From assembly GCF_008329965.1 (NCBI RefSeq), contig NZ_CP036150.1:3390439-3454438 (forward strand): a stretch of 64,000 nt of DNA, given 5' to 3'. Below are positions 1-64,000 of the stretch, piece by piece. A program made the position numbers and the translations under genes. Origin of the DNA: Oceanispirochaeta crateris (GTDB lineage: Bacteria > Spirochaetota > Spirochaetia > DSM-2461). Numbering within the stretch: position 1 is the stretch's first letter; each line of letters begins with the position of its first letter. The notes beneath the pieces were generated by a model that was given only the letters and a program-made list of their open reading frames with translations, did no database searches and was not told the origin of the DNA.

Positions 1-242
1 AAATTCTGAGAACAGAACTGGATTATGCTATCAAAGCAGAAGAACGGGATATTTTAAAAATGGCCCAGGAAGAAGCTGCCAGAAAAATGCGGGATACTTT
101 GAAGATCCACGATAAAATTAAATTTACATATAAAAAAGAAACGAAAGAGGGTGAAGTCATTACCATTTCTGTGGACAAAGTTCAGGTCCTTGTCAATGGA
201 AAAGACAGAATGACAGTTCCCTACCAGAAAATTCTCAAATAA
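1..242 (+). CDS. C-terminal end of an unidentified protein
   Basis: The reading frame is open from the first base of the window, so this is the 3' end of a gene that starts outside it. The first methionine codon in view, at 60, is probably internal. About 80 residues are visible: a charged, probably helical stretch rich in Glu, Ala, Arg and Lys, then a short beta-rich, lysine-rich tail ending in PYQKILK. The tail could be a small SH3-like barrel, but that is only an impression of the residue pattern. I do not recognise the family. A clear intrinsic terminator follows about 40 bases after the stop. Confidence 0.6.
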   Translation, partial: ILRTELDYAIKAEERDILKMAQEEAARKMRDTLKIHDKIKFTYKKETKEGEVITISVDKVQVLVNGKDRMTVPYQKILK

Positions 243-282
243 CCAATTCTAATATCCAAGAGCCTACACCCTTTGAATTGAC

Positions 283-314
283 TGCCGGATTTTATTGAAT
301 CCGGCATTTTTTTT
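283..314 (+). terminator. Rho-independent terminator
   Basis: A perfect 9-bp stem (283-291 with 298-306) has a 6-base loop and is followed by eight T residues. It ends the transcript of the partial gene at the window start. Confidence 0.9.
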
Positions 315-450
315 GAACCCTCAACATTTAAAGAGGGTTCCTACTTCACTAACTATGCGTTTCAGACCTCCCGCCCCCCCCCTTCACTGGCGGACGTTTG
401 CAGTAGAAAGGTAGGACGATATGAAGATCAAAGTGATTGTCTAAAAGCGA
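315..450. other. Intergenic stretch with second hairpin and C9 run
   Basis: This stretch holds a perfect 8-bp inverted repeat (315-322 with 333-340) without a T run, and a run of nine C at 374-382. There is also a seven-codon open frame starting ATG at 421, preceded by AGGA, that stops at once. It could be the remnant of a gene start. No supported gene was found here. Confidence 0.4.
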
Positions 451-966
451 TCAGGATTGAAGTGACATCTTATCTTGTTCTGCAGTGTCATCTGCATCCC
501 AGGGATAACAGATCCAGGGATCTTTGAAGTTCTTGCCAACAAAGTAATGTTTGATATAAGAGGGAATCTTGTGTTTTTTCTCTTTCTCTTTGTTGTGTAT
601 GACAAGGACTGCAATTTCAGCAGGTTCATGCTTCTGCAGCTCATCGAGGCAAAAGCCGATTGTGGCTCTGGTATCATCCACTTCGTCTACAAGGAGGATC
701 TTTTTCCCCTTGATTTGCTTCTCAGGCTGGTCTAGCCATTGGGTGATGACAGGACTGTCTGTTTGTTTGTCATCCAGGTCATAATAGGCAATACCCACCG
801 TCAAAATTGGTTTGTTCAAGAATGTCTTGGCCATGCGGGCCGGTATGAATCCTCCGGTTCCTATGGCTACCATCAAATCAGGGTCAAACCCTGAATCTTT
901 AACGTCTTTTACCAGGCCTTTAATGGTCTCGTGAATTTGATTATATGTTATGTAGATCTTTTCCAT
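451..966 (-). CDS. Phosphoribosyltransferase (purine type)
   Basis: This 171-residue protein is of the type I phosphoribosyltransferase fold, which moves ribose phosphate from PRPP to a base. The PRPP loop is read as ILLVDEVDDTRAT at about residues 90-102, and an AIGTGGFIPARM segment near 34-45 matches the first binding loop. The tail DPWICYPWD resembles xanthine or hypoxanthine PRTases of the fungal Hpt1/archaeal type, so purine salvage is the likely role; the exact base is not determined. I chose ATG at 966; a TTG three codons upstream would add three residues. Neither start has a clear Shine-Dalgarno site. The gene stands alone, divergent from the lipoprotein at 1065. Confidence 0.85.
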   Translation of the reverse strand: MEKIYITYNQIHETIKGLVKDVKDSGFDPDLMVAIGTGGFIPARMAKTFLNKPILTVGIAYYDLDDKQTDSPVITQWLDQPEKQIKGKKILLVDEVDDTRATIGFCLDELQKHEPAEIAVLVIHNKEKEKKHKIPSYIKHYFVGKNFKDPWICYPWDADDTAEQDKMSLQS

Positions 967-1064
967 GTGCAACAATAAAACAGGAAGCAGGTCTTTGGCA
1001 AGACGATGATGATAGGAAGATGCAGAGACTGGAGAATCCTGAGTAAATTGCCGATAATAGAAGC

Positions 1065-1472
1065 ATGAAAATCCGAATGCTGGTCATATTATCCATGAGT
1101 CTCCTCCTCTTCTCTTCCTGTTCGAAAGAACTGGCAAATTACTCCTATTATAAAAATTTGCCAGAAGTCTCGGGAACAACCCGGGACGATCCCCCTTTAT
1201 TTTATATCATCAAAGTAGATTTGGGTTATGACTGGGGTGATAAAAAAACCCAGTACAGCCTTGCGGATCTAACACCGGTCATCAGCGATGGAATGAGGAA
1301 TCTTTTTAGCAGCAAGAGCGAATTTGACTATACAATTGAGCAGGAAGAGCAGCTCAAGCAGGAAATCATGGACATGGTAAATTCAACGATTCATCGCTAT
1401 GAGAGTTTTAAGAAAGTACCAGGTATCAAAACCGTGGCAATCGTCAAAAAGCAGGTTTTTGAATTTCGCTGA
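1065..1472 (+). CDS. FliL-like lipoprotein
   Basis: This 135-residue protein begins with a lipoprotein signal peptide ending LLFSSC, so Cys19 is the expected lipidated residue. The mature part reads like the periplasmic domain of the flagellar protein FliL: an early strand (FYIIKVDLGYD), a middle region around LADLTPVISDGM, then helix EQLKQEIMDMVN and a last strand near VAIVKKQVFEF. FliL normally has an N-terminal membrane helix, not a lipid anchor, so this would be a lipoprotein variant. Spirochaetes carry periplasmic flagella, which fits. No other flagellar gene lies nearby, and the assignment rests on pattern only. Confidence 0.6.
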   Translation: MKIRMLVILSMSLLLFSSCSKELANYSYYKNLPEVSGTTRDDPPLFYIIKVDLGYDWGDKKTQYSLADLTPVISDGMRNLFSSKSEFDYTIEQEEQLKQEIMDMVNSTIHRYESFKKVPGIKTVAIVKKQVFEFR

Positions 1473-1492
1473 TTTTGATACCGTACTCTCTT

Positions 1493-3037
1493 CTAAATTG
1501 TCCCCGGAATGACAAAATTATTCTTAAAACTGATGTATTTAAAAGGGTGAATATCAAGGACATTTGGATACCATCCCTCCAGGAAGCGCAGATCAATCAG
1601 GTTTAAGGCAGGGGAATGGCTCAGAGGTAACACCTGGGCTGTCATCAGCAGCAGTTTTTCCGCTTCTCCCATCTTTTTATACCGGTCTTCTCCTACAGCC
1701 TCTTCCAGAAGACGGTTGTACTCTTCGCTGCTGAAAGAGGCATCGTTCAGGCTGCTTCCTTCCTGCCACATCTGGAGGAAGGTCATGGGGTCGGCATAGT
1801 CCCCGATCCATGTAATCTGCCCGAGGGTGTAGTCGGCCTCTTTGAGGGATGAGAAGTAGCGGGGAAAGGGAATCTCTTCAATGATGACTTCTGTCACCAG
1901 ATGAGTCTCCCAGCTTTCTTTCATTATTTTAAGATTTTCTGCATCCCCATAGGGCACTCTAATTTTTATGGGAGGCAGTCCCTGTCCTTTGGGGTATCCT
2001 GCTTCTTCCAGGAGGGCCAGCCCTTTTTCCACTTCTTCCTTTTCAATTCCCTTGAATTGAGGATAGTCTGGAATTTCGGGAACAAGGCGGCTTGTCGGTA
2101 GATACTCGCTGTTTCTTATCTTTTCCCAGGGTAACAGGAGCGACAAGCCCGTACGGACTCTTGGATCGTTCCATGGTTTTTCCTGGTTGTTGAAATAAAA
2201 ATAACTGGTGGCGAACAGAGGATGTAGAACTAGACGGTCAGGATCAATCTTTTCGCTTCCCCAACCAGAGACTACCCAGTCCACTTCGTAGAGTCTGAAT
2301 TGTTCCATTAACTCAGAAGAATCTTCGCTGAATTGAATGTTCAGGGTATTGATGCTGACTTTTTCCTTATCCCAGTATTCCGGGTTTACTTCCAACTTCA
2401 TTCTGTTCGTACCGGGCTTGTTTGAAAAACGATAAGGGCCGTTTACAGGAATTGTCTCTTCGTCCCACCAGGAACTTCTGTCATTCAGGCTAGGATGAAT
2501 CGGAACAAAGCTGTAATGGCAGAGGATCTGGAGAAAATAAGGAACCCTCTTTTCCAGATGAACGATCAGGGTCTGATCGTCGGGGACCTCAACGCCAAAG
2601 TCTTTTTCGAGACCCTTGCCGGTTCTATAGTTCCTGGCACCTTTTATAACATCCAGTAAGGAGGCATAATCTGCTTTTTTACCGGGGGTCAGAAGCTTCA
2701 CCCAGGAAGTTCTGATGTCTGAGGCTCTTAGAGAATCTCCATTGCTCCAGGTCAAACCGTCCCTTAAGTGAAAGGTGTAGACCAGGCCGTCGTCGGAAAT
2801 CTCCCAGGTTTCAGCCATTCCCGGTTCGGGATGCAGTGTGACCGGCTGATACGACACGAGCCCCTCATAAAGGGCTGTAAAAATCTGTGCTTCAGCCGTG
2901 GTATACCCCAGCTGCGGATTCAACGAGATTGAAGAGGGTGAAAAATTTATTGTGAATTCCGACTGATCATTGGCTGAGAGAAAGGTTCCACTCAGGGTAA
3001 ACAGGATAAGAAACAGAGTCATCATTTTTTTCTGCAC
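1493..3037 (-). CDS. Oligopeptide ABC transporter substrate-binding protein
   Basis: This 514-residue periplasmic solute-binding protein belongs to family 5 (OppA/DppA). The N-terminal signal peptide ends near LSGTFLSA. Family signatures follow: PSSISLNPQLGYT, an ALYEGLV segment, AETWEISDDGLVYTFHLRDG and LTWSNGDSLRASDIRTSW. Such proteins capture oligopeptides for an ABC permease, but no permease or ATPase gene is nearby, so this is an orphan binding protein. The start is GTG at 3037, supported by a GGAG six bases upstream that lies inside the last codons of the receiver-domain gene. The two genes are therefore probably translationally coupled. Confidence 0.88.
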   Translation of the reverse strand: MQKKMMTLFLILFTLSGTFLSANDQSEFTINFSPSSISLNPQLGYTTAEAQIFTALYEGLVSYQPVTLHPEPGMAETWEISDDGLVYTFHLRDGLTWSNGDSLRASDIRTSWVKLLTPGKKADYASLLDVIKGARNYRTGKGLEKDFGVEVPDDQTLIVHLEKRVPYFLQILCHYSFVPIHPSLNDRSSWWDEETIPVNGPYRFSNKPGTNRMKLEVNPEYWDKEKVSINTLNIQFSEDSSELMEQFRLYEVDWVVSGWGSEKIDPDRLVLHPLFATSYFYFNNQEKPWNDPRVRTGLSLLLPWEKIRNSEYLPTSRLVPEIPDYPQFKGIEKEEVEKGLALLEEAGYPKGQGLPPIKIRVPYGDAENLKIMKESWETHLVTEVIIEEIPFPRYFSSLKEADYTLGQITWIGDYADPMTFLQMWQEGSSLNDASFSSEEYNRLLEEAVGEDRYKKMGEAEKLLLMTAQVLPLSHSPALNLIDLRFLEGWYPNVLDIHPFKYISFKNNFVIPGTI

Positions 3038-3040
3038 TAG

Positions 3041-3394
3041 TTACTCCAGATATGTATTGAGAAGAGATTCATAGTCCTTGTTTTTTACGGGTTTGACCAG
3101 AACGCGGTCAAAGCCGGTTTCTTTCAGCAGAGGCACTGCTTCGTCATCACTTGTGATGGCAACCAGGGGTGTATGCCTGTCTTTCTGCCGGATTTTTTCA
3201 GCTACAATATCCCCATTGTAACCTGGCATGTATTGATCCAGGATCACCAGGTCAGGAGATTCTTTCCGATAGAGTTCCAGTGCCTGAAGACCATCTTCTG
3301 CTAGAATACATTGATAGTTCAATTTTCCGCAGATAATCTCCAGAATCTTTCTATTTGTGAACTCATCTTCAGCATATAGGACTTTCTTCATCAT
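3041..3394 (-). CDS. Single-domain response regulator (CheY-like)
   Basis: This 117-residue stand-alone receiver domain has the expected active site: acidic pair Glu9-Asp10, phospho-acceptor Asp53 in LVILDQYMPG, Thr81 in AITSDD and Lys101 in LVKPV. It has no output domain, so it must act by protein contact or pass phosphate along a relay. A GAGG lies eight bases upstream of the first of two adjacent ATG codons. The stop codon is three bases from the start of the peptide-binding protein gene, so the two form an operon. No histidine kinase gene is adjacent, so its partner is unknown. Confidence 0.9.
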   Translation of the reverse strand: MMKKVLYAEDEFTNRKILEIICGKLNYQCILAEDGLQALELYRKESPDLVILDQYMPGYNGDIVAEKIRQKDRHTPLVAITSDDEAVPLLKETGFDRVLVKPVKNKDYESLLNTYLE

Positions 3395-3436
3395 AGATCA
3401 AACCTCACTGTATTATCCCACGTTACAGGAACTACT

Positions 3437-4387
3437 TCAACTTTTATGATTAAATAGATTCGGTATGCCTTGAAATAACCCCTCTGCTTCAGTTTTTATG
3501 CTTTGCAGCAGGGATGAAAATGAAGGGGGTAAACCATCCTTTACCATCTGAAAATTCCTTTCAGCCTGAGATCTGTTTCTAACGCCCAACAGGACCGTAT
3601 CGGCTGACAGATGATTCAATGTGAACAACGCGACGGCCTGTTCCAGAGGGATACCTGTCCTGCTGCTCTCCTCAAGGAGTCTTTGCAGCCATGGCCTGAT
3701 TCTTTCAATGATATCCTCCCTGTAGAGGATCATTTTATGCCTGTAGCCTTCGTGGTTTCGGTCCAGATGATCCATTCCACTTTCTGTCAGTATACCCTGT
3801 GCCAGAACACCGTAGGGAATAAAGCCTATATTTCTTTTTGAAAGATAGGGGAGCAGCTTTTGCTCAAGGGCAGACCAGAACAGGTTGTATCCGCCCTGAT
3901 ATACATCGATAGAGCCCGCTCCTTCGAGTAGTTTCATCTGGTCAACTGTAAAATTACTGACACCAATAGCTCTTATTTTCCCTTCCTGACGCAAGGATTC
4001 CAGCATTTCCATTCCGGGACGCATATCGACCCCGCTCAAAGGCCAGTGTATGTAAAAAATATCAATATAGTCGGTGAGGAGGCGTCTCAGACTTGTTTCT
4101 AGACTGGTTTTCATCTTTTCCGGGGTCGTGTAAAACGCCTTGGTTCCGAGGATGATCTCAGAACGGAACTTCTTGATTTGCTGTCCTATCAACTGTTCTG
4201 AACGACCTTTTCCATAAACAGGAGCAGTGTCAAAATAGTTCACATTCATAGCCAAAGCTCGATGGATAGCACGGACGGAATCGTGATGACTTTGGGGACC
4301 CCAATACTCACCACCCAGAGCCCAGGCTCCAAAACTGAGAGGCGATAATCCGGGGATTTTTTTCAAGAGTCTACTTTTGCTATTCAT
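3437..4387 (-). CDS. Aldo/keto reductase
   Basis: This NAD(P)H-dependent oxidoreductase has the AKR TIM-barrel fold. The catalytic tetrad can be read: Asp and Tyr in NYFDTAPVYGKGRSE, Lys in ILGTKAFY and His in IFYIHWPL. The late VLLGVRNRSQAERNF segment matches the cofactor-binding end of YajO/YghZ-like members. I chose ATG at 4387 (316 residues), because the 31 residues that an earlier start would add do not resemble the family. The substrate cannot be told from sequence. It is transcribed in the same direction as the receiver-domain gene 42 bases downstream, but may have its own promoter. Confidence 0.88.
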   Translation of the reverse strand: MNSKSRLLKKIPGLSPLSFGAWALGGEYWGPQSHHDSVRAIHRALAMNVNYFDTAPVYGKGRSEQLIGQQIKKFRSEIILGTKAFYTTPEKMKTSLETSLRRLLTDYIDIFYIHWPLSGVDMRPGMEMLESLRQEGKIRAIGVSNFTVDQMKLLEGAGSIDVYQGGYNLFWSALEQKLLPYLSKRNIGFIPYGVLAQGILTESGMDHLDRNHEGYRHKMILYREDIIERIRPWLQRLLEESSRTGIPLEQAVALFTLNHLSADTVLLGVRNRSQAERNFQMVKDGLPPSFSSLLQSIKTEAEGLFQGIPNLFNHKS

Positions 4388-4591
4388 GGTCGTTCTCTTT
4401 CTATATATCATCAATTTTCCATCAATTCCATGAAATAGTTCGTATTTCTTTCTATATTGGAGAATTCCTGTCTTGAGCAAAGACTCTTTTTTACATAACT
4501 ATTTCAAGACTATTCAAGACTTCAGAAAATGAAGCATTTAAATATATGGTCCTCACATCAATTTTTCAGGGCCTAGACTATTGGGAGACTA

Positions 4592-5293
4592 ATGAAATTA
4601 CTCAGAATTATTTATTTCAGCTGGATTGTTTTACTGCTTTCTGGTTGTTCAAGTCATAAGAATGCCGATTCGGAACAGGCTGAATTGACCCTTGATCAGT
4701 ACGAATCTTATTTGAAGAGTGCCGTGTACGGAACAATGAATCAGGTGAATGAAGACCCTGCTCTGACGAGAGAAAGACACATAGAGTATTTTACGATTGT
4801 CACTGGAAACAGGAAGATTGCTAAAACCATCTATGATGAAGCCGTAAAGTACAATATTTCACCGGAATTAGCCTTTGCTCTGGTTTTCTCAGAAAGCGGT
4901 TTTGATCCGAATGCCGTCAATGTGAACGACAATTCCGTCGATAGAGGTCTGTTTCAGCTGAATTCCAAGTCCTTCCCCAATCTCAAGGAAGCAGACTTCT
5001 TCAAGCCAGAAATCAATATTCCTTTAGGAATTGCCTATTTGCGGTACTGCCTGGACATGGGAGGCAATGAGGTCGCAGCCCTGGCTATGTATAATGCAGG
5101 ACCAAATCGTGTTAAAGACAGCCGTACACCCAAAATGACCCTGGATTATATTGCTAAAATCCAGGATTTACGCATCAGTTTGGAAGAGGGGATCATACCC
5201 GATGAATTTGATTCCACAGTGGTTCCAATTCCGGATATTAAATCCATTAAGAATGTAACTCTCCTTATGGAACAAAGCGGAAAAATAAACTAA
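4592..5293 (+). CDS. Lytic transglycosylase, lipoprotein
   Basis: This 233-residue lipoprotein has a signal peptide ending LLLSGC, with Cys19 as the lipidated residue. Residues from about 90 onward form an SLT (lysozyme-like) domain. The catalytic Glu lies in VFSESGFDPNAV, followed by GLFQLN and the LAMYNAGPNRV motif. Enzymes of this family cut the glycan strands of peptidoglycan, so it should act on the cell wall from a lipid anchor. It sits nine bases upstream of the DAHP synthase/prephenate dehydratase gene and may be co-transcribed with it, although the functions are unrelated. Confidence 0.9.
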   Translation: MKLLRIIYFSWIVLLLSGCSSHKNADSEQAELTLDQYESYLKSAVYGTMNQVNEDPALTRERHIEYFTIVTGNRKIAKTIYDEAVKYNISPELAFALVFSESGFDPNAVNVNDNSVDRGLFQLNSKSFPNLKEADFFKPEINIPLGIAYLRYCLDMGGNEVAALAMYNAGPNRVKDSRTPKMTLDYIAKIQDLRISLEEGIIPDEFDSTVVPIPDIKSIKNVTLLMEQSGKIN

Positions 5294-5302
5294 GATGTCG
5301 CC

Positions 5303-7213
5303 ATGATTATAGTTCTAAAAAATAATGTCAAAGATGCTGAAAAAAAGCATATTCAGGAATATTTGGAGTCCAGAGGCCTTAAGGTTAGGGAAATCATCGG
5401 AGAAAAAGAAACTGTTTTAGGGGCTGTAGGCTCAGTTTCTATCGATTTTAGACAGATTGAGCTCCTTCCCGGAGTCTCTCAGGTTATACCCATTTCAAAA
5501 CCCTATAAACTGGCGTCCAGGGAACTTCAAAAAGAGGATACAATCTTTGACATTGGACCTGTGACCATCGGAGGAAACAGAGTCGTCGTCATAGCGGGGC
5601 CCTGTGCGGTAGAGTCTCGTGAACAAATCATAGAATCGGCCCTGGCTGTCAAAAAAGCTGGAGCGGTCATCCTGAGAGGGGGTGCCTTTAAACCCCGAAC
5701 CTCTCCCTACTCCTTTCAGGGGCTGGGAGAAGAGGGTTGTCGCTACCTGAAAGAAGCCGGTGAGCTCACGGGTATGCCAGTTGCTACTGAAATCGTCTCG
5801 CCCAATGATGCAGATATGATGAAAGAATATATTGATATCTTTCAGATTGGCGCTCGGAATATGCAGAATTTTGAGCTTCTTAAGAAAGTTGGATCTATGG
5901 GAATGCCGGTCATACTCAAAAGGGGCATGTCTGCCACCATAGAGGAATGGCTTATGGCTGCCGAATACCTTTTGTCATCTGGAACAGAAAAGGTCATCCT
6001 CTGTGAAAGGGGTATTCGAACATTTGAAACCATGACCAGGAATACACTGGATCTTTCGGCCATCCCCGTCGTTCAGAAACTCAGCCACTTGCCCGTCATT
6101 GTTGACCCCTCTCATGGTACGGGTCTGAGGGATAAGGTCCTCCCCATGGCATTAGCCGGTGTGGCTGCAGGGGCTAATGGGCTTATCATTGAAGTTCACC
6201 CGGACCCGGAAAAGGCCAGCTCTGACGGTCCACAATCCCTTTACCCAGAACAGTTTGAAAAACTCATGTGCGACCTAGAGACTCTCAGTTCTGTTGTTGG
6301 CAAGGAAGTTTCACGTATTCCTGATAAAAGGCATCAGGCTCTCGCTGCAGGTGTTCGAGCCGCCGGAATCCTCTCTGGAGCTAAAGAGAGCAAGCCCAAG
6401 GCTGCTTTTCAGGGAATCCATGGCGCCTATAGTGAATTGGCTGTGAAAACATATTTTCAAGGTTCTGATGTAGAGGCCGTTCCTGTCCCTCATTTTGCCG
6501 ATATTTTCCGTTCTGTCTTATCCGGAGATGCAGATTGGGGCATTGTTCCCCTTGAAAACTCCGTGGCTGGTTCAATTTTGGAAAGCTATGATCTGCTCTA
6601 CCGCTATCCCGATTTGAGTATTTGCGGGGAGATCAAAGTCCGGGTAAGGCATAATCTCCTGGCGAGTCCAGGGACAAAGCTGGAGGATATTAAAAAGGTT
6701 TATTCCCATCCACAAGCACTTTCACAATGTGCAGGATATCTGGAGAAAAGAGGAATAGAAGCGGTTTCATTCTATGATACCGCAGGGGCGGCTTCCTTTG
6801 TTTCAAAGGAAAATAATCCAGCCATTGGAGCTATTGCAGGGGTGGATGCCGCAGGGTATTACGGCCTGGAATCTCTGGCAGACGGGATTGAAACGAATCC
6901 TCATAATTATACAAGGTTCGCGGTTGTTGTCAGAAATGATATGGTGGATCGTGAGAGCCCTATAAACAAGGCTTCTCTCGTCTTCTCAACGCCCGATGAG
7001 GCCGGTTCTCTCTCTTCGTGCCTCTCTATTTTTTCTGAATATCATCTTAATATGAAAAAGCTGGAGTCCCGGCCGATTCATGGCAAACCCTGGTCCTATA
7101 TGTTTTATGTGGATCTGGATATTCCCGAAGACCGCTCATTGTTTGAACAGGCTGTTAAGAAAATTACCGGTTTGGCAGAAGATTTCAGGATTTTGGGACT
7201 CTATCAGAGTTAA
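5303..7213 (+). CDS. Fused DAHP synthase / prephenate dehydratase
   Basis: One 636-residue chain carries two enzymes of phenylalanine synthesis. Residues 1-75 are a ferredoxin-like regulatory domain of the type I-beta DAHP synthase class. Residues about 76-340 are the synthase barrel, with AGPCAVES, LRGGAFKPRTSPYSFQG, LLKRGMSATIEEW and VDPSHGTG. Residues about 368-550 are prephenate dehydratase, with FQGIHGAYSE, GIVPLENSVAGSI, YSHPQALSQC and HNYTRFAVV. The last 80 residues are an ACT domain with the ESRP motif typical of phenylalanine feedback control. No chorismate mutase domain is present. The join thus links the first shikimate step with a late phenylalanine step, and both ends carry regulatory folds. 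No sequence feature suggests an assembly artefact: the frame is open throughout. Confidence 0.93.
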   Translation: MIIVLKNNVKDAEKKHIQEYLESRGLKVREIIGEKETVLGAVGSVSIDFRQIELLPGVSQVIPISKPYKLASRELQKEDTIFDIGPVTIGGNRVVVIAGPCAVESREQIIESALAVKKAGAVILRGGAFKPRTSPYSFQGLGEEGCRYLKEAGELTGMPVATEIVSPNDADMMKEYIDIFQIGARNMQNFELLKKVGSMGMPVILKRGMSATIEEWLMAAEYLLSSGTEKVILCERGIRTFETMTRNTLDLSAIPVVQKLSHLPVIVDPSHGTGLRDKVLPMALAGVAAGANGLIIEVHPDPEKASSDGPQSLYPEQFEKLMCDLETLSSVVGKEVSRIPDKRHQALAAGVRAAGILSGAKESKPKAAFQGIHGAYSELAVKTYFQGSDVEAVPVPHFADIFRSVLSGDADWGIVPLENSVAGSILESYDLLYRYPDLSICGEIKVRVRHNLLASPGTKLEDIKKVYSHPQALSQCAGYLEKRGIEAVSFYDTAGAASFVSKENNPAIGAIAGVDAAGYYGLESLADGIETNPHNYTRFAVVVRNDMVDRESPINKASLVFSTPDEAGSLSSCLSIFSEYHLNMKKLESRPIHGKPWSYMFYVDLDIPEDRSLFEQAVKKITGLAEDFRILGLYQS

Positions 7214-7226
7214 ATTCGCGGATCGT

Positions 7227-7247
7227 CCCGGGGAGGCTCTCCCCGGG
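7227..7247. other. GC-rich hairpin between convergent genes
   Basis: A perfect 9-bp inverted repeat (7227-7235 with 7239-7247) with a 3-base loop sits between two converging genes. It lacks a T run on either strand, so it is not a typical intrinsic terminator. It may stabilise the 3' ends of both messages. Confidence 0.5.
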
Positions 7248-7269
7248 GAAGATTTATGGAGTCTTGTTT

Positions 7270-8688
7270 CTATGCGTCGGGGTCAATACCCAGGGCCCTG
7301 AGCTGTTCCATTTCTTCTAATTGAACCTGATACTCCTTGAGCCCCGCAATGACCCTGCCGACAATCATTTTCATCTGTTGTAATTCGGCCTTGAATCCCT
7401 TCATCTTACTCTTGATGTCTGTATCTGCCTCTTCTTTGAAAAACCGTTCCAGAGCGGCCAGTCTGTTGATGATCTTTTTCAGCTCCTGCTGATTCTTCTC
7501 CAGGAAATCTTCCAATTGTGGCAGTTCTGATTCGGCGGCTCTCAAATAGCTTGTGCTGGAGGTATTATTCAGGTTTTTATAGAAATTGGCCTTCATTCTG
7601 ATCCAGTTCAGGTAGGATGTGAAGTTCAGCTTTTCTCTGCTTTTGCCCTTACCGCCGACATTGGTGTTTATCTCATAAAAAATTTCATTTTTATTTCTCA
7701 TGACCCGCTGGAACCAGCGGGATAGTTTTTGTGTCAGGGTTTTGAGGTTTTCATCCAGAATATGAGAGTTGTCATCCAGTCGGATGATGATTGTCTCAAG
7801 AGGTATGTAGACCTTGGCTAGATCTCTTGTGATCTGAAGAAGGTCTTTTTTCATATCTGCTGATTTGTCTATTTTCTTTTTCTTGACAATTTTTTCTTTC
7901 ACCTCTAATGATCTTAGAACACTTTCCTGAAGGGATTCTGAGCGGGGTGAGTAGTCTTCCTGGAGAATCTCTTCCACCAGATCCTTAAAATAGGGTGCTC
8001 CTTCCCATTTTACCGGGAATTCAAATTTGATGGCCTGAAGTGTTCCAGAAAGGTCTTTGCTGATCCTCGCAGGATCCAAAACCATATTGCTTAAGACATT
8101 CATCCGGCATTGAAGCTTGTAATTCTGGCGGGAATACTGGGCAATCTTTTTAAGGAGGGCTTTAATTGATTTCTGAAGATCCTTGAGGACATTGATGGAG
8201 TTGAGCATTATGTTGAGAGCTAAAGTATCTCCTGTTTGCTTTATCTTCTCGAGATAAAGAGAGAGGTTCCGTGTCATCAAATGCGCCGAGTTGGCAGAAA
8301 GCTCATTCCAGTGAAAGTAGTCAATGAGGGAGAGCATATTCTTGATTCCCCTCAGGTTGAGAGTTTCAGGGCTCATGAAGAAAAAGTTATTCAAAAAATC
8401 AAGCTGTCCGCTGTATTCCTGAAGACGCAGATTCATCTGTATAAACATCTCCGATTCTGCAAAAGGATCTGCGGGGGGCGCTTTCAGGTCTGAAATTTTC
8501 TGTTCATAATCATACTGATCTTCTTGTATCAGACCTTTTTCGAGGAAGACCTTGAATATGCCGGTGAAGGCAGACTGAAAGGTGCGGCATTGGGCTTTCA
8601 ATTCTGGAATTTCCTCTTTGACCAGAACCCCGGCTTTTGCCACCAAGGCTTTATCAAGTTCGGCTATGAAAAATTCTGTTTGACTCAT
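7270..8688 (-). CDS. Conserved-looking coiled-coil protein, unknown function
   Basis: This 472-residue protein has no signal peptide and no membrane segment, so it is probably cytoplasmic. It is rich in Leu, Lys, Glu and Gln with long heptad-like helices, most clearly in the last 100 residues (LPQLEDFLEKNQQELKKII onward). A lysine cluster EKIVKKKKIDKS lies near the middle. The helical architecture suggests a structural or scaffolding part. I do not recognise a family. It is divergent from the DUF4416 gene. Confidence 0.7.
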   Translation of the reverse strand: MSQTEFFIAELDKALVAKAGVLVKEEIPELKAQCRTFQSAFTGIFKVFLEKGLIQEDQYDYEQKISDLKAPPADPFAESEMFIQMNLRLQEYSGQLDFLNNFFFMSPETLNLRGIKNMLSLIDYFHWNELSANSAHLMTRNLSLYLEKIKQTGDTLALNIMLNSINVLKDLQKSIKALLKKIAQYSRQNYKLQCRMNVLSNMVLDPARISKDLSGTLQAIKFEFPVKWEGAPYFKDLVEEILQEDYSPRSESLQESVLRSLEVKEKIVKKKKIDKSADMKKDLLQITRDLAKVYIPLETIIIRLDDNSHILDENLKTLTQKLSRWFQRVMRNKNEIFYEINTNVGGKGKSREKLNFTSYLNWIRMKANFYKNLNNTSSTSYLRAAESELPQLEDFLEKNQQELKKIINRLAALERFFKEEADTDIKSKMKGFKAELQQMKMIVGRVIAGLKEYQVQLEEMEQLRALGIDPDA

Positions 8689-8776
8689 ACTGGCTATTAT
8701 TAACGAATATGGCTAAAGTAACAATATAAATTATTATGTCTGCGGCAATGTCCGAATCAATGACAGGAGTATTATC

Positions 8777-9316
8777 TTGGGCGTGGTAAAATCTTATGTT
8801 CCCGAAAAGTTGGTCATGGGAATCCTTATTTCTGACTTGGATATGCTAAGAGGATTGAAACTCAAGTTAAAGGCCCTCTGGGGAGAATTGGACAGCTGCA
8901 CCGAGGCTGTGGAGTTTCGCTATACCGATTATTATAATGCAGAGATGGGATCTCCCCTTTATCGTATATTTTGTTCCTTCACAACCCTTGTTAATCCGGA
9001 GAATCTTGCCAAAATCAAGCTCAAAAGCAATGAGGTCGAGAATCGCTTTATCCGGGGAAGTGGCCGGGTTATCAACCTTGACCCCGGCATCCTCAGTCAG
9101 AGTAAATTCATTCTGGCGACGACTAAAAATAATGCCCATCGTATTCCCATGAGTCTGGGAATCTATGGAGAACTGACGCTGCAGTATCGCAATGGAGAAT
9201 TCCGGGATCTGGAGTGGACGTACCCGGACTACAGAGGGCAGGCTGCCAGGCAGTATCTTCTTTCTGTCCGCAATACCTATAAAGAGCAGCTTAAATCGAT
9301 TTCTCATAAGCCTTGA
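8777..9316 (+). CDS. DUF4416 family protein
   Basis: This 179-residue protein matches DUF4416, a family of unknown function found in spirochaetes and some deltaproteobacteria. Recognisable pieces are FRYTDYYNAEMGSPLYR near residues 47-63, NLDPGILSQSKFILATTKN, the HRIPMSLGIYGELTL segment and the WTYPDYR motif. The start is TTG at 8777. It is supported by AGGAG at 8765-8769 with a seven-base spacer, whereas the nearby GTG at 8783 would be too far away. No function can be given. Confidence 0.85.
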   Translation: MGVVKSYVPEKLVMGILISDLDMLRGLKLKLKALWGELDSCTEAVEFRYTDYYNAEMGSPLYRIFCSFTTLVNPENLAKIKLKSNEVENRFIRGSGRVINLDPGILSQSKFILATTKNNAHRIPMSLGIYGELTLQYRNGEFRDLEWTYPDYRGQAARQYLLSVRNTYKEQLKSISHKP

Positions 9317-9363
9317 GTTCTATTTTTTTGAAGTAGGGTTTCTGTTTTTTCTGTTTCTTTCAT

Positions 9364-10145
9364 ATGAGGTCTTTGAGGTCCTTCAACATCTTTTTCTGCA
9401 TACTCCTAGGCGGGTGTCATCTCCTTTCTTCCAACAAGGACATTTCTCTGGACGTTCCTGCTTGCCCTCAGGAGGTTTTGTCCTTAACAGAAGGTTCTTG
9501 GGTGCTGGAGATGAGTTCTCTCTCTGGTGATGTTCAGAGGATAGAACTGGACTGGTCTGGGAGCATGAGCGACCATATCACGGTGGAATGGTCCAAAGAG
9601 GAAGATCTTTTAGTTCTGCTCCGCCCCCCCAATGGGAGCCTGGTCTGGGACTCTCACCATGGGGAGCCTATATCCCTTCCATCTCCCATCAGGGAGACCT
9701 GGATTTTAAGGCGGGTGCTGCTGTTTCCATTTTGATTCGGATTCTAGAGGCTGGTGCCAATTTAGAAGGTTTTAACTGCCGCCGGTTCCTGTATGAGATG
9801 GAGTCTCTGGATGATCCTTGGAGAACAGATCATGAGATGTTGATGCGTCAGCTGGGAAGGCAGGAGATGAGGATTTGGTATATCCGTCCCAAAACGGAGT
9901 ATCCAGTTGTTATCCCGCTTCCGGAGGGACGCTGGTTCTTCCCTTCCTTGCTTCATGAGCCGCTGGATTCCGATGGAGGGCTTGTGTCTTTGGATTTACC
10001 CGAGGGCTATAGCTGCCTCTTTCAACCTGCCTCAGCTGAGATCGCTGAAATTCAGGTCGATGATCATGGTGAGGCGGTCTGCCTGGTGAGGTCAATATCC
10101 GGAAGCCTCCATTCTATGGGAGTCTGCCCTGATTGCCTGAGATAG
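9364..10145 (+). pseudogene. Lipoprotein gene split by a frameshift at a C7 run
   Basis: Two overlapping frames together make one plausible lipoprotein of about 260 residues. The first (from ATG 9364) has a signal peptide ending ILLGGC and runs to about 9623. The second continues from about 9631 to 10145 with a coherent sequence (GAYIPSISHQGDLDF onward). The switch falls at seven C residues at 9624-9630, and one extra C would restore a single frame. Possible explanations are a sequencing error, a phase-variable tract or a real mutation. The protein family is not recognised. The 3' end overlaps the converging ung gene by 82 bases. Confidence 0.65.
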
Positions 10146-10777
10146 TTATTGGCCCGGCTAAAGGGTTTGCTTCCAAAAAATCCCCTGTAAGATGAGAGGG
10201 GAGATGGGTGAGGACTCTCTATTACCAGATGTCTGTCCCGCCTTATGAAACTTCCCTTTTTTCGCGCATAAGAACCCCATAAAATGAAAACGAGGTGTTC
10301 TTTTTTTTCTTCAAGCTCCCTTATGATTCTGTCTGTAAACTGTTCCCAACCCTGTCCCTGGTGGGATGCGGCTCTGTGGGCTTCAACGGTCAACACTGAA
10401 TTAAGCAGCAACACACCCTGATCGGCCCAGCTGGTGAGACAGCCATGAGTGGGCGGTTTCAGCCCCAGGTCAGACTCCATCTCTTTGTAGATATTCACAA
10501 GACTCGGTGGAGGTGCAACACCGGGCTGCACTGAGAAGCTGAGTCCGTGAGCCTGACCCGGTCCGTGGTAAGGGTCCTGACCCAATATGACGACTTTCAC
10601 ATCATCAAAGCTTGTGCGGTCCAGGGCCTGAAATATCTGCTTTCCCGGAGGGAAAAGCGTTTTACCATCTCGTTTCTCTTTGAGAAGGAAATCGTGCAGA
10701 TGGTCCATATAGGGTTTTTCAAATTCATCTGTCAGTACTGATAGCCAGCTGGGGTTCAGTTTTATGTCTCTGGGCAT
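10064..10777 (-). CDS. ung: Uracil-DNA glycosylase
   Basis: This 237-residue family 1 uracil-DNA glycosylase removes uracil from DNA as the first step of base excision repair. The water-activating loop GQDPYHGPGQAHGLSFSV, the LLLNSVLTVE strand, VFILWGSYA and the DNA-intercalation loop HPSPLSSYRGFFG are all intact. The start at ATG 10777 is preceded by GGAGG at a good distance. The last dozen residues after PIEW extend beyond the usual family end and cover the 82-base antisense overlap with the lipoprotein gene. It is a single gene in its own unit. Confidence 0.97.
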   Translation of the reverse strand: MPRDIKLNPSWLSVLTDEFEKPYMDHLHDFLLKEKRDGKTLFPPGKQIFQALDRTSFDDVKVVILGQDPYHGPGQAHGLSFSVQPGVAPPPSLVNIYKEMESDLGLKPPTHGCLTSWADQGVLLLNSVLTVEAHRAASHQGQGWEQFTDRIIRELEEKKEHLVFILWGSYARKKGSFIRRDRHLVIESPHPSPLSSYRGFFGSKPFSRANNYLRQSGQTPIEWRLPDIDLTRQTASP

Positions 10778-10811
10778 CTCTCCCTCCTCTTTGGTTCAAA
10801 GGGCAATTTTA

Positions 10812-12593
10812 TTAGCCGGTTTTGAACTGACTGAACTGTTCTTTCAGGTTTTCAATGATTGTATTCATTTTTTTGGTTAAATCTATCATAGTTTTTTTAG
10901 AGACCTGAATGTCTGATGCTGCCTTAACAGAAGCGGCCATTCTGGTTGTTACTGCACCAGAGGCCTCTTTGATCCGTATGGCAGAGTCCAGCATAGATTG
11001 TGTCCCTGTTTGAATCTCCCTAGATCCTTCCTTGATCGAAACTGTAACGGAGTTGATTTGATTTGTGGATTCCAGTATTTGCTGTCCTCCAGAGTTAAGT
11101 TCGCTTACCGATTGTTCTATTTCTGAGAAGGCATCCAGGGTATCGCTGACCTCTTCATTGATCTGGGCAAAGGCTGTGGAGGTGGCTGTGACCTGCTTTT
11201 CCGTGTTCATCACAGAATCGGTGATGGTTTTTATCAATGTGGCAATGGATTTGGATGTTGTACCGGCTGAGTCGGCCAGTTTTCTGATTTCCTCGGCAAC
11301 GACGGCAAACCCTTTACCTGAGTCTCCCGCATGGGCCGCTTCAATGGCGGCATTCATGGAAAGGAGGTTCGTCTGGGAAGCAATGGCATTAATCGTTTTG
11401 GTCATATCCTGTATTTGACCAAAGTATTCAACTACAGATTTAAAAGAGCTGGCTGTCTGGTCGATTCTTTCTTTTCCTTCTTTGGCAACTTCCCAAAGAG
11501 CCCTTGTGGCGGTCTTTTTATTTTGTGCCACCATATTGACACTGCTTAGGGAGGCCATCATCTGAGTGATGGCAGCGGTGGACTGTTCGACCATGGCGGA
11601 CTGACTGATGATTTGCTGATCTACAGATTCTATGTTTTGAGTGACTTCTTCAATGACCGCTGTATTTTCACTTAAGCTATTGTCCAGAATCTCCAATTGT
11701 TCCCTGATTCCATCCAGATTGTCACTGATTTTATCAATTTCCAAGGAGGTTTGGTCTGATGAATCAGATATGGCTATTTTAATAGAGTCCGTATCATCAA
11801 TGGCTATTTTAATCTGTATTACCAGGTCCTGAAGTTTTGTAGCAAAGGCGTTGAAAGATTCAGCGACTTTACCAATTTCATTTTTTGATTTGCTATGGAT
11901 TCTTATGGTTAAATCAGCATCGGATTCTGCCAGATGGCGCAGTTCCTTATCCAGAGAGGAAAGAGGTTTTGTGATAGAACTGGCAAAAAAGAAACTTAAG
12001 AGGATGGATATTCCAACCCCGATGAGCATGGAAATCATAAAACCGATGATAGATTCTTTCTGAAGAGATTTTACATAGGATACATCCAGGTCCACACCAA
12101 TGACGGCAGGAATCCCGTCGCTAGTTGCCAGGGGTTTATAGATGGATATAAAAGAGCCGTATTCATCGGTATAGGGTTCAGAGTAGTAGATCTTATTCTC
12201 AGCAAGTGAGAGGAGTGCTTCTTTTGCCGGAGATTCCCAGAAAATAAGCTGTTCTTCCTCCATAAAATTTGAAATTTCAATAGTGGGGACCTTATCACCA
12301 TCCTGTGTCACAAGGTAGAGAAAGGCAATTCCGGAATCCATGGCGTACTGGCCCATAAAATTCCTGTAATCCATGCTGGTTGAGCTCTTCTCTTCTATCG
12401 CTTTTACATAAGAAGCAAAGGAGTTGTAGGGGAGGGTATGCTCTACAAAATTAGCGGTATTGCTTAAGGAAGTCCTAAGATTCTGATCGATGTTTTTTTT
12501 GAAGTGGAGGAAATCCATACCGCCGACAAGCAGGCTGACCAGAAAAGAGAGCAGTACAAAAATTAGAAGAAGTTTCGTTTTCAGAGAGTGCAT
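10812..12593 (-). CDS. Methyl-accepting chemotaxis protein
   Basis: This 593-residue transmembrane chemoreceptor has a first membrane helix near residues 8-28, a periplasmic sensor of about 155 residues that looks like a Cache domain ([13 protein letters not shown] at its end), and a second helix at [24 protein letters not shown] linker and a long signalling coiled coil follow. The conserved hairpin tip is read in [20 protein letters not shown] followed by EEIRKLAD. It should bind a small molecule outside the inner membrane and control CheA. The start is ATG 12593, with GGAG seven bases upstream; an upstream ATG would add seven residues without a good site. It ends 34 bases from ung. Confidence 0.93.
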
Positions 12594-12753
12594 GATTTTT
12601 CTCCAGTGCATCACATTCCGGAAAGAAGCGTGTGCTTATCATTTATTAAATGTCAGACAATTGAATTTCTTACTTTAAAATTTAATAGGAACAACATCAA
12701 TAAAAAGTTAGTTTTTTTATTGATAGCACTTTTTATAAGAGGATGAATTTTGC

Positions 12754-12801
12754 AAAAAAAATGCATGCCCCGTCAAACAGTGTTGTTGGGGAAGCATGCA
12801 T
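12754..12801 (-). terminator. Terminator of leuS
   Basis: Read on the minus strand, a stem of about 12 bp (12788-12801 with 12761-12771, one small bulge) is followed by seven T residues (complement of 12754-12760). It lies 75 bases beyond the leuS stop, between leuS and the chemoreceptor gene. Confidence 0.85.
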
Positions 12802-12875
12802 ATCAAAATTTCTATGAACTAAACAAACGATTTTAGATCGTATGTCTAGAGCTGGAGAAGTGATCACATCCGGAA

Positions 12876-15383
12876 TTATCGGATGACAATATTCACCAGC
12901 TTATCTGGAACGGCAATTTCTTTGATGATGGTCTTGCCTTCTATCAACTCTTTTACCCTATCCTGCGCATGGGCCGCGGCCTTCATATCGTCCAAACTTG
13001 TTCCGGCTGGGAGGATCATCTTACAGCGCAGTTTTCCATTGATTTGTACGACAATCTCTTTTTCATCGTCCTTGGTCAACTCTTCAACCCATTGCGGCCA
13101 GGATTCATAGGCCAGAGTGTTGTTATGTCCCAGTTTCTTCCACATTTCTTCCGCAAGGTGGGGAGCATAGGGAGCAATGAGGAGTACAAAGGGTTCCCAG
13201 AGTTTTCGGTAACATTTTTCCAGCTTATAAGCCTCGTTGATGAAAATCATCATTTGTGCAATTCCCGTATTGAACTCAAGGTCTCTTGTATCTTCGGTTA
13301 TCTTTTTAATTGATTTATGGAGGACCTTAATCATATCTTTCGAGGGTTCTTCGTCAGTGATTTCTCTCTCGGCAATATCCCATACTCGGTTGAGGAAACG
13401 GTTGACGCCCACAAGACCTTTGGTCTGCCATGGTTTTGAAACTTGGAGAGGACCCATAAACATCTCATAGACCCTCATGGAGTCGGCTCCGTAGTCACGG
13501 ATGATATCATCGGGATTGATGACATTTTTAAGGCTCTTGGACATTTTGGCAATGACACGGCTCAGCTCTTCCCCAGTGGATATTTCAAAGAATTTATCGT
13601 CTTTTTCTTCCACAAGGTCGGTTGCTACCAGTGATTTGTCGCTCCTCTGATAGGCAAAGGATGTGATCATCCCCTGGTTAATCAGCCTCTGAAAGGGCTC
13701 TTTTGTCTGCACAATTCCCAAATCAAAGAGAACCTTATGCCAGAATCTTGAGTAGAGCAGGTGTAGAACCGCATGTTCTGCTCCACCTACATAAAGATCT
13801 ACAGGCATCCAGTACTCTTCTGCTTCTTTGCTCACCATGGCCTTGTTGTTTTTGGGGTCTAGGTAGCGCAGGAAATACCAGCAGCTTCCAGCCCACTGGG
13901 GCATGGTGTTGGTTTCCCTTTTACCAGGACCGCCGCATTCTGGACAGGTGCAGTTTACCCAGTCGCTTATATTGGCCAGGGGGGATTCTCCCGTACCGGA
14001 TGGTTCAAAATTATCTGTGGGAGGCAGTACTAAAGGAAGCTGGTCTTCGGGGACAGGTACAATCCCGCATTTCTCACAGTGAATAAGTGGAATGGGTTCT
14101 CCCCAGTACCGTTGGCGGCTGAAAATCCAGTCGCGTAGCTTGAAGTTCACAGCTCCTGAACCTATTTTTTTCTCTTCCAGCCAGGCAATGACTTTGCTTA
14201 TGGCTTCTTCTTTGCCCATGCCGTCCAGAAAACCGGAATTTACATGAGGACCATCTCCGGTAAAAGCCTCTTCTTCTACATTTCCACCCTTTAAGACTTC
14301 AATGATGGGCAGATCAAATTTTTTAGCAAATTCCCAGTCTCTTTCATCGTGGGCAGGGACAGCCATGATGGCTCCTGATCCATAGGATATGAGAACATAG
14401 TCTGCCACCCAGACAGGAATCTTCTCACCATTTAATGGGTTTATGGCATAGGCTCCTGTGAACACACCGGTTTTTTCCTTGGCTAGTTCGGTTCTCTCCA
14501 GATCGGATTTGAGGTTTGCCTGATACACATAAGCCTCAACAGCTTCTTTCTGTTCGGCAGTGGTGATTTTTTCAACCAGCTTATGCTCGGGTGAAAGAAC
14601 CATATAGGTGGCACCAAAGAGGGTGTCAGGGCGTGTGGTATATACCTGGATGGGATCGTTCGTTTTTTCGGTCATGAAGGTCACATTGGCCCCTTCGGAG
14701 CGACCTATCCAGTTCCGCTGCATGGCCTTTACGGAGTCAGGCCAGTCCAGGGTATCCAGATCTTCTAACAACTTGTCTGCATATTCGGTGATTTTGAAGA
14801 CCCATTGACGCAGGTTCTTCCTCTCTACCTGATGCCCGCAGCGATCGCATCTTCCGTCCAAGACCTCTTCATTGGCCAGACCAGTTTTACAATCAGGACA
14901 CCAATTGATGGGCATATCGGACTCATAAGCCAGTCCCGCCTTATAGAGTTTAAGAAAAATCCACTGGGTCCAGTGGTAGTATTCGCTTGTATGGGTTGAT
15001 ATTTCACGGTCCCAATCATAAGAGAACCCCAGGGCTTTGATCTGTTTCAGGAAGTTATCAATATTGGCTTGAGTTGTAATTTTGGGATGAGTTCCAGTCT
15101 TGATAGCGTAGTTTTCAGCGGGGAGTCCGAAGGAGTCGAATCCCATGGGATGAAGGACGTTGAATCCGTTCATTCTCAAGTACCGGCAGTAAATGTCGGT
15201 GGCGGTATAACCCTCGGGATGGCCAACATGAAGGCCGGCTCCTGAAGGATAGGGAAACATATCCAGGACATAGGCTCTCTTGTCCTTGGGAAAGGCAGGA
15301 TCTTCTGTAACTTTGAATGTTTTATTCTCTGCCCAATACTTTTGCCATGTGGCTTCGATGTCTTTAAAAGGATATTTACTCAT
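12876..15383 (-). CDS. leuS: Leucyl-tRNA synthetase
   Basis: This class I aminoacyl-tRNA synthetase of 835 residues charges tRNA-Leu. The HIGH-type motif is [12 protein letters not shown] near residue 48, and the KMSKS loop is [10 protein letters not shown] in the last third. Between them lie a zinc-binding Cys cluster (CPDCKTG...CDRCG) and the CP1 editing domain, with [12 protein letters not shown] and the editing Asp in [10 protein letters not shown]. Length and domain order are normal for the bacterial enzyme. I chose ATG 15383 over an upstream TTG; no strong ribosome-binding site is visible. An intrinsic terminator follows. Confidence 0.97.
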
Positions 15384-15432
15384 AGGCAAAGATAATATCA
15401 GAGAGAGGGGGTTTCGTCTAATCCCAGCATGA

Positions 15433-18141
15433 TTAATTTGATATCTTGGGCATGATTTTTAAAAATTCTTCGAATGCGACAGGCTTCGAACCATAATATC
15501 CCTGGAATTCTTCACAATTCTGATGCTGGATAAATTTCAGCTGTTCTTCCTCTTCAACACCTTCTACAATGATTTTAATTCCAATTTCTTTAGCCATACT
15601 CACTATGGCTTTTAGGATCGTACCATCATCGCTATAGGGGTAATCCTTAATGAACATTCTATCGATCTTTAATTTGTCCGATCTAAGGTTTTTTAGATAA
15701 CTCAAGGATGAATACCCTGTTCCAAAATCATCAATCGCAACATAAATATCGTTGTCATGTAAATAATCAATGATGCCATTTGTATGTTCTATATTTTCAA
15801 CCAAGGTTGTCTCTGTTATTTCAAAGCAAAATTGTGATGGTTTGAGTTTGCTCTCTCCAATTCTTGCAATGAGTTCAGATATGAGGGTTTTATCATTGAA
15901 TTCCTGATTTGATAGATTTATAGATATTTTGAAATCTTTAGGAATCATTTCCAGAGCATTTTCAAAATCATTTATGATGATGTCCAGAATGTATCTACCC
16001 AATTTTTGAATTTTATTGCTTTCTTCCATTATGGGAATAAAATGAATGGGAGATATGTTTCCGAGGGTGGGATTGTTCCAGCGAACTAAGGCTTCAACAC
16101 CAGTGGTCTTTAAGGTATGAGAATCTTTTTGAGCCTGGTAGACCACTGAGAATTCATCATGAAAGAATCCATTGTCAATTTGATCCCGAATGGTTCTATC
16201 TTGAACCACCGACTCAAAAATACTGTTATCAAAAATCAAATATTTAGATTTCTTCAGCTTTATTAAGGCTTCCAGTGCAATAAAGGAGTGATTGATGAGT
16301 TCTGATGCATTGGTCCCATGATCCCCGGAAATTGCGATTCCTGACAAATAGTTTATATGTATGTCTTTTGAGCCGGCAAAACGGACAGAGGCAATTGCAG
16401 TATCAATCTCGTTCATTAATTCATTGATCTGTTTTTGTTGTTTTGAAAATGGGAGTGCCAGAACAAAGAGAGTCGAAGTTGGTGCTGTGACTAATCCCCC
16501 CTGGTTTAAGATGTTTTTAAATACATTGCTAATGATGCTAACAAATCTACTTTCTTCGGATTGGGTTAGGCTATTTCTCAAGTTGCTATAGTCGTAGATC
16601 TTTATTGTGATGATGGCATATTTATTATCACCTTGAAACTCTTTGTTGAAGAGGGGATTGATGAAAGACATGAGCTGGTCATCGAGATATTTTAGTATCA
16701 AAGCGCCCTTTTGCTCCGGTGAAGATTCCAGAGTATTTGCTTTTGCTTCAGAATAAATCCCTATGTAGTAGACCGGCTTCTGATGTTTTTTTAAAACGAC
16801 TTGGACTTGGAGGTATTTTAAAATAAAAGTCCCGCCCTCAGTTTGATCCCAAACATTTCCTGCCCAGATAAATCCATCTTTTGTGTCTTTACCGAGGTCA
16901 ATGTTGTTCATTCCATTTAGAAAAACCTTTGGTTCTTTACCCTTGATTTGGTTGAATTCATACCCAAAGGTGTTTTCAAATACCTTATTGCAGTAAATCA
17001 CCTGTTTCTTGCTATCGGTAATAATGACTCCATCATGGGTTGATTCCGATATATATCCAGAAGCCAGAAGTAGCATGTGTTCATCTTCTTTGAGATGGAT
17101 GATGATGATTATGATCAATGAAAAAAGAAAAACCAGAAATAATAAAATAAACCTTATCATAGGGTGCTTTAGTATCATATTCGCTTCAGCTTCCAAGGCC
17201 GATGGAATATTAAATGAACTAATGAGTATCCATGGACCACTGGTCTCTTCAAACCGAGTATCAGTCTTATCATTGAGGTCAATTTTACTATAGTAATAGT
17301 ATTCATTCTCGAGCATGAATGACTCTCTTACATTGTTGTTCCTCTTCTCCCTAATGATCCGATATAGATCGTCATTTTCATTGATCGAGAATAAAAGAGA
17401 ATCAATAAAACCGGTTCCCTCTTTCTGCAGAATATTCAGAGAAATCAAATGATTCTTATCCAGCAGGCCGAGTTTCATGAAATTGTAAGGCTGACTATCA
17501 TACTTCTCTAATATATTAACGAGGGTGAGCCCGTCATAATTGATTATAATTGAACCAATGTATTTTCCATCCATGAAGACGGGAGTTCCAAACCTGACTA
17601 TCGGTTCATAGGGAATAACAACGTGTCCATTCTCTATATTCAGATCAAAGTCAGAGATATAAAGAGATTCGTTTTCCATATTTTGGAGTGTTTTTGTATA
17701 GTATCTATCAGCTTTGTCCTGAAGCTTATCACTGGCTACTAATTCAATAATCTGTTTGTGGCTGTTCACTCTTGCTGCTTCCATGCCGGAAGCATCTAAA
17801 TACCGTATTTGACGGAAATAGCTTTTACTTTTTGCCACTCGAGCAAACATCTGCAGCATATTATTATAATTTTCAGCATTGGGATTTGAAAGGTAATCCT
17901 GAAACTCATCAGAATTCTTAATAAGATTTAAATCTGTGTGTAGGCTTTCAAATGTTTTGTTGAGATGATAATCAATGATGGCAATGATTTCCCGCTGTCT
18001 TGTTTCATTCTTTACAAGCATGAGTTCATATTGGCTATCAAAAATCTCTTGGTATCCCCAATTCAAAAGAACCAGCAGTGGAAGAACAAAAATGAGAATT
18101 CTTTTCAGTATTGTTTCTATGCTAGCTAGCAATTTGCTCAT
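15433..18141 (-). CDS. Cache-PAS-GGDEF-like-EAL membrane phosphodiesterase
   Basis: This 902-residue protein probably breaks down cyclic di-GMP. Two membrane helices (near residue 15-35, and [17 protein letters not shown]) flank a roughly 300-residue periplasmic sensor, probably dCache. A PAS domain follows ([19 protein letters not shown]). Then comes a GGDEF-like domain whose active-site loop is lost ([12 protein letters not shown]). The C-terminal EAL domain appears complete: [48 protein letters not shown] and FQGYYGSKP. It should act as a phosphodiesterase tuned by a periplasmic ligand. The start is ATG 18141 with AGGAG five bases upstream. Confidence 0.93.
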
Positions 18142-18445
18142 TGAATCTCCTATTTTTATCATCCAGCTTCTGATGAGGCTTTATTCTTACTGAATCCAAG
18201 ATACACAGCGGGTAGGACAACTTCTATAATCCAGCAAAAGTCCTTGATATAATAAACTAATAATATTTATAAGTTAAGATTTTTTTAAATGAAAATCTTC
18301 CTGCTTATATTGTAACCCTTATTTCGGGAAGGCACATTTTTTTATTTTTGGAGGCCCTGGACTTGTCTTCTTGAATTTGCCAAGAAGGGAGCTATTGATT
18401 ATGTTCTTGCTAGAAGAAATTAATAAAAATTATGGAGGTTATATA
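18142..18445. other. Divergent intergenic region
   Basis: About 300 bases separate the divergent EAL and old-yellow-enzyme genes and should contain promoters for both. It is AT-rich. One perfect 8-bp inverted repeat (18276-18283 with 18292-18299) has no T run and could be an operator. The sequence TATAATA near 18248 is a possible -10 element. I found no gene in it. Confidence 0.4.
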
Positions 18446-19477
18446 ATGAATAATTTGTTTACACCTTTTTCAATAAAGAATGTTACCTTGAGGAACAGAA
18501 TCGTCATGGCTCCTATGTGTATGTACAGCGCCAAAGAAGACGGGAGAGCCACATCCTGGCATAGCTTTCATTACCGGACCCGGGCTCAAGGCGGGACGGC
18601 ACTGATTATTGTGGAAGCAACTGCTGTGGAATCCCAGGGGAGAATCTCTTCCCGAGACCTAGGCATCTGGGATGATTCACATATTTCCGGCTTAAAAGAC
18701 ATTGCTCTGAGCATAAAAAAAGAGGGAGCAGTTCCGGCTATCCAGCTAGCCCATGCCGGGCGGAAGTGCTGTGCTGCCGGGGAAGATGTCATCGCCCCTT
18801 CAGCTCTTAATTTTGACCCCTCAGACAAGCAATACAAGACTCCCCGTGAGATGGGTATAGAAGATATCGACAGAGTTGTTTTGGCATTTAAAAATGCAGC
18901 CAGGAGAGCCTTGGAAGCGGGTTTTGAAGTGCTGGAGATTCATGGTGCCCACGGATATTTGATCAATGAGTTTTTGTCTCCTTTGTGCAATCAAAGAGAA
19001 GATGATTTTGGAGGGACTCCAGTCCAAAGGGGGGAATTCCTGAAGAGAGTTGTTGATGCTGTCCGTACAGTCTGGACTGATGAGAAACCTCTTATTCTCA
19101 GGGTGTCTGGAATGGACTATGCCGAAGGTGGAAACCGGAGTGAAGATGTGGCACAGATGGTCAACCTTGTTAAAGATCGGGGAATTGATATTGTGCATGT
19201 GAGTTCCGGAGGGGTTGTTCCTTATGCATCGATTCCTGTGGGTCCAGGCTATCAGATACCTTCGGCTAGAGTCTTAAAAGACTTAACCGGACTTCCCGTT
19301 GTGGGGGGCGGTTTGATCACTTCTCACACACAGGCGGAAGAAATCCTTTCATCGGGAGATACGGACCTTATCTTTTTGGGACGGCAGCTGCTCCGCAATC
19401 CCTATTTCCCATTGTTGAGTGCAAAAGAATCCGGAGTGAGTCTCCCTTACTGGCCTGTGCAGTATGCGAGAGCTTAG
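18446..19477 (+). CDS. Old yellow enzyme family NADH:flavin oxidoreductase
   Basis: This 343-residue FMN enzyme of the YqjM-like branch reduces activated C=C bonds. The N-terminal APMCMYS holds the regulatory Cys of that branch. AIQLAHAGRK, HGAHGYLINEFLSPLCNQR and DDFGG match substrate and FMN contacts, and GGLITSHTQAEE and LGRQLLRNPYF bind the FMN phosphate. The start is ATG 18446, supported by GGAGG at 18434-18438. An in-frame upstream start at 18371 would add 25 residues that do not look like the family. The natural substrate is unknown; detoxification of electrophiles is the usual guess. Confidence 0.93.
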   Translation: MNNLFTPFSIKNVTLRNRIVMAPMCMYSAKEDGRATSWHSFHYRTRAQGGTALIIVEATAVESQGRISSRDLGIWDDSHISGLKDIALSIKKEGAVPAIQLAHAGRKCCAAGEDVIAPSALNFDPSDKQYKTPREMGIEDIDRVVLAFKNAARRALEAGFEVLEIHGAHGYLINEFLSPLCNQREDDFGGTPVQRGEFLKRVVDAVRTVWTDEKPLILRVSGMDYAEGGNRSEDVAQMVNLVKDRGIDIVHVSSGGVVPYASIPVGPGYQIPSARVLKDLTGLPVVGGGLITSHTQAEEILSSGDTDLIFLGRQLLRNPYFPLLSAKESGVSLPYWPVQYARA

Positions 19478-19559
19478 TTATTCTACTTCTTCTGAGTGAA
19501 TCAGTTGGAGTCAAAACAAAAAAAACTCCTTTGGGTTTTGTTTTAGTCCATTTTCTGAC

Positions 19560-20054
19560 ATGATGGGTGAGACAAAATCGGAAGTTGCGAAGGACGCTAG
19601 AAGGGATATGGAGAAACTGGATCTGCATAGCATCGTACCCGACGGTACAACAGAGGATTCTCTCCTGGAATATATGGTCATTGCGGCACGGAGCCAAGAT
19701 CGCTGGGTCGTTGTTAGGCTGAAAGGGCGGAAGGACTGGTGTTTTCCCGGTGGACACAGAGAGCCGGGAGAGACCATGGATGAAGCGGCTCACAGGGAGC
19801 TTTTTGAAGAGACCGGAGCCAAAGAGTACAGTCTCTCCAGGATTGCCCAATACTCGGTAGATCATGGAAACCGGATGAGCTGGGGGAGTATCTATGAGGC
19901 GGAAATCTCATCTTTTGATCCTCTTCCTCCGGAATTCGAAATAGAAGAGATTGATTTTGTGGATGACTTTCCCCTCGGAAACACTCGTTTCCCCGGAATC
20001 ATGCCGGAATTAATGGACTGGTTGAATCAGCGCCTTCTTAGTCTGAAAGATTGA
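19560..20054 (+). CDS. NUDIX hydrolase
   Basis: This 164-residue protein carries a full Nudix box: GGHREPGETMDEAAHRELFE followed by ETGA, matching GX5EX7REUXEEXGU. Nudix enzymes cut nucleoside diphosphates linked to another group. The surrounding KDWCFPGG strand resembles 8-oxo-dGTP or nucleotide-sugar hydrolases, but the substrate is undetermined. Two consecutive ATG codons (19560, 19563) could serve as the start. The last 17 bases overlap the converging ferredoxin-nitroreductase gene. A long AT-rich inverted repeat just upstream (19511-19555) may end the previous transcript. Confidence 0.88.
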   Translation: MMGETKSEVAKDARRDMEKLDLHSIVPDGTTEDSLLEYMVIAARSQDRWVVVRLKGRKDWCFPGGHREPGETMDEAAHRELFEETGAKEYSLSRIAQYSVDHGNRMSWGSIYEAEISSFDPLPPEFEIEEIDFVDDFPLGNTRFPGIMPELMDWLNQRLLSLKD

Positions 20055-20898
20055 TGTCCCAGGATTCTCTCACAGGATAGCGTGAATACTTTTTATCCGG
20101 ATATCCCAGTGTAAAAATCAAACCTATTTTTCTGTCCTCGGGTATGCCGATTTTGGCACGGTGTTTTTTGCTGTACAAAGCCGATTCTGCGAACCCGATC
20201 ATGCAGGACCCTATTCCTCTGGCGTGAGCCGAGAGCATCATGTTTTCACCCGCCAGGGCGCAGTCCGTCCGGCCGAATCGCTTCCCTCTTTTGGCAGGAT
20301 AGGTCAAGACTACTACGGTTGGAGCTCTGTGAAACAGAGGATCGGCCTTTCCATCGACAGTTTGTTTCAGTAGCTGATAAAACCCAGTGATCACTTCCTT
20401 CTTTGCATAACGGCCTAAACCGCCTGCCTTCAACAGAAGCCTGCCTAAGGGGTTCTGCCCGATACGGACAACTTTGAGGAGTATCCTAGCCAGGTCTGCT
20501 GCCAGCACAGGAACTTCAGGTCCATGAAAGAGGAGGGCATCACAGTATTGACTGTTTGTTGCTGTTGCGGTGGTTTCTCCTATTTTGATAATGGATTTAA
20601 GATCTTCTTTGTTTATAGGAGCACTCTTATAATGACGGACAGATCGCTTACTCAGCATCAGGTGGTCCTGAAGCTCTTCTGTTGTCAACTGTGTTACATC
20701 TTCGGGATATCCCGGGAGTTCTTTACCGTCTACTCTTACCGCATTAACGGGACAGACCATACCGCAGTGGCTGCACTCGATGCATCCCTCGCTCATTATC
20801 CGTGCAGAATCCTTCTCTCTGCGTATTGTTTTGGACGGGCATTCTGAAATACAGATGCCGCAGTTGGTACATATTTGTGGGTCAATTTCAAATTTCAT
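20038..20898 (-). CDS. Ferredoxin-nitroreductase fusion protein
   Basis: This protein of about 286 residues begins with two 4Fe-4S motifs, CTNCGICISECP and CIECSHCGMVCP. A nitroreductase-fold FMN domain follows, with the RSVRHYK start, the ALAGENMMLSAHARGIGSCM helix and GLIFTLGYPDKKY near the end. Such proteins pass electrons from an iron-sulfur cluster to a flavin that reduces a small molecule, and they are common in anaerobes. The start is uncertain: I chose ATG 20898, directly before the ferredoxin domain; ATG 20910 or TTG 20940 would add 4 or 14 residues. The 3' end overlaps the NUDIX gene. Confidence 0.9.
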   Translation of the reverse strand: MKFEIDPQICTNCGICISECPSKTIRREKDSARIMSEGCIECSHCGMVCPVNAVRVDGKELPGYPEDVTQLTTEELQDHLMLSKRSVRHYKSAPINKEDLKSIIKIGETTATATNSQYCDALLFHGPEVPVLAADLARILLKVVRIGQNPLGRLLLKAGGLGRYAKKEVITGFYQLLKQTVDGKADPLFHRAPTVVVLTYPAKRGKRFGRTDCALAGENMMLSAHARGIGSCMIGFAESALYSKKHRAKIGIPEDRKIGLIFTLGYPDKKYSRYPVRESWDINLSD

Positions 20899-21067
20899 GG
20901 AGGGATTGTACATTTCCAGCGCCCGGGAAGCAATAATCAAATTGATATGATTTTACTATTGTCTGTTAAAAAATTGTAAAGTTCTGAATAATTTGATGCA
21001 GAAATTATAGTATCAAAGCGTTTATTTATGGTTTTCTAAGCTTTAAGGGTCTTTTTAGCCTATAATT

Positions 21068-21133
21068 ATAAACAGTTTTTACTTTGAGGAGTAGAATATG
21101 AGAAAACCAAAGGTTTCTATAAAAACTGTTTAT
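21068..21133 (+). promoter_or_regulatory. 14-bp inverted repeat enclosing the LruC-gene start
   Basis: A perfect 14-bp inverted repeat has arms at 21068-21081 and 21120-21133. The Shine-Dalgarno GAGGAG (21086-21091) and the ATG (21098) lie in the 38-base loop, and the second arm lies in the coding region. A TATAAT at 21061 sits directly before the first arm. In RNA this would put the start in a long closed loop; in DNA it could be an operator. Confidence 0.5.
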
Positions 21134-22426
21134 GCACTGGGAATGATTGCAGCCCTTTTTATAACATCAACGATAATGTCCGGATGTACCGATTCAGGAC
21201 TTTTAGCTGATCGAAGTTTATCCATTGGAGAATTGCCCGATCAATCTGAAGGTTCTTCTGTCATTCCGCAGGATTCTGTTTTTGATACCGGCCGTTCTGC
21301 CCAGGACTTTTCCTTTGAATCCTATGTTACTGTTGGTTTGGATTTGAGTCTCTCCATAATTGATGAAGAAGGGGAATACCTTCCCGGGGATGATAATATT
21401 GTCATTGTTACCGTGACGACCTTGCAGGACAACGAACTTTTTAGGGGAATGGCTGCACCGGACGGAAAGGTTCAGGGATTTTTTGGAGTTCCTACTTCGA
21501 TCGATTCCATACTTCTTTCAATCGCTGGTCCCGGCTTAGACGGCCGTGTTTTAACCATTGATAATCCTGCTGCTTTGAGCGTCATCAAACGGGATCTCCA
21601 GGTAGTCTCCCTTTTGACAGGCCGCACCCTTTCCGCTGCTCTTGTTGATTCTGATGGAGACGGTGTGCCTGATATTTATGATGCCTTCCCCGCTGACCCT
21701 ACGGTCGCCTTCGAAATTGCCTTCCCGGGAGACGGAAGCAATGTGTTCACTGTTGCCTATGAGGATAACTTTCCCAATTTGGGTGATGGGGATTATAATG
21801 ATTTTGTGGCTAATTATTCTGTTTCAGCAAGAGGGCTGAGCAACAAGTTGTTCTTGCTTTCCGGTACGGCAACGGCTCTGGCAAAGGTCGCCGGATATGA
21901 TCATGAGTTTGGGCTGGTCTTTCGCATTCCCGGTGCCTCAGGGACTCTTTCTACAACTTTAAATGGATCCCCTGTTATCCAGAATCTAGCCGTGGCTGAT
22001 GAAATTCAAATTCCCCTGTTTGCAAGCACTTCTGAGGCTACGTCTGACGGATACTCCACTGCCTCTTTTACGATTATCTTTAGTACAAACCCGGGTGTGC
22101 CTCTTACAGATCTCCCTCCTGCTCCTTTTGATCCTTATCTGTATATTAAAAACACCGATTATGATGTTCATCTTATAGGTGAGTCGCCTCTGCCCGGCTC
22201 CCAGTTATCTTCTGATGAGGATTACCGGGATGCAGATGGCTTCCCCAGAGCCCTTCTAGTTCCCGGAGATTTTGCAGCTCCACAGGAAATGACAAGTATT
22301 CTGGATGCTTATCCTCGTTTTCAGGCTTGGGTGGATGCTGAAGGGGGAATCGATCCTGATGGGCTGATTACTTCAGACTGGTATTTTTATCCGGATTCTA
22401 CATTAACCATGGATATTTCCTCCTAG
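21098..22426 (+). CDS. LruC domain-containing lipoprotein
   Basis: This 442-residue exported protein has a long signal peptide ending TIMSGC, a relaxed spirochaetal lipobox. A calcium-binding-type DSDGDGVPDIYDAFPAD stretch lies near residue 185. It is followed by the LruC-domain signature YEDNFPNLGDGDYNDFVANY and a GYDHEFGLVFRIP strand. The family is named after Leptospira LruC, and its members are secreted or surface proteins of unknown biochemical role. A strong GAGGAG site precedes the ATG. It lies just upstream of the giant surface-protein gene, on the same strand, but a hairpin between them probably ends most transcripts. Confidence 0.87.
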   Translation: MRKPKVSIKTVYALGMIAALFITSTIMSGCTDSGLLADRSLSIGELPDQSEGSSVIPQDSVFDTGRSAQDFSFESYVTVGLDLSLSIIDEEGEYLPGDDNIVIVTVTTLQDNELFRGMAAPDGKVQGFFGVPTSIDSILLSIAGPGLDGRVLTIDNPAALSVIKRDLQVVSLLTGRTLSAALVDSDGDGVPDIYDAFPADPTVAFEIAFPGDGSNVFTVAYEDNFPNLGDGDYNDFVANYSVSARGLSNKLFLLSGTATALAKVAGYDHEFGLVFRIPGASGTLSTTLNGSPVIQNLAVADEIQIPLFASTSEATSDGYSTASFTIIFSTNPGVPLTDLPPAPFDPYLYIKNTDYDVHLIGESPLPGSQLSSDEDYRDADGFPRALLVPGDFAAPQEMTSILDAYPRFQAWVDAEGGIDPDGLITSDWYFYPDSTLTMDISS

Positions 22427-22451
22427 TACCAGGAAGGTAATCTAATCTTTT

Positions 22452-22472
22452 CAGCCCCGGGTTTCGGGGCTG
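22452..22472 (+). terminator. Probable terminator after the LruC gene
   Basis: A perfect 8-bp GC-rich stem (22452-22459 with 22465-22472) has a 5-base loop and is followed by the weak T-rich stretch TATTTATAT. Read-through into the giant gene is possible. Confidence 0.6.
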
Positions 22473-22536
22473 TATTTATATCCAGGTTCAGTATACGTAT
22501 AAAAATCAGTTGATTAATAGATAGGGAGGCTCTTTC

Positions 22537-22557
22537 GTGATATATTTAGATAGTTGA
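22537..22557 (+). promoter_or_regulatory. Possible six-codon leader peptide before the giant gene
   Basis: A good Shine-Dalgarno (GGGAGG at 22524-22529) precedes GTG at 22537 and then six codons ending in TGA at 22555-22557. The stop overlaps a TTG in the long frame (TTGA), as in coupled genes. It could drive re-initiation, or the leader could be chance. Confidence 0.3.
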
Positions 22558-22664
22558 CAACAAGTCGTGGTCAGATAATTAATGAAAATTCCTTTGAGCG
22601 TTTTTTCCGGGTGGCAGGATTGCCAAAAGACTACTTATGCATGGAGTTCTTGGGTAAATCAGTG

Positions 22665-25600
22665 ATGATATGTGATGGATTTCGTAAAAAGATAAAATTT
22701 ATATTCCTCCTGGTTTTTTTGATTGCATTGCTTGTACCAACCTGGGGGCAGAATCAGACCCAGTATCCCAGTGAATCAGGCAACTACTCTGCCGTTGTGG
22801 GCAGCCTGGCCCAGGGCGCTTTAGACCGGGTCGAAGTTGTCTTTTTTGAGATTCCATCAGAAATTACAAGTGATCTGTATTTTGCTGTTAAGGGAGCCAC
22901 ACAACGGAATGCCGATCCTGATGAATCAAATGCAGGCACCACTACTTTCTATCTTATTGGGGGAGTCGGTGCTCATTCCAGTGCCTCCTCTCAGAGTGTT
23001 TCCTATGCCGATACCTCCTATCTGACAGGAACACCCCTGCGGGCTTTTCAGGTTGTAAACCGGACGGTTCAAACTGGTACGGCTCCCGATACTTCCTTAA
23101 CCCTCCAGGCTCCACTGGATACGACAGGCACAGCTTACGCGACCACAGCGGATGCCTTGCCCAATGACAACACAACCTGGATCTATTTTCCGGCAGTTAA
23201 CGCCACCCAGGGAGAACTCATTGGGTCAAAACGGTATTTCAAAGTTGTTGTTCACCATTCCACATCTGGTTCGAATCAGAAGAATGCTTTTCAGTTGGAT
23301 GTGTCTCTTGTCGCTCCCGCTTCTTCTCCCACTCTTGTTCCCGATGCCCGATCCTTTTCCTATTCCAGGGTCATCGGAGCCTATAATGCTACAGCGGGAG
23401 GAACCTGGAATATTCATCCCTTAGTCCCCGCAGGCTCAACGGGAACAGTTGATTTCTATAATTTTGACATGGATAGTACTGAGTCTATTTTTTGGGAAAA
23501 TATTGATGACAGCCGCTCCGGAACTTTAACCGTGGGCACCGTGAGTGGTGGAACGGAGGTTGATAATATTTCCATCCTGGATTCTACAGCAACCGGGGAA
23601 GGAATCGATACGAAAGGGACATGGCTGTATCAAATTGTGGAAATATCGGGCGCCGGCACGGATCCCAATCCCTTTGAAGTCTGGGTTGAAAACGATGGCG
23701 AACCTCTTCGCTTGTATTCATCGGAAATCAACACGGTCCCGGATCCCTATTATGTCGCGATAAGCACCACATCCACCACAGCAACCACGGGTACTAGTGT
23801 ACAGATAAACCTGCAGATTGTGGACAGTACTGGGAGTCCCGTGGATTACCGGCAGAATATTTATGTGGAAGCACAGGACGTGGATGGGACTTCTTTACCC
23901 GTTATTTCGCCGGATTCCACAGGTACGGCCGATACCGAGGTGATTACCACCAGCGCCGCAGGAGCCGCCAGTTTTACCCTATCCGAGTCTGATGATGGGG
24001 ATATCGTAACCATTGCCCTCTTTACCGATGGAACCAACGGTTCGGATGATTTCGGTGCTGGTACTGATGACAGTGTTTCCATTACCTTTGCAGACAATCC
24101 CCTGCCTGTGATCGAATCTCTGGGAGATACTTCTGTTCTGGAAGGTACTGCTACGGCGGCTCTGCAGAGGGTCGTTATTTCTGATGATGGAGTCGTCGAC
24201 CTGGTCAGCGGTAATACACTGAGCCTCAAACTGGATACAACAGAAACTGTCATTTTCAAGACTACCTCGCCCACCGTGACCGTCTGGGATTCAGCAGGAG
24301 GAGCAGGAACGGGTGTTATTGGTGCCACATCACGTAATGTGGACACGAAGGTCTTTGATTTTCCCATTACGACGACTTTTGCATCCGGAGACTATGTCAC
24401 CATAGAGGGGCTGGAAATCGATGCTTCTGGTGCATCAGTTACGTCGGATCAGAGTTTCTCTCTTCAGCTGGATTATGACGGTGATGCTAGTTATGATGCC
24501 ACCGATACCCGGACTATTACCATCACAGATTCTACAACCCGAACCTATATTGGTTCTGATGGAGTCTGGACTACGGATTCCAACTGGTCGCCTGCTACGG
24601 CTCCGGTTGACGGAGATTCGGTCATCGTTTCACCTACGGCTACAACGGGTACACCTCTCATTCTGGATGCTTCAGTGACCTCTCTGGCGAACCTCACCAT
24701 CCAGGGAGGAGCTTACCTCGATCTCAACGGAAATGATTTAACTGTCGCATCTATTTTTTCCAATAATGGAACTTTGCGTCTGACTGGAACAGAAACTACA
24801 ACCATCACCAATGATACAGACAGCGGAACTGTGCAATATACCGCTGGACCTATTGCATCACTACCTTTAGGAGATACTTATTATCATCTGACATTTGGTG
24901 ATGGTTCGGCAGTAAGCTATCTGATGAGTGGAAATCTAACAGTTAACGGTGATATGGTAATAAATGACAACTTTTCAGTTGTCGATAGTGGTTCATTTAA
25001 TCTTGTTGTTACTGGGAATCTGATGCTGAGTGGGGGAAGCTCCGTTCTTTCATATTTTGCAGGAGGAACCATTGGTGTTTCCGGCAATGTGGTCAATAAC
25101 GGTACTATTCAGAATAAAACCGGGCTTATCACGTTTCAGGGAGCCTATTCAGGGACCGGAACTATGGATTTTGCAGGTACCGGCGACATTGTGTTTCAGG
25201 GAAATGTCGATTTTTCAGGTGGAGCTATAGATAATCTGGATAGCAGTGATCTATTTGTTTTTTCAGGAGGAGCGGCTCAGCAGCTGACAACCGGGGGTGT
25301 TACAATGCCCCCCCTTCAGTTAAACAGTGCCGGTGGAACCGTGTCCCTTGCAGATGATGCAACTCTGACTGCTTTGGCGGATCTGACTCTGACCGCCGGG
25401 ACATTGGATCTGGATGGGAATACAATCACCATTCCGGGCAATTTGACCTTTGCTGCCGCAGGAATACTCATTGACTCCGCCGGGGTTATTGATTTAAGCG
25501 GAAATTGGGACAACACCCTGGCCGGGACCTACACGGCCAGCGGTACAGCTCTCTTCAGCGGAACAACGGCTTTGACCAGTGGCGGTGAAAGTTTTAATGA

Positions 25601-28600
25601 CATGACAGTCTCCGGAGCTCTCACTCTAAATGACGGGACAGATGTTAATGGTGACCTTGGTATTGCTGCTGCCGGGACCCTGACCGATGGCGGCTTTCAG
25701 CTGAATACGGCCGGTGACTTTACGGTTACATCCGGAGGAACCCTAACTCTGACTGGAACGACCGTCTTTGATGGGACAACGTCTCTAACCAGTGCAGCTG
25801 AGAATTTTAATGATGTGACTGTGACAGGCGCTCTGACCCTTACTGACGATGCTGCATTGAACTCTTCCGGGGATTTGACTTTAAGTTCGGGAACATTGGA
25901 TTTGGATGGGAATACAATCACCATTCCGGGCAATTTGACATTTGCCGCTGCAGGTACACTCATTGATACCGCTGGAATCATAGATTTAAGCGGTGATTGG
26001 GATAATACTGCAGGTGGTACCTATACAGCAACTGGAACGGTCAGATTTTTGGATAATGCTACAAGCTCTGTCATTTCGGGAGATACAGGATTCTTTAATT
26101 TCCAGGTTCCCAATACCGTCGGAGCAAAAACTCTTCAATTTACAGCCTTATCAACACAGAGTGTCTCTGGTGCCTTTAATGTTCAGGGGACTGATGCTGC
26201 TAATCGGGTTATTCTTGAGAGCACCAGTGCCGGAACTCTCTGGCTCCTTGATTTGAGTTCTGCAACCGTAACCGCTGATTACCTGGAGATACAGGACAGT
26301 GATTTGGTAGGGGCTGCTCCGGCGCCCTTGAGCCCTGTCACGTCCGGGAGTTTTGTTGATAATGGAAATAATGATATTTTTGCAGCTGGAACAGGTTCCT
26401 TTGGGGATGATAATGCCCGGTGGGATCTTTTGTATACCTGGACCGGTACTATAGATAATGACTGGGATACTCCCGGCAATTGGAGCCCTACAACCGTACC
26501 GGGGGCGGGAACGACTGTGGTTATTCCCAATGTTGCCAATGATCCTGTAAAAGCGGCCTCAAGCGGAGCTGTGTCTCTGGATTCTTTGGAAATCCAGGCC
26601 GGAGCTTCTCTCTCCATGGAAGGCAATAGCCTTACTGTCACAAGCACTTATACCAACGCCGGAACAGGCGTGCTTCAGCTCCGGGGGGATGAGGCAGTTG
26701 TATCTCTGCCTGCCTCTCCCATACCGGGAATAGTTGAGTATTATGGCTCAGGCGGTACCCAGACAGGTTTGTCCGGAGGGAACAGCTATACAAATCTTGC
26801 TTTTATTGACAATACTCCCGGGACCCTCGGAAGCGACACCCTTTTTGAGCTGGGTGCAGGGTTGACGGTTTCCGGGATACTGGAGATTGACACAGGATAT
26901 GAACTGGATCTGACCGGGTTTGCTCTGGATGTAACGGGACTCTCTTCATTTACCAACGCCGGTGTTCTACGGGCGGCAGGAACAGAAACCATCACCAATC
27001 TCGCGGGATTGCAGACCGGTGCCGGAAGTGCCATTCCCGGAAGTGTTGAATATGATGGAACAGGATCAGCTGTGCTGGGAAATGCCTATATTGATCTTCA
27101 GATAAATGGAACCGGAGATATAACTCTGGGAGCAAATCTGGATGTCAGCGGTACATTGACCGTAACAAGCGGAGCCTTGAGTATTGCAAATCGGACTCTG
27201 ACGGTAGCCACTTTAGATCATCAAGCCGGCGGATCATTAAGCGGTACGACCGGGGCAGTATCTGTCACTGATGCCACCCTTGGATCGGATATCACCATGT
27301 CCGGAGCGGGAACCATCAGTTTTAGCGGCGGTGCTGTTGACCTGACAGGAGACACAGTTCTGAGTAGTGTCGGGGGGGATATCACCCTGGACAGTACCTT
27401 TGATGGAGCCAATGATCTAACTGCGAATGCCGGAGCCGGGGATGTGATCATAAGCGAAGCGATAGGTGGAGGAACCCGTGTTTCAGCGGTTAGTCTAACA
27501 GGGGCCGAGATTAGACTGGGATCAGGAATTTCTACAGATAACAGTGCTTTGACCTTCAGCAGCCCTGTCTTACTCATGGCGGACACTCTCCTCGATACCA
27601 ATACAGGCGCAGGGAACATCACCTTCTCGAGTACTTTGAATACCAATGCTTCTCCTTTTACCCTGGGGCTGACAGCAGGAACGGGAGATATCACTTTTGA
27701 CGGTGTTGTGGGAATTGCCGACGGCAATGCCAATCGCCCTGGAACTCTGACGATTTCATCTGCGGTAACAATCAATCAGAATGCAGATGTATTTTTAGCT
27801 CAGGATTTGGCTGTAACAGCGGGAGACTGGCAGCTGGGAGCGGTAACTCTTGATTTGGATGGAAGTCTCAGCGGAGCGGGAAGCCTGACAAGTACAGCTG
27901 CCAGTGCCATCAATATCGGAACAAACCTTACGGTCACAACCTTCACCCACGGGGGCAGTTCCATAGTTACCTTTGATGAAGCTCCGGCGTCTTCAGTAGG
28001 AACATACAGTTTTTTCAACCTTGTGATCAACAAAACCGGAGCCGCGAATACGGTCTTAAGTACGGGAGCCTGGACAGTCACCGGCAGTTTGACCATGACA
28101 CAGGGTACCTGGACAGCGGGAGCTTTTACCCATCAGATCGCGGGTAGTTGGGATTCTTCCAGTGCGAATTTCAGCTGGGTTGAAGCGGGCAGTACGATTC
28201 AGTTGACCAGTACAAATCCGGGAATCATCACCAGTGGTGGAGCCGCAGATCCATTTAATAATCTAACTCTGGATGATGGTGGGGTTTTAAGTACCAGTGC
28301 TGTCAATGTAGATGGAACACTCCTTCTTAGTAGTGGAAGTTTGAGTACAGTTGATCAGGATCTTACCGTTGCTACTTTGAATCATCAGGGGGCGGGTACC
28401 ATCTCAGGCACGACAGGTGCCATTACTGTAACCGATGCCACCCTTGGATCGGATATAACCATGTCCGGAGCGGGAACCACCAGTTTTAGCGGCGGTGCTG
28501 TTGACCTGACAGGAGACACAGTTCTGAGTAGTGTCGGGGGGGATATCACCCTGGACAGTACCTTTGATGGAGCCAATAATCTGAGCGTGAATACCGGAAC

Positions 28601-31600
28601 AGGGGATGTGATCATAAGCGCAGCGATAGGTGGAGGAACCCGTGTTTCAGCGGTTAGTTTGACAGGAGCCGAGATTCGACTGGGATCAGGGATTTCCACA
28701 GATGACAGTGCTTTGACCTTCAGCAGTCCTGTCTTACTCATGGCGGACACTCTCCTTGATACCAATACGGGCGCAGGGAACATCACCTTCTCAAGCACTC
28801 TGAATACCAATGCTTCTCCTTTTACCCTGGGGCTGACTGCAGGAACGGGAGATATCACTTTCGATGATGTTGTGGGAATTGCCGACGGCAATGCCAATCG
28901 TCCTGGAACACTGACGGTAACATCTGCGGTAACAATCAATCAGAATGCAGATGTATTCCTGGCTCAGGATTTGGCTGTAACAGCGGGAGACTGGCAGCTG
29001 GGAGCGGTAACTCTTGATCTGGATGGAAGTCTCAGCGGAGCGGGAAGCCTGACAAGTACAGCTGCCAGTGCCATCAATATCGGAACAAACCTTACGGTCA
29101 CAACCTTCACTCACGGGGGCAGTTCCACAGTTACCTTTGATGAATCTCCGGCGTCTTCAGTAGGAACATACAGTTTTTTCAACCTTGTGATCAACAAAAC
29201 CGGAGCCGCGAATACGGTCTTAAGTACGGGAGCCTGGACAGTCACCGGCAGTTTGACCATGACACAGGGTACCTGGACAGCGGGAGCTTTTACCCATCAG
29301 ATCGCGGGTAGTTGGGATTCTTCTTCAGCGAATTTCAGCTGGGTTGAAGCGGGCAGTACGATTCAGTTGACCAGTACAAATCCGGGAATCATCACCAGCG
29401 GTGGAGCCGCAGATCCATTTAACAATCTAACTCTGGATGATGGTGGGGTTTTAAGTACCAGTGCTGTCAATGTAGATGGAACACTCCTTCTTAGTAGTGG
29501 AAGTTTGGATACGGTTGATCAGGATCTAACAGTTGTGACTTTAGATCATCAGGGGGCGGGTACCATCTCAGGTACAACAGGTACTATTGCTGTAACAAAT
29601 GCCACCCTTGGAAATAATATTACAAAGTCCAGTGGTGCCTTAAATGTTTCCGGCGGAACTCTTGTCTCTCTTACGGGACCGGTTGCTCTGGATGCAGGAT
29701 TAGGTACCATTTCTCTTGGTACAGATTTTTCAGGCGCTTTTGCTCTGACTTTAACCGCGGCTACTAGTACCATTACTTCAGACTTGGGAACAACAGTTGA
29801 TTTGGCCAGTTTTACAGCCAATGGAACGGTGAATATTACCACTACATTAGAAACTTCCGGCGATATGCTCTTCAATGATGATGTTGTTCTAACTGGTGGA
29901 GACAGTAGTCTTACCAGTTCTGCAGGCAACATCACATTTACAGGGACAGTCGAAGACGATGTTGCTGCTGCTGTTAGGGCTTTAACTCTCGACAGTGGGG
30001 GTACTATCATATTCAGTAATACTGTAGGGAGTCTCAGACCTTTGGGTATTTTGACTGTGGATGGAGCAACAACGGGAGTCACAGCATCCAATACCATTGA
30101 CGCCTACTCTATGGTCATTACCAATGGAGGAGCGGTAGATCTGAATGGTACAATTACAGTCCCGAATGGTTTCTCCAGTACAGGTACAACCTTTGATAAT
30201 ACAGGAGCCAGTATAACAACAACTGATACAGATATCGTTATTGATCATACCGGGGATCTAACTCTTCATGCCGCCTTATCCACAGGAGTAGGCGGGGTCG
30301 GGATTATTGATATTGATACAGATGGGACAATAAGTCTGAATGCCCCTATAACATCTGGAGACGGAAATGTGACCATCGACTCTGTTGGGCTGGCAACCTT
30401 GACAGCTTTTGCTGACATAACGACGACTTCAGGAACTGTTGAGTTTGGAGGTACCAGCACTGGTTCCTTAAATACTGCCGCTGATGTGACAACAGTTGAT
30501 GCTGCTATTACCTTTAATCAGGCGGTCACTCTCTCAGGTGGGGGTACTGTCACAATTGATTCTGATGCGGGAGCAGGGGATATCACTTTTAATGGCAATA
30601 TTGATGGAACTAGCAGTGAAAATCTCATTGTGGATGCAGGGATTGGTAATGTTGCTTTTAACTCTGCTCCCATTGGATCTACAACGGCAATTGGAGATCT
30701 TACTGTAACAGGAACTTCTCTGGATCTCTTTACAATTGGAGGAGGTTCCGCCGGTGCCGGGACAGTTTTATTGACTGCTGACTCTGCAGGAAGTATCACA
30801 TTAAGAGGGACAGATTATTTTACATCAGGACCTCAGACCTATGTCTCCGGAAGCGGTGGAATTCAGTATTTGAGAGGGGCTGGCAGCGGTGCAATGAATG
30901 CCGGTGCCAATACAATCACCTTTGGAAATGCTGTGGATTCAGCAGGCATTGGAGATCTATATCTTAATTTTTCAGGATTCACTCTCACTTTGCAGTCTGA
31001 TGTTGTTTGTGGTCAATTTGTATTTCTTAACGGAACCCTCAATTTAAATGAAAAAACACTGTCTACTTCAAATAACGGTGGGCGCGACCTTGTCCTCCTT
31101 AATGGTACGGCAGCAACCATTTTTGATGATCCTGATTGGTCTGCAGCTAATACTCGCTTTGAATATATTGACAGGTCATCCTTACTCTTTGATCCAGGTA
31201 CTTATAGTGCTGCTTTTTCAGACCTCGAGGCCAGTACTATCAATGTGGAGGGGAATTTTTATTCTAATGGAGTGGACCTTCCTGCAACAGCCTCCTGGTA
31301 CCTAAATGTGCAGAATAATAACACATCCACTCCAGTGCATAATCCAGGAAACACTGCTACTGACTGGGGAACTCCCTATAATGTTTTTTTTAATGGAACT
31401 GTTGAGAACTCAGTGCTAAATGGAGGCGGAACTACCGGTTCTGTTGCCGCAGCGGCATCCGTCGGGGCGAATGATACTGGAATGAACGCCACAGATGGTG
31501 GAGGAAATACGGTTTTTATTCCTGTCACAGGGGCGACTGGTGAAGATGCTGGAGGGTGGCAGTTTTCAAGACCTTCTATTACATCTATTGAAACCGTTTG

Positions 31601-34193
31601 GGATAACACACTCCGCATTACATTTGATCAGAGGATTGAGAACTCTAATAATGAAATTCAGAATGCATTAGATAATGTTACTGAAAAGATGACTAGCAAT
31701 AATGGCAACTATGATATCGCTTTAGCATACAGGGATTTTGAACTGACAACGGGAACTCCCAGCACCTTAACCAGTACGATTGCACAGGATCTGGATGTTA
31801 TTTATGTTGTTACATCTGCTCCAGCTACTGAAACCTGGAATACCGATGCAGACGGCGTGTCTGCAGGAGCTTCCGGCGACAGTACCGATTCCTATGGTGT
31901 TACCCAAACTGCTCTTCCAGACCTCACCCTGTTTAAATCCATGCTCTATAGTGCCGGCGGTAAAACACCCATAAGGGACTATGGAGGGGCAAACAACACC
32001 GGGACAAGCAGATTTACTGCTACTACCGATGAATGTCCCCCTCTTCTTGTTGCTGTAAAAGCCGGAGTGACAGCCCATGGTAGCGATTCCTCTCTTTACC
32101 TGCACAATGATGCCCATAATTATCTAACCTTCAGGTATTCTGAACCTGTCGATTTTTTTAATAATGCAAGTGACAGTTCAACCGTGACCATTCCTCAGAG
32201 TAATACAAGAGCTAATGCTATAGATCTTGATGGCGGAGGTACTAATTTTCTGGGGCATATAGACAATTCTCTTACGACTGTACAGGTTAATGAGATCATG
32301 ACTTTTCCAGGAGAGTTTTACTCTGGTAGTTTTGATGGTACTTCCCAGGTCAACTCTTTTGAACAAAGAAGCAGCGCCTTTGATTATGAGCTGCAAATCA
32401 ATATTGCAGGATACAGCACTCCTGCGGCACCCGGTGCCAGCTCTCGGGACTGGCCCGGATACCTTGGTGCCTCAGGGTATACTCTTACCAATCCCCATGA
32501 TGTTACTTTCACTGGTGTCGTTAGTAATTTTGTGAAGGATGCTCTGGGGAATTCTTCAGCTATAAACAGTCGGAAAATCAATACAGATGCTCTTACCGGA
32601 GTTCCAGGATGGGCCGCAGCAGACATGCCTTCGGGATGGGACGTAGATGCACCTACTGTGGCTCCCTATCGTGTTTCAGGCATCTTTGAGATTATTCCTC
32701 TGGATGAAACTGCAGATACTGTTTTAGACCGTTTTGAGTTTCATATTTTAGATGATGGTAGTACCAGTGGTTCATGGGACAGTGAAACGAGTCATTCTGA
32801 TTCGTCAAAAGGAATCAGAGATAGTTCTCTGAGAAATGGAACTTCAGCCTTTCTTTATGAGAGTGCCGGTGTGACTCCCATGCTCAATACATATAATAAT
32901 TCAACACTCTCTACAACTGTTACCAATGATACCTTCGGTCCTACAGGTTCTGTTACGGATGTAGATGATCCCTACTTTTCCGTGCTGCTGAATCCCGGTG
33001 CTCCCTGGGATACCCTGACAAAAATATGGGTAGAATATCAAGAAGATGTTGGTTATCTCACTGATCTGGCAGGAAACCGTTTGCTGAGTTTTGATGAGAA
33101 AAGAGCCGTTGAATACATCCCTCCAGAAATTTCTTTGACTCTGGCTGTACCCGGAAATGACTGGATTTATGTAAAGTTCTCAGAGCCGGTGTATGGGAAT
33201 ACAGCTGCTTCAGCAGCTATTGATGCAGGAGATATTTACTATTCAGGCGGATCTCTCACGATCACGGCTATAGAAGATTATCCCGGTGGAACTTCAAACG
33301 AAGAGTTCATCTTCCGTCTCTCTGACAGCCTGGTTCGTGATGATATTTTCACGGGACGTATCGTGGTGAAGCCACTCTCTATATATGACCTAGAAGGAAA
33401 TTCCTACCAGGATAAATTTGTCAGAAGGATTTCTGACCTCGGTATTGATGTTGTAGAACCAATTTGGGCATCTGATGGAATTCATGATGAAAGTATTCAG
33501 GATGGGACATCTTTAAAGGTTTTTGACGGTTCAGGAAGGCTCATGGATAGAGATATTCTGATTCAGGCACGCATTAATGCCTCTACTGTTTCGAATTCAT
33601 CCATGAGACTCTACTATGATGCGAATGTTCCTGATTCCAGTGTTGTTGATAAGCTATGGCTTCCCAGTTATCATCCAGATCTCTCTCCTGAAGGGAATTT
33701 CTCAGCCCGGTATTTGAATGCTTCAGAAGTTGTTGGGAATGGCCTTCAAAATTTTATCATTTCATCCTCCGATGAAGAGATGGAGGACGGAAATACAATT
33801 GAGTTTCTCTTTTTCATAGATAATCTACCCTGTGTCAGGCTTACAAACAGTAGTGACATTTGGAGTTTTGAACCCTGGAAAATAAGAATTGATGATATCA
33901 GAGAACAACGGGGTGGAGTAACCATTTTGAACAATGTGATAAACCCCAACAATGGAGATAAGGCTGTTCTTATGTACGAAGTCTCCAATCCTGGTGTTGT
34001 TACGGCTCAGATTTTTACTCTCAACGGTAATCTTGTTAGGATACTTCAAAGAGGCCGTCAGGCTGCAGGAAGTTATCAATATGTGTGGGATGGCAAAAAT
34101 AACGGTGGAAACATTGTGGCCCGAGGCGTCTATTTTGTACGGGTTGTCGGCCCGGACATGGATGAGATCAGGAAAGTGATGGTTGTAAAATGA
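22665..34193 (+). CDS. Giant secreted beta-repeat surface protein
   Basis: This is a protein of about 3,840 residues. A signal peptide (FRKKIKF then FIFLLVFLIALLVPTWG) is coded at 22665-22750. An Ig-like domain resembling invasin repeats follows at about 23750-24090. Two copies of a module with the pattern WxxxxNWSPxxxP lie at about 24540-24830 and 26430-26700. Thousands of bases then code short glycine-, threonine- and asparagine-rich beta repeats (LTLSSGTLDLDGNTITI style) like filamentous haemagglutinin, up to about 31560. SbsA-like Ig modules follow, and the last 80 residues form a FlgD/CHU_C-type Ig domain with YVWDGKNNGG. There is no TPS or autotransporter barrel and no obvious surface anchor, so the export route is unknown. 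An adhesin role is inferred. The frame is also open from TTG 22554; I prefer ATG 22665 because it gives a normal signal peptide, though no start has a good ribosome-binding site. Confidence 0.85.
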   Translation: MICDGFRKKIKFIFLLVFLIALLVPTWGQNQTQYPSESGNYSAVVGSLAQGALDRVEVVFFEIPSEITSDLYFAVKGATQRNADPDESNAGTTTFYLIGGVGAHSSASSQSVSYADTSYLTGTPLRAFQVVNRTVQTGTAPDTSLTLQAPLDTTGTAYATTADALPNDNTTWIYFPAVNATQGELIGSKRYFKVVVHHSTSGSNQKNAFQLDVSLVAPASSPTLVPDARSFSYSRVIGAYNATAGGTWNIHPLVPAGSTGTVDFYNFDMDSTESIFWENIDDSRSGTLTVGTVSGGTEVDNISILDSTATGEGIDTKGTWLYQIVEISGAGTDPNPFEVWVENDGEPLRLYSSEINTVPDPYYVAISTTSTTATTGTSVQINLQIVDSTGSPVDYRQNIYVEAQDVDGTSLPVISPDSTGTADTEVITTSAAGAASFTLSESDDGDIVTIALFTDGTNGSDDFGAGTDDSVSITFADNPLPVIESLGDTSVLEGTATAALQRVVISDDGVVDLVSGNTLSLKLDTTETVIFKTTSPTVTVWDSAGGAGTGVIGATSRNVDTKVFDFPITTTFASGDYVTIEGLEIDASGASVTSDQSFSLQLDYDGDASYDATDTRTITITDSTTRTYIGSDGVWTTDSNWSPATAPVDGDSVIVSPTATTGTPLILDASVTSLANLTIQGGAYLDLNGNDLTVASIFSNNGTLRLTGTETTTITNDTDSGTVQYTAGPIASLPLGDTYYHLTFGDGSAVSYLMSGNLTVNGDMVINDNFSVVDSGSFNLVVTGNLMLSGGSSVLSYFAGGTIGVSGNVVNNGTIQNKTGLITFQGAYSGTGTMDFAGTGDIVFQGNVDFSGGAIDNLDSSDLFVFSGGAAQQLTTGGVTMPPLQLNSAGGTVSLADDATLTALADLTLTAGTLDLDGNTITIPGNLTFAAAGILIDSAGVIDLSGNWDNTLAGTYTASGTALFSGTTALTSGGESFNDMTVSGALTLNDGTDVNGDLGIAAAGTLTDGGFQLNTAGDFTVTSGGTLTLTGTTVFDGTTSLTSAAENFNDVTVTGALTLTDDAALNSSGDLTLSSGTLDLDGNTITIPGNLTFAAAGTLIDTAGIIDLSGDWDNTAGGTYTATGTVRFLDNATSSVISGDTGFFNFQVPNTVGAKTLQFTALSTQSVSGAFNVQGTDAANRVILESTSAGTLWLLDLSSATVTADYLEIQDSDLVGAAPAPLSPVTSGSFVDNGNNDIFAAGTGSFGDDNARWDLLYTWTGTIDNDWDTPGNWSPTTVPGAGTTVVIPNVANDPVKAASSGAVSLDSLEIQAGASLSMEGNSLTVTSTYTNAGTGVLQLRGDEAVVSLPASPIPGIVEYYGSGGTQTGLSGGNSYTNLAFIDNTPGTLGSDTLFELGAGLTVSGILEIDTGYELDLTGFALDVTGLSSFTNAGVLRAAGTETITNLAGLQTGAGSAIPGSVEYDGTGSAVLGNAYIDLQINGTGDITLGANLDVSGTLTVTSGALSIANRTLTVATLDHQAGGSLSGTTGAVSVTDATLGSDITMSGAGTISFSGGAVDLTGDTVLSSVGGDITLDSTFDGANDLTANAGAGDVIISEAIGGGTRVSAVSLTGAEIRLGSGISTDNSALTFSSPVLLMADTLLDTNTGAGNITFSSTLNTNASPFTLGLTAGTGDITFDGVVGIADGNANRPGTLTISSAVTINQNADVFLAQDLAVTAGDWQLGAVTLDLDGSLSGAGSLTSTAASAINIGTNLTVTTFTHGGSSIVTFDEAPASSVGTYSFFNLVINKTGAANTVLSTGAWTVTGSLTMTQGTWTAGAFTHQIAGSWDSSSANFSWVEAGSTIQLTSTNPGIITSGGAADPFNNLTLDDGGVLSTSAVNVDGTLLLSSGSLSTVDQDLTVATLNHQGAGTISGTTGAITVTDATLGSDITMSGAGTTSFSGGAVDLTGDTVLSSVGGDITLDSTFDGANNLSVNTGTGDVIISAAIGGGTRVSAVSLTGAEIRLGSGISTDDSALTFSSPVLLMADTLLDTNTGAGNITFSSTLNTNASPFTLGLTAGTGDITFDDVVGIADGNANRPGTLTVTSAVTINQNADVFLAQDLAVTAGDWQLGAVTLDLDGSLSGAGSLTSTAASAINIGTNLTVTTFTHGGSSTVTFDESPASSVGTYSFFNLVINKTGAANTVLSTGAWTVTGSLTMTQGTWTAGAFTHQIAGSWDSSSANFSWVEAGSTIQLTSTNPGIITSGGAADPFNNLTLDDGGVLSTSAVNVDGTLLLSSGSLDTVDQDLTVVTLDHQGAGTISGTTGTIAVTNATLGNNITKSSGALNVSGGTLVSLTGPVALDAGLGTISLGTDFSGAFALTLTAATSTITSDLGTTVDLASFTANGTVNITTTLETSGDMLFNDDVVLTGGDSSLTSSAGNITFTGTVEDDVAAAVRALTLDSGGTIIFSNTVGSLRPLGILTVDGATTGVTASNTIDAYSMVITNGGAVDLNGTITVPNGFSSTGTTFDNTGASITTTDTDIVIDHTGDLTLHAALSTGVGGVGIIDIDTDGTISLNAPITSGDGNVTIDSVGLATLTAFADITTTSGTVEFGGTSTGSLNTAADVTTVDAAITFNQAVTLSGGGTVTIDSDAGAGDITFNGNIDGTSSENLIVDAGIGNVAFNSAPIGSTTAIGDLTVTGTSLDLFTIGGGSAGAGTVLLTADSAGSITLRGTDYFTSGPQTYVSGSGGIQYLRGAGSGAMNAGANTITFGNAVDSAGIGDLYLNFSGFTLTLQSDVVCGQFVFLNGTLNLNEKTLSTSNNGGRDLVLLNGTAATIFDDPDWSAANTRFEYIDRSSLLFDPGTYSAAFSDLEASTINVEGNFYSNGVDLPATASWYLNVQNNNTSTPVHNPGNTATDWGTPYNVFFNGTVENSVLNGGGTTGSVAAAASVGANDTGMNATDGGGNTVFIPVTGATGEDAGGWQFSRPSITSIETVWDNTLRITFDQRIENSNNEIQNALDNVTEKMTSNNGNYDIALAYRDFELTTGTPSTLTSTIAQDLDVIYVVTSAPATETWNTDADGVSAGASGDSTDSYGVTQTALPDLTLFKSMLYSAGGKTPIRDYGGANNTGTSRFTATTDECPPLLVAVKAGVTAHGSDSSLYLHNDAHNYLTFRYSEPVDFFNNASDSSTVTIPQSNTRANAIDLDGGGTNFLGHIDNSLTTVQVNEIMTFPGEFYSGSFDGTSQVNSFEQRSSAFDYELQINIAGYSTPAAPGASSRDWPGYLGASGYTLTNPHDVTFTGVVSNFVKDALGNSSAINSRKINTDALTGVPGWAAADMPSGWDVDAPTVAPYRVSGIFEIIPLDETADTVLDRFEFHILDDGSTSGSWDSETSHSDSSKGIRDSSLRNGTSAFLYESAGVTPMLNTYNNSTLSTTVTNDTFGPTGSVTDVDDPYFSVLLNPGAPWDTLTKIWVEYQEDVGYLTDLAGNRLLSFDEKRAVEYIPPEISLTLAVPGNDWIYVKFSEPVYGNTAASAAIDAGDIYYSGGSLTITAIEDYPGGTSNEEFIFRLSDSLVRDDIFTGRIVVKPLSIYDLEGNSYQDKFVRRISDLGIDVVEPIWASDGIHDESIQDGTSLKVFDGSGRLMDRDILIQARINASTVSNSSMRLYYDANVPDSSVVDKLWLPSYHPDLSPEGNFSARYLNASEVVGNGLQNFIISSSDEEMEDGNTIEFLFFIDNLPCVRLTNSSDIWSFEPWKIRIDDIREQRGGVTILNNVINPNNGDKAVLMYEVSNPGVVTAQIFTLNGNLVRILQRGRQAAGSYQYVWDGKNNGGNIVARGVYFVRVVGPDMDEIRKVMVVK
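25401..26010 (+). repeat. Short direct repeat, 492-bp period, in the giant gene
   Basis: Two copies of about 117 bp (starting at 25401 and 25893) are closely similar and in frame. Both code the LDLDGNTITIPGNLTFAAAG segment. The period is 492 bp, or 164 codons. Confidence 0.8.
27271..29598 (+). repeat. Near-identical 1,164-bp tandem duplication
   Basis: Copy 1 (27271-28434) and copy 2 (28435-29598) are nearly identical with no length change. Two separate markers give the same period of 1,164 bp, exactly 388 codons. Most differences are single bases clustered in a few short patches. A diverged third start appears at 29599, and a diverged predecessor precedes 27271. The duplication adds 388 residues without breaking the frame. 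Confidence 0.93.
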
Positions 34194-35483
34194 TCAATCC
34201 CAGGGTGTAGAGGAGTATTCAAGTACCGGTTCAGAAATCAGGACGGAGCCCGCTGTTAGGCGGTTCCAGCCGGCATCGGAAGTTCCCGGGTTTGACGGAG
34301 AAATCGTTAGTTCCATGACAGGGTCCTGTGAAATATTGGGAAGCTGAATGAGTTTATCTGAAGCAAGGACTAACTGAATCCAACTGCTGGACCAGTCGCC
34401 TGTATAACCCTCACCGCTCTGAGAATATAGATCATGCAGAGTTTCGTCTTTATAAAAAACTTGGCTGTCTTCAGTACTTATCTGATTACTCGTATCATAA
34501 CCTGTGATACTCAATTCTACTCTATCTGAGTTGAATGTATTTAAACTGGTTATGGTCTCATCTTTCACATAGACAGAAAAGCGGTAATAACCGGGGATCA
34601 GTTCCAAATCCTGTCGATGGTCCAGGTCGAGTTTGAGGCGGAGGCGGAGGTCAAAATCTCCTGCTGTATCCCGGACAATTCTAAAATTATCAAAGTAGCC
34701 TGACTGAGACTTGTCTGTGGCAAAAGTCCATGTGTCTCCTAAAGTGGGGTAGGAAGTATTTTGAGCACCAAATACATTCGGTCCTCTGGCCTCTGCTAGT
34801 TCAGGGTCTATGGGGGCAAAAATATTATTATTGGATAGGCTCGTGTCTTCCTGGGAGCCTCCGGCACCTCCTGATGATTGAAACCCATAGGTATCGAGGA
34901 AGCCTCCAGAACTCTCACTCCAGTCTGGTTCAAAAAACATCTTAATAATAGAGGCAGTCCGATAAGAAAAATTGAATACGTAGTTCTGATCGCTGATATA
35001 GGTCTCCGGATTGACAAATGAATCTTTGAGTTTTATGGCTGCCCGGTATCCGGTATCAGTTGAAAAAAACACAGTTCTATTGCTGATCTCATTGGTTCCG
35101 GTTATCACATCTATGACAGAGGCGGCAGGAGATGCTACAATTTCTGGAGTTACTTCATCATAAATAAACCAGGGAGAGTAGGCCGGGCTGGCAGATGTAT
35201 CTTCAAAATCCCCATTTTGAAGCAAATTCTTAATTTCCAGCCTGTACACAGGGCCTCCGTTGGGTCCCCCTGTAGCGCTTTCAAGGGAATAATCCATATA
35301 GTCTTCGGCTGTAGTGCCTGTTTCAAATGAATAATCCGGCATCAGTTCCCAGTTGTCTGATTGTAGGCTTGTCGTACTTAGGAAGCTCTGTCCGTCGTAT
35401 TCGCTGAAGAGATCGGAGACTGTGCATGTGAGTGTCAGGGCCGCAGTTGCCATAGCAGCAAACAGTCCAATAAGTCTTTTCAT
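34194..35483 (-). CDS. Lipoprotein of unknown function
   Basis: This 429-residue protein begins with a signal peptide ending ALTLTC, so Cys20 is probably lipidated. The mature protein is rich in Ser, Thr, Asp, Tyr and aromatic residues, with few charged helices, so it is probably an all-beta protein. The NLLQNGDFEDTSAS opening and later FRIVRDTAG and GYYRFSVYVKD segments recall galactose-binding-like jelly rolls, but I cannot assign a family. Its stop codon touches the stop of the giant gene within one TGATCA (34191-34196), leaving no intergenic base. Context suggests an envelope role. Confidence 0.75.
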   Translation of the reverse strand: MKRLIGLFAAMATAALTLTCTVSDLFSEYDGQSFLSTTSLQSDNWELMPDYSFETGTTAEDYMDYSLESATGGPNGGPVYRLEIKNLLQNGDFEDTSASPAYSPWFIYDEVTPEIVASPAASVIDVITGTNEISNRTVFFSTDTGYRAAIKLKDSFVNPETYISDQNYVFNFSYRTASIIKMFFEPDWSESSGGFLDTYGFQSSGGAGGSQEDTSLSNNNIFAPIDPELAEARGPNVFGAQNTSYPTLGDTWTFATDKSQSGYFDNFRIVRDTAGDFDLRLRLKLDLDHRQDLELIPGYYRFSVYVKDETITSLNTFNSDRVELSITGYDTSNQISTEDSQVFYKDETLHDLYSQSGEGYTGDWSSSWIQLVLASDKLIQLPNISQDPVMELTISPSNPGTSDAGWNRLTAGSVLISEPVLEYSSTPWD

Positions 35484-35608
35484 ACCCTTAACATACTCCT
35501 CAAACCGTGAATTCTCAAGACTTTGCCCTTTTTTCTCGGGAATGCAGACCGTGAAGAAGTGGGGTAAAACAACTCCCCCTACTCTTCGTAAACATGATAA
35601 AATAAGCT

Positions 35609-36496
35609 ATGAAAACTGAATTTCCCCTCATCTCTGCCATCATTCCAGTCTACAATCGACCTGATCAGATCCTGGATGCACTCAAGTCTATACTGGCGCA
35701 AAAGTACAGGCCCTTAGAAATCATTATCGGCGATGACGGCTCAGAAGATCACACTCTGGATGTTATAAAATCATTTTTGGAGGATAAACACAGCGGTGGA
35801 GATATCCCGGTTCATATCCTGGAACTGGATCATTCTGGTTTTCCCGGGGCTGTGAGAAACCGTTGCGCCAGGGAAGCCTCGGGAGAATTCCTTGCTTTTC
35901 TAGACTCGGATGATCTCTGGCTCCCAGAGAAGCTGAGTCATCAGTTTGAGGCTCTCCACAAGAACAAACAATGCCTCATTTCCCACACGAGAGAAGAGTG
36001 GAATCGCCGGGGTAAGATTATTTCCCAGGCGGGTATGAATCATAAAAGAGAGGGATTTATCTTTGCGGATGCCCTGAAAAAGTGTATTATCGGACCCTCT
36101 ACTGTTATGATTTCTAATGAACTGTACCAGAAGACCGGTGGCTTTCGGGATGACCTGGAAATTGCAGAAGACTATGAATACTGGCTCCGTCTGACCTCAT
36201 CCCTGGATGTCGGGTTTCTGGATGAGGCCCTCACAGTGAAAAGGGCAGGTCATGAAAATCAGCTCTCTGAAAAGTATGGGCATATAGAGATTTTCAGAAT
36301 CAGAGGCTTGAAAGATCTGGTAGATCAGGAGTTCTTTACGAAACCGCTCCTGGCTAAGGCAGCCCGAGAGCTTTCCAGGAAATGCATGGTCTATGGACGG
36401 GGTTGTCTGAAAAGAGAGAAACTGGATGAAGGCCAGGAGTATTTGGATATGGCCGGAGTCTATGAGGTATTAGCGGACTCAAAGTCCGAAAACTAA
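35609..36496 (+). CDS. Family 2 glycosyltransferase
   Basis: This 295-residue GT-A fold enzyme transfers a sugar from a nucleotide-sugar donor. It has the usual start SAIIPVYNRPDQILDAL, the nucleotide-binding IIGDDGSEDHT and the metal-binding FLDSDDLW (DXD). The last third, from about residue 200, is helical and specific to this protein. There is no membrane helix, so it should act on the cytoplasmic side of envelope glycan synthesis. Donor and acceptor are unknown. A hypothetical gene follows after 18 bases, and galU lies just beyond it in the opposite direction. Confidence 0.9.
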   Translation: MKTEFPLISAIIPVYNRPDQILDALKSILAQKYRPLEIIIGDDGSEDHTLDVIKSFLEDKHSGGDIPVHILELDHSGFPGAVRNRCAREASGEFLAFLDSDDLWLPEKLSHQFEALHKNKQCLISHTREEWNRRGKIISQAGMNHKREGFIFADALKKCIIGPSTVMISNELYQKTGGFRDDLEIAEDYEYWLRLTSSLDVGFLDEALTVKRAGHENQLSEKYGHIEIFRIRGLKDLVDQEFFTKPLLAKAARELSRKCMVYGRGCLKREKLDEGQEYLDMAGVYEVLADSKSEN

Positions 36497-36514
36497 AACA
36501 AGGAAAATAATATT

Positions 36515-36913
36515 ATGGGATCAGCCGCAAAGAAACAGCGTCGTATTGATAATCAAATCTTAAGCCAATTCTATATAGACAGTCAGGCGGGAAGAGCCCG
36601 GCTGAAGGATGTACAAGAGGTTAAGGACATTCTGATTCAACTGGGTGAACCATTTGCCGATGTCATCACCGACCGGGAACTCTTTTATTTTTATCTGATC
36701 TTTTCCTGGAATCTGTCATTTGCACCTGAGGATCAAGTGGATCAGGAACTGGACAGATTCCTCGAACCATACAAAGAGGCGGGTGAACGGTTTTACAGAG
36801 CCTCCCGGGAACTTCTTCTGTCTATTGTTTCACGGAAAAAGAAGATGTTTCCCCAGGAACATTATACCTTTGGCTCTCTTAACCCGGGAGAAAAGGCTTC
36901 CGGTCTGTCCTAA
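36515..36913 (+). CDS. Small hypothetical protein
   Basis: This 132-residue protein has no signal peptide or membrane segment and looks mostly helical (DVQEVKDILIQLG, ELFYFYLIFSWNLSF). An AAGGA site precedes the ATG, and the gene lies 18 bases after the glycosyltransferase gene, so the two are probably co-transcribed. The family is not recognised. It ends five bases from the converging galU stop. Confidence 0.6.
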   Translation: MGSAAKKQRRIDNQILSQFYIDSQAGRARLKDVQEVKDILIQLGEPFADVITDRELFYFYLIFSWNLSFAPEDQVDQELDRFLEPYKEAGERFYRASRELLLSIVSRKKKMFPQEHYTFGSLNPGEKASGLS

Positions 36914-36918
36914 TCCGC

Positions 36919-37752
36919 TTATAGCTTTGCCGCTTCCTCTTTGATGATGGCCTTAAGAGCTGGGTCTTTCATGGCATAACGGAGAGTTGCTCTCAGGAAC
37001 CCCGCAGGTTCTCCCGTGTCCATCCGCTCCCCCTCTGTCTCCTTGAAGACTACCTTGCCTTGGTCCATCAGTTTTTTAAGAGCATAGATATGGAAATACT
37101 CTCCTCCCGTGTGTTTTTGCCATCCTTCCTCAAGGTATTTGAAGAATTCCGCGGTATAGAGGTAACGGCCGATAGAGACTTCCTTGCTGGGAGCATGACC
37201 AAGCGCTGGTTTTTCCACAATATCTTTAACATGGATTCCGTCTTTTTCCAGTGCCAGTACACCGTAGCGTTCCAGGTGGGGTGGGTTGTGGATGGTGGCC
37301 AGTACTGAACATCCTGTTTTTTCATAGCTTTCAATCAGCTGTGCACTTAGGGGCGTTTCCCCCATATGGATATCATCGGGGTAGGCAACGATGCAGGGTT
37401 CATTGCCTATCAGGGAAGCCGCCTGAAGCAGGGCATGGCCGGTTCCTTTCATCTCTGTTTGGCGGATAAAAGCAAATCGGGCTTCGACGGGGCTTATCAG
37501 ATCAAGTTTCGCCGAGGCGCCTTCTTTTTCAAAAACACCTTCGAGCTCCACTTCCCTGTCAAAAAAATCTTCAAGAACTTTCTTTCTTCTGGAAGAAATG
37601 ACGATAATATCTTTAATGCCTGATTGAATGAACTCATCTATGATGAAAGATATTGAGGGCTTATTGATAAGGGGCAGCATCTCTTTAGGGATGGTTTTTG
37701 TGACAGGAAGAAAACGGGTTCCGTAACCTGCGGCGACAATGATACCTTTCAT
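36919..37752 (-). CDS. galU: UTP-glucose-1-phosphate uridylyltransferase
   Basis: This 277-residue enzyme makes UDP-glucose from UTP and glucose-1-phosphate for envelope glycans. It has the nucleotide-binding start IVAAGYGTRFLPVTKTIPKE, the MLPLINKPSI segment, the ETEMKGTGHAL-like stretch RQTEMKGTGHAL, PDDIH, and VEKP near residue 165. The start is ATG 37752, with AGGAG at the right distance (complement of 37761-37765). It is divergent from the HEAT-repeat lipoprotein gene and faces the glycosyltransferase pair, with which it may share a pathway. Confidence 0.94.
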   Translation of the reverse strand: MKGIIVAAGYGTRFLPVTKTIPKEMLPLINKPSISFIIDEFIQSGIKDIIVISSRRKKVLEDFFDREVELEGVFEKEGASAKLDLISPVEARFAFIRQTEMKGTGHALLQAASLIGNEPCIVAYPDDIHMGETPLSAQLIESYEKTGCSVLATIHNPPHLERYGVLALEKDGIHVKDIVEKPALGHAPSKEVSIGRYLYTAEFFKYLEEGWQKHTGGEYFHIYALKKLMDQGKVVFKETEGERMDTGEPAGFLRATLRYAMKDPALKAIIKEEAAKL

Positions 37753-37794
37753 GTTGTACACTCCTGGAGGAAAAAAGAAAACTCAGAGCACATT

Positions 37795-39621
37795 ATGATC
37801 AGGGAGATTGAAAAAATCAACAGAAGACATTTAAACAGGTTCATCCTTATCTCATTTACGGCAATGATTCTTTCTGTCACGGCCTGCTCTGTTTTGGATC
37901 CAGTCAGACTAACCTATGAAAATGACAGACAGAGGATCATTGATGAAATTTTGAAACGGGGCAGATTGTACACGATCCGCAAGAGTGACGAGAAAATTTT
38001 AATCTCATTGCTGGATGATTCAGATCCACAAATCAGGTTGGCAACGGTTAAACTCATGGAACATAATCCATCTCCTCATATTTATGATGCCCTGGTTTCC
38101 GCTGTCTTAGATGAGAATGATGAAGTTTCAGAAGAGTCTCAGCGTATTCTTCTGGAAGACTGGGAAGATTCCTATAAGGCGGTTATCCGGGGATTGAATT
38201 CCTCCCAATCGGCTATTATATATGCCTCTATTGATCTCGTGAGACAAAAGGGGAGCCGGGAGGAGTCGGAGTATCTGCTGACCCTCTTTGACAATGAGCG
38301 GCCCACTGTTAGGGCCAATGCTTCCCGGGTTTTTGTTGCCCTCAATGACTATGAGAATCCATGGTTTCAATCCCTATTGGAGAGTCCAGATCCTCTTGTC
38401 AGACAGACCGCTATTGAAACGCTTCCTCGGTTTAGAAATCCAGGCATTATTCCTGTGCTGATTCAATACATTCTTGATCCTGAACCAGAAGTCCGAAGGG
38501 CGGCTATTTTTGGAATCTCTGAGTTTGATAAAGAGGCTCTCCCTGCTCTTCATGAGACAGTCAGGATTACAAGTAGAAGAGAAATCAGACTCAGTGTTCT
38601 GGAATTGATCGACGGAATCCTTGAAGCAGAGAGTATTCCCGTATTGGTCTCTCTTTTAAGTGACAGAGATTCACTGGTTGCCGCGAAGTCTGAAGAAATT
38701 TTGTTTCGTCAGGGGCCAGATTCCATTCCGGAAATTCTAAAAAATCTACCTCAGATGCAGGAACCGGCACTATTGCTCTCTTTTGATTTGTTGAACCGTT
38801 TTAAGGATCTAAGAGGCCTCCCGGGACTGGTTCGTTTTTTTGACCATAATAACCCGGTCATTCAATTGGCTGCCGTTGATACTGTGAGGTATTTCGGGTC
38901 TGAAGCCTTTCCATTTTTGATTGAAACTCTAGACCATGATAATCCGGAGATTCAAGGCCAGGCTCTCCAACTTCTGGTTGAGCAGAGAGCCCCTTCTCTT
39001 GTGTACGACCCTCTGGTGGAAGATTATCCTGTGAATCGGATTTTTTACTTTTTTGAATCGTTGACAGAACCAGAAGTCTTTGATTATTTGAGCCGGGTAT
39101 CCTTACCGGACAGAGTAGTCTCCGCTCTGACTCATTTGTATGAAATTGAGTTGAATACCAGACAGTATCAGGAAATTAAAGCAATGAGAAATGGAGAGTC
39201 GTTTCCCTACTTGTCTGCCTTTAGAGATTGGGAGGAAGCTCTTATTACGGCTGAATTGAGTCGTCAGGGATCTTTTTCCTACATGCATCAATACTTTAGT
39301 TCGGGAGAAGAACTTTGGTTGACCGAGTCAAAACAGTTGAGAGAGGCGGCCTCCCAGTATGATCAGTCCGCCCGAACCTTCAGGGATGATGCGATCAGAT
39401 TCGGTGCATTGGCAGGTAATGATGAAATCTCTTTAGTGAGCCGCTACCTTTACAGCAGGAAACAGTTGTCAGAGAGTTGGAGGGCCTTGTCTTCAGACAT
39501 TCAAAATATGGCAATGCTTATTTTCTTACGCTATTCATTGGATATTCAGGCTGTTGTTCGTGATTATGATTTTTTTAGAACATTAGCACCTGGAACGGCT
39601 CCAGTTCCTGAAAACCTTTAG
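37795..39621 (+). CDS. HEAT-repeat lipoprotein
   Basis: This 608-residue protein has a signal peptide ending LSVTAC, so it is probably a lipoprotein facing the periplasm. Residues about 60-420 form a chain of helical HEAT-like repeats, with recurrent DPEPEVRRAAIFGI, DPLVRQTAIETL and NPVIQLAAVDTV units. Such solenoids bind other proteins. The last 180 residues are helical without clear repeats. Its partner is unknown. No ribosome-binding site lies close to the ATG (a GGAGG is 24 bases upstream), so the exact start is tentative. Confidence 0.82.
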   Translation: MIREIEKINRRHLNRFILISFTAMILSVTACSVLDPVRLTYENDRQRIIDEILKRGRLYTIRKSDEKILISLLDDSDPQIRLATVKLMEHNPSPHIYDALVSAVLDENDEVSEESQRILLEDWEDSYKAVIRGLNSSQSAIIYASIDLVRQKGSREESEYLLTLFDNERPTVRANASRVFVALNDYENPWFQSLLESPDPLVRQTAIETLPRFRNPGIIPVLIQYILDPEPEVRRAAIFGISEFDKEALPALHETVRITSRREIRLSVLELIDGILEAESIPVLVSLLSDRDSLVAAKSEEILFRQGPDSIPEILKNLPQMQEPALLLSFDLLNRFKDLRGLPGLVRFFDHNNPVIQLAAVDTVRYFGSEAFPFLIETLDHDNPEIQGQALQLLVEQRAPSLVYDPLVEDYPVNRIFYFFESLTEPEVFDYLSRVSLPDRVVSALTHLYEIELNTRQYQEIKAMRNGESFPYLSAFRDWEEALITAELSRQGSFSYMHQYFSSGEELWLTESKQLREAASQYDQSARTFRDDAIRFGALAGNDEISLVSRYLYSRKQLSESWRALSSDIQNMAMLIFLRYSLDIQAVVRDYDFFRTLAPGTAPVPENL

Positions 39622-39631
39622 ATCTAGGGTC

Positions 39632-39985
39632 TTATTCGTGATAGGGTTTGAGGCAGGGCTCAGAATCGCCCATTAATTCCCATGATGCCATTAAAATCTC
39701 GTAAATATTGTCCACATGGTAGGGCTCTTTGTAGTATTTGTTCAGCATTGAAATGGTTTGTTCCTCTTTAGGAAGCTTGTACTTGTAAATAAATGCCGTA
39801 TCCGTAATAAATTCCGATGGGTCGATGGCGTCGCACCAGGGAGTATGGAGGCGGAAATACAGGTAGAGTTGTGATCCGGGAAAAGCTCCAGATTGGACAG
39901 TTTTTAATATGACCCGCAGAGAAGAGTCTTTAACTTCCTGAATGTTTTCCGAAAAATTATTGTATGCAATGCTCTGATAATTCAC
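39632..39985 (-). CDS. Hypothetical protein
   Basis: This 117-residue protein of unknown family starts at a GTG and has no signal peptide. The composition is normal for a protein, with aromatic-rich stretches (YLYFRLHTPWCD, YIYKYKLP). No good ribosome-binding site is visible, and no other in-frame start is plausible. It lies between the HEAT lipoprotein gene, which it faces with a gap of ten bases, and the terminator of the tRNA operon. Confidence 0.5.
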   Translation of the reverse strand: MNYQSIAYNNFSENIQEVKDSSLRVILKTVQSGAFPGSQLYLYFRLHTPWCDAIDPSEFITDTAFIYKYKLPKEEQTISMLNKYYKEPYHVDNIYEILMASWELMGDSEPCLKPYHE

Positions 39986-40065
39986 AGCAAGAATATATCA
40001 CAGTTCTCTGATAGATGTAATACCCAATAAGTAAAGAATAGTTTTTTGATAGCTGCCTTTTGACC

Positions 40066-40096
40066 AAAAAAAAGATCATCCCAAAATTGGATGATC
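40066..40096 (-). terminator. Terminator of the tRNA operon
   Basis: On the minus strand a perfect 8-bp stem (40074-40081 with 40089-40096) is followed by eight T residues (complement of 40066-40073). It lies 20 bases beyond the last tRNA-Asp gene. Confidence 0.9.
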
Positions 40097-40115
40097 TCTC
40101 ATTTTCTTGAATTAT

Positions 40116-40189
40116 CGGAAGCGACGGGCCTCGAACCCGCGATCTCCGGCTTGACAGGCCGGCGCGATAACCAACTTCGCTACGCCTCC
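40116..40189 (-). tRNA. tRNA-Asp (GTC), copy 2
   Basis: This 74-base cloverleaf reads on the minus strand: acceptor GGAGGCG pairs with CGCTTCC (one G-U pair), the anticodon loop is CTGTCAA (GTC, Asp), and the TTCGAGG T loop and discriminator G73 are present. The 3' CCA is not encoded. It is identical to the copy at 40273-40346. Confidence 0.97.
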
Positions 40190-40272
40190 AGAATCGCACT
40201 ACATTATATGGTTGCAGAAGACCAAAAAGAAAGCTCAGAGGTTTACCCTGGGGTAAACATTCAGCTGACTTA

Positions 40273-40346
40273 CGGAAGCGACGGGCCTCGAACCCGCGAT
40301 CTCCGGCTTGACAGGCCGGCGCGATAACCAACTTCGCTACGCCTCC
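40273..40346 (-). tRNA. tRNA-Asp (GTC), copy 1
   Basis: This is an identical 74-base cloverleaf to the copy at 40116-40189, with the same GTC anticodon. It is the middle gene of the Arg-Asp-Asp operon. Confidence 0.97.
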
Positions 40347-40371
40347 AGAACTTTGTCCTGTGATAAAAAGG

Positions 40372-40444
40372 TACCCCGGGGACGATTTGAACGTCTGACC
40401 TGCCGCTTAGGAGGCGGCTGCTCTATCCCCTGAGCTACCGGGGC
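40372..40444 (-). tRNA. tRNA-Arg (CCT)
   Basis: This 73-base cloverleaf reads on the minus strand: acceptor GCCCCGG pairs with CCGGGGT (first pair G-U), the anticodon loop is CTCCTAA (CCT, Arg), and the discriminator is A. One T-stem pair is A-C. The CCA is not encoded. It is first in the operon, seven bases after the predicted transcript start. Confidence 0.95.
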
Positions 40445-40457
40445 ACAGGATGACGGT

Positions 40458-40486
40458 ATAATATATAATCACTATATTTATGTCAA
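40458..40486 (-). promoter_or_regulatory. Promoter of the tRNA operon
   Basis: On the minus strand a perfect -35 TTGACA (40486-40481) is followed by a 17-base spacer and -10 TATTAT (40463-40458), just before tRNA-Arg. This is a near-consensus sigma-70-type promoter. Confidence 0.88.
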
Positions 40487-40736
40487 CTACGAATATCCAG
40501 TTTTTTGGGACCACGGTCCTTCCGGATTCGTTAAGCCAAAAGAGGATTTTTGATCCTTGAATTTTAAAAGAGAGAGAACGTAAGGGGGACTTCATTTGTT
40601 ATTTCTACAGGCAGCGTCCATTGATCTTGAAGCCATAGAGCGTTACTCTGTTTTTGTAAATTTTATTAGAATATATATGTTGGACAACTTATTCTTATTT
40701 TAAGAACTAAAAAAAAGAACCCGGGAGATATTCATA

Positions 40737-41987
40737 ATGAGTGCATTGAACATCAATATACAGGAACGAGTGCAGGAACGATTTTTGAGGTATGTCAAAA
40801 TATGGACGACTTCTGAACCGGAACTTGCCCCTACCAAGACTCCTTCTACCCTCTGTCAATGGGACCTGCTGAGGTTGCTTGAAAAAGAGCTCATTGAAAT
40901 TGGAGTTCCTCGGGTCTCTTTGAATGATTTGGGATATCTGATTGCAACTCTTCCTTCTAATATGGAGAAGGACGTACCCTGCCTCGGTTTTATGGCCCAT
41001 GTGGACACAGCCAGTGATGCCCCCGGTAAAGATGTAAAACCCCAGGTGCATGAAAAATGGAGTGGAGAGCTTATTCCTTTGAGCCAATCGGTGACTCTGG
41101 ATCCGGAATCCATTCCTGATATGAAAGACTTTGTGGGTGATACTATCATCAGCAGTGATGGAACGACTCTTTTGGGTGCCGATGACAAGGCGGGGATTGC
41201 CGAAATTATGACGGCTGTTGAAATCCTTGTGAATCATCAGGACATAAAGCATGGTCCCCTGGAGATCATCTTTACTCCCGATGAAGAGACCGGTTGCGGC
41301 ATGGATAAGTTTCCTGTGGAGGCTCTGAAATCCAAGTTCTGTTTTACCCTGGATGGAGGCCGTGAGGGCGAACTGGAGCTTGAATGTTACAATGCCTGGA
41401 GGGTCGATCTTGTTTTTCAAGGCAATGTAATCCATCCTGGATATGCTCGGGGGGAACTCGTTAATGCGGTTTCAATGGCCTCCCTGTTTGTCTCTCTCCT
41501 TCCCCGGAATGAAAGTCCGGAAGCAACCGACGGGCGTTACGGTAACTATTGGCCTCACACCATTGAGGGTACCCTGGATAAGGCAACAGTGACCGTCATG
41601 GTTCGTGATTTTGACGTTCAGGGGGCTAGCAGGCGGTTGGAAGCAATAAGGCAGTTTGCCCGCGCCGTTGAGGCCTCTTTTCCCGGAGGGACAGTCAGTG
41701 TGACAGAAAAACAGCAGTACGCAAACATGAAGCAGGAGCTTGATAAATATCCGGAGCTGGAGCCTCTTATGCTGAAAGCCTATGAACAAGCCGGAGTGGT
41801 TCCACTTCTAAAACCGATCCGGGGAGGGACCGATGGCTCCAAGTTGACGGCTATGGGTGTTCCCTCTCCCAATATCTTTGCAGGCGGGTTTAATTTTCAC
41901 AGTGTTCGGGAGTGGATTCCGCTCAGCTCTATGGAAAAAGCGGTTAATGTGATTTTGGCTTTGGTTAAAGTAGGATCAGAAACCTAA
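40737..41987 (+). CDS. pepT: Peptidase T (tripeptidase)
   Basis: This 416-residue zinc aminopeptidase of the M20 family removes N-terminal residues from tripeptides in the cytoplasm. The metal ligands are visible: His in FMAHVDT, bridging Asp in LLGADDKAG, Glu in FTPDEETG, Asp in TLDGG and His in FNFHSVREW. IRGGTDGS and NIFAGG are family signatures. Length is normal. The ATG is preceded by GGGAG. It stands alone, upstream of two lipoprotein genes. Confidence 0.95.
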   Translation: MSALNINIQERVQERFLRYVKIWTTSEPELAPTKTPSTLCQWDLLRLLEKELIEIGVPRVSLNDLGYLIATLPSNMEKDVPCLGFMAHVDTASDAPGKDVKPQVHEKWSGELIPLSQSVTLDPESIPDMKDFVGDTIISSDGTTLLGADDKAGIAEIMTAVEILVNHQDIKHGPLEIIFTPDEETGCGMDKFPVEALKSKFCFTLDGGREGELELECYNAWRVDLVFQGNVIHPGYARGELVNAVSMASLFVSLLPRNESPEATDGRYGNYWPHTIEGTLDKATVTVMVRDFDVQGASRRLEAIRQFARAVEASFPGGTVSVTEKQQYANMKQELDKYPELEPLMLKAYEQAGVVPLLKPIRGGTDGSKLTAMGVPSPNIFAGGFNFHSVREWIPLSSMEKAVNVILALVKVGSET

Positions 41988-42069
41988 AAACTTTAGAATT
42001 CACAAAAAGTTCTGAGAACAAACAGTGTTTCCTGATCCACTCTGTGTTAAAATAGAATTAGAGGGGCTT

Positions 42070-43809
42070 GTGTTTATCAGAAACTTGAGAACTATTCCAT
42101 TTTTAATTCTTCTCATCTTTATTTCCTGTTCGCAAGAGAGTCCTGTCATCATGAACGAGGGAGAAGGGTACAGTTTTGAATCTGTAAACGATGGAACCAT
42201 CCTTGAACCGGGAAGTTCTGTCAATGTTGTTTTGACTGAAATCGGGGACAGGTCTACTCTTGTTCGGGTCATTCTTGAAGATGAGTTGGGAGAAGACATT
42301 GCCACGGTTGAAATCGAACCGGATTTGCTCAAAGGGTTAGGGCTCCCCATGGATCTCCCCTCCGATCTTGAAGATGGCGTTTATCATTTAAGGTTTGAAA
42401 TCCTCGATGGTGACATTCTCCTTCATGAGGAAAATCGCTACCTTTTTATTGCCTCTGGAGACTATGAGATAAAGAGTCTTGAAACATACCCCCCGGGGAT
42501 TAAGCCGGGTGATAACATAAGTGCACGGGTTGTCCTTTCCTATCCCGAAGGCTCAGATCCCTGGTTGAGGTGGTCTATTGATGAGACCCTTATTCAGGAG
42601 GGGTTCCTTTCCGAATTAGGCCTTATCTGTGATCTTACTGTGCCAGATGTCGCGGGAGTTTATTCTCTTCAGGTAGAACTCTTTCCAATTGTTCCTGAGG
42701 ACAATCAGTTCAGCAGCAGCTTCAGGCAGTCCGATCTCTTTGTCCTTTCGGGTGAAGGTGATGAATCTGCATGGGCTTTCACCGAAAATAGAACCTATCA
42801 GTATTTTATTGATTTCAATGATGGCATGGCCAATAAAATGAATCCTTCCGATGTTCCCCAGCTTGTTGGTTCTCCCACTCCTTTTACAATAGGAAACTAT
42901 TCAGGCATCTCCTTTGGAGAAGAAGATGGTCTCATCTTCGATCAGTATGCCTTGCCCCTAGATTCTACAGGGAAAGCCGAGGGATTTCTGATGTCAATGG
43001 CATTTTCTTATTCCTATTTGCCCGATAAAGGGGTGTACAATATATTCAAAACCGGAGATGAAAATACTTATTTTTCTGTCCTTTATCTGGCAGAAAGCAG
43101 AGAGTTTCTGTGTGAGTTCAGTTCCTATTCTCGCCACTTCGTCTCCATGCTCCCTGTTGATCAAATTTATAGTTCCGAAGCCATCTATCTTGAGATAGAT
43201 TATATGCCCGGTCAGGGTGTTGCCTCGCTCAGCTGGAAAAATCAGGGCGAAACTCTGGTTCGAGATGAAGGTCTGCCTGTTTCCTCTTTAATGGAAGGAC
43301 AGACTGTGATTGGTAGCAATAATGAGTATTTAGGGTTCCCCATGAACTGGTACACTCTGGGGGTTTCATCCAAGAATGAAGCAACCGACCTTCTCCCTCA
43401 GGACGGTATTTCCAATGAAAAACTGAATGATATGACTCTTTTATACGAGAAATCGCAAAAAAGATTAACTGGTCTTCAAGTTGAAAATGCCGAACTTGGC
43501 GATGGATTGGCTACTTTGGAGATCCATTCTATTCAAGGTAATGATGATAATTGGGTCTTTATTCTGAAAAGCATGGATGGCCAATCCCTATACTCTTTCT
43601 CTGTGCCTTCAGAATCAGAAGGGAGTCCGGAAAGTGTGGTCATCTCAATCATTAATGATAATAGAGGTTTGTTCCTCAGTACATCAATGGACACAGGCAT
43701 GAATGGTCCTTTTGAATATCAGGATTTATTAAATTTTGAAATCATTCCGGAAAACGGGTCCCCTGAGGCAATGGACGGCATTGACGTTATCCGTTTATTT
43801 CGGGATTGA
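42070..43809 (+). CDS. Large lipoprotein of unknown function
   Basis: This 579-residue lipoprotein has a signal peptide ending LIFISC. I chose GTG 42070, preceded by AGAGG at 42060-42064, because translation from there gives a compact signal peptide; the frame is open upstream to 42025. The mature part looks all-beta: the first 220 residues resemble Ig-like strands (VVLTEIGDRSTLVRVILED), and a later region around YQYFIDFNDG and YSGISFGEEDGLIF is reminiscent of laminin-G/concanavalin-like sandwiches. No family is recognised. It overlaps or nearly touches the next lipoprotein gene, so the two are probably co-expressed. Confidence 0.75.
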   Translation: MFIRNLRTIPFLILLIFISCSQESPVIMNEGEGYSFESVNDGTILEPGSSVNVVLTEIGDRSTLVRVILEDELGEDIATVEIEPDLLKGLGLPMDLPSDLEDGVYHLRFEILDGDILLHEENRYLFIASGDYEIKSLETYPPGIKPGDNISARVVLSYPEGSDPWLRWSIDETLIQEGFLSELGLICDLTVPDVAGVYSLQVELFPIVPEDNQFSSSFRQSDLFVLSGEGDESAWAFTENRTYQYFIDFNDGMANKMNPSDVPQLVGSPTPFTIGNYSGISFGEEDGLIFDQYALPLDSTGKAEGFLMSMAFSYSYLPDKGVYNIFKTGDENTYFSVLYLAESREFLCEFSSYSRHFVSMLPVDQIYSSEAIYLEIDYMPGQGVASLSWKNQGETLVRDEGLPVSSLMEGQTVIGSNNEYLGFPMNWYTLGVSSKNEATDLLPQDGISNEKLNDMTLLYEKSQKRLTGLQVENAELGDGLATLEIHSIQGNDDNWVFILKSMDGQSLYSFSVPSESEGSPESVVISIINDNRGLFLSTSMDTGMNGPFEYQDLLNFEIIPENGSPEAMDGIDVIRLFRD

Positions 43810-43835
43810 AAATATATTATTATAGAAGAGCAACA

Positions 43836-45296
43836 TTGAAAAACATCCGAATTTTGACCGACATACTTATTGCTTTATTACTCATCCTTTTCTTGGCGTC
43901 CTGTGCGACTCGTGGCAAAACAGATCCTCATGCACCGGACTGGTATTCTCAGATTGAAGAGTCTGAAAATTCTGATGGCTACATTATAAAGATCTCTGGT
44001 GCATCAAGCTCTGAGAAGGAGACTCTGGATCAGGTCATTCAGGTTCTGTATGACAGGATTATGGAGATTTCCGGGCAATCTGCTTTGTATTCTCAAGAAA
44101 CAGACAAGGCAATGCTGTTAGGAGCAATCAGGCAAGTTATCCTAAAGGAAGAAAGCTCCATTGATGAGTTTTTGTCAGTTATACAGCAGGAATGGGTTAT
44201 CCCGGATGATCAGGTTTTATATTACGGTGCTTTTTTATTGAAAAAGGATGCCGATGATTTCCTACAAAACCTGATCCTCCAAAGGTACTACAACGATGAT
44301 GAAGCCTTGAAGGAAATGCTGGAGAGCTCTTCTGTTTTTGAGTCGGAGCTCAAGTATTATTCCGCAGCAGAAGAACTTATCAGGGCCGCTCAATATGTTT
44401 TGTCCCACTCAGAGCCTCTGGCCGATGAGATCGCCCAAGGGTATGTTGATAGGGCCGGAGTTCTGTTGAATAAGATCTTTCTTAAAAAGCTTGGTGCCCC
44501 TGATTCTGTTCTTTCGAATCTGAAAATCTCCGATCCTTTCCATATCCTCTGCGAGACCGAAGAGGAGCTTGGCATCGGGGGAGTGGAATTCCTTGTCCGC
44601 TATCAGGGACGGAAGCGGGATGGTTCCAGGGGTGAATTTGAAAGACGGCTGATCAGTAATCTTTCGGGAATCATGGAGTTTTTTCATCCCTTCATACCTT
44701 TTAGCGGTAAAGCTGAAGTCCAATTTAAACCCGGGAGTCGTGATTTTCATGCAGGAATCTCAAATCTAGAAAAACTAGGAATGAATGTTACCTTCATCAA
44801 GAAGTGGCTGGAGGAGTCGACCATCGATTATGAATTGGATGTTGCCTCAGGAGCCAGAACCGTATCCATGGGTGTCGTCATTCTCCATACTGATAGTACA
44901 GGAGCCGCATTGAGTCAGCAGGACTCCTCAGTCAGTCTGCAGGAAGCTCTCTCTCAGGACGGGTTTAATATCCGGCTCATGAATCTGAATCCCCGGGAAA
45001 TCATGAACAAAACGGAAGCGGAATTCATTCGTGATCTGCGTGCGCTCTATAAAGGGGAGTATACACGGGTTGCTTTTGGTGTTGTCGGTATCCGTGATTT
45101 TGAGACCAGGAATGACTCCTACAGAGTGAATACCTCGGGAACTGTCAAAGTCGTGGATGTCGACAGCGGAGAAATCCTCCTTGTTCTCGATCTTGATAAA
45201 TCCGTTGAGAGCCGTAGCAATACCTTGGCCGTCTCCGCATCCTTTCGGGAGTTGGGGAAATCCTTTGCCGAAGAAATGATGAGCTATTTGGAATAA
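43836..45296 (+). CDS. Lipoprotein with LPP20-like ends
   Basis: This 486-residue lipoprotein has a signal peptide ending LILFLASC. I chose TTG 43836 (MKNIRIL start), because the first 10 residues from the upstream TTG 43806 look wrong for a signal peptide; that upstream TTG overlaps the previous stop (TTGA) and remains possible. The beginning (APDWYSQIEES, then GYIIKISGASSSEKE) and the end (VVGIRDFETR, SGTVKVVDVDSGEILL) resemble the LPP20/CsgG-like pattern of outer-membrane-associated lipoproteins. The function is unknown. It lies just before mnmE, with 61 bases between. Confidence 0.72.
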   Translation: MKNIRILTDILIALLLILFLASCATRGKTDPHAPDWYSQIEESENSDGYIIKISGASSSEKETLDQVIQVLYDRIMEISGQSALYSQETDKAMLLGAIRQVILKEESSIDEFLSVIQQEWVIPDDQVLYYGAFLLKKDADDFLQNLILQRYYNDDEALKEMLESSSVFESELKYYSAAEELIRAAQYVLSHSEPLADEIAQGYVDRAGVLLNKIFLKKLGAPDSVLSNLKISDPFHILCETEEELGIGGVEFLVRYQGRKRDGSRGEFERRLISNLSGIMEFFHPFIPFSGKAEVQFKPGSRDFHAGISNLEKLGMNVTFIKKWLEESTIDYELDVASGARTVSMGVVILHTDSTGAALSQQDSSVSLQEALSQDGFNIRLMNLNPREIMNKTEAEFIRDLRALYKGEYTRVAFGVVGIRDFETRNDSYRVNTSGTVKVVDVDSGEILLVLDLDKSVESRSNTLAVSASFRELGKSFAEEMMSYLE

Positions 45297-45357
45297 TCTC
45301 CATGTTCCTGAATGTCTCATTGATCAGTACAGACGAACATTGTATTCTAATCCTATT

Positions 45358-46722
45358 ATGAATCATGAAACCTATGATCCTGATGACAGGATCGCCGCCT
45401 TGGCAACACCTTGGGCGGAAAGTGCCCTGGCTGTCATTCGGACCTCCGGACAGGGCTGTATTGATGCTATTTCCCCTCTATTCAGTGCTGACCTGATACA
45501 TCAAAAATCAAGAGAAATGTTATATGGAATCCTTTCGGATCCTCATACAGGTGAAGCTCTCGATGAAATTATGGCTGTCGTCTTCCGGGCCCCCGGTAGT
45601 TATACGGGTCAGGAGAGTGTTGAACTCTACTGCCATGGAAGCCTGCCGGGAATCCAGAAAATTCTCAGCCTTTTGTTTCGTTCCGGTTTTAGGCAAGCCT
45701 CTCCGGGAGAGTTTACCTTCCGGGCTTTTATCAACGGTAAGATGGATTTGACCCGGGCTGAGGCGGTTCAGGAAATCATTAGCTCCAAGACCGGCAAGGC
45801 GCAGTCTATGGCCTTAAACAGACTGTCTGGGTCTCTTGAAAAACGGATTGATCATTTCAAGCAGATGGCTGCTGGAATGGCGGCTCTATTTGCAATACAG
45901 CTGGATTATCCCGATGATGAGGTAGACGCGCCACCAATGCCCATGAATGAAATCCGGGATATGAAACGGGGCCTCAAGGAGCTTATTGATTCCTATACTG
46001 TGGGAAAAATATATCAGGAAGGTGTCATCATCGCTCTGGCAGGACGAACAAATGCCGGGAAGTCGAGTCTGTTCAATCTGTTTTTGAAAGAAGACCGCTC
46101 CATTGTTTCGGATGTCCACGGGACTACCCGAGACTACCTTGAGTCCTGGATCTCCTTGGGAGGTATCCCTATCAGACTTTACGATACAGCAGGGCTGAGG
46201 CAATCAGAGGACCCTGTAGAAGAGGAAGGTATCCGCCGGACACGGGAAGTCATGGAAAATGCTCATATTCTTATCTATGTTTTGGATGGCAGCATCGGAT
46301 TGTCATCAGAAGAAGAGGACATATTGAGGACAGAACCCTCAGAGGGGGGCAAGGAGCGTATCCTTGTTTGGAACAAGGCGGATATCAGTACAGTCACTCC
46401 TCCTGAGGGGGCCATTTCAATCAGTGCTGTGACCGGAGAAGGGTTTACAGAACTGGAAGAGGTTCTGAGATCCAGAATCTTCCGGGATGCCGCACATGTG
46501 GGTTCCGAGGCGGTTGTTGATTCCCTCCGGCAGAAAGAACTTCTCGAAAGGGCTTACTCCGGGGTTGTAAAAGTGGAAGAGGCTATTCATAATGGCCTGC
46601 CGGTGGATATTCTGGCCATGGATCTGCATGATGTACTGCAGGCATTAGGAGAAATCACTGGAGAGGTTTCCTCTTCGGATATTTTAGAAAGGATGTTCTC
46701 CAACTTCTGTGTCGGGAAGTAA
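45358..46722 (+). CDS. mnmE: tRNA modification GTPase MnmE
   Basis: This 454-residue protein works with MnmG to add aminomethyl or carboxymethylaminomethyl groups to U34 of certain tRNAs. The N-terminal folate-binding domain has IAALATPWAESALAVIR. The G domain has P-loop AGRTNAGKSSLFN, GTTRD and DTAGLR, followed by NKAD. The C-terminal FSNFCVGK holds the conserved Cys. I chose ATG 45358; TTG 45340 would add six residues. It is the first gene of an operon with mnmG (24 bases downstream) and rsmG. Confidence 0.96.
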   Translation: MNHETYDPDDRIAALATPWAESALAVIRTSGQGCIDAISPLFSADLIHQKSREMLYGILSDPHTGEALDEIMAVVFRAPGSYTGQESVELYCHGSLPGIQKILSLLFRSGFRQASPGEFTFRAFINGKMDLTRAEAVQEIISSKTGKAQSMALNRLSGSLEKRIDHFKQMAAGMAALFAIQLDYPDDEVDAPPMPMNEIRDMKRGLKELIDSYTVGKIYQEGVIIALAGRTNAGKSSLFNLFLKEDRSIVSDVHGTTRDYLESWISLGGIPIRLYDTAGLRQSEDPVEEEGIRRTREVMENAHILIYVLDGSIGLSSEEEDILRTEPSEGGKERILVWNKADISTVTPPEGAISISAVTGEGFTELEEVLRSRIFRDAAHVGSEAVVDSLRQKELLERAYSGVVKVEEAIHNGLPVDILAMDLHDVLQALGEITGEVSSSDILERMFSNFCVGK

Positions 46723-46746
46723 GCCGACCTAAGGAACATAATATCA

Positions 46747-48612
46747 ATGGATTTTGATGCAATCGTCATAGGCGGAGGCCATGCCGGCATAGAAGCGGCT
46801 TTAGCTCTTTCCCGCCTCGATTTTTCTACCCTTATTATTACTCAGAGTCTGGATGCCATAGGACGGCTCTCTTGTAACCCCGCCGTAGGCGGCCTGTCTA
46901 AGGGGAATATTGTCCGTGAAGTGGATGCCCTGGGCGGAGAAATGGCACGTCTCATAGATGCTTCTATGATTCAATTTCGGATTCTTAATAGAAGCCGTGG
47001 TCCTGCTGTTCAGGCTCCCAGGGCACAGGCGGATAAGAATCTCTATTCCCGTCTGGCAAAGCGAACATTGGAACTCCAGAAGAATCTTCACCTTTTCCAG
47101 GATACTGTGGTGGATATTCTCAGCGATGAAGATGACCGAATCTGCCAGGGTGTTCTCACCGAGAGGGGCAGGAAGTTCAGCAGCCGGGTCGTCGTGATGA
47201 CGACGGGAACCTTTATGGACGGCAAGATCTTCATAGGTAATTTCACCCAATCCTCGGGGCGTCTGGGAGAGCCGGCGGCTGTCGGTTTGGGAAGCGCTCT
47301 TCGCAAACGGGGGTATACGGTCGGTCGCTTAAAGACCGGGACCCCTGCGAGAGTCAGCAAGGCGAGCCTCGATTTTTCCAAGATGGAAGAACAGCGGGGA
47401 GATGAAGACATGCAGGCCTTTTCATTTTTCAAGGAAAAGTCAGAAAGGCCCCATGTTTCCTGTCATGTGACATATACAAATGAAAAAACACACCAGGTGA
47501 TTCGGGATAATCTACATCTGTCACCTCTTTTTTCGGGAGAAATTGTCGGAACCGGCCCCCGGTACTGTCCTTCCATAGAAGATAAGGTGAAGCGGTTTCC
47601 AGATAGGGAACGGCATCAGATTTTCGTAGAGCCCGAGGGCCTGGATACGCAGGAGATGTATCTTAACGGCATCTCTTCATCACTTCCCGAGTTGGTTCAG
47701 GAAGAGTTTCTTCGCACTCTTCCCGGCTTGGAGAATGTGCAGATCATGAGACCCGGTTATGCTGTAGAGTACGACTATTTGAATCCCACACAGCTCTTTT
47801 CTTCTCTGGAAAGCAAGCGGCACCGGGGATTATTTGTTGCCGGGCAGACAAACGGGACCTCCGGATACGAAGAAGCCGCCTGTCAGGGGCTGATGGCCGG
47901 AATCAATGCTGCTCGGAAACTTCAGGGGAAAGACCCTCTTGTCTTGAACCGAGCCGAAGCCTATACGGGAGTCCTCATTGATGACCTTGTCACAATGGGG
48001 ACGGAAGAACCCTATAGAATGTTCACCTCCCGGGCTGAATACCGTCTGTCTCTCCGCCATGACGATGCGGATATGCGTCTGTTTCCCTACTGTGAAGAAG
48101 TCGGGCTGGCTACGGATGAGATGAGGGAGATGTTCCAGAAAAAGAAAAATGGAATTGAAGAAATCAAAGAGCTTCTCAGGCAAAAAAGAGTGAGCTCTCT
48201 CTGGGTAAATGATCATGAGAAGCTGACTCCTCATGTTGGTAAAAATCTCTATATGACCCTCAAAGATCCCGCTGTGACCATGGTTGACCTGGAAGAATTT
48301 CTCCCTGAAATACAGAACTATTTACCTCATTGGATTCAACATACAGAATTGGATGTGAAGTATGAAGGATATGTGGCCAGGCAGGAACGTCAGGTCTCCC
48401 GGTATCGGAAAATGGAAGACATGCTGATTCCTGAAGGATTCGAATATGATTTACAGGAAGGTATTTCTAAAGAGTCCCGGGAAAAATTAAAAATGATTCA
48501 GCCACGTTCTGTGGGGCAAGCCTCCAGAATTTCAGGTGTCCGGTCATCGGATATTGCTGTGTTGACAGTTCTGCTGAGCAGATTCGGCAAAACTCAGGAA
48601 AAGGAGAAATAA
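46747..48612 (+). CDS. mnmG: tRNA modification enzyme MnmG (GidA)
   Basis: This 621-residue FAD protein is the partner of MnmE in tRNA wobble-uridine modification. The FAD-binding start is VIGGGHAGIEAA, followed by SCNPAVGGLSKGNIVREVDA. Then come the CPSIEDKVKRFPDRERHQ motif with a catalytic Cys, and GLFVAGQTNGTSGYEEAACQG. The C-terminal helical domain near SGVRSSDIAVL binds MnmE. Length is normal. Its stop shares a base with the start of rsmG. Confidence 0.97.
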   Translation: MDFDAIVIGGGHAGIEAALALSRLDFSTLIITQSLDAIGRLSCNPAVGGLSKGNIVREVDALGGEMARLIDASMIQFRILNRSRGPAVQAPRAQADKNLYSRLAKRTLELQKNLHLFQDTVVDILSDEDDRICQGVLTERGRKFSSRVVVMTTGTFMDGKIFIGNFTQSSGRLGEPAAVGLGSALRKRGYTVGRLKTGTPARVSKASLDFSKMEEQRGDEDMQAFSFFKEKSERPHVSCHVTYTNEKTHQVIRDNLHLSPLFSGEIVGTGPRYCPSIEDKVKRFPDRERHQIFVEPEGLDTQEMYLNGISSSLPELVQEEFLRTLPGLENVQIMRPGYAVEYDYLNPTQLFSSLESKRHRGLFVAGQTNGTSGYEEAACQGLMAGINAARKLQGKDPLVLNRAEAYTGVLIDDLVTMGTEEPYRMFTSRAEYRLSLRHDDADMRLFPYCEEVGLATDEMREMFQKKKNGIEEIKELLRQKRVSSLWVNDHEKLTPHVGKNLYMTLKDPAVTMVDLEEFLPEIQNYLPHWIQHTELDVKYEGYVARQERQVSRYRKMEDMLIPEGFEYDLQEGISKESREKLKMIQPRSVGQASRISGVRSSDIAVLTVLLSRFGKTQEKEK

Positions 48613-49241
48613 TGGGAATTCTGGAAAATGGTCTCGCACGGATGGGACTGACACCGGACGCTGCTAAGGTGGCTCTCCTGGAGAAATATATCGCGGAACT
48701 GGAACTGTGGAATCCGCGGTATGGTCTTGTCAATGCCGAAGGGGATGATCTGATCATCCGTCATATCCTGGATTCGTTAGCCGGGGTCAAAGCAATGCAG
48801 GGCTTGGGTCCCTCCCTTGTTGCCGATATTGGTTCCGGCGCCGGACTCCCCGGCATCCCTCTGGCCATTATGCTGCCACATATACGCTTTCATCTTGTGG
48901 AACGGTCAGGGAAAAGGACTGGTTTTTTAAGGAATATCATCCTGACCCTGGGGTTGACCAATGTCTCTGTTCTTGAAGAGTCTATGGAAAACTTGAGAGA
49001 GAAGTATGAACTTGTCACCTTTAGGGGATTTTCTCCCTTTGAAAATAAACTGATTAAACAACTCAAGAAGATTCTTTGTGAAGAGAAGGGGACTGTGTTG
49101 GCCTACAAAGGCAGACAAAAGCAAATAGACGAAGAACTGGAAGCCCTGGAAGATGATCCTGAGAGAGAAATTTCAATCATGGCGGTGGATGTTCCCTTCC
49201 TGGAAGAAGAACGTCATCTGGTTATAATGCATTTGCACTAG
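48612..49241 (+). CDS. rsmG: 16S rRNA m7G527 methyltransferase
   Basis: This 209-residue SAM-dependent enzyme methylates G527 of 16S rRNA. The SAM motif is ADIGSGAGLPGIPLAI near residue 75, preceded by IIRHILDSL and followed by the LVERSGKRTGFLRN loop. Its ATG overlaps the mnmG stop (TAATG), so it is translationally coupled. Its end overlaps the converging TPR gene by 20 bases. Confidence 0.95.
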   Translation: MGILENGLARMGLTPDAAKVALLEKYIAELELWNPRYGLVNAEGDDLIIRHILDSLAGVKAMQGLGPSLVADIGSGAGLPGIPLAIMLPHIRFHLVERSGKRTGFLRNIILTLGLTNVSVLEESMENLREKYELVTFRGFSPFENKLIKQLKKILCEEKGTVLAYKGRQKQIDEELEALEDDPEREISIMAVDVPFLEEERHLVIMHLH

Positions 49242-50598
49242 GCTGGCTGCTCGTTTTCAGTTTGTTTAGCAGTTTCATCAACTTTTCTTTTGGCAGAAGG
49301 TCTATGAGACGGGCTTCAACAAACTGATTGGCTTCGTCTGAAAACTCTCCCGCAGTAATACAGAAACCGCGCCCTGCATGAACTTCCTTGACATGGGCAT
49401 AGAGCTCTCTCACAGAAAAATCGCCGACTTTTCCTTCTTCCCTATAAAAGCGGAAGACGATCAGATCTTCCCATTTTCTGGCTTTTACTTCCGCCAGAAT
49501 GTCAATAAACTCATTCTTATGGACTGATATATCCACTACTTTAATCCTCGTTTTGGGAAAGAGCATCAAGGTTAAACGCCGGCAAAGTGTAATGAATTCG
49601 GAGATAGGAGAAATCAGATAGGTTTGTAAGTTTCTGTTGCCTGTGAGTTCTTTTATTTTCTTGCGCTGGATATCAACGTCTTTGTATTTGGGGTTGATGC
49701 CATATAGATCATTGAGCTCGCCCAAGGCTTTATCCAGTTCTGAAATTTGATTATAGCAGTCAGCCAGCCTGTATTTGAGTTCAAGAAGAACATCTTCAGC
49801 AATCTGTTTGTGTTTCAGTCCAATTTCGAAGTCCATGATCGCTTTTTCATATTCTTTTTTCTGTTTGTTCACAGTCCCGCTGTACAGGGCTGAACTGGGG
49901 CCCCAGTCGGGATCTGCTCTTAGATGACTGAAGATTTTTAAGGCCTGCTCCATCTGGGATAATTCATAAAGAGACCGGGCCAGGGCAAAGAGAATCTCTT
50001 TGTCGTCGGGATGTCCAGTAGCGGAATTCCGCAGGTAGCCAACGGCTTCATTGAATCTTCTCAGTTTGTACAGACTGAGTCCGCAGTATCGTTGAGAGTC
50101 ATGGTCATTGCTGACCGATTTCAGGGCCTGATGAAGGTAGGCCACGGATTTTTCATAATTTTTCCGTCTATACTCCAAAACTCCCAGGGAAGAATTGATT
50201 TCAAAGTTTTCCGGTTCCTTCGTTCGGGCGATAGTAAGGCTCTTGTAGGCTTCTGACCATACCTTGGCTTTCATTGCGGAAAGACCGAAATTGAGGTTGA
50301 TTTTCTGTTCGTCCAGTCTGGAATTGGTGGCACAGAGCCCCAGTAAGATGCCGTATGTTTTCATGGCCTGGGGATAATTCTGTTCTGCAAAGTGAAGATC
50401 CGCTAAGGCTGTTAGAGCCTGGGTATCTTTGGGGTTGCTTGCCAGTCTCTTGTTTGCTTCTTTTAGAATGGCATTTCTATCATGTACCTGATTTCCAGAA
50501 AGATTTTTCTTATTCTTTCCGGTAATGACAGATATCATTATAATAATCGCAACGAAGATAATTAAAATAGGTATCAGAAGTGGCAGAAATGACATCAT
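49222..50598 (-). CDS. Membrane-anchored TPR protein with Mrr-like C-terminus
   Basis: This 458-residue protein starts with one strong membrane helix (FLPLLIPILIIFVAIIIMIS). About eight tetratricopeptide repeats follow (residues 45-330; units such as DTQALTALADLHFAEQNYPQ and FEINSSLGVLEYRRKNYEK). The last 110 residues resemble the end of the Mrr-type restriction-endonuclease fold, most clearly GFCITAGEFSDEANQFVEAR and IDLLPKEKLMKLL. The catalytic QxK core typical of active Mrr enzymes is not evident, so this may be a binding rather than a cutting domain. The partner is unknown. It ends within rsmG. Confidence 0.75.
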   Translation of the reverse strand: MMSFLPLLIPILIIFVAIIIMISVITGKNKKNLSGNQVHDRNAILKEANKRLASNPKDTQALTALADLHFAEQNYPQAMKTYGILLGLCATNSRLDEQKINLNFGLSAMKAKVWSEAYKSLTIARTKEPENFEINSSLGVLEYRRKNYEKSVAYLHQALKSVSNDHDSQRYCGLSLYKLRRFNEAVGYLRNSATGHPDDKEILFALARSLYELSQMEQALKIFSHLRADPDWGPSSALYSGTVNKQKKEYEKAIMDFEIGLKHKQIAEDVLLELKYRLADCYNQISELDKALGELNDLYGINPKYKDVDIQRKKIKELTGNRNLQTYLISPISEFITLCRRLTLMLFPKTRIKVVDISVHKNEFIDILAEVKARKWEDLIVFRFYREEGKVGDFSVRELYAHVKEVHAGRGFCITAGEFSDEANQFVEARLIDLLPKEKLMKLLNKLKTSSQPSANAL

Positions 50599-50764
50599 AT
50601 ATACGGATTATGTTCTTTATAACTCTTATTTGTCAAGAAATGTTAGTTTTAAAGATAGGCTTGTGCTTCTTTTCGTCAAGAATTTCCCTCTGAGCTTAAG
50701 ATAAATGTTTTCTGGACACACAGCCTGGAAGAATCTTACAATTATAGTGAGTGAGGATCGTGTA

Positions 50765-51562
50765 ATGAAAAAAAAGTTGACTGAGGATAAGGTTTTCTAT
50801 CATGTCAAATTGAGTAAAGCCATGCTGTCGGGTGCGCTTACTGCTGTCCTTCCCGGAGATCCCGGAAGAGTTGAAAAAACCGCCCGTATGATTGATCCAG
50901 ATGCTGTTTTTCTGGTGTCCAACAGAGAGTATACGTCCTGGCTGGCAGATCTTTCCGGCCATAAGGTTCTTGTTTGTTCCACAGGCATCGGCGGGCCCTC
51001 CGTGTCCATATGCATGGAAGAACTGGCCGCTTTGGGCATCACCTCGTTTTACCGCATTGGAACAACCGGAGCTATTCAGGACCATATTAAAATCGGTGAT
51101 CTCATCATCACTACAGGCTCTGTCAGGCTTGATGGGGCTTCGACTCACTACGCTCCAATTGAATATCCGGCAGTTGCAGATTTTGATTTGACCCTCTCTT
51201 TGCTCCAGGCTGCCTCCAATTTGGATATACCTCATCATAAGGGCATCAGTGCTTCCAGCGATACATTCTATCCGGGGCAGGAGCGTTACGATACCTTCAC
51301 ATCTTATGTTCCCATGAGGTTTCAGGGGAGCCTGAATGAATGGAAACAACTGAATGTTCTGAATTATGAGATGGAATCGTCAACCCTCCTGACAATTGCC
51401 TCCGTATTCGGCGTAAAAGCCGCCATGGTTGCCTCTGTTATCGCCTTGAGAGGGAAGCAGGAAACGCCGGATGATAAAATCCTTCCCTTGGCAGAAAAGC
51501 GTCTGGCGGACTGCATTCGAGAGGCTCTTTCCCTCCATCTGACAGGTGACAGCTACTCCTAA
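50765..51562 (+). CDS. udp: Uridine phosphorylase
   Basis: This 265-residue enzyme of the nucleoside phosphorylase-I family splits uridine to uracil and ribose-1-phosphate. LPGDPGRVEK starts the phosphate site, STGIGGPSVSICMEEL and RIGTTGAIQ are the central signatures, and LNYEMESST binds the ribose. The start is ATG 50765, with GAGG about nine bases upstream; the frame upstream to 50705 is open but lies in what looks like leader sequence. Uridine is the likely, but not certain, substrate. It serves pyrimidine salvage. Confidence 0.9.
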   Translation: MKKKLTEDKVFYHVKLSKAMLSGALTAVLPGDPGRVEKTARMIDPDAVFLVSNREYTSWLADLSGHKVLVCSTGIGGPSVSICMEELAALGITSFYRIGTTGAIQDHIKIGDLIITTGSVRLDGASTHYAPIEYPAVADFDLTLSLLQAASNLDIPHHKGISASSDTFYPGQERYDTFTSYVPMRFQGSLNEWKQLNVLNYEMESSTLLTIASVFGVKAAMVASVIALRGKQETPDDKILPLAEKRLADCIREALSLHLTGDSYS

Positions 51563-51866
51563 TCCCTTCTCTTTGGGGAAATGAATGCACTGGGAAGATG
51601 TATGAAACAGTCCTCATGGGAAAAAAAGAGGATAAAAAAGTCTAAACCTCTACAAGCTCTGAATTTCCCGCTATATCAGGTATTGATGAAAGAGAGGCAA
51701 GTCTATATAATTCCGTTACAAATAATTGCTTTGAACAAACCGGGCATTTGCCGGGATGGACGAGACCTGAGGGTACATCTTTCGGCTGTTACAGCCAAAT
51801 AGGGCTCCGGTTTTTAATTCTCCCTGCTTAACCGGCTATTTTAATACTAGAGAGGTTAGTGTTTCT
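51563..51866 (+). other. Leader region of fusA
   Basis: These 304 bases lie between udp and fusA. They hold a near-consensus promoter (51683-51711) and a leader of about 150 bases with short stems (for example 51782-51794). A 73-codon open frame at 51581 overlaps the promoter, lacks a ribosome-binding site and does not look like a protein. Confidence 0.5.
51683..51711 (+). promoter_or_regulatory. Promoter of fusA
   Basis: The -35 TTGATG at 51683-51688 is followed by a 17-base spacer and a perfect -10 TATAAT at 51706-51711. Transcription would start near 51718, leaving an untranslated leader of about 150 bases. Confidence 0.75.
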
Positions 51867-53966
51867 ATGAGTGCAGATATCACGAAAATGCGTAATATCG
51901 GAATCAGCGCCCACATCGACTCAGGTAAAACTACACTGACAGAAAGAATCCTGTTCTACTGTCAGAAAATTCATGCCATTCACGAAGTTAGAGGTAAAGA
52001 TGGGGTTGGAGCCACAATGGACTCCATGGAGCTGGAAAGAGAGAGAGGGATCACCATTGCATCGGCGGCAACCAATGTTAACTGGAAAGGTCATGATATT
52101 AATATCATTGATACTCCCGGTCACGTTGACTTTACTATTGAAGTAGAGCGTGCCCTGCGTGTATTGGACGGAGCCGTACTGGTTCTCTGTTCTGTCGGTG
52201 GTGTTCAGTCACAGTCTATTACTGTTGACCGCCAGCTGAAAAGATACGGCGTTCCCCGAATTGCTTTTGTGAACAAGAGTGACAGAACGGGTGCTAATCC
52301 TTACAAAGTTTGTGATCAGCTGAGAGAAAAACTGAACCTGAACTCTGTTATGATGCAGGTTCCTATTGGACTGGAAGAAAAACTGGAAGGTGTTATTGAC
52401 CTCGTCAGAATGAAAGCCATTTACTTTGACGGTCATGATGGTGAATCTATCAGAATCGAAGAAATCCCAGAAGCACTCAAGGCTGAAGCGGATGAACGGC
52501 GTGAAATGATGCTGGATGCAGTGTCTATGTTCAATGAAGAGATCATGGAACATATGATGGAAGAAACCGAAATTCCAGAAGAGCTGCTTCATGAGACCAT
52601 CCGAAAGGCCGTCATTGCCCAGGATTTGGTCCCCGTATACCTCGGATCTGCCTATAAGAATAAAGGTGTACAGGAAATGATGGATGCGGTTCTCCGTTAT
52701 CTACCTGCTCCTCCAGATGTTGAAAACAAAGCTCTTGATTTGGATAATGACGAAGCAGAAGTTGTTCTTCCTTCCGATCGTTCCAAGCCCCCTGTGGCGC
52801 TGGCATTTAAGCTGGAAGACGGACAGTACGGGCAGTTGACCTATATCCGTGTTTACCAGGGTATTGTTAAAAAAGGTTCCGAACTGATCAATGTCAGAAA
52901 TGGAAGAAAGTTCAAGGTTGGTCGTCTTGTAAGAATGCACTCCAATAACATGGAAGACATTGTAGAAGCACCAGCTGGAGACATCGTTGCTCTCTTTGGT
53001 ATAGAGTGTGCTTCCGGAGATACTTTCTGTTCTCCTGATTTGAACCTTTCCATGACATCCATGTTCGTTCCTAATGCGGTTATCTCTTTGTCTATCAGAC
53101 CTGTTGATAAGTCTGCATCAGACAAGATGGCCAAAGCGCTGAACAGATTTACTAAAGAAGACCCCACATTCAGGACTCATGTCGATCCCGAATCCAACGA
53201 AACCATTGTTTCCGGAATGGGTGAGCTTCACCTTGAAGTTTATATTGAGAGAATGAAAAGAGAGTATCAGGCGGAAGTTATTACCGGTGCTCCCCAGGTT
53301 GCCTACCGAGAAGCCATCTCACAGGCCGCCGATTTCAACTATACCCATAAGAAACAGACTGGTGGTTCCGGTCAGTACGCCCGTGTTGCGGGTACAATGG
53401 AGCCTCTGGATACTAATGGTGAAAAAGATTATGAGTTTGAAAACAAAATCAAAGGAGGGGCTATTCCTACAGAATATATTCCTTCCTGTGATAAGGGTTT
53501 TCAGGCTGCCATGCTGAAAGGTTCTCTCATTGGAGCTCCTGTTGTCGGTGTTAAAATGTCTATCACAGATGGTCAGTTTCATGCAGTTGACTCTTCAGAC
53601 CAGGCCTTCCAGACAGCTGCATTAGGTGCATTCCGGGAAGCGTATAAGAAAGCTAAACCAATTATTCTCGAACCCATCATGAAGGTATCTGTTGAAGGTC
53701 CTACAGAATTTCAAGGAAATATTTTTGGTACACTCAACCAGAGACGTGGTATGATTGTAGCTTCTAATGATGAAGGGAACTACAGCGTCGTAGAAGCAGA
53801 GGTTCCTCTGAGCGAAATGTTCGGTTACTCCACTGTGCTTCGTTCTTCTACTCAGGGTAAAGCCGAGTTCACAATGGAATTTGCCAAGTACGGCCGTGTT
53901 CCTTCAAGTGTGACTGAAGACTTGATCAAAAAGTATGAAGAGGAAAGGAAAGCCCAGCAGAAATAA
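51867..53966 (+). CDS. fusA: Elongation factor G (spdEFG1-like)
   Basis: This 699-residue translational GTPase moves tRNAs and mRNA through the ribosome. The G1 motif is [12 protein letters not shown], with switch [21 protein letters not shown] and a recognisable NKSD. The insert [14 protein letters not shown] is characteristic of the spirochaete/planctomycete EF-G class called spdEFG1. In Borrelia a pair of such EF-Gs splits the work between translocation (type 1) and ribosome recycling (type 2). By its motif this gene should be the translocase. Other domains are normal in length. It has its own promoter and a long leader, and is followed by two hairpins. Confidence 0.95.
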
Positions 53967-54003
53967 GGCCCTGAGTACCCTTCTTCCCTAAGAGGTAGAG
54001 GGG

Positions 54004-54067
54004 CCGGAGCTGAAGTTTGCTCCGGGAGGACTTACACTATCGTGCCGAGGCTGTCCTTTAGCCTCGG
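54004..54067 (+). other. Two hairpins between fusA and the ATPase gene
   Basis: A perfect 7-bp stem (54004-54010 with 54019-54025) is followed by a perfect 8-bp stem (54045-54052 with 54060-54067). Neither is followed by a T run. They may protect the fusA message or attenuate transcription into the next gene. Confidence 0.45.
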
Positions 54068-54089
54068 TATAAACTGAAGGAGTAAAAAG

Positions 54090-54794
54090 ATGGTAAAAAA
54101 AGAACTGACAGAAAAGAGCCCCCTCAGAAGCCTTGAAAAGGCCGTGAATGGGGGGCTTGGAAAAGGAAATATTGCAGTCATAGCTTCTAAGCAGGGTATT
54201 GGTAAGACGGCCTGTCTCGTCCATATCGCTACTGATAAGCTGATGCGGAACAAGCATGTTATACATGTTTCCTATGCAAATAAAGTAGACCATATTGTAA
54301 ATTGGTATGAAGATATTTTCACAGAGATCTCAAAGAAGAGAAGTCTTGAAGGGGCAATGGATGTCCATAATGACATAATCCATAACAGAGTCATCATGAA
54401 CTTCAGTCAGAAAGGGATTCCTGTAAGTCAGGTACTGGCCAGTGTTAAAGCCATGATGGACAATGGCCAGGTGGGAACCGACGCTATCATCATTGATGGT
54501 TTTGATTTTACAATTGGTACAGCCGAAGATATTAAAAAGTTTAAAGATTTTGCCCTTGAAGAGCAGATTGAACTCTGGTTCAGTGACTCATATAAAGGGG
54601 AAGAAAATTTTCAGGATGAACGGGGCATTCCCAAAAACCTGGTAAAAGCCCTGGATGATATATCTGTTGTACTGACCCTTCGGGCAGAACAGAATTACAT
54701 GGTTTTGAAACTTGTGAAAGATCACAAAAGTATAGTTTCTGAAGACCTCCAACTTAAGCTGGACCCCAAAACTCTTCTCATTGCAGAAGTGTAA
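54090..54794 (+). CDS. RecA/RadA-like P-loop protein, orphan
   Basis: This 234-residue protein resembles the ATPase core of the RecA/DnaB/KaiC superfamily. The P-loop is ASKQGIGKT (residues 32-40), with Ser instead of the usual first Gly, and the Walker B strand is DAIIIDGFDF (131-139). It lacks the zinc finger and Lon-like parts of RadA and the length of DnaB. The GGLGKGNIAVIA beginning is typical of loaders that grip a partner. Its role is unknown. An AAGGAG lies nine bases before the ATG, and a terminator follows the stop. Confidence 0.7.
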   Translation: MVKKELTEKSPLRSLEKAVNGGLGKGNIAVIASKQGIGKTACLVHIATDKLMRNKHVIHVSYANKVDHIVNWYEDIFTEISKKRSLEGAMDVHNDIIHNRVIMNFSQKGIPVSQVLASVKAMMDNGQVGTDAIIIDGFDFTIGTAEDIKKFKDFALEEQIELWFSDSYKGEENFQDERGIPKNLVKALDDISVVLTLRAEQNYMVLKLVKDHKSIVSEDLQLKLDPKTLLIAEV

Positions 54795-54823
54795 GGACTC
54801 AGGCATAGTTTTTATGATTGTCG

Positions 54824-54856
54824 GGACTGCTTCCTAACCGGGAGCAGTCCTTTTTT
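54824..54856 (+). terminator. Terminator after the RecA-like gene
   Basis: A perfect 8-bp stem (54824-54831 with 54843-54850) with an 11-base loop is followed by six T residues. It also shows that the next gene must start after it. Confidence 0.88.
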
Positions 54857-54883
54857 AAAGGCGGCGGAAGAATTTCTGTTGGT

Positions 54884-55369
54884 ATGTTTATAGATAGTTT
54901 TTATATTCTGGAATTTAAATTCGATAAAAACTCAGAGGGGCTGGATCATCTGTTTCCATCGATGGAGCTTTTAATCCGTTCTCTTGAAAACATAGACCGC
55001 TGTCTTGTGTCGACCGTTGGATATTCTCTGGAATATAAGAGGTATCTCAGGAATATCGGAGAAGAGTCTTTCACTTTTTCTATAAGAGTCCGTTTGTTTC
55101 AGCCGGAACAGATTGCATTGGGACAGGATTTTTTGACTGAAAATGTATTGAATTGGATGCAGCAGGGACGGCAGGTTTTTATTGACGCCTCAAATGATCC
55201 AATAGAAAGTCCATCCGATCTCCTTGTGTCTCTTCATCCCCTTGTCAGCAAGTTTAACCTCGTTCATTCCATACTCTACAAAGACCTTGTCGAAGATGAG
55301 GTCAATTCTCTTTCTCAGGACTTGAGCAATGCCGTTTCTTTCCTAGGGGGGAAAGTCCTTATCAGTTGA
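54884..55369 (+). CDS. Hypothetical protein
   Basis: This 161-residue protein of unknown family has no signal peptide or membrane helix. I chose ATG 54884 because the earlier in-frame start (54818) lies before the intrinsic terminator of the previous gene. A weak GGAAG lies upstream. The sequence alternates helices and strands (FYILEFKFD, LLIRSLENIDR, FSIRVRLFQPEQI). Its end is ten bases from the converging small coiled-coil gene. Confidence 0.6.
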   Translation: MFIDSFYILEFKFDKNSEGLDHLFPSMELLIRSLENIDRCLVSTVGYSLEYKRYLRNIGEESFTFSIRVRLFQPEQIALGQDFLTENVLNWMQQGRQVFIDASNDPIESPSDLLVSLHPLVSKFNLVHSILYKDLVEDEVNSLSQDLSNAVSFLGGKVLIS

Positions 55370-55378
55370 GTCGAGAGT

Positions 55379-55555
55379 TTAGGAGGATATGGTTGTGGAA
55401 ATGACCTTGAAGGCATTTTTTATGCGGTCATTTTTCCTGCTGAGTTCTTTTAATGAACCCTGAACCTGATTCAGTCCTGCTGCCATTCTGAGTTCTTTTA
55501 GTTCATTTTCGATCTGTTCAATTTCCTGTCTGATTTTGTCAAATTGACTATTCAT
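55379..55555 (-). CDS. 58-residue coiled-coil protein
   Basis: This small gene codes a 58-residue, mostly helical protein starting MNSQFDKIRQEIEQIENELK and ending KVISTTISS. The heptad-like pattern of Ile/Leu suggests a short coiled coil. It has AGGAG (complement of 55563-55567) seven bases before the ATG, which is the main reason to accept it. I recognise no family. It is flanked by genes on the opposite strand. Confidence 0.7.
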   Translation of the reverse strand: MNSQFDKIRQEIEQIENELKELRMAAGLNQVQGSLKELSRKNDRIKNAFKVISTTISS

Positions 55556-55804
55556 AATACTGCTCCTTTGCTTTCATTTTCATGGCATTAGTTCCAGTTT
55601 CATCGTTGATAATCCTCTCAGGAACTGATTGAACATGCCCTGGAAGGTTCTATTCTATTTATCGGATCTCCATTAAAAATTATTGAGGTTTCTCTGGATT
55701 TTCAAAACATTTCTTATTATTATAGGTGACAGAAAGTGAGTATCCTTCGGTCACCCGACTAGGCTGAAGTTTCAATATTTTTCGTTGTTTCAGGAGATTT
55801 TAAA

Positions 55805-56002
55805 ATGTCTATATTTAATGACAGCGATGAAGACATTGATGACGGAATTATTTCTCTGTATGATCTTGAATCAGATGATGACAGAGTAGATGACCATGAT
55901 GATTGGGGGGATGAGTTTGATGACATGGACTCTGAATCATGGGACCGGGAATATGGAGATAGTGAAGAAGTGCTGGAAGGAGATCCCTGGGATCTGAATT
56001 GA
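55805..56002 (+). CDS. Highly acidic 65-residue protein
   Basis: This is a 65-residue protein of which close to half the residues are Asp or Glu (for example DDDRVDDHDDWGDEFDD), with almost no hydrophobic core, so it is likely unfolded alone. AGGAG lies eight bases before the ATG. Its TGA overlaps the ATG of the leucine-rich-repeat gene (TGATG), implying coupled translation. Acidic tails or DNA mimics have such composition, but no function can be claimed. Confidence 0.7.
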   Translation: MSIFNDSDEDIDDGIISLYDLESDDDRVDDHDDWGDEFDDMDSESWDREYGDSEEVLEGDPWDLN

Positions 56003-56808
56003 TGACTTCCGGCAGCACGACTCTTGCCGCAGAATCTTTCCGTCAGATTTTGTCTCAAGGACCTTATTCAAAAATTGAACAGCTCTTGAAAATAGTAGGA
56101 CGGGATAGTTTTCAGCTCATAGATGTGCTGATTCGAGACAGCAGGCTTCTTCCATCTGGGGAACTTGAAGTACCACCTTTTTTTAAAAGTGACGGTAAGT
56201 TCTCTCCTTATTCTCTTTATTCCTTCTGGACCATGGTTTCCTACCTCCGGGAAAAACCTCTTTGGTACTATCATCTAGAATCGTTCTGTCTGGATGGGGC
56301 CCCCCAGGAGGAATTGTTTAAATTTCCCTCTGAATTGCTGAATTGCCCAGTTCTCAAGACCTTAACAATCAGGAATGCCGGTCTACGGCAGATTCCTGAA
56401 GATGTTCTGAAAATGAGGCGGCTAAGGGCGCTTGATGTTAGTTGTAACAGAATCAGCTGCCTGCCTTCAGGGATAGGCAGTCTCCGGCAATTGGTGTATT
56501 TTAATGCTGCTGACAATGATTTGAAAGAACTCCCTTTACAACTGGGAAGTCTTCGGAAATTGCAGATTTTGAATCTTTCAGGAAACAAAATTGGATCACT
56601 AGGCAATCTGCTTGAGTCCCTTGTAGGCCTCAAAAAGCTTAATCTCAGTGGGAATTGTCTTGAAAAACTACCGATCGGGTTAAATTCTCTGAATCAGCTG
56701 GAGCGAATACAACTGGCCTACAATGATTTGAGTGCAGAAGATGAAGCTGTCTGGGAAGAAGGAGATTTCTCTCAAATCCCAGGTCACCAATGGCATTTTT
56801 CTTTTTAA
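56002..56808 (+). CDS. Leucine-rich repeat protein
   Basis: This 268-residue protein has about six leucine-rich repeats in residues 115-255 of the LxxLxLxxNxLxxLP type (LRALDVSCNRISCLP, LQILNLSGNKIGSLG, LKKLNLSGNCLEKLP). The first 110 residues are helical and unassigned. There is no signal peptide, so it is probably cytoplasmic and binds a protein. I chose ATG 56002, which overlaps the stop of the acidic-protein gene; TTG 55999 would add one residue. The acyltransferase gene follows after 34 bases. Confidence 0.82.
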   Translation: MTSGSTTLAAESFRQILSQGPYSKIEQLLKIVGRDSFQLIDVLIRDSRLLPSGELEVPPFFKSDGKFSPYSLYSFWTMVSYLREKPLWYYHLESFCLDGAPQEELFKFPSELLNCPVLKTLTIRNAGLRQIPEDVLKMRRLRALDVSCNRISCLPSGIGSLRQLVYFNAADNDLKELPLQLGSLRKLQILNLSGNKIGSLGNLLESLVGLKKLNLSGNCLEKLPIGLNSLNQLERIQLAYNDLSAEDEAVWEEGDFSQIPGHQWHFSF

Positions 56809-56842
56809 AACCAGACAATCTTGCTAAATAATGGAGATCACC

Positions 56843-57649
56843 ATGATTGATTTATCCCCTCTGGAACGATATGAAACTCCTCCTCATTTCAAGGAGACCT
56901 TGAGCCGTTTCTTTCTTGGAAGAAGGTTGTCCTTAAATACAGCTGTAGCTAAAATTGTTTTACAATGCCGCGGACTCAGTAAGAAAGGCCAATTTACGAG
57001 TGCGGAATATTATGCGGCATCCGACCGCCTTAGAAATGTTTTTGAGAGTCATGGAGCTAGGTTCGAAATTACAGGACTTCAAAATCTAAAACAGGATCAA
57101 CCCTGTGTCATCGTTGCCAATCATATGAGCCTACTGGAAACTCAAGTGCTCCCATGGGTCGTCGGCAGTTTCAACCCCGTATCTATAGTGATGAAGAAAA
57201 GCCTCTATGATTCATGGATCTTTCATCCCGTTGCTGTCGCAACTCAGTGTATTTCTCTCACCAGAAAGAATCTGAGAGCGGATATTGATGTGATCATGAA
57301 AGAGGGTGTTGAGTACTTGAACCAGGGGCGGTCTATCCTCCTTTTTCCCGAGGGGACAAGGAAGAAATACTTCTGCAGGGAGGAGTTTAATTCCCTGGGA
57401 ATAAAGCTGGCAGTCCGTGCCGGAGTGAAGGTCATACCCATTGCCTTAAAAACCGACTTTTTAGTGAATGGAAAGTATATTTCTGACTATGGAACCTTAC
57501 ATCCTGAGCGGAAAGTGCATATTCATATTGGTGAAGCTCTAACGGTAGAGGGTAGGGGCAAGAAAGAACACCAGGTCGTATTGGATTTTCTGGAAACCAA
57601 TCTTAAATCCTGGGGAGTCGAAATAAAAGAAAAAGGGGACGGGTCATGA
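56843..57649 (+). CDS. PlsC-type lysophospholipid acyltransferase
   Basis: This 268-residue acyltransferase makes phosphatidic acid or a related lipid at the membrane. The catalytic block is read as ANHMSLLETQ, where Glu takes the place of the usual Asp (HX4E in place of HX4D), and the substrate block is LLFPEGTRKK. I recall the NHMSxLET form from some PlsC subfamilies. I chose ATG 56843, with GGAG six bases upstream; ATG 56831 would add four residues. It overlaps the next gene (ATGA). Confidence 0.85.
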   Translation: MIDLSPLERYETPPHFKETLSRFFLGRRLSLNTAVAKIVLQCRGLSKKGQFTSAEYYAASDRLRNVFESHGARFEITGLQNLKQDQPCVIVANHMSLLETQVLPWVVGSFNPVSIVMKKSLYDSWIFHPVAVATQCISLTRKNLRADIDVIMKEGVEYLNQGRSILLFPEGTRKKYFCREEFNSLGIKLAVRAGVKVIPIALKTDFLVNGKYISDYGTLHPERKVHIHIGEALTVEGRGKKEHQVVLDFLETNLKSWGVEIKEKGDGS

Positions 57650-58167
57650 TATATTCATTAAAAGGAAAGGCTCCAACCATAGATAAGGGGGCAGGATTTA
57701 TAGCTCCCAGTGCGGATATTATTGGTGAGGCTGTGATTGCCGAGGGTGTGAACATCTGGTTCAATGCGGTTATCAGGGCCGATATGGATTCAATCAGCAT
57801 AGGCAGGAATACAAATATTCAGGATTGTGCGGTCATCCATACGGATTATGGTATGCCCACCAGCATAGGCGAAGGGGTGACCGTAGGCCATACAGCTGTT
57901 ATTCACGGTTGTACAATTGGAGATAACTGCCTTATTGGAATGGGTGCTGTTGTTTTGAATGGTGCTCAAATAGGTCCTGATTCTCTCGTCGGGGCCGGTA
58001 GCATGGTCCCCCAGGGACTGATTGTCCCTCCCCGGTCTCTCGTCCTTGGTTCCCCAGCAAAAGTTGTCAAGGAATTAAAACCCGGTATGATTGATGCTAT
58101 CCGAAAAAACAGTGCCGCATATCTTTCTAACAGTAAAGATTACCTAGAGGAACTGGCCACACGCTGA
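57646..58167 (+). CDS. Gamma-carbonic anhydrase family protein
   Basis: This 173-residue left-handed beta-helix protein is built from hexapeptide repeats, such as IGRNTNIQDCAVIHTD and IGDNCLIGMGAVVLNG. The zinc-ligand histidines are in VIHTD and GHTAVIHG. Family members are carbonic anhydrase-like or acetyl-/acyl-group handling proteins (YrdA, PaaY). The true activity cannot be told. It overlaps the acyltransferase stop by four bases and should be co-translated with it. Confidence 0.9.
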   Translation: MIYSLKGKAPTIDKGAGFIAPSADIIGEAVIAEGVNIWFNAVIRADMDSISIGRNTNIQDCAVIHTDYGMPTSIGEGVTVGHTAVIHGCTIGDNCLIGMGAVVLNGAQIGPDSLVGAGSMVPQGLIVPPRSLVLGSPAKVVKELKPGMIDAIRKNSAAYLSNSKDYLEELATR

Positions 58168-58322
58168 GCCTGACCCGAAAACGCCCTGTTTTCTCTCTTA
58201 GCTGAATTCCTGCGCATCTGCTCTGTCGCGGCTATTTCCAGCAGTTCTTCCATGTTCTCAATGGTGTCCCCGAGGAGCAACATTTCTTTATAAATATAAT
58301 AGTACTCAAATTGATACCGCAT
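58140..58322 (-). CDS. Possible small protein
   Basis: This is a 60-residue open frame on the minus strand with a leucine-rich helical middle (GDTIENMEELLEIAATEQM) and a basic tail. It overlaps the carbonic anhydrase gene by 28 bases. No ribosome-binding site is visible. It could be a real small protein or chance. Confidence 0.3.
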   Translation of the reverse strand: MRYQFEYYYIYKEMLLLGDTIENMEELLEIAATEQMRRNSAKRENRAFSGQAQRVASSSR

Positions 58323-58339
58323 ATATAAAGTATAGCCCT

Positions 58340-58745
58340 TTTTTTACACATCACTATTCTTTTTTACAGTTTTTTAATATTTGAAATGCCTGTGGATAAG
58401 TGGTGGATAAACTGGTTCCAATTCCGATATAAAGGGGTTTTGATTTCCTTATCTTGTGTATAAATTGTGCATAGAATGTTTATTCATTGTTCCAAGTTTC
58501 TCTGAATAGCTAAAAATCGGCCATTTGAAAGGGATTTCAGCCTGATTTTTGTAAAATCCGGGTTATGTTTGGTAAATATTACAAAATCATAAACAGTGGA
58601 AGATTTACACAATATGCTTTTCTCTTGTGGATAAGTTGTGTATAAACTTGTAAGACTCGTTCTGTAGGGAGTTTGCTCGAATTTTACTCCCAAATTTGCG
58701 TATTCCCTATGAACTGTGATATTTTATACTTAAATTAAATAGGTT
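58340..58745. other. AT-rich region with DnaA-box pairs; possible replication origin
   Basis: This gap of about 400 bases holds no gene. It contains two perfect DnaA boxes (TGTGGATAA at 58391 and 58626) and four near-boxes (58402, 58455, 58466, 58637). They form three same-strand pairs, each spaced exactly 11 bp. T-rich, easily melted sequence (58341-58385) lies beside the first pair. The array is reminiscent of oriC or of a DnaA-controlled promoter. Genes on both sides run in the plus direction, which is unusual for a chromosome origin, and dnaA is not nearby. Confidence 0.45.
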
Positions 58746-58759
58746 TTCAGGAGATCCTC

Positions 58760-59206
58760 ATGCAGCGTCAGAGTAAAGGTTTCACTTCTCTCTTTTTTCT
58801 TCAGTTGGCAATTGCCCTGTTTTTTCTGATTTTGGGGTTTCAGGGTATTATCAGCAATATGTCGCAAAACTCAGGGTTTGCCCAGCAAGTAGCCCGATTT
58901 TTGAATGCGGAGAATCCGGCGGTTCAGAAAACAGAATTAGTCATGGGAATTTTCAGTCTAGTGGCAGGAATCCTACTACTTCTGGGGTTGTTCCGCTTTG
59001 GTGATTTCCGCTTGGTTGTTGTGTCTTCGGTTTTGATTTTCATTTTCTGGTTGACCAGGCTCATTATGGTCCGCTTTATGACAGAGCTTGTTATTAGAAA
59101 TGGGAATATCTCTTTTATGCCGGATTTCTCAACATGGCTTCTGGCAGTATCCACCGATGTCATCATCCTCTGTTCTATCTGGACGATTGCCCGGCGATCA
59201 TCCTGA
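58760..59206 (+). CDS. Small integral membrane protein
   Basis: This 148-residue protein has about four membrane helices (FFLQLAIALFFLILGFQ, LVMGIFSLVAGILLLLGL, VVVSSVLIFIFWLT, TWLLAVSTDVIILCSIW). No family is recognised. The ATG at 58760 is preceded by AGGAG six bases upstream. Its stop lies just before recC, so the two may be co-transcribed. Confidence 0.72.
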   Translation: MQRQSKGFTSLFFLQLAIALFFLILGFQGIISNMSQNSGFAQQVARFLNAENPAVQKTELVMGIFSLVAGILLLLGLFRFGDFRLVVVSSVLIFIFWLTRLIMVRFMTELVIRNGNISFMPDFSTWLLAVSTDVIILCSIWTIARRSS

Positions 59207-59213
59207 GTTCATA

Positions 59214-62200
59214 ATGTGTGCTTACAGGATTTATCAGAGTTCATCCTTACAGAATTTCATAGACAATTATTCTTCTATCCTCACCCCTGACTCTCTTTTT
59301 GGCCGGTCTCTTTATCTGGTTGTTCAAAATAAGAGCATGGGAGAATGGCTTAAGCTTAAGTTGGCAGAAAAGCGGGGTGTTAGCGGAGACGATCCCTATG
59401 TCCTGCCAGAGAAAGCCCTCAGGGAGTTAGCCGGTGGATATGGCTGTGTGCGGACACTATTGGGAGAAGATGATAGTTCTCAGGCTGTTCTCTATATGGA
59501 TAATCTTAAGATAAGGCTCTATAAAATTCTGGAAGAGATGTTCACCCGAGGAGGGACTGTTCCTGCTGTTTGTGATGAGCTTTACCGGTATATATCTTCT
59601 TTTTCAGCTTTAAATGATAGGAATCTCACTCAGATACGGTCGGGCCGGCTTTATGAACTGGCAGACAGTATTGCCGGATTATTCTCCCATTACGGTATGA
59701 ACTGCCTTCCCCTGGTGGAAGCCTGGGAAGAAGGGGTTCCCTACAGCGGCGTTTCAGCTGTTCTTAAAAAACACGAAGACTGGCAACGATTCCTCTGGGA
59801 TAAAGTTTTTGACAACGGTTTGTCTCTCAGCCGGATTTTAAGGACTGTCGAGGCATCCAATGATGTTTATGACCATGAGGTCCGCCGGGTTGTGTTGTTT
59901 GGCTCCTCTTTTTTAGGTGAAACGGCGCTCAAGTTTTTTTACCGCCTTTCCAGGGATATCCAAGTTGATCATTTTATTCTGACACCCTCGAGCCTTTACA
60001 GGAAATATCCGGCCCAGGCGCAAAATCCACTCCTTGTGAGCTGGTGTACCCAGATGGATGGATTTGCCGAGTTGGCAGACAGTTTTGACCTGGAAAAGTC
60101 AGTTCATGATTATCCCATGCCTTCAGAACAATCCGCATTGAGTATCCTCCAGGCTGACATTCTGGAAGACCGAACTGTTCTTGATGAGAAGATTCCACTC
60201 TCCCAAGAGGATCATTCTCTGTCTATACATGGATTCACAAGTCCCTGGAGAGAAGTGGAGGTGCTCAAGGATCTAATTCTGGACGCCCTGAATAAGGATG
60301 AAACCCTTGGCCTGACAGACATCGCTGTTTTGGCTCCGGACATCAATACCTATGCCCCATTCATTGAGGCATTGTTCCCATCAAATGACTCCGGCTTGTA
60401 CCTTCCCTTTAATCTCATCGATCTCAATAGTTCCGAGATGTCACCCCTCATTCAGGCCTTCCTTCATCTTTTTACACTTCCAGGGTCAAAATTCACCCGG
60501 TCAGAACTCTTTGCTCTCTTTGACAATCCCTGTTTCAGGGAGGGACAGAATATCAATCGGCAAGACCGGGACGATTGGCTGCAGCTCTGTGAAGAGCTGA
60601 ACATCAGATGGGGATATGACCGGGAACATAAGGCGGAAATCTATTCGGAGGCAAGCGATTTTAACAGCTGGGAAAGAGGGTTTATGCGCATCCGGGAAGG
60701 TCTTTTCTGGGAGGAGCAGGATGCTCCCGAAATACTGCCTTATGCTTCTCCCGATGAAGACAGTAAGCGCAGCAGGGGTGTTCTGATGCAGGTAGTACAG
60801 AACCTCTTTAATGACTTTTATGAGCTGGACCGTATTTCCATGCCTCTTGAACAATGGGTTCTGCTTGCTGAATCCTTTTTAGAGTCATATTTAAAGCCCC
60901 GCAAAGAGAATCCCGGGGATGAACAGGACCGGTACCGCCTCAAATCCTGTTTTCGTGATATGCTGAATCTTTCCGAGGAAACGCCCCTGCCTGGGGACCG
61001 GGAGTTCGGGTTTTATGTGTTTCGAACCCTCTTAACCGAGTTCATCCGGAAGTCTTCGGGAGTGAAGGGCAGGTATTTGACCCAGGGGATCACCTGTTCT
61101 TCCCTCAAGCCTATGAGAGCAATTCCTTTCAGGAGAATCTATATCCTGGGAATGAATGAGAGTGACTTTCCCGGTGAAGATGAGGCTCTCAGTTTCGATT
61201 TGAAAGATTCTGTCGGGCAGACCATTGACCTTTCCAGAAGAGGGGGAGACCGCTATGCTTTTCTGGAAACCATACTCTCCGCACAGGAGCATTTGACCCT
61301 GTTTTATAAAAATCGGGACGCTCTGCGGGGAGAGGTCCTACAGCCTTCCATTCTTATCAGCGAGCTTCTGGATTATATGAACCGTCGCTTTGATTTCTCT
61401 CCGAAAGGGGCTGCTGAGGATTTTCTGATTCAGGAAGAATCAATTCATAATTTTGATTCAAGGTATTTTGACGGAACCTCCAGGAGTCGTTCTTTTAATC
61501 CCCAGGCTCTGGAAAGTGCGTCTATTCAGGTATGTACCGAGTCTTCCCAGGAGGTTTCATATTCTCTTATCAGGAGGGATGATACCGTATCTGGTGATGA
61601 AGAGGATCTCTCTTTGTCCATTGATGACCTCTTGTCCTATTTAAAGAACCCAGCAGCCTGGTATTTCCGGAGAATTCTAAAGATCTATCCCGAAGAAGAG
61701 GAGAGTCCCGAAAAAGAGAGTGGAGAAATCAGGGAGCTTACCTACCTGGATCGCTATGGTTATTTTGACCGCAGGTTGAAGGCTCCGGGGATGCTGGGGG
61801 ATACTTCAGAGCTTGATTCCTACCTCAAAGAGCAGCAACTGCGGGGAAATCTTCCTGATTCAGATATCCTATTTCTGGAACAGGAACGGCTGCAACAGCG
61901 CTTGAATGAGATGGGTTCTCAAGCTGAATCGAGGCATCTGGCAGATGAACTCACAGATCTTCGTGACCTCCTGGTCGATCCTGAGAGGCTGAACCATCTT
62001 TGGGGGCATGACCCCCTCCTGCCTCAGTTGACTGCCCCCCAATTGCAAAGGAAGATCCTTTATCAGGGTGTCCTCCGTCCCGTTTATCTCAGCGGTATGC
62101 TGGACAGCCTCAGTGTTTCCGAAGACGGGAGTCTCTGGAAAACTCTTGAATTCTGCGATTCGGGAGAACCGGTGCACCGACACAGTTTGAAGGCTCTCCT

Positions 62201-62669
62201 CAAATTTCTAGTCCTCTCCAGCCTTGATGACACCATGAAAGAATTACAGCTCATCAGAATCGGCAAGCGGGACTATCCACGGATGGTCTTCTGCGGCAGT
62301 GGTGATCAGGAGGCTCATCGGGTCATTCTGGAAAACCCTGCTGCCAGGCTGGATGCTCTTGTGACTCTCTGTTTGAAAACTGATGGAGAGGTTCTGCCCC
62401 TGTATCCCGTTTTAGGGGAGGCCTTGGCAAAAGCCCTGGTTCTCAAACCTCAGATGAGTGATGATGAACTTGCAGAGCTGTGGTTGAAGCAGTGGCAGAA
62501 GGAAGCATCCAATAAAAGGGGCACACAAACGTTTCACCGTTGTGTATATAGGCATCATTTTCTCAAAACCCCGCCGGAAGTGGACCCTGTAGCATTGAGG
62601 GAGCTCCTCGAGCTTTTTTACGTACCTCTGTCCAGAGCTGATGAAAAAGGAAAAAAAAGTGGCAGATAA
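59214..62669 (+). CDS. recC: Exodeoxyribonuclease V, RecC subunit
   Basis: This 1,151-residue protein is the RecC subunit of the RecBCD helicase-nuclease, which processes double-strand breaks. Family features are the start YQSSSLQNFIDNY, the SMGEWLKLKLAEKRG segment, IYILGMNESDFPGEDE, a long central helicase-like region and LLSYLKNPAAWYFRRIL. I chose ATG 59214, after the previous stop; the open frame extends upstream but would overlap the membrane-protein gene. It overlaps recB at the end. Confidence 0.92.
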   Translation: MCAYRIYQSSSLQNFIDNYSSILTPDSLFGRSLYLVVQNKSMGEWLKLKLAEKRGVSGDDPYVLPEKALRELAGGYGCVRTLLGEDDSSQAVLYMDNLKIRLYKILEEMFTRGGTVPAVCDELYRYISSFSALNDRNLTQIRSGRLYELADSIAGLFSHYGMNCLPLVEAWEEGVPYSGVSAVLKKHEDWQRFLWDKVFDNGLSLSRILRTVEASNDVYDHEVRRVVLFGSSFLGETALKFFYRLSRDIQVDHFILTPSSLYRKYPAQAQNPLLVSWCTQMDGFAELADSFDLEKSVHDYPMPSEQSALSILQADILEDRTVLDEKIPLSQEDHSLSIHGFTSPWREVEVLKDLILDALNKDETLGLTDIAVLAPDINTYAPFIEALFPSNDSGLYLPFNLIDLNSSEMSPLIQAFLHLFTLPGSKFTRSELFALFDNPCFREGQNINRQDRDDWLQLCEELNIRWGYDREHKAEIYSEASDFNSWERGFMRIREGLFWEEQDAPEILPYASPDEDSKRSRGVLMQVVQNLFNDFYELDRISMPLEQWVLLAESFLESYLKPRKENPGDEQDRYRLKSCFRDMLNLSEETPLPGDREFGFYVFRTLLTEFIRKSSGVKGRYLTQGITCSSLKPMRAIPFRRIYILGMNESDFPGEDEALSFDLKDSVGQTIDLSRRGGDRYAFLETILSAQEHLTLFYKNRDALRGEVLQPSILISELLDYMNRRFDFSPKGAAEDFLIQEESIHNFDSRYFDGTSRSRSFNPQALESASIQVCTESSQEVSYSLIRRDDTVSGDEEDLSLSIDDLLSYLKNPAAWYFRRILKIYPEEEESPEKESGEIRELTYLDRYGYFDRRLKAPGMLGDTSELDSYLKEQQLRGNLPDSDILFLEQERLQQRLNEMGSQAESRHLADELTDLRDLLVDPERLNHLWGHDPLLPQLTAPQLQRKILYQGVLRPVYLSGMLDSLSVSEDGSLWKTLEFCDSGEPVHRHSLKALLKFLVLSSLDDTMKELQLIRIGKRDYPRMVFCGSGDQEAHRVILENPAARLDALVTLCLKTDGEVLPLYPVLGEALAKALVLKPQMSDDELAELWLKQWQKEASNKRGTQTFHRCVYRHHFLKTPPEVDPVALRELLELFYVPLSRADEKGKKSGR

Positions 62670-64000
62670 AACCTTTGATCCCTCTAAGGCGGATCTTCTA
62701 AAGTCCATTCGCCTGGAAGCTTCTGCCGGAACGGGAAAAACATATAACCTGGAGCGTGTGGTTTGTGAGTTGATCAGCCGGTACGGCATCCCCGTTGAGT
62801 CCATCCTCGTTGTGACCTTCACCAATAAGGCGGCCAGAGAGCTGAGGGATAGAATCAGAACTCTTGTTACTCAGAGGGCTTCTGAAACGGATGAAGGAGA
62901 CCCGGAAGGATTTCAACGGCTGAAGGATGCCAAGAAAGATTTTGACAGAGCCTCTATCTATACGATTCATGGTTTTTGTCAGCATGTACTAAAAACCTGG
63001 CCCTTTGAATCCTCTTCGTCTTTTTCGCAGGAATTTTTGACAGATCACTCACTTATGGAAGAAGGAGTTGAGGATGTGCTCTACAGGGAGTTCCGCAGAA
63101 TTCCCGATTCAAAGAAGGATATGATTCGGAGCTTCTTTTCCGGCGGGCTGGAAGACGGGGTCGAAGGACTTGTCCGGGATGTTGTTCATCTAATGGAAGA
63201 AGAGGATGTAATTTCCATCCCTTCTGAGTATCAGATGCGCCTTGTGAGAGAGGAGACAGCCGCCTTTGCTGAAAAAAGAGGGGGGATACGTCAGGCTCTG
63301 GAGGCTCTTATTCCATTCGCCCCAACAGAAGAGCGAATCAAGATTATTCTCAAGGAGATGAATACGGGACAAAGGCCTCCCACTCCCGCCAATATTGCCG
63401 GTGTCTGGGAGTCTTTACCGCCCGGAGACAGTCTCTTTGAATGGTTGGGGAATTTCTTCGATTCAAAGAAAAATCAGGCTAAATATCTATGGCTCCTCTG
63501 CGAAGACACTCTGGTTGAGAAAAGTAAAAACGGTAAATCCCTCGCGGCCCTTTCCAATCAGGATGATGTGGATCTGATCCGTTGTGTGAACGATCTTTTC
63601 GAGGCATTGGAACCCCTCATGGTACCAGGCAGGACGGATCAGACCATATATTTCAAGACTCTTTCCTACGGATATATCAATGAGGTGATATCCGCAGCCA
63701 GACCAATCATTGAAGAGAAGAAAGCCTTAAGAGGCGCTCGTGACTTTTCTGATTTAATCCGTGTTCTATCAGACCTCCTGGAAGAGGCTCCCGATGGACC
63801 CCTTGCAAGAGCCATAAGACGACAGTACAGAGTCGTTCTGGTGGATGAATTTCAGGATACGGACCGACGACAGTGGTCCATTTTTCAGACTCTCTTTGAC
63901 CGGCCTGATCATAATTTCTTCCTTATTGGAGACCCCAAGCAATCCATTTATGGATTCAGAGGGGCTGATTTGACTGTCTATTTTAATGCTTGTGACAGTG
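62659..64000 (+). CDS. recB: Exodeoxyribonuclease V, RecB subunit (5' part)
   Basis: The N-terminal 447 codons are open to the end of the window, so the rest of the gene lies outside it. The helicase P-loop is LEASAGTGKTYNLE, followed by VTFTNKAARELRDRI and YTIHGFCQHVL, the Walker B VLVDEFQDTD and the LIGDPKQSIYGFRGAD motif, typical of RecB. I chose GTG 62659, with AAGGA seven bases upstream; ATG 62641, six codons earlier, has no such site. The start lies inside the end of recC, so translation is coupled. Confidence 0.92.
   Translation, partial: MADKTFDPSKADLLKSIRLEASAGTGKTYNLERVVCELISRYGIPVESILVVTFTNKAARELRDRIRTLVTQRASETDEGDPEGFQRLKDAKKDFDRASIYTIHGFCQHVLKTWPFESSSSFSQEFLTDHSLMEEGVEDVLYREFRRIPDSKKDMIRSFFSGGLEDGVEGLVRDVVHLMEEEDVISIPSEYQMRLVREETAAFAEKRGGIRQALEALIPFAPTEERIKIILKEMNTGQRPPTPANIAGVWESLPPGDSLFEWLGNFFDSKKNQAKYLWLLCEDTLVEKSKNGKSLAALSNQDDVDLIRCVNDLFEALEPLMVPGRTDQTIYFKTLSYGYINEVISAARPIIEEKKALRGARDFSDLIRVLSDLLEEAPDGPLARAIRRQYRVVLVDEFQDTDRRQWSIFQTLFDRPDHNFFLIGDPKQSIYGFRGADLTVYFNACDS

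Follow-up and report, generated by a model that had tools for sequence, protein, structure and literature searches.

The window, a 64,000-nucleotide stretch of Oceanispirochaeta crateris DNA (positions 3390439–3454438 of a single contig of 4,012,482 bp), contains a phased array of DnaA-box-like sites that is syntenic in four genera and lies outside the replication origin. The array groups several DnaA boxes within a short distance outside oriC, the sense in which the term DnaA-box cluster (DBC) is used. With moderate confidence, it is read as an extra-oriC cluster of the datA/DARS/DBC kind that is predicted to bind DnaA and would tune the initiation of replication. The comparison behind this reading covered g1, the genus of the window, with six genomes, the genera g2, g3, g4, g5 and g6, and other families.

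Box pairs, phasing and rarity

Six DnaA-box-like sites, all on the plus strand, form three pairs at 58391–58645. Pair 1 (58391–58410, plus strand) consists of TGTGGATAA at 58391 and GGTGGATAA at 58402 separated by gt, and the same pair is present in G002. Pair 2 (58455–58474, plus strand) consists of TGTGTATAA at 58455 and TGTGCATAG at 58466 separated by at, and lies 171 bp from pair 3, a distance also found in G001 and G002. Pair 3 (58626–58645, plus strand) is formed by TGTGGATAA at 58626, gt and TGTGTATAA at 58637, both perfect, and has a counterpart in all six congeners as well as in g2, g3, and g4. The outer pairs enclose an AT-rich gap of 215 bp (58411–58625), which in the window genome contains pair 2. 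Within each of the three pairs the box starts are exactly 11 bp apart. The first-pass annotation had described same-strand pairs at this spacing, and its positions, strand and phase were all verified. Its division into two perfect and four near sites needs correction, as four of the six match the consensus TTATNCACA (equivalent to TGTGNATAA) perfectly.

Lone near-boxes are common in the window (23 against 17 expected, within the shuffle range), which could be taken to mean that the array is a chance cluster of DnaA-like sites. The 437-bp intergenic gap, however, contains four exact boxes against 0.028 expected, and neither four exact boxes nor three phased pairs were reached in any of 3000 dinucleotide shuffles of this gap. 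Whether such pairs are scattered across the genome by chance, a question posed in the first-pass annotation, was checked with a genome-wide scan at ≤1 mismatch. This returned only eight 11-bp-phased pairs in 4.01 Mb: three in the array, four within 11 kb of dnaA (3112966, 3117946, 3128687, and 3128892), and one elsewhere (865310). The reversed control pattern gave no matches in the same scan. In 1.28 Mb of sampled sequence, near-boxes lay 11 apart on the same strand more often (n=8) than at any other distance up to 40; 12 came next with five, and most other distances occurred one to three times. The clustering and phasing of the array are thus confirmed to be far beyond chance. A chance origin was rejected on pair rarity and the shuffle result, is further opposed by the retention of the element in four genera, and can be regarded as vanishingly improbable.

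The pair outside the array and the dnaA region, AGTGGATAACCTGTGGATAA, stands alone in a short gap between genes, at a great distance from dnaA (L048 about 5310; G000:C1:865310).

Position relative to oriC

In this genome dnaA lies between gyrB and dnaN-recF, at 3118199–3119554, and the locus is itself box-rich. GC skew was followed in 20-kb samples taken every 100 kb and across a contiguous stretch from 2.92 to 3.50 Mb. Within this stretch the cumulative minimum falls at 3.12 Mb, coincident with dnaA, and the 100-kb samples place the opposite switch between 1.3 and 1.4 Mb. The array is at 3.449 Mb on the right replichore, where, from 3.22 Mb onwards and across nearly all of the window, the 20-kb skew is positive. 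An origin is expected at a GC-skew switch, usually beside dnaA, and the array is at neither. Because dnaA-dnaN-recF and the skew minimum are both at 3.12 Mb, 330 kb away, the array is not oriC. The sign change, which the first-pass annotation had proposed as a check, therefore speaks against the oriC option that it had offered.

What the array has in common with an origin is a DnaA-box array in AT-rich DNA, with the same number of exact boxes as the gyrB-dnaA gap (four in each). DnaA-trio runs are uninformative, as no long trio-like tract is present and the longest run is two both in the array and in that gap. The likenesses in boxes and AT content are outweighed by the distance to dnaA and the skew minimum, by the positive skew around the array and by the behaviour of the T-rich tract (58340–58385), so that the array being oriC or part of it is highly improbable. 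The tract had been associated with the first pair, but it is conserved with the small minus-strand gene to the left and belongs to the upstream region of that gene, and insertions part it from the boxes in two congeners. Since it is conserved with the small gene and not with the boxes, it is not a clear unwinding element.

Near dnaA, two parS-like TGTTTCACGTGAAACA sites were observed beside a gyrA-like gene, and parA/parB-like genes lie a few kb from them (L025 about 5271 and 5335; near G000:C1:3113300).

Gene context and conservation

In g1 the array sits between divergent genes in 6/6 genomes, with a small ORF on one side and a TM-recC-recB-recD operon on the other. The earlier statement that all flanking genes run in the plus direction is incorrect, as the left neighbour is an unannotated minus-strand ORF of 60 aa (MRYQFEYYYIYK...) at 58140–58322. 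Its 60 codons are kept in 6/6 genomes of the genus with changes mostly at third codon positions, and the protein has no match in Pfam or NCBIfam. A TATACT-like box lies 6 bp before its ATG and the gene is possibly leaderless. The rightward operon begins with a 148-aa membrane protein (58760–59206, plus strand), followed by recC, encoding exonuclease V gamma (59214–62669, plus strand), and by recB-like and recD-like genes, identified by reading of the sequence. A RecC-based scan of genome contigs gave two loci only. A candidate promoter for the operon, TTGCGT-18-TATTTT, is proposed at 58696–58725 (plus strand) in a block kept in most congeners; it was not reported by the promoter scan, in which promoters and terminators were at background level. 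Repeat-like inserted segments (e.g. AAGTAACATTGCC), which look REP-type, occur in the DnaA-box region upstream of the membrane protein gene in congeners (L056, L053).

The box pairs are present in 6/6 g1 genomes, though the intergenic DNA is largely unalignable and insertion-bearing. Beyond the genus, the element is found between fusA and recC in 10 of the 11 readable genomes of g2 (G006, G011, G021, G024, G025), g3 (G007, G012), and g4 (G008, G013, G017). The remaining g2 genome, G023, has one weak pair only, while G016, G019, and G020 were left out as their contigs end before the site. Some second pairs in these relatives are degenerate, with at least two mismatches. All pair boxes read in the fusA-to-recC direction, and the outer pairs are 235 bp apart, start to start, in the window genome, G002, G021, G024, G007, and G012. 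Elsewhere this spacing is 236 bp (G025), 239 bp (G011), 228 bp (G006), and 215 bp (three g4 genomes), and it is shorter in the remaining congeners (e.g. 180 bp in G003), G004 being compact. Aligned between g1, g2, and g3, the gap in most cases scores close to shuffled sequence, hence gap length is better kept than gap sequence across these genera. Strict helical phasing between pairs was considered and rejected, as not all of the spacings 171, 215, 228, 235, and 239 bp correspond to whole turns.

Neither g5 and g6 nor ten genomes of other families carry the element within the 4–10 kb examined, and the element is therefore dispensable in the class. DnaA identity is about 56–58% in g5, compared with about 61–67% in g2–g4, so a gain in the ancestor of g1–g4 would be the simplest history. 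The distance to dnaA is variable, from about 76 kb in G008 to 330 kb in the window genome. The gene beside fusA in the window (54090–54794, plus strand) encodes a 234-aa protein with a KaiC/DnaB-like ATPase domain, which has no clear family match and is present in 51 of 61 spirochaete genomes. In L190 (G045:C20), which belongs to a genome from a different family, two DnaA-box pairs 169 bp apart lie on the opposite strand, 6.5 kb downstream of a homologue of this gene, and may be an independent module.

The placement of the array in g1 raises the possibility that DnaA on the pairs controls the TM-recC-recB-recD operon, the small gene or both, as activator or repressor, and so couples recombination capacity to replication. 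This would be consistent with the layout of all six congeners, where the array separates the recC operon from the minus-strand ORF, and in g3 the element is likewise upstream of recC. A precedent exists in Borrelia burgdorferi, where DnaA is a transcription factor that activates dnaX-ebfC in vitro and also binds to DNA upstream of further replication genes (PMC9879097). In g2, however, the element lies between the convergent ends of acyltransferase and UDP-glucose-dehydrogenase-like genes (G006, G011, G021, G024), and in G011 and G021 recC is 3.5–4 kb away. In g4 the element marks the end of the right-hand histidine-kinase gene and the start of the left gene, with recC about 9 kb away in G008. 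A promoter geometry is also not fixed, as the start of the last pair varies among congeners, from -134 in some to -220 in another. Thus not every relative that carries the boxes has them in a promoter region, and the convergent ends in g2 mean that a promoter role cannot be the function common to all carriers. A general link to recC was likewise rejected, as many other recC genomes of the set lack upstream pairs and the g2/g4 element can be kilobases off.

As an account of the element, transcriptional control is accordingly somewhat unlikely, and a DnaA-control site is preferred mainly because the element persists in g2 without a need for a promoter. The two are not mutually exclusive in g1. 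The DnaA-controlled regulatory region proposed in the first-pass annotation survives for g1, where the genes are divergent, and is weakened as a general description by the convergent arrangement in g2. The retention of strand, spacing, and place without a conserved gene context would also suit a chromosome-organising or segregation site, acting through DnaA or another reader of TGTGGATAA pairs with no effect on initiation or genes. This is improbable, as it has no positive evidence and the DnaA-box clusters studied in other organisms affect either initiation or transcription.

A second module in the window genome consists of two same-strand pairs 205 bp apart at G000:C1:3128687–3128911 (L045:687–911), about 10 kb from dnaA. 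It adjoins murA-like and STAS-domain-like genes, named by reading of the sequence. Similar modules with the same gene neighbours occur in g1, g2, g3, and three other families (G027, G035, G052), with pairs about 160–220 bp apart, and g5 keeps at least one pair at the murA site. The recurrence of the murA-side module in several families suggests that the architecture is a recurring spirochaete design. It may tentatively be proposed, at less than even probability, that an undescribed and distinct class of spirochaete DnaA-control elements exists, in which two tandem pairs with a length-conserved gap allow DnaA-DnaA bridging, represented by an older murA module and by the fusA-recC module of four genera.

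Proposed mechanism and known systems

The core of the extra-oriC element is two direct tandem box pairs (three in the window genome) on one strand, in 11-bp phase, with the outer pairs typically starting 235 bp from each other. Two adjacent DnaA molecules would sit on each pair, on about one helix face. The kept distance between pairs suggests that two pair-complexes may meet through a bend or loop, for which HU-family proteins, whose genes are present in the genome, could provide the bending. Cooperative binding would then leave less DnaA for oriC through titration or inactivation, or tune initiation in another way; in g1 an additional influence of the site on the TM-recC-recB-recD operon and on the divergently transcribed small gene is possible. 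What we infer from sequence is that DnaA binds, does so cooperatively, loops the DNA and acts on initiation. The DnaA of this genome retains the GGRDHTTV motif, which we take to be its box-reading motif. Of the DnaA-bound array in the first-pass annotation, the conserved DnaA-box cluster is well supported, while the binding is predicted.

The element is most like the extra-oriC DnaA-box clusters represented by DBCs and datA/DARS, although we do not class it as datA or DARS. In Bacillus subtilis, deletion of six DBCs leads to early initiation (PMC5295017). These are likewise DnaA-box clusters outside oriC; the spirochaete element is built of 11-bp-phased direct pairs about 235 bp apart. In the E. 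coli datA/DARS sites, the sites are kept while spacers drift, and the spacing between the boxes and the IHF site of datA matters (PMC4585315). Like the spirochaete element, datA is a non-coding box cluster away from oriC, but it relies on its IHF site and on DnaA-ATP hydrolysis. DARS1 and DARS2 are non-coding DnaA-box elements at conserved chromosomal places, but their core boxes stimulate the release of ADP from DnaA. Their boxes are not known to be arranged as direct tandem pairs. The proteins or sites behind the activity of datA and DARS are those of IHF and Fis. The B. burgdorferi dnaX-ebfC 5′ region is similarly a non-oriC DnaA site in a spirochaete, but that site is a 5′ UTR while in g2 the element described here is retained with convergent genes on either side.

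For Spirochaeta relatives, the open-access literature yielded no paper on DnaA-box clusters outside oriC, and the replication timing of free-living spirochaetes has hardly been studied. A PF00308 search of the window genome returned DnaA and IstB-like ATPases with no obvious Hda, and for this reason cis elements like the array could carry much of the control of initiation. As the element is short, well-bounded, and conserved, it is amenable to direct experiment.
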